Source: Lachnospiraceae bacterium (lineage in GTDB: Bacteria; Bacillota; Clostridia; Lachnospirales; Lachnospiraceae). Taken from it: DNA of 52,299 nucleotides. Each line of letters starts with the position of its first letter. Positions within the stretch are counted from its first letter, which is position 1. The DNA is taken from NCBI GenBank assembly GCA_022797375.1, contig JAAWKM010000005.1, positions 1-52,299 of the forward strand. The letters run 5' to 3'. The notes under the pieces were generated by a model. The model worked only from the letters and a program-made list of their open reading frames with translations. It did no database searches and was not told where the DNA came from. The position numbers and the translations under genes were made by a program. Shown here one piece after another: positions 1 through 52,299 of this stretch.

Positions 1-106
1 AGCCACTCCACAGGACAATCCACAGACCGCTGCAAAAACAGCAGCTAACAGCCACAAAAACAGTGTCTGTTGTCTGAGGCTTTGTGGAGTGACAGCTTTT
101 ACTGGA

Positions 107-120
107 CTGTGAATAGTAAC
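107..120. repeat. Right terminal motif CTGTGAATAGTAAC of MITE-like family 2 (element truncated by the window start)
   Basis: Identical to the right terminus of the copy at 15466-15627; reverse complement of GTTACTATTCACAG. Confidence 0.55.
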
Positions 121-256
121 ATAAAATTTCAAGTTATACTGTGATGGCATATGGAACCTGCTGTCTTCTGGCAGACCTGGAATTATAACTTGAAATTTTA
201 TTGTGTGCTAAATTATCCAGACAGACGGGAGATGCTACAAATTTACAATAACTTCT
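121..256. repeat. Arm-only remnant of palindromic element family 1
   Basis: ATAAAATTTCAAGTTATA ... TATAACTTGAAATTTTAT perfect 18-bp inverted repeat; the sequence after it (rc GTCTGGATAATTTAGCACACAATAAAATTT) matches the flank at about 26960-26993. Confidence 0.55.
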
Positions 257-260
257 GGAT

Positions 261-512
261 AATAAAATTAACAGTTTCCAGTTATATCATTAATTTTGCC
301 AGAAGACAGCAAGTTTCACATGTCCAGGCTGGATTATTCCATGACAGGTGCACTTTGGCATCGCCGGCGTTTGAATCCCGTACTTTGGGATTTTACGCGC
401 CGCTGCGTATGCCAACGTAGTGAAAACGTGCCCTGGAATGGAATAATCCAGCCTGGACATGGAAAACTTGCGTCCGTCTGCCAGCACAAGGTAACTGGAA
501 TTTTTATTAAAC
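261..512 (+). repeat. Palindromic element family 1, copy 1 (core present)
   Basis: CATGTCCAGGCTGGATTATTCCA pairs with TGGAATAATCCAGCCTGGACATG; core GCACTTTGGCATCGCCGGCGTTTGAATCCC...GGGATTTTACGCGCCGCTGCGTATGCCAACGTAG. Confidence 0.85.
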
Positions 513-730
513 GGACATGTGGGATATATTTATAAATGTTACTGCCCAGCTTTATGGCTTTATAGTAACATAACCAGATTGTTTCTTTCTGTAAATTTTA
601 TTTGTAAAATAAATTTTAATAAATAAAGGAAATAGGTAACTGGCGTCGAATATGTATATTAGATGGTTTTCTGGCTAAATTATTACATATGCCGCTTACA
701 GATGTTAATATATAGAAAGGGGTGTGTTTC

Positions 731-2515
731 ATGTCATGGTATACAGAGGAACAGATTGAGGAAGTAAGGTCAGCCAATGATATAGTAAATGTTATTGGCA
801 GTTATGTAAAACTTAAGCGTTCTGGCGGCAGCTATACAGGCTTATGCCCGTTCCATAATGAAAAAACCCCCTCTTTTTCTGTAAACCAGGCAAGACAGAT
901 GTATAAATGCTTTGGATGTGGTGCAGGAGGCAATGTAATAACATTTGTTATGGAATATGAGAATTATACATTCCCTGAGGCGTTGGAATCACTTGCACAA
1001 AGAGCAGGCATAACACTTAAAAAAATTGAAATGGACAGCCGGCATAAAGAGCAGGAAAGCATAAGGATGCAGCTTATTGAAATAAACAGGAAAGCAGGCA
1101 GCTATTATTATGCAATGCTTAAATCACCACAAGGGAAAACTGGTTATGAATACCTTAAATCAAGAGGGCTTTCTGATGAAACTATAAGACATTTCGGACT
1201 TGGGTATGCAGGCCAGGGGGGCGGCAGCCTTTACCAGTTCCTTAAACACGAAGGCTATAAGGATGATATCCTTAAGGAAACAGGTCTTTTTAAAATGGAT
1301 GAGCGTTCTGTTTATGACAAGTTTTTTAACAGGGTTATATTTCCAATAATGGATGTAAACAGCAGGGTTATAGGTTTTGGTGGAAGAGTTATGGGTGATG
1401 CAAAGCCAAAATACCTTAATTCACCAGAAACAAAGCTGTTTGACAAAAGCAGAAATCTTTTTGGGCTTAATTATGCAAAGCTTGGCAAGAATAAGAATAT
1501 GATACTCTGTGAGGGGTACATGGATGTAATTGCATTGCACCAGGCAGGTTTTTCCAATGCAGTGGCATCGCTTGGTACTGCATTTACAATACAGCAGGCT
1601 GGAATCATAAAGAGATATACAGATGAAGTGCTTCTTACATATGATAACGACCAGGCAGGGCAGAAAGCTGCATTAAGGGCAGTGCCAATGTTAAGGCAGG
1701 CAGGCGTTAATGCCCGTATTATCCATATGGAGCCTTATAAAGACCCAGATGAATTTATAAAAGGGCTTGGTGCGGATGAATTCCAGAAACGTATGGACAG
1801 TGCAGAAAACAGTTTCTTTTTTGAAACAGGCATTGCAAGAAAAGAATATGATACCAGCGACCCGGAACAGAATACAAAATTCTACCATGCTGTTGCAAAA
1901 ATGCTTCTGGAATTTGAGGACAAAGTACAGCGTGAAAACTACCTTGAAGCAGTAGCAGCAAAATATTCCCTGCGGCGTGATGACCTGAAAAGCCTTGTAG
2001 TGCGTTATGGGACAAGCATGGCAGGAAACCAGGGGACAGGGATGGTACATGGAAATGCCGCCAGCAGGGCAGTTAATAATACAAAGAACCAGGGTATAGG
2101 ATATTCGTACAAGCTTTTGCTTTCATTAATAATAGAAAGGCCTGGCATATTCAGCCAGGTAAAAGAGATTGTGCGGGAAGAAGATTATTTTGGTGAGCCA
2201 TACAGGCAGGTTGCACAGATGCTTTACAAGCAGCTTGCTTCTGGAGAGGTTATGCCAGCAAGGATTATAAATAATTTTAGTGAAGCAGATGTACAAAATA
2301 CAGTGGCAGATATGTTCCAGACAGAGTTTGCTGCTGGACTGGGTGATGAAGAACTTGAGAAAGCGCTTAATGAACTGGTAATACGTATAAAAGAGTACAG
2401 CATAGACAAACGTACAAAGGAGCTTACAGACCTTAATGAGTTAAAAAGCCTTATACAAGAGAAGAAAGCGCTGCAAACACCAGCAAAATTGCATATTTAT
2501 CTGAAAGATGGTTAA
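731..2515 (+). CDS. dnaG: DNA primase
   Basis: MSWYTEEQIEEVRSANDIVNVIGSYVKLKRSG, CHC2 zinc finger (CPFHNEKTPSFSV...CFGCGAGG), TOPRIM ILCEGYMDVIALHQAG. Start 731 has a better RBS spacing than 722. Confidence 0.97.
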   Translation: MSWYTEEQIEEVRSANDIVNVIGSYVKLKRSGGSYTGLCPFHNEKTPSFSVNQARQMYKCFGCGAGGNVITFVMEYENYTFPEALESLAQRAGITLKKIEMDSRHKEQESIRMQLIEINRKAGSYYYAMLKSPQGKTGYEYLKSRGLSDETIRHFGLGYAGQGGGSLYQFLKHEGYKDDILKETGLFKMDERSVYDKFFNRVIFPIMDVNSRVIGFGGRVMGDAKPKYLNSPETKLFDKSRNLFGLNYAKLGKNKNMILCEGYMDVIALHQAGFSNAVASLGTAFTIQQAGIIKRYTDEVLLTYDNDQAGQKAALRAVPMLRQAGVNARIIHMEPYKDPDEFIKGLGADEFQKRMDSAENSFFFETGIARKEYDTSDPEQNTKFYHAVAKMLLEFEDKVQRENYLEAVAAKYSLRRDDLKSLVVRYGTSMAGNQGTGMVHGNAASRAVNNTKNQGIGYSYKLLLSLIIERPGIFSQVKEIVREEDYFGEPYRQVAQMLYKQLASGEVMPARIINNFSEADVQNTVADMFQTEFAAGLGDEELEKALNELVIRIKEYSIDKRTKELTDLNELKSLIQEKKALQTPAKLHIYLKDG

Positions 2516-2549
2516 AGTATAGCGTAAGGATAAGAAAGGAAGGAACACT

Positions 2550-3818
2550 ATGGCAACAGGAAGAGAACCAGCAAAAGATATTAAAAAACAAGCGGATAGT
2601 ACAACTGAAAAGGCTGCTGCTGGAAATAAAAAAAGAATACAAAGCAGGGGTGCTAAATCCACAAAAGCTGCCGCAAAGAAAAACCCGGAAGCAGTTGAGG
2701 AGGAGAAAAAGAGATTTCAAAGAAAGCTTATAGCGCTTAAAGAGCTTGCCAAAAGCAAAAGGAATGTGCTTGAACTTGCAGAGATTAATAATTTCCTTGC
2801 AGATGTGGAACTGGATGAGGAAAAGACAGAAAAAGTAATAGAATTCTTAGAAGCAAGCGGAGTAGATGTCTTAAGGATATCTGATGATAAAGATACAGAT
2901 GATGATATGATACTTGAGCTTGAAGCAAGCGGGGAAGTGCCTGATGAAGAAGAAATAGAAAATATTGATTTGTCAGTTCCTGACGGCGTAAGCATAGAAG
3001 ACCCTGTGCGCATGTATTTAAAAGAAATAGGGAAAGTGCCGCTGCTTTCTGCAGAAGAAGAAGTTGAGCTTGCCAACAGGATGGAAGCTGGTGATATGGA
3101 AGCCAAGAAAAAGCTTGCAGAAGCAAACCTCCGCCTTGTTGTAAGCATTGCCAAAAGATATGTTGGGCGTGGAATGTTATTCCTTGACTTAATACAAGAA
3201 GGTAATTTAGGGCTTATTAAGGCAGTAGAGAAGTTCGATTATAGAAAAGGGTTTAAGTTCAGCACCTATGCTACCTGGTGGATACGCCAGGCTATTACAA
3301 GAGCCATAGCAGACCAGGCAAGGACTATACGTATTCCAGTCCATATGGTTGAAACAATTAATAAATTTGTAAGAGTACAAAGACAGCTTTTGCAGGAACT
3401 TGGACGTGAGCCATACCCGGAAGAAATTGCCAAATATATGAATATGCCTGTAGACAGGGTGCGCGAAATACAGAAGATTTCCCTTGAGCCAGTTTCCCTT
3501 GAAACTCCTATTGGTGAAGAAGAAGACAGCCATCTTGGTGATTTTATACAAGATGATAATGTGCCAGTGCCAGCAGAAGCAGCAGCATTTACCCTTTTAA
3601 GGGAACAACTTGAGGAAGTGCTGGGGACTCTTACTGAAAGAGAACAGAAAGTTTTAAAACTGCGTTTTGGGCTTGAGGACGGACGTGCAAGGACACTGGA
3701 AGAGGTTGGCAAGGAATTTAAGGTGACACGTGAGCGCATCCGCCAGATAGAAGCCAAAGCACTCCGCAAATTAAGGCATCCCAGCCGTAGCCGAAAGCTT
3801 AAGGATTACCTTGAATAG
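2550..3818 (+). CDS. rpoD: RNA polymerase primary sigma factor (sigma-70/SigA)
   Basis: [72 protein letters not shown]; directly downstream of dnaG. Confidence 0.97.
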
Positions 3819-4536
3819 TACAAAGATACCCAGAAGGCTTGGCTGTATTATTTCCAATGTAAAATCTGGCGGGATAGTAGCAGACATTGGCTGTGACCAT
3901 GCATTTACATCTATATGTCTTGTAGAAAGAAAGCTTGCAAAAGGTGCTATTGCAATGGATATTAACAAAGAACCTTTAAAAAGGGCAGGGCAGCATATAG
4001 AAGAAGCAGGGCTTTCACACAGTATTATAACGAGGCTTTCTGATGGTGCGAAGGAACTTTCAGAAGGAGAGGCAGATACAATTTTAATAAGTGGCATGGG
4101 TGGTGCACTTATTACAAAGATACTAAAAGAAAGTATTAGTGTAACCAAATCTGCAAAGGAGCTTGTACTTTCCCCACAGTCAGAAATATATCTTGTACGC
4201 CATTTCCTGCATGGAAACGGGTTTAAAATTGTGCATGAGGACATGGTGGAAGAGAATGGTAAGTTTTATGTAGTTATAAGGGCCGTACCAGGAAAAGAAC
4301 AATATAAGGATGAAGCAGCATATATATATGGTGGTTATTTAATAAATAGTAAAAACCCTGTTTTAGCAGAATTTCTGGTTAAAGAACAAAAACGCATAAA
4401 ATCAGTATTAGACAGTTTCCAGCAGCAAGGGAATAATAAAAGCATGGCACAGGAAGAAAGGAAAAGCACACTTTTAAAAGAATATAATATGATAAATGGT
4501 ATTCTTTTTAAAATAAACTTCCAGGTACAGTATTAG
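3811..4536 (+). CDS. trmK: tRNA (adenine22-N1)-methyltransferase TrmK family
   Basis: [30 protein letters not shown]..., LISGMGG, LSPQSE; TTG start overlapping the rpoD end; conserved rpoD-trmK synteny. Confidence 0.9.
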
Positions 4537-4586
4537 TGTTTTCCTCTGGGGAAGGCAGCTAAAACGAAGAAAGATGGGGCATAATA

Positions 4587-6236
4587 ATGGTAAAAGTTAA
4601 AATAAATGGTGTGGCAAAAGAATATGGTGACAATATTACATATGGGGAACTAGCGGAAGAATACAAGGATATATGTGACTATGATATAATACTTGCAAGG
4701 TGCGGTGGCAAGCTTATGGAGCTTAATAAGCGCATAACCCAGGATTGTGAAGTAGTTTTTTTAGATACATCATATGACAGCGGGCATAAAACTTATGTAA
4801 GGGGTGTAACGCTGCTTATGTTAAAAGCATTTTATGATATAGCAGGGGAAAGCCTTAAAAATATATTTGTAAAACATGCAATAAGTGACAGTATTTATTG
4901 TGAAACTGAGGGCATAGAGCTTACAGAAAAGCTGCTTCTTGATGTAGAAGAAAGAATGCATGTAATTGTGGAAAGGGATTTGCCAATAGGAAAACGTTCT
5001 ATTGATACAGAAGATGCAATAAGTATTTTTGAAGATTATGGAATGCATGACAAGAAAGAACTTTTTGAGTACAGGCGTGTATCCAAAGTAAATATATACA
5101 CATTAGATGGTTTTGAGGATTACTATTATGGGTATATGCCAGCATCTACGGGTATTTTAAAGTATTTTAGTTTACAGCTTTATGACAGAGGGTTTGTTAT
5201 AAATATGCCAAACAGGAAGACCCCTGATGTACTTAGCAGATTTAAGCCGCAGCCAAAGCTTTTCAGGACATTACAGGAGTCAAGCGGCTGGGGCAGGATA
5301 GCTGGAGCAGATACTGTTGGTGCACTGAATAAAATTATATCACAGGGCAGGGCAATGGACCTGGTACTCGTACAGGAAGCATTACAGGAGAAAAAAATCG
5401 CTAAGATAGCAGAAACCATAGCATCAGACAGAAGCAAAAAGTTTATAATGATAGCAGGGCCTTCTTCTTCTGGCAAAACTTCATTTTCACACAGACTGTC
5501 AGTACAGCTCCAGACATTTGGCATAAAGCCACAGTTAATATCTCTTGATAATTATTTTAAAGACCGGAAAGATACGCCAAAAGATGAAAATGGCAATTAT
5601 GATTTTGAGTGCCTTGGTGCAATAGATATAGAACTTTTTAACAAAGATATGGTAACCATGTTAAATGGAGGGACAGCAGAGCTTCCAGAGTTTAATTTCC
5701 TTAAAGGGGAGCGTGAATATAAAGGGAATTTTATGAGGCTTGGACATGATGGCATATTTATAATAGAAGGCATACATGGCCTTAATGATGCACTTTCATA
5801 TTCTTTGCCAAAGGAAAGCAAGTTTAAAATATATATAAGTGCACTTGCACAGTTAAATATTGATGAGCATAACAGGATTTCTACAACAGATGGCAGGCTT
5901 GTAAGAAGGATGGTAAGGGATGCACGTACAAGGGGCACAGATGCTGCACACACAATAGCTATGTGGCCTTCCGTAAGGAGGGGTGAAGACAGGTATATAT
6001 TTCCATTCCAGGAAGAAGCAGATGTAATGTTTAACTCATCACTTATATATGAACTTGCAGTTCTAAAACCATATGCAGAAGCGCTTTTATTTGGAATACC
6101 AAAAGATGTGCCTGAATATACCGAGGCGAAGAGGTTTTTAAAATTCCTTGATTATTTTATAGGGATAAACAGCCAGGATATACCTAAAAATTCGTTATTG
6201 CGTGAGTTTGTAGGTGGAAGCATATTTAATGTGTAA
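4587..6236 (+). CDS. Nucleoside (uridine kinase-like) kinase with TGS-like N-terminus
   Basis: MIAGPSSSGKTSFSHRLSVQL P-loop, phosphoribulokinase/uridine kinase motifs IIEGIHGLND; N-terminal TGS-like MVKVKINGVAKEYGDNITYGELAEEY. Confidence 0.9.
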   Translation: MVKVKINGVAKEYGDNITYGELAEEYKDICDYDIILARCGGKLMELNKRITQDCEVVFLDTSYDSGHKTYVRGVTLLMLKAFYDIAGESLKNIFVKHAISDSIYCETEGIELTEKLLLDVEERMHVIVERDLPIGKRSIDTEDAISIFEDYGMHDKKELFEYRRVSKVNIYTLDGFEDYYYGYMPASTGILKYFSLQLYDRGFVINMPNRKTPDVLSRFKPQPKLFRTLQESSGWGRIAGADTVGALNKIISQGRAMDLVLVQEALQEKKIAKIAETIASDRSKKFIMIAGPSSSGKTSFSHRLSVQLQTFGIKPQLISLDNYFKDRKDTPKDENGNYDFECLGAIDIELFNKDMVTMLNGGTAELPEFNFLKGEREYKGNFMRLGHDGIFIIEGIHGLNDALSYSLPKESKFKIYISALAQLNIDEHNRISTTDGRLVRRMVRDARTRGTDAAHTIAMWPSVRRGEDRYIFPFQEEADVMFNSSLIYELAVLKPYAEALLFGIPKDVPEYTEAKRFLKFLDYFIGINSQDIPKNSLLREFVGGSIFNV

Positions 6237-6244
6237 GCCAGAAG
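6228..6244. repeat. 17-bp direct repeat AATGTGTAAGCCAGAAG, copy 1
   Basis: Identical to 6404-6420; contains the kinase stop codon (AAT GTG TAA). Confidence 0.95.
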
Positions 6245-6403
6245 CCTCCGCCTCTAAAGGTGGCGGGATGAATTGCGGGAAGCAAATGTAACGGCAGTGG
6301 CGGGCGGAGAGAAACCGGTATCCCCCCACTGCCATGAGGCCAGGCCACGCACCGGATTAAGATGTAGCCGTACTCCGTGAAATCACCGGGCGTGGATTGA
6401 AAC
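6245..6403 (+). mobile_element. IS605/TnpB-type right-end or omegaRNA-like remnant without tnpB (solo element)
   Basis: Stems CCGCC/GGTGGCGG, GGCAGTGG/CCACTGCC, CCACGC/GCGTGG; 3' end GGGCGTGGATTGAAAC; GC-rich against an AT-rich flank; flanked by 17-bp direct repeats. Confidence 0.55.
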
Positions 6404-6420
6404 AATGTGTAAGCCAGAAG
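6404..6420. repeat. 17-bp direct repeat AATGTGTAAGCCAGAAG, copy 2
   Basis: Identical to 6228-6244, immediately 3' of ATTGAAAC. Confidence 0.95.
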
Positions 6421-6507
6421 TGGTTATAACAGGATTGCATTATTCACAGTAATATATTTTTAATAATAGTAATGATAATTTATACTTAATAGTTCAGGAG
6501 GAAATTT

Positions 6508-7359
6508 ATGGCAATAATTATAGATGGAAAGAAAGTTTCCCAGGAAATAAAGGACGAAGTGAAAGAGAAAGTAGCAGCTTTAAAGGCAAAAGGAATTGAA
6601 ACTACACTTGCTGTTATACAGGTTGGAAATGACCCTGCATCTACAGTATATGTGGGCAATAAGAAAAAAGCATGTGAATATACAGGTATACGTTCACTTT
6701 CATATGAAATACCAGAAGAAACTACAGAAGAGGAACTTCTTAAACTTGTACATTCACTAAATGACAGGGATGATGTGGATGGTATACTTGTACAGCTTCC
6801 GCTTCCAAAGCATATTAATGAAGACAATATTATACAGGCAATCAGTCCTGCAAAAGATGTAGATGGTTTCCATCCACAGAGTGTCGGGGCATTAAGCATA
6901 GGTGAACCAGGTTTTGTATCATGCACTCCTGCAGGCATCATAGAGCTTTTGAAACGTTATAATATACAGATAGATGGCAAGGAATGCGTTATTATTGGCA
7001 GAAGCAATATTGTAGGAAAACCTGTTTCCATGCTTTTATTACGTGAAAACGGGACGGTTACAGTATGCCATTCACATACAGCAGATTTAAAGGAAACCGC
7101 AAAAAGGGCAGATATACTTGTTGTAGCAATAGGGAAAGCAAAGTTTGTTACAGCAGACTATATTAAAGAAGGTGCTACTGTTATTGACGTAGGCATGGAC
7201 AGGGATGAAAATGGCAAACTTTGTGGTGATGTTGATTTTGAAAGTGTAGTGGAGAAAGCAGGTGCAATAACGCCAGTACCAGGTGGTGTAGGGCCTATGA
7301 CAATTGCAATGCTTATGAATAACTGTGTTTATTCTGCTGGATTAAAGCTTAAAAATTAA
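6508..7359 (+). CDS. folD: Bifunctional methylenetetrahydrofolate dehydrogenase/cyclohydrolase
   Basis: [67 protein letters not shown]. Confidence 0.97.
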
Positions 7360-7381
7360 ATTAGAAAGGCTGGTTATCAGC

Positions 7382-8725
7382 GTGGATATTTGTTTTGTTT
7401 CACTTGGATGTGATAAAAACCTGGTTGACAGTGAGATGATGGTAACATCATTAAGGCAGCCAGGATATAATATAGTGTATAATGCAGATGAGGCAGATGT
7501 TATTATTGTAAATACCTGTTGCTTTATTGGTGATGCAAAGGAGGAAAGCATAAATACGCTCCTTGAAATGGCAGCTTATAAAGAAGAAGGGAAATGTAAG
7601 CTGCTTGTTGCAGCAGGCTGCCTTGCCCAGCGTTACCATGAGGAAATAAAGAAAGAACTGCCAGAAGTTGATATTATTATTGGGACAACAGCTTATGAAG
7701 AACTTGCAGAAACCATTAATAGTGCACTAAACAGAGCTGCTTCTGAAGAAGAAATACCTATAGAGAAGCTTAAAAGCATTGATTACCTGCCAGAGCCATA
7801 TACAAACAGGGAGGCAATGAACGGAGGAGGGTATGCATACCTTAAAATTGCAGAGGGCTGTAATAAACATTGTACTTACTGTGTTATACCACAAGTAAGG
7901 GGCAGTTACAGAAGCATACCTGCAGAGAACCTTGTAAAACAGGCAGAAAGCCTTGTGGCAAACGGAATAAAGGAAATTATTCTTGTAGCACAGGAAACAA
8001 CACTCTATGGTGAAGATATTTATGGGAAGAAGAGCCTCCCGGAACTGTTAAGAAAGCTTTCGGGAGTAGAAGGGCTTAAATGGATAAGGATTTTGTACTG
8101 TTATCCTGAAGAAATAACAGATGAAATTATTAAAGCAATAAAAGAACTGCCAAAAGTGTGCCATTATCTTGATATTCCTGTACAGCATGGTTCAGACAGT
8201 GTATTAAAGCGTATGGGAAGGCATACAAACAGTGCACAGTTAGCAGAAATAATAGAAAAACTACGGAGCAGTATACCAGATATAATCCTTAGGACAACAA
8301 TTATTACAGGTTTTCCAGGGGAAACAGAAAAAGAATTTAATGAATTAAAAGAATTTGTACGGAGAATGAAATTTGACAGGCTTGGTGTATTTACTTATTC
8401 ACAGGAAGAAGACACACCTGCTGCAGAAATGCAGGGACAAGTACCAGAAGAAATAAAAGAGGCAAGGCGCAATGAGATAATGGAAATACAGCAGCAGCTG
8501 GCATTTGAAAAAAACAGGCCGCTAACAGGCAGGGAGATGGATGTAATAGTTGACGGCTATCTTCCAGAAGATGGTGTTTATATATGCAGGACATATATGG
8601 ATGCACCAGATGTAGACGGATATGTTTTTGTAAAAACAGGCTGGCAGCTTATGTCAGGTGACTTTATAAAGGCAAAGATTACAGGTTCAGACGGATATGA
8701 CCTGGTGGGTGATGTTGTAAGTTGA
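7382..8725 (+). CDS. rimO: Ribosomal protein S12 methylthiotransferase
   Basis: FVSLGCDKNLVDSE, CxxxCxxC radical SAM motif EGCNKHCTYCVIPQVRGSYRS, C-terminal TRAM-like region. Confidence 0.95.
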   Translation: MDICFVSLGCDKNLVDSEMMVTSLRQPGYNIVYNADEADVIIVNTCCFIGDAKEESINTLLEMAAYKEEGKCKLLVAAGCLAQRYHEEIKKELPEVDIIIGTTAYEELAETINSALNRAASEEEIPIEKLKSIDYLPEPYTNREAMNGGGYAYLKIAEGCNKHCTYCVIPQVRGSYRSIPAENLVKQAESLVANGIKEIILVAQETTLYGEDIYGKKSLPELLRKLSGVEGLKWIRILYCYPEEITDEIIKAIKELPKVCHYLDIPVQHGSDSVLKRMGRHTNSAQLAEIIEKLRSSIPDIILRTTIITGFPGETEKEFNELKEFVRRMKFDRLGVFTYSQEEDTPAAEMQGQVPEEIKEARRNEIMEIQQQLAFEKNRPLTGREMDVIVDGYLPEDGVYICRTYMDAPDVDGYVFVKTGWQLMSGDFIKAKITGSDGYDLVGDVVS

Positions 8726-8803
8726 AAATGGATAGGCTGGAAATGCAAAAAACAGCATTTTTCATCTCTATTTATGCCATTTTAAGCGGCATGGGAGGTT
8801 TTT

Positions 8804-9352
8804 ATGAATTTACCTAATAAAATTACAATGCTTCGTATAATTATGATTCCTTTCTTTGTGTTTTTTATGCTTACAGACGCTGTAAAGTATTCAAATTACA
8901 TAGCTGCTGTTATATTTATAGTGGCAAGTTTTACGGATACACTAGATGGTTATATAGCACGCAAGTATAACCTTGTGTCAAACTTTGGCAAATTTATGGA
9001 CCCGCTTGCGGATAAACTTTTAGTATGCTCTGCACTTATCTGTTTTGTTTCAATACCAGAGAACCCCATGCCAGTATGGGGTGTTATAATTATAATAAGC
9101 AGGGAATTTATAATAAGCGGTTTCCGGCTTGTGGCATCAGATGCAGGTGTAGTTCTTGCGGCAAGCTGGTGGGGCAAAATTAAGACAATAACACAGATGG
9201 TTATGTCAGTGCTTTTGATAGTAAATTTTGAGGGCAGTTTTATAAATATTATAGAATTAATATTTATTTATGCTGCTATAATATTGACAGTAGTATCACT
9301 TGCTGATTATCTGGTGAAGAACTGGAATATAATGCAGGATGGAAATATGTAA
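8804..9352 (+). CDS. pgsA: CDP-diacylglycerol-glycerol-3-phosphate 3-phosphatidyltransferase
   Basis: MNLPNKITMLRIIMIPFFVFFM, CDP-alcohol phosphatidyltransferase motif DTLDGYIARKYN...GKFMDPLADKLL. Confidence 0.95.
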   Translation: MNLPNKITMLRIIMIPFFVFFMLTDAVKYSNYIAAVIFIVASFTDTLDGYIARKYNLVSNFGKFMDPLADKLLVCSALICFVSIPENPMPVWGVIIIISREFIISGFRLVASDAGVVLAASWWGKIKTITQMVMSVLLIVNFEGSFINIIELIFIYAAIILTVVSLADYLVKNWNIMQDGNM

Positions 9353-9401
9353 AACAGCCGTTACTATTCATAATATAACCAATGCAAATAAGGAGAAATT
9401 T

Positions 9402-9872
9402 ATGGAAAATGCAGAAAAGGCTGTAGTGCTGTTGAAAGAACAGGGGCTTCATATTTCAACAGCAGAATCATTAACAGGGGGTATGCTTGCATCATGTATT
9501 GTTGATGTATCTGGGGCTTCAGAAGTATTTGAGGAAGGGTATGTTACTTATTCTGATGCAGTAAAACACAAAGTTCTAGGAGTAAATGAAGCAGACCTTA
9601 AGGAATATACTGCTGTAAGCAGTGTTGCGGCAAGGCAGATGGCAGAAGGGACAGCAAAATTATCAGGTTCAGATATAACAGTGGCAACAACTGGTTATGC
9701 AGGACCTGGGGCAGCAGAAGATGGTACACCAGCAGGGACAGTCTATATATGTGTGTATTATAAAGGAAAAACAGATGTAAGGAAGTATTGTTTTAAAGGA
9801 AACAGGAATGAAGTCCGCCGTGATACAGTACAGGAAGCATTAAAACTTGTCTGTTATCTGCTAGAGCCGTAA
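9402..9872 (+). CDS. cinA: CinA C-terminal domain protein (nicotinamide-nucleotide amidohydrolase, PncC-like)
   Basis: LLKEQGLHISTAESLTGGMLASCIVDVSGASEVFEEGYVTYS, TGYAGPGA; start at 9402 with RBS aaggagaaattt. Stand-alone C-terminal domain. Confidence 0.88.
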   Translation: MENAEKAVVLLKEQGLHISTAESLTGGMLASCIVDVSGASEVFEEGYVTYSDAVKHKVLGVNEADLKEYTAVSSVAARQMAEGTAKLSGSDITVATTGYAGPGAAEDGTPAGTVYICVYYKGKTDVRKYCFKGNRNEVRRDTVQEALKLVCYLLEP

Positions 9873-10106
9873 GGTGTGTTGCGGGCTGGAAGTATACATT
9901 TTTGATGCCCTGTCAATTACAAAGTGTTTTTAACGACAGTACGCTTCCGCTTGGATGGACCACGCAATGGTGCATAGAGCCTCACAAAACGAGGCTCAAG
10001 CACCAGCGGTTCCATAACAACTGTCTTATAAAAGCACATTTGTAAATTGACAGGCAATCTACACATTGTATAACCATACAATAACCTTCCAGCCTGCAGG
10101 CACACC
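9873..10106 (-). repeat. Palindromic element family 1, copy A (divergent)
   Basis: GGTGTGTTGCGGGCTGGAAG pairs with CTTCCAGCCTGCAGGCACACC; rc core TGGAACCGCTGGTGCTTGAGCCTCG...TGAGGCTCTATGCACCATTGCGTGGTCCATCCAAGCGGAAGCG. Starts directly after the cinA stop. Confidence 0.75.
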
Positions 10107-10394
10107 AGAAAAAGTATTTGAAATAAAAAACAGAAACAGACAAGTTTTAGCTGTGAAGAAGTAGTTTCAGAAACAATTTATGCTATGATTAAACCATGTC
10201 TGTTTTATAAATTATAATTGCTCAAGCAATTTGTATATTTGTGCATATTGCTAGTTTATAAAACGGACGTTATATTTAAACTGCCATTACTGGTTTTAGC
10301 AGGAATATGGTTTGCAGGGTGTTTAAGCCAAATGCCAGTGGCAAGCTACAGGACACGCTGCTTTGCATTTGTGGGAACAAACAGCAGCTTCCAG

Positions 10395-10574
10395 ATGCCG
10401 CAAAGAAAGATTGTATGCTTCCAGGGCACTTATGGCGCCGTCGGCGTTTATATCCTGTTTTAGATGTCCCAAAAGAAATATAATTTTCTTTTGGGACATA
10501 AGGATATTATGCGCCGCTACGTGAGCCATTGTAGCGGGAGCGTGCCCAGGAAGCATACAATTTCTTTGCGGCAT
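10395..10574 (+). repeat. Palindromic element family 1, copy B (expanded apical hairpin)
   Basis: ATGCCGCAAAGAAAGATTGTATGCTTCC pairs with GGAAGCATACAATTTCTTTGCGGCAT; core ATGGCGCCGTCGGCGTTTATATCC...GGATATTATGCGCCGCTACGTGAGCCATTGTAGCGGGAGCGTGCCC. Confidence 0.8.
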
Positions 10575-10647
10575 GGAACTGCGTACATAACCACAGCATT
10601 GCATTCATCTCTGCCAGGACACCAGCATGGCACATGGAGGGAAAGTA

Positions 10648-11916
10648 TTGGAGAAAAGGACAGATATTATTATTATTATTGGCGGTGGCGCTGCTGGCAT
10701 AATGGCAGCAGTGGCAGCAGCAGATGCTGGCGCCAGTGTTACTATTATTGAGAAGAATGAAAAACTTGGCAAAAAGCTTTATATAACAGGAAAAGGCAGG
10801 TGCAATATCACAAATAACAGTGATATACAGAACCTGCTTCTTCATGTTGTATCAAACCCCAAGTTCCTGTACAGTGCATTTTCTGCATTAAATAGCCAGA
10901 AACTAATGGATTTCCTGGAGGACAGCGGCTTAAAAATACAGACAGAGCGTGGCAGCAGGGTGTTTCCAGTTTCTGGAAAATCATCTGATGTTATTAAAAC
11001 TTTTAAGAGTGTACTTGAAAAAAGGAATGTCCAGATTTATTATAATACAGAGGTGCAGAGAATAAATACAGAAGATGGTACTTTTAAAAGTGTGGATGTC
11101 AAATATCTGGATGGAAGTGGCAGGAAAGGGACAGAAACAATAAGAGCAGATGCTGTTATAATAGCGACAGGTGGTGTTTCTTATCCATCCACAGGTTCTA
11201 CAGGTGACGGGTATAAATTTGCTGCAGATACAGGACATACTATTAAAGAAATATCGCCCTCTCTTGTGCCTGTGAATATTAAAGAAAGCTTTGCAAAGGA
11301 GTTACAAGGGCTTTCCTTGCGTAATGTAGAATTAACACTTATGGATGGAAAGAAAGTTTTATACAAGGAAATGGGGGAAATGCTTTTTACACATTTTGGG
11401 ATAAGCGGGCCATTAGTCCTTACAGCAAGCTGCTATATGTCAGGCAAAGATTTAAAAGGCATGAAATTTATAATAGATTTGAAACCTGCATTGACAAACC
11501 AGCAGCTAAATGAGAGAATATTAAGGGATTTTTCAGAATGTAGGAACAGTTCTTTTAAAAACAGTCTTGGAAGGCTTCTGCCGTCAAAACTTATCCCTGT
11601 TATTGTTGCACTTTCAGGAATTAATCCAGATAAAAAAGTTAATTCTGTTACAAAGCAGGAGAGGGCAGTGTTAGCAGACATTTTAAAAGGGCTTGTAATG
11701 ACACCAGAAAGCCTGCGTGGATATAATGAAGCTGTTATTACAAAGGGCGGGATTATGGTTAAGGAAATCAGTCCTGCAACAATGGAATCCAGGAAAGTTA
11801 AAGGAATGTATTTTGCAGGGGAAGTAATAGATGTTGATGCAATGACAGGCGGATATAACCTGCAGATAGCATGGTCAACAGGATTTCTTGCAGGAAAGTC
11901 TGCAGCAAAATTATAA
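10648..11916 (+). CDS. NAD(P)/FAD-dependent oxidoreductase (HI0933/YhiN family)
   Basis: IIIIGGGAAGIMAAVAAADAGASVTIIEKNEKLGKKLYITGKGRCNITN; GEVIDVDAMTGGYNLQIAWSTGFLAG. TTG start at 10648 after GGAGGGAAAG preferred over 10627. Confidence 0.93.
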   Translation: MEKRTDIIIIIGGGAAGIMAAVAAADAGASVTIIEKNEKLGKKLYITGKGRCNITNNSDIQNLLLHVVSNPKFLYSAFSALNSQKLMDFLEDSGLKIQTERGSRVFPVSGKSSDVIKTFKSVLEKRNVQIYYNTEVQRINTEDGTFKSVDVKYLDGSGRKGTETIRADAVIIATGGVSYPSTGSTGDGYKFAADTGHTIKEISPSLVPVNIKESFAKELQGLSLRNVELTLMDGKKVLYKEMGEMLFTHFGISGPLVLTASCYMSGKDLKGMKFIIDLKPALTNQQLNERILRDFSECRNSSFKNSLGRLLPSKLIPVIVALSGINPDKKVNSVTKQERAVLADILKGLVMTPESLRGYNEAVITKGGIMVKEISPATMESRKVKGMYFAGEVIDVDAMTGGYNLQIAWSTGFLAGKSAAKL

Positions 11917-11972
11917 GATGCACAAAAAACTGTGCAGTATAAAACATAAGGATGCACAGGAAACTGTGCAGG
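11915..11972 (+). promoter_or_regulatory. Two tandem small stem-loops (TGCACA..TGTGCA) upstream of cmk
   Basis: TGCACA-AAAAAC-TGTGCA and TGCACAG-GAAA-CTGTGCA, direct-repeat context. Confidence 0.45.
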
Positions 11973-11984
11973 AAAGAGGTAAGT

Positions 11985-12647
11985 ATGCATAATATAGCAA
12001 TAGATGGCCCGGCCGGTGCTGGTAAAAGCACGATAGCAAGGCTGGCGGCAGAAAAGCTTGGTTTTATATATGTTGATACAGGTGCAATGTACAGGGCTAT
12101 GGCTCTTTATTTTATAAGAAATGGTATTAGCAGTGATAATGAAACAGCAGTATCAGAAGCATGTAAGGATATAAATGTTTCTATAGAATACAAGGATGGG
12201 GAACAGGTAGTTATATTAAATGGTGAAAATGTCAATGCTTTTATAAGGACAGAACAAGTAAGCATGATGACATCAGATATTTCTAAATATACAGCAGTAA
12301 GGACAAAACTTCTTGATATCCAGAGAAATATTGCTGCTTCAGAGGATATAATAATGGATGGGCGCGATATAGGCACATGTGTACTTCCAGATGCAGAAAC
12401 TAAAATTTACCTTACTGCAAGTGCCGCTGAAAGGGCAAGACGCAGATATAAGGAACAAGAAGCACGTGGCATGGCATGTGATTTAGAAAAGCTGGAACAG
12501 GATATAATTAAAAGGGACAGGCAGGATATGGAAAGGGAAACATCACCATTAAGACAGGCAGAAGACGCTGTACTGCTTGATACATCAGATATGTCAATAG
12601 AAGATGCTGTATCTGCAGTTATTAAAATATACCAGGAAGGAAAATAA
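11985..12647 (+). CDS. cmk: Cytidylate kinase
   Basis: MHNIAIDGPAGAGKSTIARLAAEKLGFIYVDTGAMYRAMAL; MDGRDIGTCVLPDAETKIYLTASAAERARRR; RBS gaaagagg. Confidence 0.96.
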   Translation: MHNIAIDGPAGAGKSTIARLAAEKLGFIYVDTGAMYRAMALYFIRNGISSDNETAVSEACKDINVSIEYKDGEQVVILNGENVNAFIRTEQVSMMTSDISKYTAVRTKLLDIQRNIAASEDIIMDGRDIGTCVLPDAETKIYLTASAAERARRRYKEQEARGMACDLEKLEQDIIKRDRQDMERETSPLRQAEDAVLLDTSDMSIEDAVSAVIKIYQEGK

Positions 12648-12650
12648 AAA

Positions 12651-13499
12651 ATGCAAGTTACAGTTGCAAAAAGCGCTGGTTTCTGCTTTGGCGTCAAAAG
12701 GGCAGTGGATATGGCATATACAGAAGCTGCAAATGGCGGCAGGGTATACACATTAGGACCGCTTATCCACAATGAACAGGTAGTATCTGATATGGAGCGC
12801 AGGGGTGTGAATGTTGTAGAGGATATAGACAGCATTGAGGAAGGGGAAGATGTTACAATAGTTATACGTTCACATGGCATATCCAAAGAAACAGCCATGA
12901 AACTAAAAGAGAAGAATGTAAATATAGTTGATGCGACATGCCCGTTTGTTTCTAAAATACACCATATAGTAGAGGAAAAATCCAGTGAAGGTTATCATAT
13001 AATAGTAACAGGCGATGCAAAACACCCAGAAGTACAGGGTGTGTGCGGCTGGTGCAACAACTGTGCTGATATTATCGGAAGTGTGGAAGAAGCAGAAAAA
13101 TACAGCAATAATAAAGAACAAAAGATATGTGTTGTTTCACAAACGACATTTAATTACAAGAAATTTCAAGATATAGTTGATATTTTAGTAAAAAAGAGGT
13201 ATGATATACTTGTTATGAATACAATTTGCAACGCTACCGAAGAGCGTCAGACAGAAGCGGGTACTATTGCGAGGCAATCCGACGCGATGTTAGTAATAGG
13301 TGGAAAACATAGTTCGAACACTCAGAAATTGTTTGAAATATGCAAAGGAGTATGTCCGGACACATATTTTATACAGACACTTGATGACCTGGATTTGAAG
13401 AAACTTCAATCTTTTCGTAGCGTGGGTATTACTGCTGGGGCATCAACCCCAAATAATATAATTAAGGAGGTTCAATCATATGTCAGAAGTGAACAATGA
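12651..13499 (+). CDS. ispH: 4-hydroxy-3-methylbut-2-enyl diphosphate reductase
   Basis: AKSAGFCFGVKRAVDMAY, VIRSHGISKE, DATCPFVSKIH, GITAGASTPNNIIKEV. Confidence 0.97.
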   Translation: MQVTVAKSAGFCFGVKRAVDMAYTEAANGGRVYTLGPLIHNEQVVSDMERRGVNVVEDIDSIEEGEDVTIVIRSHGISKETAMKLKEKNVNIVDATCPFVSKIHHIVEEKSSEGYHIIVTGDAKHPEVQGVCGWCNNCADIIGSVEEAEKYSNNKEQKICVVSQTTFNYKKFQDIVDILVKKRYDILVMNTICNATEERQTEAGTIARQSDAMLVIGGKHSSNTQKLFEICKGVCPDTYFIQTLDDLDLKKLQSFRSVGITAGASTPNNIIKEVQSYVRSEQ

Positions 13500-14583
13500 A
13501 TTTGAACAGTTATTGGAAGAAACATTAGTAACAATCCACAATGGGGAGATTGTAGAAGGGACAGTTATCAGCGTTAAGGAAGATGAAATCGTTTTAAACA
13601 TTGGTTACAAAGCTGATGGTATTATTACCAGAAATGAATACAGTAACCAGTCAGGTATCGACCTTAGGGAAGTTGTAAAAGAGGGCGATACAATGAACGC
13701 TAAAGTTCTTAAGGTAAATGACGGTGAGGGACAGGTTGTCCTCACATACAAGCGCCTTGCGATGGAAAAGAGCAACGAACGCATAAGGGAAGCATTTGAG
13801 AACAAAGAAGTACTTAAAGCTCCTGTTTCAGCCGTACTTGCAGGCGGTTTAAGCGTAGTTGTTGATGAGACAAAGGTATTTATCCCTGCAAGCCTTGTGT
13901 CAGATACTTATGAGAAAGACCTTTCTAAGTATGCAGGACAGGAGATTGAATTTATAATTAGTGAATTTAATCCTAAGAAGAGGAGAATTATCGGTGACAG
14001 GAAGCAGCTTCTTGTTGCAGAGAAGAAAAAGCTCCAGGAAGAACTGTTCGCAAGGATAAGTGTTGGCGATACAGTAGAAGGTACAGTTAAGAACCTTACA
14101 GATTTCGGTGCATTTATTGATTTAGGAGGTGCAGACGGTCTTCTCCATATTTCTGAAATGTCATGGGGACGCGTTGAAAACCCTAAGAAAGTATTTAGTG
14201 TTGGTGACAAGACAAAGGTTCTTATTAAAGATATAAAAGATGAAAAGATTGCACTCAGCTTAAAATTTGAAGACCAGAACCCTTGGTTAAATGCTGATGA
14301 AAAATACAGCGTAGGTTCAGTAGTTAAAGGAACTGTTGCAAGAATGGCTGACTTTGGTGCATTTATTGAACTTGAGCCAGGTGTGGATGCATTATTACAT
14401 GTTTCACAGATTTCAAAAGAACATGTTGACAAACCATCAGATGTTTTGAAGACAGGCCAGGAGATTGAGGCTAAAGTAGTTGATTTTAACAAGGAAGACC
14501 ATAAAATAAGTTTAAGTATTAAAGCTTTATTAAACGATTCACAGACGGATGAAGAGCCTGCCGGTGAAGATGTAGCTGAGTAA
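13480..14583 (+). CDS. rpsA: 30S ribosomal protein S1 (four S1 repeats)
   Basis: S1 repeats VEGTVISVKEDEIVLNIGYKADGII..., VEGTVKNLTDFGAFIDLGGADGLLHISEMSWGRV, VKGTVARMADFGAFIELEPGVDALLHVSQIS; overlaps the ispH end. Confidence 0.95.
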   Translation: MSEVNNEFEQLLEETLVTIHNGEIVEGTVISVKEDEIVLNIGYKADGIITRNEYSNQSGIDLREVVKEGDTMNAKVLKVNDGEGQVVLTYKRLAMEKSNERIREAFENKEVLKAPVSAVLAGGLSVVVDETKVFIPASLVSDTYEKDLSKYAGQEIEFIISEFNPKKRRIIGDRKQLLVAEKKKLQEELFARISVGDTVEGTVKNLTDFGAFIDLGGADGLLHISEMSWGRVENPKKVFSVGDKTKVLIKDIKDEKIALSLKFEDQNPWLNADEKYSVGSVVKGTVARMADFGAFIELEPGVDALLHVSQISKEHVDKPSDVLKTGQEIEAKVVDFNKEDHKISLSIKALLNDSQTDEEPAGEDVAE

Positions 14584-14594
14584 TTAACTTTTTT

Positions 14595-14629
14595 CGCCAA
14601 TCCGTACAATGGACGGGTTGGCGTTTTTT
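14595..14629 (+). terminator. Rho-independent terminator after rpsA
   Basis: CGCCAATCCGT..ACGGGTTGGCG followed by TTTTTT. Confidence 0.9.
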
Positions 14630-14659
14630 GTCATATAAAATCCAGGGAGGTATAATAAA

Positions 14660-15439
14660 ATGGGTGATTATGAAAAATTTAAAACTAAAGTATACCAGCT
14701 TACCAAAATAGATTTAAGCTGTTATAAAGAAAGACAGATGAAAAGGCGTATAGACTCACTTATTTCTAAGAGGAAAATCACTTCATATGATGAATATATA
14801 AATGCTATTTCAAAAGACAAGGAGCTTCTTGATGAATTTGTAGCATATCTTACAATAAATGTTTCAGAATTTTATAGAAATCCTGAACAGTGGAAGCTGC
14901 TCGAAAATGAAATGTTCCCATACTTATTTGAAAAATTTGGCAGCAACAATGTAAAAATATGGAGTGCTGCATGTTCTACAGGTGATGAGCCTTATACGCT
15001 TGTTATGCTTCTTGCCAAATTTATACCTATGAACAGAATAAAAATTATTGCAACAGATATTGACAAGCAGGTGCTTGAAAAAGCCCAGATTGGAATTTAT
15101 GATGAAAAAAGTTTAAAAGGGCTTCCAAAAGAATACCTTACAAAGTATTTCACAAAAACAGGTACGAGAAGCTACCAGATTTCCGATGAAGTGAAGAAAT
15201 GTGTTGAATTTAAACAACATAATCTTTTAAAAGATACATACCCTACAGGCTGCAATATGATAGTATGCCGTAATGTAATGATATATTTTACAGAAGAGGC
15301 AAAAAGTGAAATATATAAGAAGTTCAATGCTGCACTTAAGAAAGATGGTATACTTTTTGTAGGAAGCACAGAACAGATAATTTCACCAGGGGAGTCAGGT
15401 TTTTCAACATTTAAATCATTTTTCTATAAGAAAATGTAG
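14660..15439 (+). CDS. cheR: Protein-glutamate O-methyltransferase CheR
   Basis: LTINVSEFYRNPEQWKLLENEMFPYL, IWSAACSTGDEPYTLVMLL, IIATDIDKQVLEKA, CRNVMIYF. Confidence 0.95.
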   Translation: MGDYEKFKTKVYQLTKIDLSCYKERQMKRRIDSLISKRKITSYDEYINAISKDKELLDEFVAYLTINVSEFYRNPEQWKLLENEMFPYLFEKFGSNNVKIWSAACSTGDEPYTLVMLLAKFIPMNRIKIIATDIDKQVLEKAQIGIYDEKSLKGLPKEYLTKYFTKTGTRSYQISDEVKKCVEFKQHNLLKDTYPTGCNMIVCRNVMIYFTEEAKSEIYKKFNAALKKDGILFVGSTEQIISPGESGFSTFKSFFYKKM

Positions 15440-15465
15440 TTTTATCCATTAGCAAATATTATTTC

Positions 15466-15627
15466 GTTACTATTCACAGCTACGCTGTTCATAGTAACAA
15501 GCAGCGCTTTCAGCGCTGAAAATGCACACATTTTGCTGAAAATCATGCAAAATGGCGCCATAAAACCCGTATTTTTGGCACAAAACATGCCAAAAATCCT
15601 CGAATTTCATTGACTGTGAATAGTAAC
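15466..15627. repeat. MITE-like family 2, complete copy with terminal inverted repeats GTTACTATTCACAG/CTGTGAATAGTAAC
   Basis: Perfect 14-bp TIRs; internal hairpins CAGCGC-TTTCA-GCGCTG and ATTTTTGGCA-CAAAACA-TGCCAAAAAT; second copy at 52201. Confidence 0.8.
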
Positions 15628-15635
15628 ATTATTTC

Positions 15636-15675
15636 CAGACTATCTGCATGGAGTAACCATGATAGTCTGGATTTT
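15636..15675 (+). terminator. Probable cheR terminator hairpin
   Basis: CCAGACTATC ... GATAGTCTGG ATTTTCTGTTTGTT. Confidence 0.75.
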
Positions 15676-15695
15676 CTGTTTGTTATTCAATAGAG

Positions 15696-16340
15696 ATGGC
15701 AGGAAGGGGCATGAAAGGATTAGAAATGCACAATATAAACAGCAATACTACTAATAATATAAATAATACCTGCAAAGAAACAAGGGCTCTTTTTACAGAT
15801 AGTACGGTCCGGGTTTACCAGGCATTTTCAAGTGAGATTGCAGATGAAACTGCCAGGCTTGGGACGTTTGGCAGGCATTTTAAAATGGAGAGGATGTCAT
15901 GGATTAAACCATCATTTCTCTGGATGATGTACAGGTCTGGATGGGCTTCTAAAGCAGGGCAGGAAAGGGTGCTTGCAATTGATATTAAAAGGACTGCATT
16001 TGACTATATTGTGAATAATGCAGTTGCGTCCACTTTTAATAAATCAGGCTGTACAGATTATAATGAGTGGCAGAAACAGGTAAAGCAGTCAGATATACGG
16101 TGCCAGTGGGACCCTGAAAGGGATATATATGGGAATCCGCTGGATTACAGGTCTGTACAGTTAGGGCTCCGTGGAAGTGCATTATACCAGTATGTACATA
16201 ACTGGATTATAAATATAGAAGATATTACAGTTTATGTAAAAATGCTGGCAGAAGAGAAAGAAAAAGGAACAGATATATCAGCAAAACTCCCAGAAGAAAG
16301 AATGTACAAGATATGTTATAATATGCCAGATAATATATAA
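15696..16340 (+). CDS. DUF4291 domain-containing protein
   Basis: VRVYQAFSSEIADETARLGTFGRHFKMERMSWIKPSFLWMMYRSGWASKAGQERVLAIDIKR matches the family as recalled. Confidence 0.85.
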   Translation: MAGRGMKGLEMHNINSNTTNNINNTCKETRALFTDSTVRVYQAFSSEIADETARLGTFGRHFKMERMSWIKPSFLWMMYRSGWASKAGQERVLAIDIKRTAFDYIVNNAVASTFNKSGCTDYNEWQKQVKQSDIRCQWDPERDIYGNPLDYRSVQLGLRGSALYQYVHNWIINIEDITVYVKMLAEEKEKGTDISAKLPEERMYKICYNMPDNI

Positions 16341-16358
16341 TAAAGGAGTAGCGGCAAT

Positions 16359-16421
16359 ATGATATTTGGCAGAAGGCAAAGCAGGAACCAGGCACGCTAT
16401 GGCATTCTATTGGTAAAATAA
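16359..16421 (+). CDS. Candidate 20-aa small protein MIFGRRQSRNQARYGILLVK
   Basis: ATG preceded by AAAGGAG at 10-nt spacing; stop codon adjoins a terminator hairpin. Confidence 0.4.
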   Translation: MIFGRRQSRNQARYGILLVK

Positions 16422-16454
16422 CACCTGCCATAATTATGGCAGGTGTTATTTTTG
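16418..16454. terminator. Bidirectional terminator
   Basis: AATAACACCTGCCATAATTATGGCAGGTGTTATTTTT, between convergent genes. Confidence 0.9.
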
Positions 16455-16472
16455 TATATTCTTGTTTATAAA

Positions 16473-19400
16473 TTATTCCAGGTATTTTCCCAGGATTTCA
16501 TTAAGCTTTATTACATCTATTGGTTTGGCAAGATGTTCGTCCATTCCTGCATTTTTGGAGTCTGCTATATCTTCTGCAAATGCATTTGCTGTCATAGCTA
16601 TAACTGGTATTGTCCTGGCATCATGCCTGTCAAGTGAGCGTATTGCTGATGTTGCTTCATAGCCATTCATTACAGGCATCTGTACATCCATAAAGATTAT
16701 ATCATAATATCCAGGTTCTGAAGCAGAGAATTTATTAACAGCTTCTTCGCCATTATGAGCTTCTTCTATCTGTATGCCTGTCATTCCAAGGATTTCTGCC
16801 GCAATTTCGCGGTTTATTTCATTATCTTCAACAAGAAGCAGTCTTTTGCCTGAATAATTGCTTTCCTTAACATTATCAAGTTTTAATGTTAAATCGTTAG
16901 TATCTGTATTATTTATAAGGTTGTTAAAGATTTTTGCCAGCCCTGATTTGAATACAGGTTTATTTAAGAACAGGTTAATTCCTAAACCTCTTGCTTCTGT
17001 TTCAATATCTGTTAATTCATAGCCAGATAAGATAATAACCAGGGTTTTGCCACCAGTTATGCTGTTAATTCCATTGGAGATTTCAAAACCTGTTATTCCA
17101 GGCATATCCCAGTCCATTATTACTGCATAGAAATCATTATTTTCTTCGTGCCTTTTATTCACAAGTTCCAGAGCTTCTATGCCAGAATACCTGTATTCAC
17201 TGTGCATTCCCATTTCATTAAGCATTTTGCAGATGGACTGGCATAAAAGCGTGTCACCGCCAGCTACAAGCACAGGAAGCCCTGGAAGCCTGTATGCAGG
17301 CTGTTCATGTTTATCCTGCAGTTTTAAGAAAAGGGTGATTGTGAATTTTGAGCCTTTGCCTTCTTCGCTTTTAACAATTATGTCACCATCCATCATATGT
17401 ATTATATTCTGGGTTATTGCCATGCCAAGCCCTGTTCCCTGTATCTTACTTGTTCTTACATCCTCAACCCTGGAAAATGGTTCAAAAATGTGTTCTATAT
17501 ATTCTGCTGGCATTCCAATGCCGTTATCCTCAAATATAAATTCGTAGTAACCTGTGGATTCATTATGGCTTGGTGCTTCTCTCACAGTAAGGATTATATT
17601 ACCATTGTCAGGGGTATATTTAACTGCATTACCCATTATATTTACAAATGCCTGTTGCAGACGCAGGCTGTCGCCAATTACATTTTCATGCTCTATATCA
17701 AAAATATGTACCTGTAAATTATGTTTATGTTTTTTAATCTGTGGATGTACCATTACCAGCAGGTTATTTATAAGCTCTGGAAGATTGAAATAATCTTCAT
17801 TAAGGCTTATTTTACCTGATTCAATCCTGCTCATATCAAGCACTTCATTAATAAGTGCAAGCAGATGCCGGCTTGAGGCATCAATTTTGACAAGTGAATC
17901 CTGGACACGTTCTTTGTCATCAATATGGGCTGTTGCAATTGCAGTCATGCCAATAATGGCATTCATAGGTGTGCGTATGTCATGTGACATCCTGGACAGG
18001 AAATCTGATTTTGCATTATTTGCCCTGTTTGCAGCATCAAATGCTTCTTTAAGCGCTTTATGCTGTTTGATTTCTTCCCTGGTAATTTTATCTACACAAC
18101 GTAAACCAAGAACCATAATATTTTCACCAATACCGGAACTTATACATACAAAGTGCATCTCAAAATATTCGCGGTTTTTGGAATCGGGCTTTGACTGGTA
18201 TCTTACTGTAAGGTCTTTCTCATTTTTAAAATGTTCTATAAGTGCATTCCTTTCAGAAAGAGCTGCTATATGGTCCTTATATTCAGGGAGTACAGATTTA
18301 TTTATATAATTATTCATAATATCTGAATATATATACTTTTCTTCTTTAGTATTAACACTGGAAATCCTGCCAGGGTTCTCAATAGCCTTTATAACAGTAA
18401 AAGAGTCTGTGTCAAGGTCTATATAATATACAGATTCATAATCAAGGCTTAATGCTGCCATAATACGTAATTGCTGTTCTTCAGATTTCTGGGCTTCTTT
18501 AATTACATGTGTCTGTTTCTGGCGTGTTTTGTAGATAATAATGCCAGCGGCGGAAGCTAGTAATAAAATTATAATAATAATCAGCAATATATACCTGGAA
18601 GGATATATATAATCTACAAAATCTACAGGCTTATATGTGATATTCAGGTTATTTTTTGTGGCATCACTAATATCGGTTTCAGTTAATATGCCTAAAGCCT
18701 TCTCCATAGCAGAATATATAGTTTTATCAATATCTTTAATGGCCACCATTGAAATACCAGAACTAAACCTGTAATTTTCCCATTGTACAAGTTCCGCAAA
18801 CCGTATATTTTTACACTGGTAACTGTATTCAATAGTATTTAGCAGTGTTGCATCTGCTTCACCTTTATTTACTGCAACAAGGCATTCCCTGGCTGTTTTA
18901 TAAAATTTGATATCAGGGTTTTTAAAATCATCAGGAAGGTTGTTTGTCCAGTATTTACGTGCTTTTGTAAGTGCAATACTGTATTTGGTGGTATCAGATA
19001 ATTTAAAATTGTTTTTAGTGACGAGAACAGTTTCATATTCCATAAAGGGGCTGGTAGTAAGGAAATTTCCATCCTTGGAAGTAATATTTCCAAAAGAACC
19101 TATGTAAAAATCAATTGTCCCATCTTTCAAAAGGTCTTGCCAGTATTTGCTGCGGTCTATGGGATAAAGGCTTATATTAAGGCCGGTTTCTTTCTTGATT
19201 TTATTCATAAGTTCAATGTAGATACCTTCATATCTGCCATTATCTGTAACATATGCAAGAGGTTCTGTCTTTTCATAAAAGCCTGCAATAATTTCTTGTT
19301 TATTAGTAATAAGCTGGCGTTCTTTTGATGTAAAAGCAGCATTACACCTGTTTGTGCCCATAAGGCAGTTTTTAAATACATCACCTATAAGGTCTGGTTC

Positions 19401-20120
19401 ATTGATAATAAGTTCTTCCATTCCGGTATTAAGCTCTGACAGCAGGGCTTTATTGCCCTTTTTTACAGTATAATAGAACGGATATGTGTCAAGGACTGAA
19501 ACTACTTTGCCATTATCTACATTGTTAGTTGCATTAAAAATAGCCAGGTCTGCTTCTCCATTTTCTAAAGCTTTGACTTTATCTGTCATTGAATTAATGT
19601 AGACAGGCGTATAAGTAAAATTATTTTTTTTAGAAAATGTTTCCAGCATTTCAACATTAGAAGAACTTTTTGTTATAGCAATTCTTGCACCATCAAAACT
19701 TTCATAGTCACCATAATTATACTTGCTGTCTTTTAATGCAAATATTCCAGGTGCCATGTATCCGCCAATAATAGAAGAGAAGTCCATTGTCTTGCTGCGC
19801 TTTGGAACATATGTAGATGGGAACAGTATATCAATCCTGCCATCTTCCAGCATTTTAACTGCTTCATTCCAGTCTGCCTTAATATATTCATATCTCCAGT
19901 TATTAATTTTGGCCAGACTGTCTAAATAAGGTTTGCAATAACCTGTAACATTGCCTGTATCATCATAGTATAACAGGTTGTTTATTCCACAGGGTATGCG
20001 TATAACTTTCCCGCCTGTGTTTTCTGCACTGGCATATATTTTATTGTATGCTGGTATAAAAAGCAGTAATAAAATTATTAAGGTAATTTTATATGCTTTT
20101 TGTATTTTAGATAAATTCAT
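16473..20120 (-). CDS. Hybrid sensor histidine kinase: two periplasmic SBP_bac_3 domains, TM, HisKA, HATPase, two receiver domains (BvgS-like)
   Basis: Two SBP3-like regions, HisKA SHDIRTPMNAIIGM, HATPase GTGLGMAITQNII, REC IMDWDMPGITG and LLLVEDNEINREIAAEIL...IIFMDVQMPVMNG. Confidence 0.93.
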   Translation of the reverse strand: MNLSKIQKAYKITLIILLLLFIPAYNKIYASAENTGGKVIRIPCGINNLLYYDDTGNVTGYCKPYLDSLAKINNWRYEYIKADWNEAVKMLEDGRIDILFPSTYVPKRSKTMDFSSIIGGYMAPGIFALKDSKYNYGDYESFDGARIAITKSSSNVEMLETFSKKNNFTYTPVYINSMTDKVKALENGEADLAIFNATNNVDNGKVVSVLDTYPFYYTVKKGNKALLSELNTGMEELIINEPDLIGDVFKNCLMGTNRCNAAFTSKERQLITNKQEIIAGFYEKTEPLAYVTDNGRYEGIYIELMNKIKKETGLNISLYPIDRSKYWQDLLKDGTIDFYIGSFGNITSKDGNFLTTSPFMEYETVLVTKNNFKLSDTTKYSIALTKARKYWTNNLPDDFKNPDIKFYKTARECLVAVNKGEADATLLNTIEYSYQCKNIRFAELVQWENYRFSSGISMVAIKDIDKTIYSAMEKALGILTETDISDATKNNLNITYKPVDFVDYIYPSRYILLIIIIILLLASAAGIIIYKTRQKQTHVIKEAQKSEEQQLRIMAALSLDYESVYYIDLDTDSFTVIKAIENPGRISSVNTKEEKYIYSDIMNNYINKSVLPEYKDHIAALSERNALIEHFKNEKDLTVRYQSKPDSKNREYFEMHFVCISSGIGENIMVLGLRCVDKITREEIKQHKALKEAFDAANRANNAKSDFLSRMSHDIRTPMNAIIGMTAIATAHIDDKERVQDSLVKIDASSRHLLALINEVLDMSRIESGKISLNEDYFNLPELINNLLVMVHPQIKKHKHNLQVHIFDIEHENVIGDSLRLQQAFVNIMGNAVKYTPDNGNIILTVREAPSHNESTGYYEFIFEDNGIGMPAEYIEHIFEPFSRVEDVRTSKIQGTGLGMAITQNIIHMMDGDIIVKSEEGKGSKFTITLFLKLQDKHEQPAYRLPGLPVLVAGGDTLLCQSICKMLNEMGMHSEYRYSGIEALELVNKRHEENNDFYAVIMDWDMPGITGFEISNGINSITGGKTLVIILSGYELTDIETEARGLGINLFLNKPVFKSGLAKIFNNLINNTDTNDLTLKLDNVKESNYSGKRLLLVEDNEINREIAAEILGMTGIQIEEAHNGEEAVNKFSASEPGYYDIIFMDVQMPVMNGYEATSAIRSLDRHDARTIPVIAMTANAFAEDIADSKNAGMDEHLAKPIDVIKLNEILGKYLE

Positions 20121-20143
20121 AATAATACCACTTTCTATGGTTT

Positions 20144-21760
20144 TTAACCCAAAATATTATTTATAAGCCCTTTTATTCCTTCTTTTTTAAATATTTCCTT
20201 ATAATATGCGGTTTCCTGCTGTATAAGCCCGTCAATAACTTTTATTCCAAGCAGTTCTACTGGCGCCTTATCATCTGTAAGTATATAGTTGCCGGGGCTG
20301 TATTTTGAAAGCTTGCCAGATATATGTTCCATAAGCATGGCAAGTTCCATGTTTTGTATTGCCTGCGTATTTTCTTTAAATACATTATACATGTTTTTAT
20401 TATTGGAAGCAAACAGTTCCCTGTTTGTGGAATTTTCTACATCTATTGTATAAACTTCACTGAATACAGATGAAATTGTATCTGAAAGATACTCGTTTAT
20501 ATTTCCTTCACTGCTGCCTTGCATATTCATATTTACAACCATTACGCCATTTTCAGACAGATGTTCTCTTACAAGGGTGAAAAATTCAACAGAGGACATC
20601 TGGAATGGTATAGTAATATCCTGGTACGCATCTACCATGATAACATCATATTTTTTATCTACAGTATTTAAAAATGCCCTGCCATCATATGTTGTTACAT
20701 TTATATCATCTGGCAGGTGGAAATATTTCCTGGAAAGATTTGTTATTTTTTCATCAATTTCAACGCCTTCAATGTTGTTGTTTCCAAAATATTTCCTGCA
20801 CTGGAGCGCATATGTGCCTGTCCCCATGCCAAGTATAAGAATGTCTGCATTTCTGGCATCTGTCATAACAGGGGCAGCAAGGGCATAATCATAATACATT
20901 CCTGTAAGGTCTTCATCTTTCATATAAACAGACTGGACACCAAAAAGCACATTTGTTGAAAGTATAACATTTCTGTCTGATTCTTTAACTTGTAAATAGT
21001 TATAAACAGACTCACCCTCATAAGCAAGTTCTTTTTCCCAGAATGCAAAGGAATTGTTTGTACCAGCTATACAACAGGATATAAATATAATAATGGAAAC
21101 AGCCACCCTTTTCTGGTGTGTCCTGCTGTTTATAAAATAAATAATGCACAATGCAGTTAAAATTCCTGCGAATATAAGCATTGTAATGCTTGTTCCAACG
21201 GCTGGTATTGTTATAAATGTTGGCACAAATGTGCCGATAATGCTTCCAATAGTGTTAAATGCATTCAGTGTACCTACAGTTTTGCCACTGTCTTCAAGGC
21301 TGTCTACAGAGTACCTTGCAAGTGACGGGGTGACAGTACCTAATAAAAATAATGGGAATACAAATATAAGCATACAGGCGGCAAATGCTGCTATTACCAG
21401 GAAATTGCTGTTCACTGTAAATATAAGCAGTGCTGAAATCCCAAGGATAATATATTTGCCAAAGACAGGTATAAGTGCAATCCATATAGCGGCAGTTAGT
21501 ATCCTTGTGTAAAGCCTGCCCGGTTCAGGATTTTTATCTGCACTTTTTCCACCATAAATATTACCTAGCGCCATAGCAATCATTATAGTGCCAATGATAA
21601 TAGTCCAGACAATCTGGGAAGAACTGAAATAAGGGGCTAAGAGCCTGCTTGCGCCAAGTTCTACAGCCATAACAGACATGCCTGCAAAAAATTCAGTAAG
21701 GTATAAAAAAAGTTTGTTGTCAAGTATTTTTACTTTAGCCATTATTACATATTTCTCCAT
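20144..21760 (-). CDS. Fused MFS-like membrane / spermidine synthase-like protein
   Basis: Multi-TM N-terminus (FFAGMSVMAVELGASRLLAPYF) plus C-terminal spermidine synthase-like ILILGMGTGTYALQCRKYF...VEIDEKI...YDVIMVDAYQD. Confidence 0.88.
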   Translation of the reverse strand: MEKYVIMAKVKILDNKLFLYLTEFFAGMSVMAVELGASRLLAPYFSSSQIVWTIIIGTIMIAMALGNIYGGKSADKNPEPGRLYTRILTAAIWIALIPVFGKYIILGISALLIFTVNSNFLVIAAFAACMLIFVFPLFLLGTVTPSLARYSVDSLEDSGKTVGTLNAFNTIGSIIGTFVPTFITIPAVGTSITMLIFAGILTALCIIYFINSRTHQKRVAVSIIIFISCCIAGTNNSFAFWEKELAYEGESVYNYLQVKESDRNVILSTNVLFGVQSVYMKDEDLTGMYYDYALAAPVMTDARNADILILGMGTGTYALQCRKYFGNNNIEGVEIDEKITNLSRKYFHLPDDINVTTYDGRAFLNTVDKKYDVIMVDAYQDITIPFQMSSVEFFTLVREHLSENGVMVVNMNMQGSSEGNINEYLSDTISSVFSEVYTIDVENSTNRELFASNNKNMYNVFKENTQAIQNMELAMLMEHISGKLSKYSPGNYILTDDKAPVELLGIKVIDGLIQQETAYYKEIFKKEGIKGLINNILG

Positions 21761-22015
21761 TTTACTTTATAATAAAGGTGTTTTGTAATAATTATATCAC
21801 TTTTTTTAACAATAAAACAGACTAGTTTAACAAAAATTTAAAAATATGGTAATAAAAGATTATTGATATCCGTGCTCTAAAGTAATATACTATTGTATTA
21901 GACGGGCTATAAAATTTAACCTTATATAGCAACTTGTATGGATAAGGCCATAAGCAAAAAGTTCCATAGCATTATAGGAATTTTCCTGGCAATAAAAATA
22001 AAGGGCAGTGTGATT

Positions 22016-23566
22016 ATGAAAAAAAAGAATAAAAGAAACCGGGCAGGTAATGAAGCAGCTACTATTGAAAGCACTACTTTACATCCTGGTATAAATATAG
22101 GTGGTACAACATTAGACGGAAAAAAGAGGAGAAGAGGCATTTCTGGAAAATGGCTTTTAATACCTGTTTTTATTATTATAATTGGTATTACGGGGTATTT
22201 TGCAGGCGTTGTATACTATAAGTCACACTTTTTTAAAGGAACCAATGTATATGGTACAGATGTTTCGCAGATGGAAGTGCAGGACTTTGAAGAAGGGCTT
22301 TCAAGTTATTCCCTTAAAATAATACAGAAAGATAAAGATGGCATGGACTTTGAAGAAGAGTTTTCAAGTGACGCACTTGGTTTAACAGTTTCTTCAACAG
22401 ATGAACTGGTTAAAATTATAGAGGAGCAGAATGAATGGCTGTGGCCGCTGCAGCAGAGTGCTGTTTATTCAGGAAGGCCAACATTTATAGGCTGTGACCA
22501 GGATAAAATAAAAGATGTGGCGGACAGCTTAACCAATATGCAGAAAGAGAATATTACCAAATCAAAGAATGCATATATATCTGGTTATAAAAAGGGCAAA
22601 GGCTATGAAATTATCAGTGAAACCCAGGGAAATGAACTTGACAAAACTGCTGTTATTGAAGCTATTGAGAGTGCAGTTAAAGGCTTAAAGACAGAGATAA
22701 ACTGTGAAGAACTTGGGCTGTATAAAAAGCCTGCTGTTACTTCTGGTGACAAGAAGCTGGGCAAAACCCTTAAAAAGCTTAATAAATACACAAGTACAGA
22801 TATTACGTATGAATTCGGTGATAATACAGAAGTGCTGGATGGTGATACAATTAATAAGTGGCTTTCTGTTAAAAATGGAAAGGTAAAAATTGATGAGAAT
22901 GAGGTGTCAGAATTTGTTGCTTCTATCAGAAGAAAATACGATACAATTTTCCGTCCACGCAAGTTTAAAACAAGTTATGGTGAAACAATTACAATAGCAG
23001 AGGGGGATTATGGATGGTGGATGAATACCCCGCAGGAGATAAAGGAACTTACAAAGCTTATAAAGAAGGGTAAGCAGGGAAAAAGGACACCTTGTTATTA
23101 CCAGACTGCAGACAGGTATGGCAAACGTGATTATGGTGATACCTATGTAGAGATAAACCTTACAGCACAGCATGTTATTTTATATAAAGATGGTAAAATG
23201 GTGCTTGAAACAGACTGTGTTACAGGCAATAGTGCACGTGGGTTTGATACACCAGCAGGAGTTTATGGTATTACATATAAACAGCGTGATGCTACATTAA
23301 ATGGGGAGAATTATTCTACTCCTGTAAGTTACTGGATGCCATTTAATAAAAATATAGGCCTTCATGATGCAGGATGGAGAAGTACATTTGGTGGTGAACT
23401 ATATAAAACAAGTGGTTCACATGGCTGTGTAAACCTTCCGCCAGAAAAGGCAAGGCAGATATATGATATAATACAGACAGGAACACCAGTAATATGTTAT
23501 AACCTGCCTGGCACAAAGAGTGGTAATATTTCAAAAGCAGCCAAAAAGGGAAACAATAACACATAA
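22016..23566 (+). CDS. L,D-transpeptidase with peptidoglycan-binding-4-type domain
   Basis: N-terminal TM; YkuD motif MPFNKNIGLHDAGWRSTFGGELYKTSGSHGCVNLPPEKARQIYDII. Start 22016 (MKKKNKRNRAG). Confidence 0.93.
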   Translation: MKKKNKRNRAGNEAATIESTTLHPGINIGGTTLDGKKRRRGISGKWLLIPVFIIIIGITGYFAGVVYYKSHFFKGTNVYGTDVSQMEVQDFEEGLSSYSLKIIQKDKDGMDFEEEFSSDALGLTVSSTDELVKIIEEQNEWLWPLQQSAVYSGRPTFIGCDQDKIKDVADSLTNMQKENITKSKNAYISGYKKGKGYEIISETQGNELDKTAVIEAIESAVKGLKTEINCEELGLYKKPAVTSGDKKLGKTLKKLNKYTSTDITYEFGDNTEVLDGDTINKWLSVKNGKVKIDENEVSEFVASIRRKYDTIFRPRKFKTSYGETITIAEGDYGWWMNTPQEIKELTKLIKKGKQGKRTPCYYQTADRYGKRDYGDTYVEINLTAQHVILYKDGKMVLETDCVTGNSARGFDTPAGVYGITYKQRDATLNGENYSTPVSYWMPFNKNIGLHDAGWRSTFGGELYKTSGSHGCVNLPPEKARQIYDIIQTGTPVICYNLPGTKSGNISKAAKKGNNNT

Positions 23567-23584
23567 TATAACTTTATAAATTTA

Positions 23585-23636
23585 AACAGCCAGCAGTATT
23601 AATGGATATTTCCATTAACTATGCTGGCTGTTATTT
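23585..23636. terminator. Bidirectional terminator hairpin
   Basis: AACAGCCAGCA...TGCTGGCTGTTATTTT between convergent genes. Confidence 0.85.
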
Positions 23637-23657
23637 TATGGCTGGTTTCCAGGAATT

Positions 23658-24629
23658 TTATAAAAGTTTTCTTATTATTTCCTGGAAACCTGGGTTAGAG
23701 TTATTTTTTAAAATCATTCCAGCAATAGGAATTTGCAGTATATCTGGATAAAGGTTTTTAATGCTCTCTTTTATAATTGTATAAATTTCATTATCAAGTT
23801 TTCCAAATGTCTTTTCATAGTTAATAATGAATGTAATATATTGTATTATAAACTGTTCATCATGCCAGGCTGAAATTTCTGCTGGTATTTTCCTTGAACG
23901 TATTTCCTCGATAAGCATTAATGAGATACCAAGGAAATCTATTCTTTGTTCTGGTGTATTGTTTTTTGAAACAGAAGCACCTGATATTATATGATGGTAC
24001 AGTACCTTTCCTGATATATAAACTTTCTGGCAGTAGATTTTCATAAGGTGGCTGAAGAAAATATCTTCATATAATGTATTTTCTGGAAAGAATATATTGT
24101 TTTCAAGAATCAGGTCTTTCAGGTATAATTTATTCCATACAGCATCATTTATATCTTTATTAAGAAAATTAATGCGTTCATCCATGCCAGATATATTAAT
24201 AATTTCATCCTGGCAAGTAATTGCAACATTATCTTGTGCAGTGTAGTTGTTCTGGCGCACAGACTGGCATACTGCAAGGTCACAGCCGTTATTATATGCA
24301 GCATTGTATAGTGTTTCAAACATACCTGGTTCACAGATATCGTCATCATCTACAAAACCTATATATGGTGCAGAAGCATACGAGAGCCCTGTATTCCTTG
24401 CACGTCCGGCTTTGCCGTTCTCTGTACAGTTTACTAATAAAACAGAGTCTGGGTAATCATGTTCCCATTTACATAATAATTCATATGAATTATCTGTAGA
24501 GGCGTCATTTACCAGAATAATTTCTAAAGCATCAATGCCTATAGACTGGTTAATAAGTGATGCCATGCATTTATCTATTGTTTTTTCTACATTATAGCAT
24601 GGTATTATAATGCTTGCTTTTTTATTCAT
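23658..24629 (-). CDS. Glycosyltransferase family 2
   Basis: ASIIIPCYNVEKTIDKCMASLINQSI...EIILVNDASTDNS...GKAGRARNTGLSYASAPYIGFVDDDD. Confidence 0.95.
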   Translation of the reverse strand: MNKKASIIIPCYNVEKTIDKCMASLINQSIGIDALEIILVNDASTDNSYELLCKWEHDYPDSVLLVNCTENGKAGRARNTGLSYASAPYIGFVDDDDICEPGMFETLYNAAYNNGCDLAVCQSVRQNNYTAQDNVAITCQDEIINISGMDERINFLNKDINDAVWNKLYLKDLILENNIFFPENTLYEDIFFSHLMKIYCQKVYISGKVLYHHIISGASVSKNNTPEQRIDFLGISLMLIEEIRSRKIPAEISAWHDEQFIIQYITFIINYEKTFGKLDNEIYTIIKESIKNLYPDILQIPIAGMILKNNSNPGFQEIIRKLL

Positions 24630-24649
24630 TTATTATCCTTCCCTTTTTA

Positions 24650-26587
24650 TTACAATTTATCTGACAAGGCTTCCCACTGTTCCATAAGTTCTTCAAGCCT
24701 GTTTCTGTTGGCCTCATGTTCCTTGGAAAGTTCCTGTAATAATTGTATATTTGTGCCATTAGCCGGGTCTGAAAGTTGTAAATCTATTTCTGTGTTACGT
24801 GTTTCGAGTTTTTCTATTTCTGTTTCAGTTTTTTTCAGTTCATTTTCTATTTTACGCAGCCTTGCCTGTTCTTCTTTCTGCTGCTGCCAGCTTGTTTTAT
24901 TGCCAGATGCAAAGCTGTTTTCTGGATTACAGGAAACCACCTGTACAGGCATGGAAAGCTGTGCCCTTTCCGCATCTTCCTTTTTTTCAAGGTAATAATC
25001 ATAATTACCAGGATAATTGACTATCTGCTGTTGTGTAAGGTTAAGTATTCTTGATGCAGTAGTATTTATAAAATACCTGTCATGTGATACATATAAAATA
25101 GTGCCCTCAAAATTGTTAATAGCATGTTCCAGTATTTCTTTGGAGTCAATATCAAGATGGTTTGTAGGCTCATCAAGCAACAGGAAGTTGGCGTCTGAAA
25201 GCATAAGCTTTGCCAGTGATACACGTCCCCTTTCACCACCGCTTAGATTTTTGACCTGTTTAAATACATCATCATTAGTAAAAAGAAAGGCGGCAAGCAC
25301 ATTACGTACCTGTGTATTGTTCATATCAGGGTATGTATCCTGTATTTCTTCAAATAATGTTTTTTCTGGGTGGAGCACCTGGTGTTCCTGGTCATAATAT
25401 GCTATATGCACATTAGTCCCAAACTTTATCTGTCCGTCAAAATCTGTACCAGTCCCATACATTTCCATAAGCATTTTAAGGATAGTGGTTTTGCCAGTAC
25501 CATTATCACCAATTATTGCTACATGTTCACCTCTTTTAATTTCAAAACTGATATCTGAAAAAAGCTGGTGGCTGCCATAACTTTTAGAAAGCCCTTTTAC
25601 AGAGAGCACATCATTACCACTCTGTATACGTGGTTTAAAAAGAAGGTTCATTTTGGTTTTTTCCTCTACAGGCTTGTCTATACGCTCAATCTTATCAAGC
25701 ATCTTTTCGCGGCTTTCAGCCCGTTTAATTGATTTCTCCCTGTTAAATGACTTAAGCTTTGCAATAACCTCTTCCTGGTGTTTTATTTCGGCTTGCTGGT
25801 TAAGGTACTGTTTCATAAGTGTTTCCATTGCTGCCTGTTTTTTTCTGGAATATTCTGTATAATTTCCTTGGAACACACTGCATTTTGCCTGTCTTAATTC
25901 TATTATCTTTGTTGCAATTTTATCTAAAAAATACCTGTCATGTGCAACAACAAGCACAGCACCTTTATAGTTGGCAAGATATCCTTCAAGCCACTGTATT
26001 GAGTTCATGTCAAGGTGGTTGGCTGGTTCGTCAAGTATAACCAGGTCTGGGTTTTTAAGGAGCATCATAGCAAGGGCAACCCTTGTCTTTTCCCCACCAG
26101 ACAATGACTGTACAGGCTGGCCAAAATCTTCTTCATTAAACCCAAGCCCCTTGAGTACACCTGTAATTTCACTTTCATATGAATAACCACCAAGCTGTTC
26201 AAAGCGGTGGCGTGCCTGGTCATATTGTTTAATAAGAGCCTCAAGCTTCTCATCTTTTGTATTATCCATCTGTGCAGACAGTTCATCAAGGCGCCTGCCC
26301 AGCTCTTCAACCTCAGGGCGTGCGCCATGCATTTCTTCTAATATGCTTTTATTGGAATTATATTCCTGGTTCTGTGCAAAATATCCTATGGAAATATCTT
26401 TAGATATGATAACTTCCCCACTGTCAGCTTCCAGTTCATTCATAATTATTTTAATAAGAGTTGACTTGCCAGAACCATTTATTCCTACTATAGCAGCTTT
26501 TTCATTATCATTTATATGGAACGATATATCGTTTAAAATAATATCTGTTAAAAAGGTTTTGGTAATATGGGTGCATTGTAAAATCAT
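24650..26587 (-). CDS. ABC-F family ATP-binding cassette protein
   Basis: Two ABC domains with Walker A GINGSGKST and GDNGTGKTT, LSGGEKTRV/LSGGERGRV, long linker, no TM. Start MILQCTHITK at 26587 with RBS atgagga. Confidence 0.93.
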   Translation of the reverse strand: MILQCTHITKTFLTDIILNDISFHINDNEKAAIVGINGSGKSTLIKIIMNELEADSGEVIISKDISIGYFAQNQEYNSNKSILEEMHGARPEVEELGRRLDELSAQMDNTKDEKLEALIKQYDQARHRFEQLGGYSYESEITGVLKGLGFNEEDFGQPVQSLSGGEKTRVALAMMLLKNPDLVILDEPANHLDMNSIQWLEGYLANYKGAVLVVAHDRYFLDKIATKIIELRQAKCSVFQGNYTEYSRKKQAAMETLMKQYLNQQAEIKHQEEVIAKLKSFNREKSIKRAESREKMLDKIERIDKPVEEKTKMNLLFKPRIQSGNDVLSVKGLSKSYGSHQLFSDISFEIKRGEHVAIIGDNGTGKTTILKMLMEMYGTGTDFDGQIKFGTNVHIAYYDQEHQVLHPEKTLFEEIQDTYPDMNNTQVRNVLAAFLFTNDDVFKQVKNLSGGERGRVSLAKLMLSDANFLLLDEPTNHLDIDSKEILEHAINNFEGTILYVSHDRYFINTTASRILNLTQQQIVNYPGNYDYYLEKKEDAERAQLSMPVQVVSCNPENSFASGNKTSWQQQKEEQARLRKIENELKKTETEIEKLETRNTEIDLQLSDPANGTNIQLLQELSKEHEANRNRLEELMEQWEALSDKL

Positions 26588-26685
26588 AGAATTCCTCATT
26601 TCTATAAAAATTTTGAATAATTTATTATAAACTAATATAGAGAAAAAGGCAAATTTTACAGTTTATATAGTTATGTCTGTTTGGT

Positions 26686-26952
26686 AAAATTTCCAGTTAT
26701 TCTGTGCTGGCAGACGGACGCAGGTTTTTTATGCCAGGGCGGGTTTATTCCACTCCAGGGCACGCATTCCGCTACGTTAACCCACGCAGCGGCACATAAA
26801 GCACCTGTGTACCAAAAGAAACTTATGTTTCTTCTGCCACACAGGTGCTTAAATGCCGGCGGGGTTAAAGTGCACCTGTCATGGAATAAACCCGCCCTGG
26901 CATAAAAAACCTGCTGCCTGTTGGCAAAATGAATGATATAACTAGAAACTGT
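26686..26952 (-). repeat. Palindromic element family 1, copy C
   Basis: TATGCCAGGGCGGGTTTATTCCA pairs with TGGAATAAACCCGCCCTGGCATA; rc core TTTAACCCCGCCGGCATTT...GTGCCGCTGCGTGGGTTAACGTAGCGGAATGCGTGCCC. Confidence 0.85.
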
Positions 26953-26984
26953 ATCTGCCGTTTGTCTGAATAATTTAACACACA

Positions 26985-27236
26985 ATAAAATTTCCAGTTA
27001 TAATCATGGGTCTGCTAGAAGACAGCAGGTTTCACATGTCCAGGCTGGTATTTTCCATGACAGAAGCACTTTAGCCCCGCCGGCGTTTGAATCTGGTTTT
27101 CTCAGATTTTATGCGCCGTTGCGTGGGCTGATGTAGCGGAAGCGTGCTCTGGAATGGAAAATACCAGCCTGGACATGTGAAACCTTGCGTCCGTCTGCCA
27201 GCACAGTATAACTTGAAATTTTATGAAACGGACGTG
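26985..27236 (+). repeat. Palindromic element family 1, copy D
   Basis: TTTCACATGTCCAGGCTGGTATTTTCCA pairs with TGGAAAATACCAGCCTGGACATGTGAAA; core GCACTTTAGCCCCGCCGGCGTTTGAATCTGG...CAGATTTTATGCGCCGTTGCGTGGGCTGATGTAGCGGAAGCGTGC. Confidence 0.88.
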
Positions 27237-27245
27237 TCCGTTTCA
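27224..27245. promoter_or_regulatory. Palindrome TGAAACGGAC-GT-GTCCGTTTCA upstream of the rplS promoter
   Basis: 10-bp perfect inverted arms ending 8 bp before the candidate -35. Confidence 0.5.
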
Positions 27246-27253
27246 CAAAATCC

Positions 27254-27282
27254 TTGCAATATATGGCAGTCTGTGTTAGAAT
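27254..27282 (+). promoter_or_regulatory. Sigma-A type promoter for rplS
   Basis: TTGCAA - 17 bp - TAGAAT. Confidence 0.65.
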
Positions 27283-27289
27283 ACATGAT

Positions 27290-27373
27290 GTTGTGTATAG
27301 GAGATGTTCCTCTGTTACGGCTGCATGGCACATAAGTATTAAGAACATCAAGATAAATAAGGAGGTCACACAG
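27290..27373 (+). promoter_or_regulatory. Candidate L19 (rplS) mRNA leader
   Basis: GATGTT..GAACATC pairing in the leader (gatgttcctctgttacggc...aagaacatc) preceding AGGAGG. Confidence 0.4.
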
Positions 27374-27721
27374 ATGAATGACATTATTAAGGAAATTGAG
27401 GATGCGCAGTTAAAGAAAGACATTGCTGAGTTTGGCATTGGTGATACTGTAAAAGTGTATGCTAAGGTTATTGAAGGAACCAGGGAGCGTGTCCAGGTTT
27501 TTGAAGGAACTGTCCTTAAAAGGCAGAATGGCGGAATAAGGGAGACATTTACAGTAAGGAAGTTTTCTAATGGTGTAGGTGTTGAGAAGACATGGCCATT
27601 ACATTCACCAATTATTGACAAAATTGAAGTAGTCCGCAAGGGTAAAGTAAGGCGTGCTAAATTATTCTATCTTCGTAACAGGGTTGGAAAGGCAGCCAAA
27701 GTTAAAGAAGCAATAAGATAA
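27374..27721 (+). CDS. rplS: 50S ribosomal protein L19
   Basis: [66 protein letters not shown] aaggagg. Confidence 0.97.
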
Positions 27722-27746
27722 TTAAGGATGCAGATGTTATAATAAT

Positions 27747-27803
27747 GGGGTTATAGTTCTGGTTCCAGGTTTTTAAGGAAAGGACAATAACCCCGTTTTA
27801 TAT
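27747..27803 (+). terminator. Probable rplS terminator
   Basis: GGGGTTAT ... ATAACCCC GTTTTAT with a large loop. Confidence 0.6.
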
Positions 27804-27843
27804 AATATGTAAAATGTCATTCTGTAATCAGGAGGGAAAGAAT

Positions 27844-28686
27844 ATGTGGTGTCCGGTTTGTAAGACAGAATACCAGAAAGGAATTACAATCTGTGCAGAG
27901 TGTGGTTCAGAACTGGCTGAAGGGACAGAAGATGATTTTTTAATTACAGGCTTATGTGAGTTAAAGGATAAAGAGGCAGCAGCAAAACTTTTAGAGTACC
28001 TGCAGTTTTCAGGAATTACGAATGTAGAAGAAAAAGAAGAGGATGGCGTTTATATAATTACTGTACCACAGAGCCAGTCAAAACAGGCAGAAAGGCTTAT
28101 GCGTGGTTTTATGATGGCACAGCAGGAAGAACAGGATAAAGAGGCAAAGGCTTCAGGTACAGGAAATGACGGCAGCCAGGAAAGAGGCAGTGATGAAACA
28201 CCAGAGGGTATTTTAAACAATTCATCTAAAACTTATACTAAAAAAGCAGATGAGTATAAAGATGCCAGGACATCAGGAATTACATTTATTATATTTGGCT
28301 TAATTGGGATGGCATATCTTATATTGTGCAAGCTTGGAATACTTCCATTAACATATAATGAGATAGTATTTGTGCTTTTATTGTGTATGTTTGCGTTCTT
28401 TATAGCTGGCGGATTTGCTTCAGTTATAAAATCCGGCAAAATTAAGGGGCAGATATCCGAAGAAGAAGCCTTGACAAAAGAAATAAAACTCTGGCTGGAT
28501 GAGAATATTACAAGTGATCTTGTTGGAAGCTGGAAGGACGCAAATGTTCCAGATGAAGAAAATGAATTAATTGTAATATCAAAGATTGGTGAAATGCTTT
28601 CAGGTTATTATACAAAGCTTGATACTTCTTATCTGGAAATGGTGGCGGACGAATATTTTAATGAAAAAATATCAGGCAGTTTTTAA
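27844..28686 (+). CDS. Zinc-ribbon / DUF2007-like membrane protein
   Basis: MWCPVCKTEYQKGITICAECGSEL zinc ribbon, DUF2007-like segment (LEYLQFSGITNVEEKEEDGVYIITVPQSQSKQAERLM), two TM segments. RBS aggagggaaag. Confidence 0.75.
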   Translation: MWCPVCKTEYQKGITICAECGSELAEGTEDDFLITGLCELKDKEAAAKLLEYLQFSGITNVEEKEEDGVYIITVPQSQSKQAERLMRGFMMAQQEEQDKEAKASGTGNDGSQERGSDETPEGILNNSSKTYTKKADEYKDARTSGITFIIFGLIGMAYLILCKLGILPLTYNEIVFVLLLCMFAFFIAGGFASVIKSGKIKGQISEEEALTKEIKLWLDENITSDLVGSWKDANVPDEENELIVISKIGEMLSGYYTKLDTSYLEMVADEYFNEKISGSF

Positions 28687-28712
28687 AATAAATAAATTGT
28701 TTTATTGTAGTG

Positions 28713-28757
28713 AAAATGCAAAGCTTTCTGGATTTACAGCGGTTTTGCATTTTTTTA
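28713..28757 (+). terminator. Rho-independent terminator
   Basis: AAATGCAAA ... TTTTGCATTTTTTTAT. Confidence 0.75.
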
Positions 28758-28824
28758 TTTTATCTGGATGGAATTGACCATTCTGCTTTCTGGATTGTAT
28801 ATAAAGCAGAAGGAGGAGAAGGGA

Positions 28825-29337
28825 ATGGTTAAAAGAATTAGCGCTAAGGATTTTGAAGAAATTTACCATAAGTATAAAAATACTCTGTACAGAATAGCAT
28901 TTACTTATGTTAGAAACCAGCCTGATGCAGAGGATATTTTACAGGAAGTATTTACAGCAAGGCTTTATAAAGCTCCTGCATTCCAGTCAGAAGAGCATGA
29001 GAAGCGCTGGTTAATACGCGTCACAGTAAATTATTCTAAGAATTACCTTAAATCATTCTGGCATAAAAATATTGGCTATATGGAAGATGCCAGGACAGAA
29101 ATCCCATGGGAAGAGGACAGCTCTAAACGTGAACTGCTTGAAGAAGTGCTTTCTCTTCCAGATAAATGCAAAGCGCCAATGTATTTACATTATTATGAAG
29201 GGTATACATGTAAGGAAACCGGGAAAATTCTTGGCTGTACGGAATCAGCGGTAAAAATGCGTTTAAAAAAGGGAAGGGAACTTTTAAAAAACAGCTTGTC
29301 AGATGGAGGTGCTTTATATGGAACTGGAAGATTATAG
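28825..29337 (+). CDS. ECF-type sigma-70 family RNA polymerase sigma factor
   Basis: FEEIYHKYKNTLYRIAFTYVRNQPDAEDILQEVF...YLHYYEGYTCKETGKILGCTESAVKMRLKKGRELLK; RBS aaggaggagaa. Confidence 0.95.
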   Translation: MVKRISAKDFEEIYHKYKNTLYRIAFTYVRNQPDAEDILQEVFTARLYKAPAFQSEEHEKRWLIRVTVNYSKNYLKSFWHKNIGYMEDARTEIPWEEDSSKRELLEEVLSLPDKCKAPMYLHYYEGYTCKETGKILGCTESAVKMRLKKGRELLKNSLSDGGALYGTGRL

Positions 29338-30514
29338 GGAAGTTTATAATTCCCTTATACTGTCCGAAGAAGCAGACAAAAGGATTTTAGATGGAATAAA
29401 TAAGAAAGGGGGAAGGACTATGAAAAGAAAATATTATAAGCCAGCATGGAAGGCAGGGCGTATTGTGGCGGCACTTGCAGCTATTGCTATTACAGGGACT
29501 GCAGTCTATGCAGCTACACAAATGTGGGACAGTAATGTTGCAAGGGAGACTGGTGTATCAGATAATCCAGAGATAAGGGATAAAATGTCTGAGAAAGGGT
29601 ATTCACAATACCTGGGTGATGATAAAACAAGGTATTCTGTTACAGACAAAGATATTACAGTAAGTGTTATCCAGACGCTGGCAGACAGGTATTGTGCAGA
29701 TATTTATTTTGAAGCGGATTTTGGCAGTAAATATATTACATCAGGAAAATGCCTGGATTTTGGCGGGACAGAAGTGGAAATAGCCAATGTGCTGCCAGAG
29801 ATTGTCTTAAAATGTAATGGCAAGGTTTTAGATACTGCATTGTTAAATGGTGTTTCAAAGATAATAAATAACCATAAGGCAGCATACAGATACCAGGCAG
29901 GATATGTTGACAGGGAAGAAATACCAGAGGGTGCAGAAATAACTATGGAAATAAGTGCCTTTACTGTCTATAAAGATGATGAAGAATTTTTTGCCTTATA
30001 TGAAGCAGCAGGAAGTGAAACGGCAGATGGTAAAATGGATGCTTATGAAAACTGGGACAGAACCCTGGCAACAGTACAGGGAAACTGGACACTGGAATGG
30101 AAGCTGGCATATGGAACTGAAAGAAGGATTTATGATTTAGATTATAAAACCAGGGCAATGGATATGGACTTTAAAATAAAAGAACTGGATATTTCCCCGC
30201 TGTCATTTTCAATTCTTCTGGAGGAAGACGGCTGGACTGCAAAAGAAAGAAAACAATTTAAGAAACGCCATAAAGGCAATGCTGGAATAACGTTGATATT
30301 AAATGGTATAACCCTGGGATACCAGAAATTTATTCCACATGGCGGTGTATCCCATTTAAATGTTGGTGAAAATGAAGATGGAAAGCTTTTTATAAGAGAA
30401 GGCGGCCAGTTTGGAAGAATACTGGATTTAGAAAAGGTAACAGGAATTTCTATATCTAATGATATAGTTGAATATATATCTTTTGAAGATATTAGCTATA
30501 AAACTGTAAAATAA
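29318..30514 (+). CDS. Anti-sigma factor / DUF4179 domain membrane protein
   Basis: Downstream-overlapping the ECF gene; one TM (AGRIVAALAAIAITGTAVYAA), DUF4179-like extracellular region. Confidence 0.8.
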   Translation: MELEDYREVYNSLILSEEADKRILDGINKKGGRTMKRKYYKPAWKAGRIVAALAAIAITGTAVYAATQMWDSNVARETGVSDNPEIRDKMSEKGYSQYLGDDKTRYSVTDKDITVSVIQTLADRYCADIYFEADFGSKYITSGKCLDFGGTEVEIANVLPEIVLKCNGKVLDTALLNGVSKIINNHKAAYRYQAGYVDREEIPEGAEITMEISAFTVYKDDEEFFALYEAAGSETADGKMDAYENWDRTLATVQGNWTLEWKLAYGTERRIYDLDYKTRAMDMDFKIKELDISPLSFSILLEEDGWTAKERKQFKKRHKGNAGITLILNGITLGYQKFIPHGGVSHLNVGENEDGKLFIREGGQFGRILDLEKVTGISISNDIVEYISFEDISYKTVK

Positions 30515-30599
30515 ATTCCAGGACCTGTTTATTCTGGCAGGAGTACCATGCTCCTGCCAGAAGCCGCAATGTGGCAATAATGTTGTCTGTTTTCCTGTG

Positions 30600-32681
30600 T
30601 TACTCCAGTGCCTTGTTTAGCTCTTCTGTGCCTGGAAGCACAAACTGTCCATTTTCAATTATTTTAACTATAGTCCCACAGGCTTTTTGGACTATAATGT
30701 CCCCAAGCTCATTATATGGGATTGTAATATCAGTATGGCAGTTAAAATAAGCATGGTTTATATCTGTATGGCGTAACATGGAAAAATCATTTTCTTTACA
30801 TTTCATTTCTTTTCCATCAGGATTATAAGTGCGTAGTTCTTCTTCATGTGAAAAGCAGGTGTCACCTATTGCAAAATGCGGGCCTGTTTTCTCTGTTATA
30901 AGTATAGGGAGTTTGTGTTCTATATTGTATTTCTGGCCCATCTGGTAAGCTGTTGTATTAGTTCCTATTGCAAATTCTCCAAGTGGGAGTGTTTTGTGCT
31001 GGTGCAGCAGGTTTTCATGTATATATCTGTGGTTTTCTTCTTCTGTATCAAAATTCCTGCATGAATAACTTGCAATGATGCCATCTTTAAATTCTAACTT
31101 TAAATCTTTATATATAAGCCCGTCCAGGTAAATTGATGTTGCATGTAGAAGCCCGTTCGTGCCTTTTAACTGCGGTGATGTAAAAACCTCTCCAAGAGGT
31201 ATGTTTACATCTGCAAGGCAGTTTTCAAATTTTGTTTCTTTTGCTGGGTCATTTAAAGGGGAAAGTGCAACATTTATATTAGTAATATTCCCATTGCGTC
31301 CTGTTACAGTTACAAAATCCCCGGCATCAAGTGCATTAATAATGCATGTCTGTATTTTTTCATACAAGGATGAATCCAATGTATTTACTTTTATTGTTTC
31401 ATTAAATATTTCATGGTAATTATTGCCGATTGAAGGGACAGGGTAAGCAATAATTGTAAAACTTGTTGTATCTCCTGGTATGAATTCATTAGTAAGAAGT
31501 GAAGATGCTGCCATAAAGTTTGTACGCTGTTCCTGTTGCTTTTCATTAAAGCGTGGAGCAGTTTTTTTATCAGCAGCAATAAAATCTGTTTCCCCGAATG
31601 TTTCCATAACAGCAGGGCCTGCGTATAAAGATGCAAGTTCTTTCATGTCTTCAAAAGCCTTGCGCTGGGCACTTAACCGGCGGTCTGCGAATGCTTTGTC
31701 AAATATTATGGATTCATCCATACGGTGGTCATAGTCATATTGTCTGTTGGCATTGCCTCCATAGTAACCATTTTTATGGCCAGAAGAACGGTAAATCAAT
31801 CCTCTTTCTGCCCTGTAAATACAGGGTTTTAATCCCATTCCGGCAAACTGGCGTATGGCTTCACGCACAATTCTTTCAAATCCAAGCACATACCGTATAT
31901 TGACAGTGCCTTTCTTTGAAAGGTCAATATTGTATGCTTCAAACCCCTTTCTATAGCCTTCTGTAAATGTTGATGCCATGTTTTTTATGCTGTTTCCGGG
32001 AAGTGTGCTTAAATATTCTGAAGTTTTAAGTTCATTTTCAGAAATATATTCTCCAAAAAGATATAAATATGAAGGGTCTGATAAATCTTCCTGCATGATT
32101 ATATCTGTAGCAAAAGAAATTCCAGGGTCTAAAAGAGAACGTATTCTCCCAGCTGCCATAATATCTGCATAGTCAAAGAAATAATAATATATTGCATCAC
32201 GTATTTCTGTGGAGGCAGACGGGCTGTCTTCAAGAATATTGTAAACCTGTATATAAAGCTCAAGCAGTGGTACAAGGAATGAAAGACGCTTTTCAAAGGC
32301 GTATACAATATTTACACGCATTTCTGTATATAAAACACAAAGGAGTGTGCCAATATCCATTCCAAGTTTTCCTGTTGCGAAATCTGGTTCTGCATAGCTG
32401 TGTATATAGCAGCTGCCATTAATATCTTCATAAAGTGACTTGTTAAGTTTTTTAAGGTCTGTAATATCCATTTTATTTAACAAGCCAGAACTGGCAAGAT
32501 TATATGCTTCACAGGTTTCTATAATAAAAGCAGATGTTTTATGGAAATAAGCAGAAAGTTCCTCTGAAAGTGGTGAACTGCTGCCGGCAGTTTCACTGTT
32601 TATTAATTTTATGCGTCCATAAGCAAGCCCATACCTTTCAATGTATTCTGTATTGTTTCTGTCTGGATAATTATCTGTCAT
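30600..32681 (-). CDS. Aminopeptidase (M29-like C-terminal half) with long N-terminal helical extension
   Basis: C-terminal: GDFVTVTGRNGNITNINVALS, LPLGEFAIGTNTTAYQMGQKYNIEHKLPILITEKTGPHFAIGDTCFSHEEE. Confidence 0.65.
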   Translation of the reverse strand: MTDNYPDRNNTEYIERYGLAYGRIKLINSETAGSSSPLSEELSAYFHKTSAFIIETCEAYNLASSGLLNKMDITDLKKLNKSLYEDINGSCYIHSYAEPDFATGKLGMDIGTLLCVLYTEMRVNIVYAFEKRLSFLVPLLELYIQVYNILEDSPSASTEIRDAIYYYFFDYADIMAAGRIRSLLDPGISFATDIIMQEDLSDPSYLYLFGEYISENELKTSEYLSTLPGNSIKNMASTFTEGYRKGFEAYNIDLSKKGTVNIRYVLGFERIVREAIRQFAGMGLKPCIYRAERGLIYRSSGHKNGYYGGNANRQYDYDHRMDESIIFDKAFADRRLSAQRKAFEDMKELASLYAGPAVMETFGETDFIAADKKTAPRFNEKQQEQRTNFMAASSLLTNEFIPGDTTSFTIIAYPVPSIGNNYHEIFNETIKVNTLDSSLYEKIQTCIINALDAGDFVTVTGRNGNITNINVALSPLNDPAKETKFENCLADVNIPLGEVFTSPQLKGTNGLLHATSIYLDGLIYKDLKLEFKDGIIASYSCRNFDTEEENHRYIHENLLHQHKTLPLGEFAIGTNTTAYQMGQKYNIEHKLPILITEKTGPHFAIGDTCFSHEEELRTYNPDGKEMKCKENDFSMLRHTDINHAYFNCHTDITIPYNELGDIIVQKACGTIVKIIENGQFVLPGTEELNKALE

Positions 32682-32695
32682 TTTAAACCTCCATT

Positions 32696-33877
32696 TTATA
32701 ATTCTTTTAAGACTGTTTCAAAAATTGCCATTATTCTGTTCTGGCAGGTGTGCAATTTAGAAACTTTATTATATGCGTTACTGGCAATTTTATTTCTTAT
32801 ATTGTCATGTGACAGGTAAAAGCCTGTTTTATCATGTAGTTCATCAATATCTTCAAATATATCAATATCTTTGCCAGGAGTGAAATAATCCATAAGTTCA
32901 ATGCGGAAATCTGTAAGAAGAAACCCGCCGCTGCTTAATATATCCCAGACCCGCAGGGGAATTCCTGTCTGTATATTTGGTATGGTCATGTTAAGGTTAA
33001 TCCTGCTCTGGTTAAATATTAAGGGCATCTGTGTATGATAGTCTGCCCTGTCATGGCATTTTATAAGCATAAGCCTGTCTGTACTGCTTCCAGTAAACAG
33101 GTGCAGGAAACATTTCCTGCCATTAAATATGTTTTTATTCAGGTATACAGAAAGGCTGTTCAGGCACAGGTTTCTTTGCATTGATGCTGCTTTAAATCCA
33201 AGCACTGTTGTGGAAAAAAGTGTACGTATATCCGCAAATGAACTGCCAGCCTGCTTATAATCTGTTATTTCTTCAAGCTGCCGGCATATGCCAGGTGTAA
33301 GCAGTTTTTCAATGATATTGCCTCCAGATACTTGTAACTGTGCATAAAGTGCAGCATCAAAATACCCGCATAAATAATCAGGAAGTTTTTCAGATATATT
33401 GTCAAAAGAGTTTTTCTCATAAAGGCTTCCTATAAATGACACATCATATTTAAAGGGCATATGTTTTTTTAAAACATCTTTAAAACTTCCAGATGCGAGC
33501 GGCATATGGTAAATATGTTTTACACCAATATTTTTAAACTCTTCATAATTAGAGCGGTCGAATGTAAATATAAAATTAGTTTCATAAAATACAGCATTAT
33601 TGTACATTGCAAGTAAAGGGCTGTCACAATTCCAGCTTACATATGGAGTATCTGTTTCATGGCACGCATGCGCAAGCACTGGAAAGAAGTTCACAGAAAA
33701 TAATATATCATACTGGCATTTTTTAAGTTCTTCTATGACCCTGTCTGTAAAATCCGGGTCTTCTTCAATATGTCCTGCCTGTGCTGTTAAAAGAGTTATG
33801 CTGCATCCACATTTTGAAAGTGTATTTTCAATGGTTTTCTGGTTATAGGAATTCCAGTGGTATACTAATATTTTCAT
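32696..33877 (-). CDS. Glycosyltransferase family protein (CgeB/DUF3880-like)
   Basis: CHETDTPYVSWNCDSPLLAMYNNAVFYETNFIFTFDRSNYEEFKNIGVKHIYHMPLAS; C-terminal SRINLNMTIPNIQTGIPLRVWDILSSGGFLLTDF. Confidence 0.85.
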   Translation of the reverse strand: MKILVYHWNSYNQKTIENTLSKCGCSITLLTAQAGHIEEDPDFTDRVIEELKKCQYDILFSVNFFPVLAHACHETDTPYVSWNCDSPLLAMYNNAVFYETNFIFTFDRSNYEEFKNIGVKHIYHMPLASGSFKDVLKKHMPFKYDVSFIGSLYEKNSFDNISEKLPDYLCGYFDAALYAQLQVSGGNIIEKLLTPGICRQLEEITDYKQAGSSFADIRTLFSTTVLGFKAASMQRNLCLNSLSVYLNKNIFNGRKCFLHLFTGSSTDRLMLIKCHDRADYHTQMPLIFNQSRINLNMTIPNIQTGIPLRVWDILSSGGFLLTDFRIELMDYFTPGKDIDIFEDIDELHDKTGFYLSHDNIRNKIASNAYNKVSKLHTCQNRIMAIFETVLKEL

Positions 33878-34052
33878 TAATGTTAGTCCTTGCTGTTTTA
33901 TTATTTTTATGATAACATTATAACATAATATATAAAAAAATCTATAATTATATCAGAAAAGGGAAGGCTGGAGTTCTTAAAGCAGCAGGCATTTCCCTGT
34001 ATGGTATGCAATCCAGGAAATATTTTATTATTTAAAGGAGGACTATTTTATA

Positions 34053-35801
34053 ATGAGTAAAATTAAGATTGGAAATATGATATATATTACATTTATTTCA
34101 ATGATAATATATATACTTTGCCTTGCAATTGGAAATTATTATATTATACAGTCAGAGGCAAGTAACAGTGATATGCTTTATAATAATTATGGCAAGATAC
34201 AAGGTGATGTATCAATGGGTTTTGCATATTTCCAGGAAGTAAAAGTTGATTTGAGGAATATCTTATATTTATATGCACATGACAGTGAGAAACAGGCTAA
34301 CTCAATAAAAAATATAAGTACAACAAGGGAAAATATGGAAAAATCATTTAAAAAGGCAGAAAAGGAATTCCTGGATGATGATATTCTTGAGAAGTATAAT
34401 GAATCGCAGGAACAGATTGGATTATATCTGTCGGATGTGGATACATGCCTTTTATATGTTTCCCAGGGGAATATAACACAGGCAAGAAGACACCTTTATG
34501 AAAATGGCGTGCAGTCAGCAAATGCAGCAGCAGGCCTGGTAAACCAGCTTATTGAAGAGTTACAGGAAAAGGCTTCTGTAATGCTTGCAAATGAAGCCAG
34601 GAACAGGAAAGTTTCAAACACTATTGTTGTAGTTTTTCTGGTGTTTGTTATATTAAGTACAATGCTGGGGGCACGTATATTAATAAGGACTATACGCAAT
34701 CCTCTTGTAAAGCTTACAGAGATTGCAGGATATATAGCTTCTGGTGATATAAACCATGATATTGTGAGGCTGGGTGAAAGTAAAAGCGAAATTACATTAT
34801 TACATAATAGTTTCTGTGATATGGTTGATAATCTTAAACATCAGGCAAAAGCACTGGAGCAGCTTTCTGGTGGGAATTTTGATATAGACTATGTACCAGC
34901 GTCACCAGAAGATGTTGTTGGCATTGCAGTAGAAAAACTTATAAAAGATAATAATACTGCATTTAGTGTGATAAAGAATGCAGCAAAGCAGATTACAATT
35001 GGTTCAGGGCAGATAGCTTCTGCAAGCCAGACTCTTGCACAAGGTTCAACAGAACAGGCAAGTGCAATACAGCAGATTTCAGCATCTATTACGGATATTG
35101 CAAATAAGACAAAGAATAATGCAGCACAGGCAGATGAAGTAAACAGCATTGTTATGGAAACAAAGGATGATATTACAAGTGGCAATGAATATATGCATGA
35201 AATGGTTGTAGCAATGGAAGAAATTAATGAAGCTTCCGGGAATATCCAGAAAATTATAAAGGTTATTGATGATATAGCATTTAATACTAATATACTTGCA
35301 CTTAATGCATCTGTTGAAGCTGCAAGGGCAGGGGAGCACGGCAAAGGTTTTGCAGTAGTGGCAGAAGAGGTAAGGAACCTTGCTGGCAGGTCTGCACAGG
35401 CATCAAGCCAGACTGCTGGAATGATAGAAGATTCTATTGAAAAGGTAAAAAGGGGTTCATATCTTGCACAGGAAACGGCAAAGTCACTTACACTGGTATC
35501 AGAAATGGTTGATAAAATTACAAACCTTAGTACAGCTATAGCAGAAGCATCCAATGACCAGGCTTCTGCGACGGCACAGATAGACCAGGCACTTTCACAG
35601 GTTTCACATGTAGTACAGACAAACTCTGCAACAAGCCAGCAATGTGCATCTGCAAGTGAAGAACTGTCAGGGCAGATAAGGGGGCTTGAGATGCAGGTAT
35701 CTAAATTTAAACTGAAAGGTGCACAAGAGGTGCAGGAAACATATGCAGAACCATATGCACTGGAATATGAAGAGCCTGTTATGATTGGGAGCAGGGAATA
35801 A
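34053..35801 (+). CDS. Methyl-accepting chemotaxis protein
   Basis: Two TM segments, HAMP, signalling hairpin [48 protein letters not shown]. Confidence 0.96.
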
Positions 35802-35805
35802 ATAA

Positions 35806-35860
35806 TGGCACCATAAAACCCGTATTTTTGGCATAAAACATGCCTGGAATCCCTGGATTG
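35806..35860. repeat. Internal fragment of MITE-like family 2
   Basis: ATGGCACCATAAAACCCGTATTTTTGGCATAAAACATGCC closely matches 15552-15592 (ATGGCGCCATAAAACCCGTATTTTTGGCACAAAACATGCC). Confidence 0.7.
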
Positions 35861-35923
35861 GACTGGCTGTCTGGCGTTTGTCCTGTCAGTTACAGGATAT
35901 GGAAATGAAGAGGAGGGTTGTGC

Positions 35924-36157
35924 ATGAGTACAAGACCTATTGTTTATAACACAAAAGAAATGCGGCAGATTCTGGAAGGGAACGGGTTTAAACTATCAAG
36001 ACAGAGTGGGGACCATTTTATTTATACAGATGGTAACAGGACTGTATCTATAAATTACCGGATTAACAAAATGGTGGCATTAAGGCTTATCAAAGAAAAT
36101 AATCTTGATACATCTGTACTTAAAAGGGTTAAAAAGATACAGAATAAGGGAGGGTAA
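35924..36157 (+). CDS. hicA: HicA-like (YcfA) mRNA interferase toxin, apparently without hicB
   Basis: EMRQILEGNGFKLSRQSGDHFIYTDGNRTVSINYRINKMVALRLIKENNL; conserved G-x-H; RBS gaggagggttgtgc. Confidence 0.65.
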   Translation: MSTRPIVYNTKEMRQILEGNGFKLSRQSGDHFIYTDGNRTVSINYRINKMVALRLIKENNLDTSVLKRVKKIQNKGG

Positions 36158-36173
36158 ACAGTTTATATTAAAT

Positions 36174-36203
36174 AGCCTGCCCACGGGTTTCAGTGGGCAG
36201 GCT
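36174..36203 (+). terminator. Strong hairpin in the hicA-antiporter gap
   Basis: AGCCTGCCCAC-GGGTTTCA-GTGGGCAGGCT; lacks a clear U-tract, so could be a leader hairpin. Confidence 0.45.
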
Positions 36204-36219
36204 GGAACAAGGAGAGTTT

Positions 36220-37815
36220 ATGGCTTCTTATGTGTTAGTTATTGCATGTGTAATATTGCTTTGTGTGCTGGCAGAAAAGTTTTCAGACAAATTTGGTATG
36301 CCAGCACTGATTTTATTTATGTTTATAGGTATGCTGTTTGGAAGTGATGGCATATTTAAAATACCATTTGATAATTTTGTACTTGCAGAAAATATTTGTG
36401 CAATAGCATTGCTTTTTATTATGTTTTATGGCGGGTTTAACACTAACTGGCCCGTTGCCAGGAAAGTTGCTGGAAAGTCAATAGTGCTTTCAACGCTGGG
36501 GGTGGTGGTGACAGCTGTTATAACTGCATTTTTATGTTATTTTGTGCTTCATATCTCATTAATGGAAAGCTTCCTTATTGGTGCAGTTTTATCTTCTACC
36601 GATGCTGCCAGTGTCTTTGCAATTCTCCGTAAAAAGAAACTTTCTCTTATAGACGGGACAGCTTCTGTGCTTGAAGTGGAAAGCGGGAGTAATGACCCTG
36701 TTTCATATATGCTGACAGTAATAGCCATTGGTTTTATGTCTGCCGGGCAAAGCGGAAATGTTGCCATAACAGTAATTAAACAGGTATTGTTTGGCGTGGT
36801 TATTGGAATTGTGCTTGCAAGGTTTGTTATATTAATTCTTATAAAGACAAGGCTTGTTTCTGAAGGGCTGGATACAATTTTTATTATTGCAGCAATTCTC
36901 GGGTGCTTTGGTATAAACAGCCTTCTTGGAGGCAATACATATCTTAGCATTTATTTATTTGGAATTATTGCTGGTAACAGCAGGATACAGAATAAACAAA
37001 ACCTGGTTCCGTTTTTTGATGGTGTAACAAGTCTTGCACAGATTTCAATATTCTTTTTAATCGGGCTGCTGTCATTTCCACATCTTATGCCGGCTATCGT
37101 GCCAAAGGCACTTGCAACAGTTATATTTTTAACTATAATCGCAAGGCCTGTAGCTGTTTTTGGGCTTATGATGCCATTTAAGTGCAGTGCCAGGCAGTGC
37201 CTTTTAATTTCATGGGCAGGGCTAAGAGGTGCTTCTTCAGTTGTTTTTGCAATAACGGCAGTAGCACAGGATATTTCCATAAAACAGGACTTATACCATA
37301 TAGTGTTTATGGTGTCACTTTTTTCGGTTTCAATACAGGGAACACTCCTTCCAGCAGTAGCAAAGAAACTTGGGATGTTAGATGAAAAGTCAGATGTAAG
37401 AAAGACATTTAATGATTACCAGGAGGAAACGGCGCTACAGCTTATGAGGATGCATATTCCAGCAGGGCATAACTGGGAGAATAAAAAGATAAAGGATGTA
37501 AATATACCAACAGGTTCACTTGCAGTTATGATTAAAAGAGGTAGTGAAACAGTAATAACAAAAGGGGATACAGAAATATTCGCAGGAGATGATATTATAT
37601 TGTCTGTCCCGCCATATGAGCCAAGCGGGCATGACCAGCTTGAAGAACGCAGTATTTCTAAAACTGGTCCCTGGTGTGGCAAGGCAATAAGGGAACTGGA
37701 TATTCCAGAAGATATGCTTATTGCTATGATTGTGAGGGATGATGAAACTGTTATTCCTGACGGCCAGACAGTATTAAGGGAGAATGATACAGTTGTAATG
37801 TACAGGCAGGTATAA
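36220..37815 (+). CDS. Potassium/proton antiporter (CPA1 with C-terminal TrkA_C)
   Basis: Multi-TM; SSTDAASVFAILR, VESGSNDPVSYMLT; C-terminal TrkA_C KDVNIPTGSLAVMIKRGSETVITKGDTEIFAGDDIIL. Confidence 0.92.
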   Translation: MASYVLVIACVILLCVLAEKFSDKFGMPALILFMFIGMLFGSDGIFKIPFDNFVLAENICAIALLFIMFYGGFNTNWPVARKVAGKSIVLSTLGVVVTAVITAFLCYFVLHISLMESFLIGAVLSSTDAASVFAILRKKKLSLIDGTASVLEVESGSNDPVSYMLTVIAIGFMSAGQSGNVAITVIKQVLFGVVIGIVLARFVILILIKTRLVSEGLDTIFIIAAILGCFGINSLLGGNTYLSIYLFGIIAGNSRIQNKQNLVPFFDGVTSLAQISIFFLIGLLSFPHLMPAIVPKALATVIFLTIIARPVAVFGLMMPFKCSARQCLLISWAGLRGASSVVFAITAVAQDISIKQDLYHIVFMVSLFSVSIQGTLLPAVAKKLGMLDEKSDVRKTFNDYQEETALQLMRMHIPAGHNWENKKIKDVNIPTGSLAVMIKRGSETVITKGDTEIFAGDDIILSVPPYEPSGHDQLEERSISKTGPWCGKAIRELDIPEDMLIAMIVRDDETVIPDGQTVLRENDTVVMYRQV

Positions 37816-37840
37816 AGAACTGGTTAGTAACACTGGTTTA

Positions 37841-38091
37841 TAAAATTTCCAGTTATTCTGTGCTTGGAAACGGACGCAGGTTTTCTATGTCCAGGCTGGA
37901 TATTATTCTATTCCAGAGCACGCTTCCGCTACATCGGCTCACGCAACGGCGCATAAAATCTGAAAAAACCAGATTCAAACGCCGGCGTAGCCAAAGTGCT
38001 TCTGTCATGGAATAATATCCAGCCTGGACATAGAAAACCTGCGTCCGTTTTTATACAAATACAGAATAACTGGAAATTTTATGGAACGGAT
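37841..38091 (-). repeat. Palindromic element family 1, copy E (most perfect)
   Basis: Uninterrupted 41-bp perfect arm AAACGGACGCAGGTTTTCTATGTCCAGGCTGGATATTATTC and its exact complement; outer AAAATTTCCAGTTATTCTGT/ACAGAATAACTGGAAATTTT. Confidence 0.92.
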
Positions 38092-38172
38092 GTGAGGGCA
38101 TATATGTTCACTTTGACATATTTGTATATTTACTTTATAATATATAAGTATTAAATATATGGAGGTATATAA

Positions 38173-38703
38173 ATGCCAAGTAAAAGGAAAAGCAATAAAA
38201 GGGCAAAGATGGAAAAAAGAAGAGTAAGACATAACCAGAATAAGAAAGAAGGCGTTAATATGACGGAGAACATAGCAGAAACAACAGAGATGGCATCAGA
38301 GGATGTGGCAGAAGCAGTAGTGGCAGAAAGCAAACCAGAGGATATGGCTGCCAGTGAGGCTGCAGAATTAAATACAGAAGCAGTTAATAGTACAATAGTG
38401 GTAACAGCAGAAGAAGAACCTGCTGTAATTGTGGAGGAAGAAAAAATGGAGAATAAGAAAACAGAAAATACAGCTAATACAACCAATATAAAAGAAACTG
38501 TCCATAAACTGTATATCCAGTATAACGATTTAGAGTTTAGTGATGAGCTTTTATTTGAGGCAGCAGTAAATGCATACTGCAATGAATCAGGAATGGACAA
38601 GTCTTCTGTTGAGGCAGTTAATTTATATGTTAAGCCACAGGAAGGCAGGGCATATTATGTTATAAACAATGATGCAGAAAAGTCTGGTTCTATTGAATTA
38701 TAA
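38173..38703 (+). CDS. DUF6465-type protein: basic N-terminus, acidic low-complexity linker, small C-terminal domain
   Basis: MPSKRKSNKRAKMEKRRVRH; Glu/Ala-rich middle; C-terminal HKLYIQYNDLEFSDELLFEAAVNAYCNESGMDKSSVEAVNLYVKPQEGRAYYVINN. Confidence 0.75.
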   Translation: MPSKRKSNKRAKMEKRRVRHNQNKKEGVNMTENIAETTEMASEDVAEAVVAESKPEDMAASEAAELNTEAVNSTIVVTAEEEPAVIVEEEKMENKKTENTANTTNIKETVHKLYIQYNDLEFSDELLFEAAVNAYCNESGMDKSSVEAVNLYVKPQEGRAYYVINNDAEKSGSIEL

Positions 38704-38793
38704 TAATATGTATAATGGAACCTGGAATGAAGTCCTGATATACAGGGCTTCATTATTTGTGATGCAAAAGATGTGGCATGGAGGCTTAAGAGA

Positions 38794-39228
38794 ATGTTTA
38801 AAAGAATATTTGAACTTTGTATGTGTCTTTATGTTAAATACAAGGAAGTTATTCTTTATTTGGTCTTTGGAGGGCTTACAACACTTGTCAATATAATTTC
38901 ATATGCTGTATTTGCGCATATTCTCAATATGGGCACTGTTGCAGGTACTTCGTGGGCATGGTTAATAAGTGTAATATTTGCTTATATTACTAATAAAATA
39001 TTTGTTTTTGAAAGTAAAACAGATACGTTTGTTTTACTGTTTAAGGAGTGTGTTTCATTTTTTGGGTGCAGGCTTGCAACTGGTGTAATGGATGTTGCAA
39101 TAATGTATCTTTCGGTTGATTTGCTGCATTTTAATGATATAGTTATGAAGATTGTTTCAAATGTGCTTGTTATAATTTTAAATTATATATTTAGCAAATT
39201 ATTTATTTTTAAAAAAAAGCAAGCTTAA
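38794..39228 (+). CDS. GtrA family membrane protein
   Basis: YLVFGGLTTLVNIISYAVFAHIL...WLISVIFAYITNKIFVF...ILNYIFSKLFIF; start 38794 after GGAGG. Confidence 0.9.
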   Translation: MFKRIFELCMCLYVKYKEVILYLVFGGLTTLVNIISYAVFAHILNMGTVAGTSWAWLISVIFAYITNKIFVFESKTDTFVLLFKECVSFFGCRLATGVMDVAIMYLSVDLLHFNDIVMKIVSNVLVIILNYIFSKLFIFKKKQA

Positions 39229-39247
39229 TTCTGGCAGGGGGATTAGT

Positions 39248-40342
39248 ATGGGATATGATTATCTTGTGGCAGGGGCAGGCCTTTTTGGCGCAGTCTTTGC
39301 CCATGAGGCAAATAAAGCAGGAAAAAAGTGCCTTGTTATTGATAAAAGGCCACATATAGCAGGGAATATATATACAGAGGATAATGAGGGGATACAGGTC
39401 CACAAATATGGTGCGCATATTTTCCACACATCTGATAAAAAAATATGGGATTATATAAACCAGTTTTCAGAATTTAATAATTATATTAATTCACCAATAG
39501 CAATTTACAATGATGAACTTTATAACCTTCCGTTTAATATGAATACATTTAGTAAAATGTGGGGGATTAAAACACCAGCAGAGGCACAGGAAATTATTGA
39601 GGGACAGATAAGCGGGCTGGATATTAGTGAACCGCAGAACCTTGAGGAGCAGGCTTTAAAGCTTGCAGGGCGTGATGTGTATGAGAAGCTTGTCAAAGGT
39701 TATACCCAGAAGCAGTGGGGGCGTGAATGTAAGGATTTGCCTGCATTTATTATAAAAAGGCTTCCGCTCCGTTTTACGTATGACAATAACTATTTTAATG
39801 ACAGGTACCAGGGCATTCCTGTGGATGGATATACAGCTATTGTGGAAAAAATGCTTACAGGTATTGAAACCAGGCTGTCAACGGATTATTTTGATATTAA
39901 AGACAGTGTAGATGCAGATAAGGTTATTTACACAGGGATGATTGATGAATATTATGGATATAAGCTTGGTGTGCTTGAATACCGTTCAGTGCGTTTTGAG
40001 ACAGAAAGGCTTGAGTGCAGCAATTACCAGGGAAATGCTGTTGTTAATTATACTTCGGCAGATGTGCCATATACACGTATAATTGAGCATAAACATTTTA
40101 ATTTTGGGCAGCAGCCATTTACAATTATAAGCAGGGAATATTCATCAGAGTGGGAGAAAGGGGCAGAGCCATACTATCCGGTTAATAATGAAAAGAATAA
40201 TTCTCTTTATGCAAGTTACAAGGATTTGTCAGAGGACGAAAAGAATGTAATATTTGGTGGAAGGCTTGGCCAGTATAAATATTATGATATGGATAAAGTA
40301 ATAGAAGCAGCACTTAGGCTATGTGATGCAGAATTACATTAA
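39248..40342 (+). CDS. glf: UDP-galactopyranose mutase
   Basis: YDYLVAGAGLFGAVFAHEANKAGKKCLVIDKRPHIAGNIYTE...YGAHIFHTSDKKIWDY; GYTQKQWGR. Confidence 0.97.
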   Translation: MGYDYLVAGAGLFGAVFAHEANKAGKKCLVIDKRPHIAGNIYTEDNEGIQVHKYGAHIFHTSDKKIWDYINQFSEFNNYINSPIAIYNDELYNLPFNMNTFSKMWGIKTPAEAQEIIEGQISGLDISEPQNLEEQALKLAGRDVYEKLVKGYTQKQWGRECKDLPAFIIKRLPLRFTYDNNYFNDRYQGIPVDGYTAIVEKMLTGIETRLSTDYFDIKDSVDADKVIYTGMIDEYYGYKLGVLEYRSVRFETERLECSNYQGNAVVNYTSADVPYTRIIEHKHFNFGQQPFTIISREYSSEWEKGAEPYYPVNNEKNNSLYASYKDLSEDEKNVIFGGRLGQYKYYDMDKVIEAALRLCDAELH

Positions 40343-40400
40343 AATACAGGGTGTATCTGGAAATATTTTAAACTATTTTCCAAATATGCCCTGTATTTTT
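40341..40400. terminator. Bidirectional terminator between glf and rfbB
   Basis: AAAATACAGGG ... CCCTGTATTTTTT. Confidence 0.75.
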
Positions 40401-40416
40401 TAGAAATAAATATATT

Positions 40417-41445
40417 TTAAATTGTATCACGGTTTCCATACATTTTTTCGTAATAGTCCTGGTAATCACCTTTAATAATGTTTTCCCACCATTCCCTGTT
40501 TTCAAGATACCACTGGATAGTTTTTTTAATACCTTCTTCAAATGGTGTTTCTGGAAGCCATCCAAGTTCATTGTGGATTTTGGAAGGGTCTATTGCATAG
40601 CGCCTGTCATGGCCAAGCCTGTCAGTTACATGCGTTATAAGGTCTTCACTTTTGCCAAGTCCTGCTATAACAGTTTTAACTACTTCCATATTAGTTTTTT
40701 CATTGTGACCGCCTATATTATAAACTTCGCCAGGTGTCCCTTTACGGATTATAAGGTCTATTGCGGTACAATGGTCATTTACATAAAGCCAGTCGCGTAC
40801 ATTTTCGCCAGTTCCATATACAGGTACAGGCTTATCATTCAGGACATTGGAAATAACCAGCGGGATAAGTTTTTCTGGGAAATGGTATGGCCCGTAGTTA
40901 TTTGAACATCTGGATATTGTGCATGGCAGCCCGTATGTGCGTGAATATGCCTGTACAAGCAGGTCAGCAGATGCTTTTGAAGCAGAGTAAGGGCTGCTTG
41001 TATGGATTGGTGTTGTTTCTGTAAAGAATAGGTCTGGCCTGTCAAGTGGAAGGTCTCCATAAACCTCATCAGTAGAAACCTGGTGGTAACGTTTGATACC
41101 ATACTGCCGGCATGCATCAAGCAGGACATTTGTGCCAATAATATTAGTTTTAAGGAAAACTTCTGGTTCATTTATAGAACGGTCGACATGGCTTTCAGCG
41201 GCAAAGTTTACAACTATGTCTGGCTTTTCTTCTTCAAATATTCTGTAAATTGCTTCCCTGTCTGCAATATCTGTTTTAAAAAATTTAAAATTCTGCCTTT
41301 CCATTATAGGTGCAAGTGTTTCCATATTGCCAGCATAAGTAAGTTTATCAATGCAAAGAATCATGTCATCTGGATATTTCTCTGTCATATAATGGCAGAA
41401 ATTGCCGCCAATAAAACCTGCACCGCCTGTTACAATTATATTCAT
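40417..41445 (-). CDS. rfbB: dTDP-glucose 4,6-dehydratase
   Basis: [52 protein letters not shown]. Confidence 0.97.
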   Translation of the reverse strand: MNIIVTGGAGFIGGNFCHYMTEKYPDDMILCIDKLTYAGNMETLAPIMERQNFKFFKTDIADREAIYRIFEEEKPDIVVNFAAESHVDRSINEPEVFLKTNIIGTNVLLDACRQYGIKRYHQVSTDEVYGDLPLDRPDLFFTETTPIHTSSPYSASKASADLLVQAYSRTYGLPCTISRCSNNYGPYHFPEKLIPLVISNVLNDKPVPVYGTGENVRDWLYVNDHCTAIDLIIRKGTPGEVYNIGGHNEKTNMEVVKTVIAGLGKSEDLITHVTDRLGHDRRYAIDPSKIHNELGWLPETPFEEGIKKTIQWYLENREWWENIIKGDYQDYYEKMYGNRDTI

Positions 41446-41489
41446 ATCTATTTACATCCTCCATTCTGTTATAAATCCTGGATAAAATA

Positions 41490-42368
41490 TTAATACAGGA
41501 TTTTTCCATCCGCAACTTGTTTTAGATGCTTTCCATATGCAGATTTACCATAAAGCTCTGCAGATTTTATAAGCTTGTCCTTTGGTATCCAGCCATTTTT
41601 ATATGCAATTTCTTCAATGGCTGAAATTTTAATACCCTGCCGATTTTCTATAACCCTTACAAATTCTGTAGCATCGGATAGTGCATCAATTGTCCCGGTA
41701 TCCAGCCATGCATAACCACGGCCTAAAGTTATTACGTTTAGCTGGCCTTCTTCAAGGTACATCCTGTTAAGGTCTGTTATTTCAAGTTCACCACGTTTAG
41801 ATGGTTTTACTTTTTTTGCCATTTCTACGACCCTGTTATCATAGAAATAAAGGCCTGTAACACAATAATTTGACTTAGGGTGTTCAGGTTTTTCTTCAAT
41901 GGAAACAGCTTTGCCATTTTCATCAAATTCAACTATGCCAAAACGCTCAGGGTCATCAACATAATAACCAAATATAGTAGCACCATTTTCCGCCGCTGCA
42001 GCTTCTTTAAGATGTCTTCCAAGACCGCTTCCATAAAATATGTTATCGCCAAGTACCATTGCGCATGAGTCGCCAGCTATAAAATCCTCACCTATAATAA
42101 ATGCCTGTGCAAGCCCGTCAGGGGAAGGCTGTATCTTATAACTTAAATTTATACCAAAATTACTTCCATCACCAAGAAGGCGTTCAAAATTGCCTATATC
42201 AATGCTTGTAGATATTATAAGGATATCGCGTATGCCAGCAAGCATAAGGGTTGAAAGCGGATAGTAAATCATTGGTTTATCATAAACTGGCAGCAACTGT
42301 TTGGAAGTAACCATGGTAAGCGGGTACAGTCTTGTCCCTGAACCGCCAGCAAGTATAATTCCTTTCAT
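41490..42368 (-). CDS. rfbA: Glucose-1-phosphate thymidylyltransferase
   Basis: [46 protein letters not shown]. Confidence 0.98.
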
Positions 42369-42534
42369 TTATTATTCCTCCAATATATCTTAATTATGTC
42401 TGTGTCCGGTGTAGGACGGGAACGTTGTATATAGCCTTGCAATGCACAAGATATATACAACCAGCAGTATAACATATATTAACAGTTTTTGCTAGTATTT
42501 GTATAATATGCTTCGCATCTGCTTCATAAAAATC

Positions 42535-42557
42535 CCCATGCCGTGCAAAGCACGGCA
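42535..42557 (-). terminator. Hairpin/terminator downstream of the 42609 gene
   Basis: TGCCGTGC-TTT-GCACGGCA followed by ATTTTTATG on the minus strand. Confidence 0.6.
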
Positions 42558-42608
42558 CAAATAGTAATGAAAAATGCTGTGGTATTATAATAGTTCTTTA
42601 TGTTAATA

Positions 42609-43238
42609 TCAGAATTTTAAATTATTTATTCTTTCTGCTATGTTTTTCTCAAATTCTTCGTCTGAAAAACCAGGGTCTTTTGTTTCACGCCATATTTTAC
42701 ATGGAACTTCTTCACACTGTCCACAGTTACGCAGTTTTTTAGTTTTGACAGAACATGTATAAATATTACAGGCTTTGCCTTCTGGTGCATGGAACACTTT
42801 TCCCTGGCATTCATTACAGCCCTGGCACATATTACCAAGGAAGTTACATTTGCTGCATTCTGTGCCACAACAGCTTATACCAAGTATTTTCCTTTGCTGT
42901 TTCATGCTAAAACCATTAAGTACAAGTTCATATGATTTATCAAGGAGGTCTTTTAGCAGGCTGTCAGGAACATTGCCATCAGGTTTTACAGAGTTCCAGT
43001 GTTTTTTATTCATATAGTAGCCTGGCACAATATCTTCATACTGTTCCCTTAGGAAGCTTCCTTCCTCTGGTTCTGCTTTTAGTGTAATATAATATGGTAT
43101 ATTGCTTCCATGTTCAAGACATAATGCAGCAAACATCTTGCCGCCAATGTTATAGCGCACCCAGTTCCAGTCTTTTTGCAAATCTTTTGTAACTCCGCGT
43201 TTGTTTAGTAAATAGCCATCTAACCAGTCATATTTCAT
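42609..43238 (-). CDS. MmcQ/YjbR-like domain fused to a Cys-rich DUF3795-like domain
   Basis: N-terminal MmcQ/YjbR-like; C-terminal CCGTECSKCNFLGNMCQGCNECQGKVFHAPEGKACNIYTCSVKTKKLRNCGQCEEVPC. Confidence 0.75.
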   Translation of the reverse strand: MKYDWLDGYLLNKRGVTKDLQKDWNWVRYNIGGKMFAALCLEHGSNIPYYITLKAEPEEGSFLREQYEDIVPGYYMNKKHWNSVKPDGNVPDSLLKDLLDKSYELVLNGFSMKQQRKILGISCCGTECSKCNFLGNMCQGCNECQGKVFHAPEGKACNIYTCSVKTKKLRNCGQCEEVPCKIWRETKDPGFSDEEFEKNIAERINNLKF

Positions 43239-43309
43239 AAATTCTAACTCCTTTTTTATAATAAAAATACAGTTTTAAAAAAATACAGGGTTTTAAAGGT
43301 GTATGCATT

Positions 43310-44215
43310 TTATTTGTAAATGCTGGACATGTTTTTAATAATAGTATTTAAGTCTTTTCTTATTTCTTCAGGTTCTTTTAATTCCACGCCATCACCAAAT
43401 GAAAGCAGCCAGCTTAACAGGTAATTTTTACTGGTATAACCTGACTGGAACAACAGCCTGCCGTCTTCCTGTTCTGTATAACAGCCTGTCCCAAATTCGT
43501 CTACAAGCCGCCATTTGTGTTCTGGCTGGAATAATGCTTTTACATTTATGTTTTCTGTAAATATTTTCTTGTCTTCTAAATCTGGAAGAGGGTATTTTCT
43601 TGCGGTGAAGGCTATACCTGTGGAAATGGTTTCTTCCATGCGGTTTAGTTTAAATAACCTGAAATCCCTGCGTGTTTTACACCAGCCCCATACATACCAG
43701 CCAGCCCACTGGAATATAAGGCAGTATGGTTCTATCTGGCGCTGGCTTTCCCCTGTTGGTGAGTAATAATAGAAATTAATCTCTGTTTTTTGTTCAATTG
43801 CATTTCTGATAATTTCTATTTTAGTTGAAAGTGAATTTTTATACCAGGATGAGAGGCTGATTAACATAGACTGGTTTCCTGCCATAAAGCATGAAGAGCC
43901 TGCGGAAAGTTTCTCCATAAGCTGTACATAACGGTTTGTCTGGTTAATGCTGTCAAGGCTTCTAAGACCTGCAAGTATATCCTGCATTTCCTTATTTGTA
44001 AAAAGGGTCTGGTTTATTTTATATCCATCCATTATGGAAATCCCGCCACCATGTCCCTGTGTAGTGAGTACAGGAATTCCTGCTTTGCATAATTCTTCTA
44101 TATCCCTGTTTATGGTACGCCTGCTTACCTCAAAATGTTCTGCAAGTTCAGGTGCAGTTACTTTTTCTTTTTGCAGTAAAATGGATAAAATTCCAATCAG
44201 CCTGTCTATTCTCAT
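43310..44215 (-). CDS. YafY-type HTH/WYL domain transcriptional regulator
   Basis: MRIDRLIGILSILLQKEKVTAPELAEHFEVSRRTINRDIEELCKAGIPV; WYL-like EINFYYYSPTGESQRQIEPYCLIFQWAGWYVWGWC. Confidence 0.93.
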   Translation of the reverse strand: MRIDRLIGILSILLQKEKVTAPELAEHFEVSRRTINRDIEELCKAGIPVLTTQGHGGGISIMDGYKINQTLFTNKEMQDILAGLRSLDSINQTNRYVQLMEKLSAGSSCFMAGNQSMLISLSSWYKNSLSTKIEIIRNAIEQKTEINFYYYSPTGESQRQIEPYCLIFQWAGWYVWGWCKTRRDFRLFKLNRMEETISTGIAFTARKYPLPDLEDKKIFTENINVKALFQPEHKWRLVDEFGTGCYTEQEDGRLLFQSGYTSKNYLLSWLLSFGDGVELKEPEEIRKDLNTIIKNMSSIYK

Positions 44216-44336
44216 ATTAATCTCCTCTTTTTTATTATAATATTAAAAACACGGCACCAGTATGTCATGTATGGATTATAACATAAAATATAGCAGGGTA
44301 AACTCACCATACCACAGAAAATAAGTACCAGAAACA

Positions 44337-44406
44337 GTCTGGACACAAAAAACCTGCGTCCGTTTGCCAGCACAGGATAACTGGAAATTTTATGAAAGGG
44401 ACGTGG
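44337..44406. repeat. Half-element (right arm only) of palindromic family 1, copy F
   Basis: CAGTCTGGACACAAAAAACCTGCGTCCGTTTGCCAGCACAGGATAACTGGAAATTTTATGAAAGGGACGTG; no core or left arm. Confidence 0.75.
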
Positions 44407-44645
44407 ACACATAAATATTATGTTTTGCCTGTTCTTGTGCCATTGAAAAATGGGAACACTTTTTATAAAAGGGAGTTACAAAAAATATAATTTTTGTTAA
44501 ATTTGGTGTGATTTGCCACAATTATTACATAATTTGGCTGTATATTAGACTATGTAATATAGTAATATGCCATAAGTCTAAATTAGCATAAAACAGGACT
44601 GCTGGCGGGCAGTTGCTGGAATTTATCTGAATAGGAGGGAATGTT

Positions 44646-46067
44646 ATGGAAACAAGGAAAAAGTTACAATGGACAGCAGTTGCTGCTTTTGCTGTTACAG
44701 CATGGACATGGGCAGGGGCGGATAATGCATCAGCAGCGGTTACTGCTGGTGACATAGAGGTCAGCGGTACTGCACAGAAGATGTATGTAAATGTCAGCCA
44801 GGATAAGGAAATGGTTTTTGGGACAGCAACAAGAAGCAGAAAATCTGGCAAAGTAGTATTTAAAGTATCTTCGTGGAATCTTTATGAAACTGGCAGCAAT
44901 AAAAGGGCAGAAATTGATTTATCTAAACTGAGTAATATAAAGGACAATTATATTGCAGTTAAGACAGATGACATGGAAGTGCCAGTTATTGTAAAAATTC
45001 CGGCAAATGATAAAGTTTCTTCTGTAAAATATAATGGTGCTACCCAGGAACTGGAGATTAAAACCGGGGAAAGCAGGACATCATTAAAAGCAGCATCAGC
45101 TTATGAGTGGAGGACAGTATACAGTAACTGGCAGGCCCCTGGTGAAACACAGCAGCTTACTGATGGTAAGGTATCAGGTGTATTTGGGGAATTCCAGTTC
45201 CAGGGAGGGACATTATATATAAGGACTCCAGGTGAAGAACTGTCAAAGATAACAGAAACAGCAGATGCTGAATTAAAAGAATGCTATGATGCAGGAAATA
45301 CTGACAAGGAAGTAAAAGTTTATGATGCACCAAAGCTTCCAGGCAGGGAGACGAAGATAAATATTGCAAAGCAGGCTAACGGACCGGCTGTTTCTGTACA
45401 GTATACATCTGGCACACTGACACTTCCTAAATTATCTGAATACCGTATTGTAACAGTTTCGGGCAGTTCTGTAACAATACCAGATAATGTTATTAAAAAT
45501 GAAAGTGTGAAAAGGGGAGTTACACTGGATGAACTGCTGCCAGGAGAGTTTGAAAGCGGTATTTTAGAAGTGCGCACCGTACCAAATACTTCAAGGAAAA
45601 AATGTGCATCTAAATGGACACGTATACCGTTAGAGAAACCATCAATGCTTCAGACATCTGGAAATGATACACTTACCAGCAAACCAGCAGCACCAGCAGA
45701 TGGTGTATATAAATGGGGCGGCGGTGGCATTAAAAATGTAACAGTAACAGGCGCCTCTGATGGGACTGGGGCAAAACCTGTACTTGTTAAAGCAGACTAC
45801 CAGAGTACCAGCAAAGGATATGATGTTGTAATTACAAGTACCAGCAATGTAAATTACCGTGTAGTGGTTATGGATAGGGAAGAGAAGCCAGGAGCTTCTG
45901 CAAGCACAAGGACATTAAGGGCAAATTCATCATTAACATTAAGCGGTTTAAAGGATGGCCAGGTTATTTATATACGCCAGGATGGCAGCAGCAGCACAAA
46001 GACATGGGCTGGCGAATATACAAAATTTGGTACTGTTGATTTTCCAAAACAGGAAAATGCAGGCTAA
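44646..46067 (+). CDS. Secreted protein of unknown function (signal peptide)
   Basis: METRKKLQWTAVAAFAVTAWTWAGADNASA signal peptide; RBS aggagggaatgtt; no recognised domain. Confidence 0.75.
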   Translation: METRKKLQWTAVAAFAVTAWTWAGADNASAAVTAGDIEVSGTAQKMYVNVSQDKEMVFGTATRSRKSGKVVFKVSSWNLYETGSNKRAEIDLSKLSNIKDNYIAVKTDDMEVPVIVKIPANDKVSSVKYNGATQELEIKTGESRTSLKAASAYEWRTVYSNWQAPGETQQLTDGKVSGVFGEFQFQGGTLYIRTPGEELSKITETADAELKECYDAGNTDKEVKVYDAPKLPGRETKINIAKQANGPAVSVQYTSGTLTLPKLSEYRIVTVSGSSVTIPDNVIKNESVKRGVTLDELLPGEFESGILEVRTVPNTSRKKCASKWTRIPLEKPSMLQTSGNDTLTSKPAAPADGVYKWGGGGIKNVTVTGASDGTGAKPVLVKADYQSTSKGYDVVITSTSNVNYRVVVMDREEKPGASASTRTLRANSSLTLSGLKDGQVIYIRQDGSSSTKTWAGEYTKFGTVDFPKQENAG

Positions 46068-46089
46068 TAAAAATCCGTAGGAGGAAATA

Positions 46090-47100
46090 ATGGACAATAT
46101 TTTGGTAACAGGCGGTGCTGGGTTTATTGGCAGCCATACAACAGTAGAACTTCTTAATGCAGGATATAGTGTAACAGTTATTGATAATCTTGTTAATTCA
46201 AGCAGGGAGTCATTAGAAAGGGTTAAGAAAATAACTGGTAAAAGTGTTAAATTCTATGAAGATGACCTGCTTGACATGGAAGCTTTACAAAATATATTTG
46301 AGAAGGAAAGTATTTCTTCAGTTATACATTTTGCTGGTTTAAAAGCGGTAGGAGAGTCTTGTGAGATACCACTTGCATATTTTAATAATAATGTAACAGG
46401 CACTATAAACCTGCTTATGGCGATGGAAAAATACAATGTAAAATCACTTGTATTCAGCTCATCAGCTACAGTATATGGCAAACCTGCAAGTGTGCCAATC
46501 AGGGAAGATTTTCCATTATCAGTATCTAACCCTTATGGCAGGACAAAACTTATAATTGAAGATATGTTAAGGGATATATACAAGGCTGATGAAAGCTGGG
46601 ACATTGCCCTTTTAAGGTATTTTAACCCTATAGGGGCACATGAAAGTGGGGAAATCGGGGAAAGCCCTAATGGAATACCTAATAACCTGCTGCCATATGT
46701 TGCTAAAGTTGCAACAGGTGAACTTGAAGTTGTAAATGTATTTGGTGATGACTATGATACACCAGATGGTACAGGTGTCCGTGATTATATACATGTAACA
46801 GATTTAGCAGAAGGGCATATAAAAGCCCTTGAAAAACTAAGTTCACATCCAGGGCTTGTAACTTATAACCTTGGAACAGGCAAAGGCTACAGTGTGCTTG
46901 AAATAATCCATAATTTTGAGAAAGCATGTGGCAAAGAAATCCCATATAAAATTGCAGACAGAAGGCCTGGTGATATAGACATGTGCTATGCTGACCCTGG
47001 CAAAGCAAAAAAAGAGCTTGGATGGGAAGCAAAAAGGGATATAGATAAAATGTGTGAGGATGCATGGAGATGGCAGAGCAAATATCCAAAAGGGCTTTGA
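46090..47100 (+). CDS. galE: UDP-glucose 4-epimerase
   Basis: [62 protein letters not shown]. Confidence 0.97.
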
Positions 47101-47128
47101 CAAAATATCCAGTGCAGGAGTTATTAAA

Positions 47129-47698
47129 ATGAGGTATTACATTGCAGACTGCCATTTTGGGCATGACAAAGCCAGGATTTTAGACAACCGGAATTTTGCC
47201 AGTCTGGAGCAGATGGATGAAGAAATGATTGAAATATGGAATAGAACCATCCGCAAGAAAAAAGATGAAGTAGTTATACTTGGTGACCTGTCTGTTGAAA
47301 AAGGTGAGGCAGTTAATACACTTTTAAAAAGGTTAAATGGCAGGAAATATCTTGTTTCAGGTAACCATGATATGAGGTTTCTGCATGACAAAAAATTTGA
47401 TGTATCACTTTTTGAATGGATAAAACCATATGCAGAACTTAGGGATAATAACAGGACAGTGGTATTAAGCCACTATCCTGTTATATGTTATAACGGACAG
47501 TACCATGGGAATAGTACATATATGCTGTATGGGCATGTACATAATACGGCTGATTACCAGAATGTAAAACGGTTTGTAAAAGAAACAAGAGAGAGTTTTT
47601 CAGGGGAAGAGAAAATTCCGTGTAATATGATAAACTGTTTTGCTATGTTTTCTGGCTACCGTCCGCTTACTTTGGATGAATGGATAGAATTGATTTGA
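47129..47698 (+). CDS. Metallophosphoesterase
   Basis: MRYYIADCHFGHDKARI, ILGDLSVEKG, VSGNHDMR, VLSHYPV, GHVHN. Confidence 0.92.
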   Translation: MRYYIADCHFGHDKARILDNRNFASLEQMDEEMIEIWNRTIRKKKDEVVILGDLSVEKGEAVNTLLKRLNGRKYLVSGNHDMRFLHDKKFDVSLFEWIKPYAELRDNNRTVVLSHYPVICYNGQYHGNSTYMLYGHVHNTADYQNVKRFVKETRESFSGEEKIPCNMINCFAMFSGYRPLTLDEWIELI

Positions 47699-47724
47699 CA
47701 AAGTGTGGCATTTAAGTTAAAATA
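47695..47724 (+). promoter_or_regulatory. Promoter of the T-box/tyrS unit
   Basis: TTGACA - 18 bp - TAAAAT, overlapping the preceding stop codon. Confidence 0.65.
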
Positions 47725-47738
47725 CATATGTAAATACG

Positions 47739-48006
47739 TTGAAAAGAAGAAGTAGCAGCAGAGGGAAGTTTATAGAAAGCCACCGGCTGATGGAAGGTGC
47801 AGCGGAACCTGTATGTGAATACATCTTGGAGTAGCGGGCTGAAGGGCATATGCCTTGTAAGCTTAGACGGTAGTGCATCCGTTATAATGCAGGGATATGA
47901 TAGTATCCTGTAGAGGCAGCAGGTGTGAACCTGTTGTAAAAAAAGGTGGTAACGCGGTAATTCCGTCCTTTTATCTGTATTATATGCAGATAAAAGGACT
48001 TTTTTA
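47739..48006 (+). promoter_or_regulatory. T-box leader (tyrosyl), with terminator
   Basis: AAGGTGGTAACGCGG T-box-like motif; TAC specifier candidate at 47820-47822; terminator GTCCTTTTATCTG...CAGATAAAAGGACTTTTTT; upstream of tyrS. Confidence 0.92.
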
Positions 48007-48073
48007 TTTTGTGGGATTATTTGTTCTTCTATAGGAACTATACAATATAAGAAAAACTGAAAGGGGAATTATT

Positions 48074-49297
48074 ATGGAACTATATGACGAACTTACAGCG
48101 CGCGGGCTTATTGCCCAGGTGACAGACGAAGAAGAAATTAAGGAACTTATTAACAATGGGAAGGCAATATTTTATATAGGGTTTGACCCTACAGCTGACA
48201 GCCTGCATGTAGGACATTTTATGGCTCTGTGCCTTATGAAAAGGTTACAGGAAGCTGGTAATAAACCTATAGCCCTTATTGGCGGCGGGACTGCTATGAT
48301 TGGTGACCCGTCAGGCAGGACAGATATGCGCCAGATGATGACACCAGAAACTATTAACCACAATGTAGAATGTTTTAAAAAGCAGATGGAAAAATTTATT
48401 GATTTTTCAAATGATAAAGCACTGCTTGTAAATAATGCTGACTGGCTTATGGACCTTAACTATATGGAAGTACTGAGGGAAACCGGGCCGCATTTTTCAG
48501 TGAACCGTATGCTTGCAGCAGAGTGCTACAAGCAGCGTATGGAAAAGGGTCTTACATTCCTTGAGTTTAATTATATGATAATGCAAAGTTTTGACTTCTA
48601 CACATTGTTCCAGAAATACGGCTGTAACATGGAATTTGGCGGTGATGACCAGTGGAGCAATATGCTTGGAGGTACAGAACTTATACGCCGCAAGCTTGGT
48701 AAGAATGCTTATGCAATGACTATAAACCTGCTTCTTAATTCTGAAGGCAAGAAAATGGGCAAAACCCAGTCAGGCGCTGTATGGCTTGACCCTGCAAAGA
48801 CAAGTCCGTTTGACTTTTACCAGTACTGGAGGAATGTAAGTGATGCAGATGTGTTAAAATGCCTGCGTATGCTTACATTCCTTCCATTGGAACAAATTAA
48901 TGAGATGGACAAATGGGAGGGAAGCCAGCTTAACGAAGCAAAGGAAATACTTGCATTTGAGTTAACAAAACTTGTACATGGTGAAGAAGAAGCATCAAAG
49001 GCAAAAGAAAGTGCGAGGGCGCTTTTCTCAAGTGGTAATGCAGCGGATATGCCAGTAGCAGAACTTACGGACAGTGATTTTGAAAATGGCCAGATTGGAA
49101 TATTAAAACTTCTTGTAAAGGCAGGGCTTGCACCATCAAATGCAGAAGCACGCCGTAATGTGGAACAGGGAGGCGTTACAATAAATGGTGAAAAAGCTGC
49201 TGATACTAAAGCAGCAGTTACAAAAGAGCAGATAGGTGAAGATGGCATTATATTAAAACGTGGCAAAAAGAAATTTGTAAAAGTTATCTGCAAATAA
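48074..49297 (+). CDS. tyrS: Tyrosyl-tRNA synthetase
   Basis: [63 protein letters not shown]. Confidence 0.98.
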
Positions 49298-49330
49298 AAA
49301 CCTGGAATTGAAATGCATTTTATACAGGGT

Positions 49331-49370
49331 AAAAGGCATATTGCTGTAATCTGGCAATATGCCTTTTTGC
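49331..49370. terminator. tyrS terminator
   Basis: AAAAGGCATATTGC ... GCAATATGCCTTTTT. Confidence 0.9.
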
Positions 49371-49489
49371 ATAAATGCTGCACATATGTAACTGTTTTAA
49401 CCCACACAGCAGCATTTAATCCTGGTTCTGGCAATAATCCATGGTTAAAAGGGAAGCTGGTTAATTGCTGTTATTTATTAAATAAAATA

Positions 49490-50011
49490 TCAATCCAGGG
49501 TAAGGGTTTTTAGCAGATAAGCATAAATAGCCTCATTCCTTTCTTTAAACCTCTGGCACGCCTGTATGGCTTCTTCTTCCGTAGGAAGGTTTAATGCCAG
49601 TTCCATTATAATACTGCCACGTTCCACAATAGAAACTTTGGCAAGACAGCCTCCTGTTTTCATCTGGGTAAAGTCAGTATGTATAGTGGTATTCTGCACA
49701 ATATTTACTTTATGGTCATTAAGGTAATTGTCTATCTGGGATTTAGTGTCTTCAGGAAGCTGGTTTCCGAAAAATCCGAGGGTTTCCATGCCTGATGGCG
49801 TTATCATATAGTAAGAGGCAGAATGTGTCTGCTCTGTTTCAATCATCTTGTCTTCTGTAAGGTTAGCCAGTGTCTGTTGTATTGAAAAATAATCTGTATA
49901 GCCTTTATCAAGAATAAAATCAGAAATAATGGCATTTGGCATAGGCTGTTTTGTCTTGCTTAAAAAGTATAAGATTATCAGTTTGTACAGTTTCAATGAT
50001 TCTGATGTCAT
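49490..50011 (-). CDS. DUF4364 family protein
   Basis: LKLYKLIILYFLSKTKQPMPNAIISDFILDKGYTDYFSIQQTLANLTEDKMIE. Confidence 0.88.
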   Translation of the reverse strand: MTSESLKLYKLIILYFLSKTKQPMPNAIISDFILDKGYTDYFSIQQTLANLTEDKMIETEQTHSASYYMITPSGMETLGFFGNQLPEDTKSQIDNYLNDHKVNIVQNTTIHTDFTQMKTGGCLAKVSIVERGSIIMELALNLPTEEEAIQACQRFKERNEAIYAYLLKTLTLD

Positions 50012-50034
50012 GAAAACCCCTCTTTCTGGTAATT

Positions 50035-50958
50035 TTATTGTAGTGACATACCCTGGTATACACCAGATTTCTTAAGTTCATGGGAAATGGCATTTAAAAC
50101 ATGCCGTTTGTTACAGCTCCACAGCGGGGCAACCAGCAGGTCTTTTGGCCCGTCACCTGTTAAACGGTGTACCGTTATATCTGGTGAGAGTTCACTAATG
50201 CAGCGGAGTATAAGCTGTACATATTCCTGTTCAGAATAAATATGTATCTTATGTGCCATTGAAGCAAGTCCTGTATTTTTAAGTATATGAAGAAGTTGTA
50301 ATTTTATGCCTTGTATATCCATTTTATTAAGGTAATGTATAGTTTCTATTATATCTTCTTCATTTTCACCAGGAAGCCCAAGAATAATATGTACTACAAT
50401 ATAAATATTGCGTTTCCTTAATTCCCTTACAGTATTATTAAAAACGTCAAGTGTATAGCCACGCCTTATAAAGCGGGCAGTTTCTTCGTGTATGGTCTGC
50501 AGGCCCAGTTCAATCCACACAGGTTTGGTTTTGTTGCATTCTTCAAGCAGTGTAAATATATCTGTGTTAAAGCAGTCAGGCCTTGTGCCAACAGACATTG
50601 CAACAATACCAGGGTGTGAAAGGGTTTCCATATACAGGTTTTCAAGATAAGAAACAGGCGCATAAGTATTAGAATATGACTGGAAATAGGCAATATACTT
50701 GTCACCTGTTTTTTTGCCATGTCTTTGTATAATGTCTATTCCCTGCTCTATCTGTTTATAGACAGAATGTTGCCGTGGTGCTGCAAATTCGCCTGAGCCG
50801 CCATTGCTACAGAAAATACATCCGCCAGTACCTGCTGTACCATCCCTGTTAGGGCATGTCATGCCGCCATCAAGTGCTATTTTATATACTTTGCAGCCAA
50901 AAGTCTGTTTCAGATAGTAATCAAGGGAATAATAAGGTTTATCACCAAAATGCACCAT
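50035..50958 (-). CDS. TIGR01212-like radical SAM protein (YhcC/YtqA family)
   Basis: CPNRDGTAGTGGCIFCSNGGSGEFA, YIAYFQSYSNTYAPVSYLENLY, VGTRPDCF. Confidence 0.93.
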   Translation of the reverse strand: MVHFGDKPYYSLDYYLKQTFGCKVYKIALDGGMTCPNRDGTAGTGGCIFCSNGGSGEFAAPRQHSVYKQIEQGIDIIQRHGKKTGDKYIAYFQSYSNTYAPVSYLENLYMETLSHPGIVAMSVGTRPDCFNTDIFTLLEECNKTKPVWIELGLQTIHEETARFIRRGYTLDVFNNTVRELRKRNIYIVVHIILGLPGENEEDIIETIHYLNKMDIQGIKLQLLHILKNTGLASMAHKIHIYSEQEYVQLILRCISELSPDITVHRLTGDGPKDLLVAPLWSCNKRHVLNAISHELKKSGVYQGMSLQ

Positions 50959-52109
50959 TATTTTATATTTGACCTTACTGCTTCAGATACAACATCAGCA
51001 ACACGCGGGTCAAAAGCTTCAGGCATAATGTGGTCCGCATCAAGGTCTGTATCATTCACAAGCCCTGCTATTGCAAGAGCGGCAGCAAGTTTCATATCCT
51101 CTGTAATCTGGGAGGCGCGTCCTTCAAGTGCACCTTTAAATATTCCTGGAAATGCAACAACATTATTTATCTGGTTAGGAAAATCTGAACGGCCTGTCCC
51201 AATTACTTTAACACCAGCTTTTTTAGCAATATCAGGCATAATTTCAGGTACAGGGTTTGCCATTGCAAAGATAATTGCGTCTTTATTCATTGATGCTGCC
51301 ATTTCTTCTGAAACAATGCCAGGTGCAGAAACGCCTACAAATATATCAGCACCAGCCATTGCATCTGCAAGGCTTCCTGTCTTGCCAGAAATGTTTGTAA
51401 CTTTTGCCATTTCCTTTTGCATCCAGTTAAGTCCAGGTGTAGAAGAAGATATAATTCCAGACTTGTCACACATAACAATATCTTTAAAACCATACTTTAA
51501 GAGAAGTTTAGTTATTGCAACACCTGCTGAACCAGCACCATTTACAACAATACTGCAGTTTTCTTTTGTCCTGCCAGTGACTTTCATGGCATTAATAATG
51601 CCTGCAAGCACAACAATGGCAGTACCATGCTGGTCATCATGGAATACAGGGATATCAAGTGCTTTTTTAAGACGTTCTTCAATCTCAAAACATCTCGGGG
51701 CAGATATATCTTCAAGGTTAATTCCACCAAATGCAGGTGCAATATTTATAACTGTCTTTATAATTTCTTCTGTGTCCTGTGTGTCAAGGCATATAGGAAA
51801 TGCATTTACTCCGCCAAATTCTTTGAATAAAACGGCTTTTCCCTCCATAACAGGCATTGCTGCATGAGGGCCTATATTGCCAAGTCCAAGGACTGCACTT
51901 CCATCAGAAACAACTGCTACAGTATTTGACTTAATTGTGTAATTGTATGCTTCATCCTTGTTATCTGCGATAACCTTACATGGTTCAGCAACCCCGGGTG
52001 TATAGGCAATAGCAAGGTCTTCCCTTGTATTTACATGGCATTTGGGGCATGTGCTGATTTTTCCTCTCCATTCCTTATGTAGAGATAGTGCTTTTTCACT
52101 GCTGGTCAT
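50958..52109 (-). CDS. NAD(P)-dependent malic enzyme
   Basis: YTPGVAEPCKVI, DGSAVLGLGNIGPHAAMPVMEGKAVLFKEFGGVNAFPICLDTQDTEEII, HDDQHGTAIVVLAGIINAMK. Confidence 0.96.
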   Translation of the reverse strand: MTSSEKALSLHKEWRGKISTCPKCHVNTREDLAIAYTPGVAEPCKVIADNKDEAYNYTIKSNTVAVVSDGSAVLGLGNIGPHAAMPVMEGKAVLFKEFGGVNAFPICLDTQDTEEIIKTVINIAPAFGGINLEDISAPRCFEIEERLKKALDIPVFHDDQHGTAIVVLAGIINAMKVTGRTKENCSIVVNGAGSAGVAITKLLLKYGFKDIVMCDKSGIISSSTPGLNWMQKEMAKVTNISGKTGSLADAMAGADIFVGVSAPGIVSEEMAASMNKDAIIFAMANPVPEIMPDIAKKAGVKVIGTGRSDFPNQINNVVAFPGIFKGALEGRASQITEDMKLAAALAIAGLVNDTDLDADHIMPEAFDPRVADVVSEAVRSNIK

Positions 52110-52200
52110 ATTAAAACCTCCATTTATATATATTAATGAATATAATACATTTTAATGCCCATGACGTACTTGGAAAATACGTGGCAATATCCATAATATC

Positions 52201-52299
52201 GTTACTATTCACAGCTACGCTGTTCATAGTAACAAGCAGCGCGGGAAACGCTGAAAATGCACACATTTTGCAAAAAAAGATTTTGTTCCAAAATCATGC
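52201..52299. repeat. MITE-like family 2, left part (truncated by the window end)
   Basis: GTTACTATTCACAGCTACGCTGTTCATAGTAACAAGCAGCGC identical to 15466-15507; diverges in the inner hairpin loop. Confidence 0.85.

Follow-up and report, generated by a model that had tools for sequence, protein, structure and literature searches.

Palindromic MITEs of probable ISAs1 parentage and their spacing from sigma-A promoters in a Lachnospiraceae bacterium

Copy E and its repeat family

The window described here, i.e., the whole stretch of DNA analyzed, comprises 52,299 nt from Lachnospiraceae bacterium (assembly GCA_022797375.1, contig JAAWKM010000005.1, positions 1 to 52,299, forward strand). A palindromic repeat, denoted copy E, lies immediately upstream of a promoter and an open reading frame, and further copies of the same family are found elsewhere in the window (Table 1). 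The full inner arms of copy E (37868-37917 and 38001-38050) are 50 nt long and 94% complementary, and the 41-nt perfect arm lies within them. RNA folding of the + strand between 37800 and 38110 gave -163 kcal/mol, compared with -72 +/- 5 for shuffled sequences (z = -17.9); the same folding of the - strand gave z = -19.4. The initial annotation had described copy E as a nearly perfect palindrome of ~250 bp with a 41-bp arm. The perfect arm and the extreme folding energy agree with this description. However, the inner arms are separated by an 83-nt core that holds a branched hairpin of its own, and copy E is therefore not a continuous palindrome. The left terminus is damaged, and no target duplication is visible at the flanks of copy E.

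Table 1. Coordinates of copy E, its downstream flank and other family copies in the window.
Feature	Position	Strand	Remarks
Copy E, entire element, 264 bp	37831..38094		Terminal repeats: left CACTGGTTTATAAAA (degenerate), right TTTTATGGAACGGATGTG
Left outer arm of copy E	37840..37866	+	93% complementary to 38056-38082
Left inner arm, 41 bp, unbroken	37868..37908	+	
Branched core, conserved	37935..37992	+	Apical hairpin GGCGCATAAAATCTG-N6-CCAGATTC..GCGCC; common to other species of the genus
Right inner arm, 41 bp	38010..38050	-	Exact reverse complement of 37868-37908
Right outer arm of copy E	38056..38082	-	Subtype unlike that of the left outer arm
-35 box TTGACA	38113..38118	+	Perfect; 18 nt past the right end of copy E
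-10 box TATAAT	38136..38141	+	Perfect; 17-nt spacer; promoter points away from copy E
ORF, 176 aa	38173..38703	+	Downstream of the copy E promoter
Two copies, inverted orientation	26673..27236		Between divergent ABC-F ATPase and rplS genes
Further copy	275..519	-	Upstream of dnaG
Short copy or fragment	44335..44405	-	With family terminus

Dozens of relatives of copy E, 78-88% identical, were found in its own genome. The terminal motif GTCCGTTTNATAAAAWTTCCAGTTA (≤3 mismatches) gave 118 matches there compared with none for the reversed control, and the core hairpin gave 49 compared with one. Among 200 sampled Lachnospiraceae genomes, matches were confined to this genus, where they occurred in 7 of 28 genomes and, beyond the window's own genome, mainly covered the core. 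A search of the species-representative collection with the exact pattern returned no matches.

The bounded elements carry terminal inverted repeats, CACGTCCGTTTCATAAAA / TTTTATGAAACGGACGTG, at both ends and span 51-694 bp from CACGTCCGTTTCATAAAA to its complement, the longest consisting of two hairpins in inverted orientation. Eight fully bounded elements are flanked by direct duplications of 9-10 bp (shifted-flank control, 0.03). The intergenic gap between cinA and its neighbour measures 920 bp in the window; the orthologous gaps of two relatives are 132 and 135 bp long. There was no transposase frame inside the elements inspected, and when the interiors of unpaired termini were searched for autonomous copies, no transposase was recognized; the frames there resemble host genes. 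With its terminal inverted repeats, target duplications of fixed length, dispersed transposase-less copies and the enlarged cinA gap relative to the relatives, the copy E family is a MITE, a non-autonomous DDE transposon and thus a known kind of element. The copy number and the 10-bp target duplications show that it has spread through this genome, where it now accounts for more than 100 termini.

Several other repeats were seen in the course of this analysis. At 9904-10059 in the window, and at loci L291-L330 in three other genomes (G201, G202 and G209), the core hairpin GGYGCATAAA-stem-CAGATTTAAGCRCC is found between quite different termini (CTGGCAATTTC..GAAATTTGCCAG and CTGTCAATTAC..). The core hairpin is a module common to unrelated ends, both here and in other species; in the core-bearing elements of those three genomes the termini differ, and no promoter spacing was obvious by eye. 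The gap downstream of cinA, ~130 bp in relatives, contains a small further element with ends CATGTCTGTTTTATAAA / TTTATAAAACGGACG (approximately 10184-10271) and a palindrome with a third type of core (10300-10600). Elsewhere in the same genome, a 97-bp module, ..GACAGCGTTTTTTGCTGTCTTAGAATC..ACTATTTCCAGTTA, recurs with 96-100% identity at 40 or more sites, most of which are contig ends. It is probably a longer, recently active family member that breaks the assembly.

Arm complementarity and the origin of copy E

The two arms of each copy resemble each other more than expected. Across 78 hairpins from this genome, the mean complementarity was 0.862 between arms of the same copy and 0.784 between arms of different copies; none of 5000 permutations reached the own-arm value (maximum 0.806). 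A variable block was exactly alike in both arms of at least 21 of 71 copies, compared with a permuted mean of 1.8 and maximum of 7, this count being a lower bound from a coarse test because the block start was misplaced in some rows. Since own-arm complementarity exceeds cross-copy complementarity and block identity far exceeds the permuted values, the arms of family copies do not evolve independently. Among the matched arm variants, 11 of 15 are one edit away from another, with intermediates present, and some variants are blocks or indels that occur in both arms. The arms had been reported to differ between copies while each was perfectly paired within its own copy. Their co-variation is borne out, but perfect pairing is too strong a description, because many copies carry real mismatches between left and right arms. 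Arm mismatches in the 78 hairpins include 77 G.T and 44 A.C pairs, with no clear strand bias. In the core, A.C mismatches outnumber G.T, without a clear strand signal, in an alignment that had lost several right arms. The earlier reading was thus right about a family with co-varying arms but missed the nature of the object, a MITE with an ISAs1-type parent.

The outer arms of copy E point to a composite origin. The left one has the GCTTGGAAACGG form, and the right one has the TTTGTATAAAAACGG form, resembling the left arms of two other copies (L030 and L041). Because they belong to two different subtypes, copy E resembles a chimera of two copies joined head to head, and its near-perfection is better explained in this way. 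Selection or template-switch correction had initially been put forward for the paired arms. Family copies would then have rearranged with each other, and the arms of copy E may have been made alike through recombination or template switching. A possible though doubtful alternative is that the arms became identical by template-switch (quasi-palindrome) correction inside one copy, with no joining of two. The identical inner arms and differing outer arms would fit a switch that spanned the inner arms only. However, the right outer arm is of a left-end type belonging to another subtype (TTTGTATAAAAACGG), absent on the right in most copies, and a second copy is therefore required as donor. The persistence of the palindrome, previously singled out in view of SbcCD, deserves only mild notice: although an SbcD homologue is encoded in the genome, 83 nt part the inner arms.

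Selection for a functional hairpin, acting for example as an RNA structure or as a cruciform bound by a protein, could also keep the arms complementary, with the palindrome regulating the downstream promoter. The excess of own-arm over cross-copy pairing is compatible with such a role, as is the apical core, which is conserved across species with compensated changes (GGTGC/GCACC vs GGCGC/GCGCC). We nevertheless consider this explanation unlikely: neither strand shows a clear G.U excess, copies of 51-77 bp exist without the core, the same position is taken by several core types, and the arms are imperfect in many copies. Nor was there a gathering-level Rfam match in the window apart from a T-box leader (RF00230), at 47730-47973 upstream of a tyrosyl-tRNA synthetase-like gene; a known structured RNA family for copy E was sought at its own coordinates, with no gathering-level match. 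A specific origin for copy E takes the place of a mysteriously preserved palindrome. That origin is ordinary, and the choice of target is the part that deserves specialist attention.

Probable ISAs1 parentage and promoter spacing

On contig C42 of the same genome, the stop codon of a broken transposase gene with the PF01609 fold overlaps a family terminal repeat. This transposase was identified as ISAs1 by NCBIfam model NF033564 (1e-33). The other PF01609 transposases of the genome (on contigs C125, C106, C21, C68 and C238) were considered as parents and rejected, as they are without the family terminal repeat. In a genome of another species (G217), a 549-bp ISAs1 remnant lies within the same terminal repeats, flanked by a near-perfect duplication of 9-10 bp. 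Both shared terminal repeats (loci L237 and L274) and the 8-10 bp duplications of ISAs1 derivatives were thus found. An intact transposase with the exact family terminal repeats was not found in the genome, and the parents are degenerate. Because degenerate ISAs1 transposase genes are flanked by the same repeats in two species, this one included, the family probably consists of ISAs1-derived MITEs. Judging from the shared terminal repeats, an ISAs1 transposase may have mobilized them in trans. The elements resemble ISAs1 insertion sequences in that identical terminal repeats enclose an NF033564 transposase and in the 10-bp target duplications, also seen at ISAs1 copies on plasmids, but differ in being palindromic, non-coding derivatives with a very high copy number.

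When 106 flanks of family ends were aligned, the logo showed two complementary-strand boxes outside the element, TTGACA at -28..-23 and TATAAT at -51..-46. This is the pattern of an outward-pointing sigma-A promoter with a 17-nt spacer. Of the best promoters per flank, 21 had an offset of 18 nt and 33 an offset of 19 nt; the other offsets accounted for about one each. Promoter matches of ≥9/12 at 17-20 nt were found at 60 of the 106 ends (2.8 in shuffles), and matches of ≥10/12 at 43 (0.27 in shuffles), while ~40% of the family ends have no recognizable promoter at this spacing. An outward ribosome binding site and ORF followed at 42 of 58 ends with a promoter, compared with 5 of 24 without. 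The inverted pair next to rplS has outward promoters at both ends, TTGCCT-17-TATAAT at an offset of 20 and TTGCAA-17-TAGAAT at 17. Offsets are mostly 18-19 for elements with 10-bp duplications and 17-18 for those with 9-bp ones. The offset thus tracks the duplication length, which places the proximal cut 8-9 bp upstream of the -35 box.

A similar spacing was observed for related elements. The ISAs1 remnant of the second species lies exactly 19 nt from TTGACA-17-TAAGAT. Among 15 delimited ISAs1-type insertions from other Bacillota, drawn from genus, class and phylum samples, 8 of 30 ends had a ≥10/12 match at 17-20 nt; shuffles gave 0.12, and no more than 2 in any of 1000. A single IS (TIR CAGAAGTTTAGCAC) accounts for eight of the insertions, and its transposase is a relative that falls short of the ISAs1 cut-off (41 vs 70 bits). 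Several IS copies come from the same genome, which makes them less than fully independent, though their duplications differ. The ISAs1-type copies L264, L362-L365 and L379 have no promoter at this spacing. The IS with TIR CAGAAGTTTAGCAC was seen in genomes G345 and G413 (L351 and L359-L366) as a 1612-bp element with 9-bp duplications and a DDE_Tnp_1 transposase of 422-459 aa. This transposase falls below every NCBIfam cut-off, and half of the delimited copies have a promoter 17 nt away. IS256-type insertions of the class (n = 13), treated alike, had no promoter at this spacing at any of 26 ends. Seven distinct plasmid-borne ISAs1 copies from other phyla, with clear repeats and 10-bp duplications, gave at most two weak promoter matches, and no clear promoter signal was seen for Proteobacterial copies. 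Because the plasmid copies gave only these two weak matches, we claim the spacing for Bacillota alone.

Proposed target choice and its significance

Taken together, copy E is best explained as a MITE with ISAs1 ends, placed by a preference for promoter-upstream targets and later altered by rearrangement between copies, an explanation to which we assign a probability of about 0.8. The spacing itself is observed; an active choice would mean that the transposase picks sites located ~8-9 bp before the -35 box of a sigma-A promoter. Insertion at such a site with a 10-bp duplication puts the element end 18-19 nt from the -35 box. Most likely, the transposase would contact promoter-bound RNA polymerase or recognize the promoter or upstream-element DNA itself. 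The alpha C-terminal domains of RNA polymerase bind the region 8-9 bp upstream of the -35 box. Sites of this kind are non-coding, and an insertion there does not disrupt the core promoter.

The spacing might instead arise after insertion, if elements landed at random and only those tolerated just upstream of promoters survived. Intergenic insertions are better tolerated in general, but a survival filter of this kind is very unlikely to have produced a 2-nt peak over a nearly flat background with no minimum-distance edge, and IS256-type elements of the same class show no peak. Most unlikely of all is that a Mutator-like transposase (ISLre2/ISKra4/TnGBS type) rather than ISAs1 moves the elements, since despite a similar type of target, 15-17 bp upstream of sigma-A promoters (PMC3942029), ISAs1 gene remnants are enclosed by identical terminal repeats (CACGTCCGTTT) in two species, the offset is 18-19 rather than 15-17, and unrelated ISAs1 copies themselves show the spacing.

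Insertion 15-17 bp upstream of the sigma-A -35 region has been described for TnGBS/ISLre2 and some ISKra4 elements, and an interaction with the polymerase complex was proposed, while IS256 elements were without such targeting (Guerillot et al. 2014, PMC3942029). TnGBS/ISLre2 (p-MULT 3) and ISKra4 (p-MULT 4) share with the present elements a constant upstream distance to the -35 box. They are moved by Mutator-like transposases, however, whereas the elements here are of ISAs1 type (DDE_Tnp_1), with 10-bp duplications and an offset of 18-19 nt. Membership in these groups is disfavoured on two counts: the remnants inside the terminal repeats match ISAs1 (NF033564) and PF01609, and the peak at 18-19 nt, rather than 15-17 bp, indicates a placement that works alike but is shifted. 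ISAs1 has 0 occurrences in PMC3942029, and no report of promoter-upstream targeting by ISAs1 was found in the open-licence literature. As a strategy the placement has precedents, but in that literature we found no description of it for this transposase family.

Other palindromic or transposase-less repeats are less similar. A REP is a tagged palindrome (GTAG/CGTC) tied to a tyrosine transposase. Like the present elements, REP/BIME palindromes with RAYT transposases are abundant and intergenic and often form inverted pairs. REPs are 20-40 bp long (PMC3733652), however; the present elements exceed this size and have terminal repeats of DDE type as well as 10-bp duplications. Both their size and their duplications speak against REP/RAYT membership. 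The bacterial MITEs BrickBuilt and MITEPgRS of Porphyromonas are likewise short, intergenic and transposase-less, with terminal inverted repeats and target duplications. Within the part of PMC4596501 covered here, they have IS5-type ends, unlike the ISAs1-type ends of the present family, and fixed promoter spacing is not met with.

We are inclined, with some reserve, towards a broader interpretation, that ISAs1 transposases of Bacillota, a family apart from the Mutator-like TnGBS/ISLre2/ISKra4 group, independently evolved fixed insertion upstream of sigma-A promoters. They would probably do so by docking on promoter-bound RNA polymerase, which would have let palindromic MITEs of ISAs1 descent occupy dozens of sites upstream of promoters in a single bacterium while leaving its genes unbroken. 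Earlier work treated promoter-upstream targeting as an unusual trait, confined to two Mutator-like lineages. If it holds for ISAs1-type elements, it would be a recurrent strategy of harmless insertion, with yeast Ty3 at Pol III promoters as a parallel, and it would offer a second, independent system for asking how a transposase recognizes the transcription machinery. Within one genome, the family also sets large hairpins along the upstream border of numerous promoters, a natural test of their effects on expression and genome stability.
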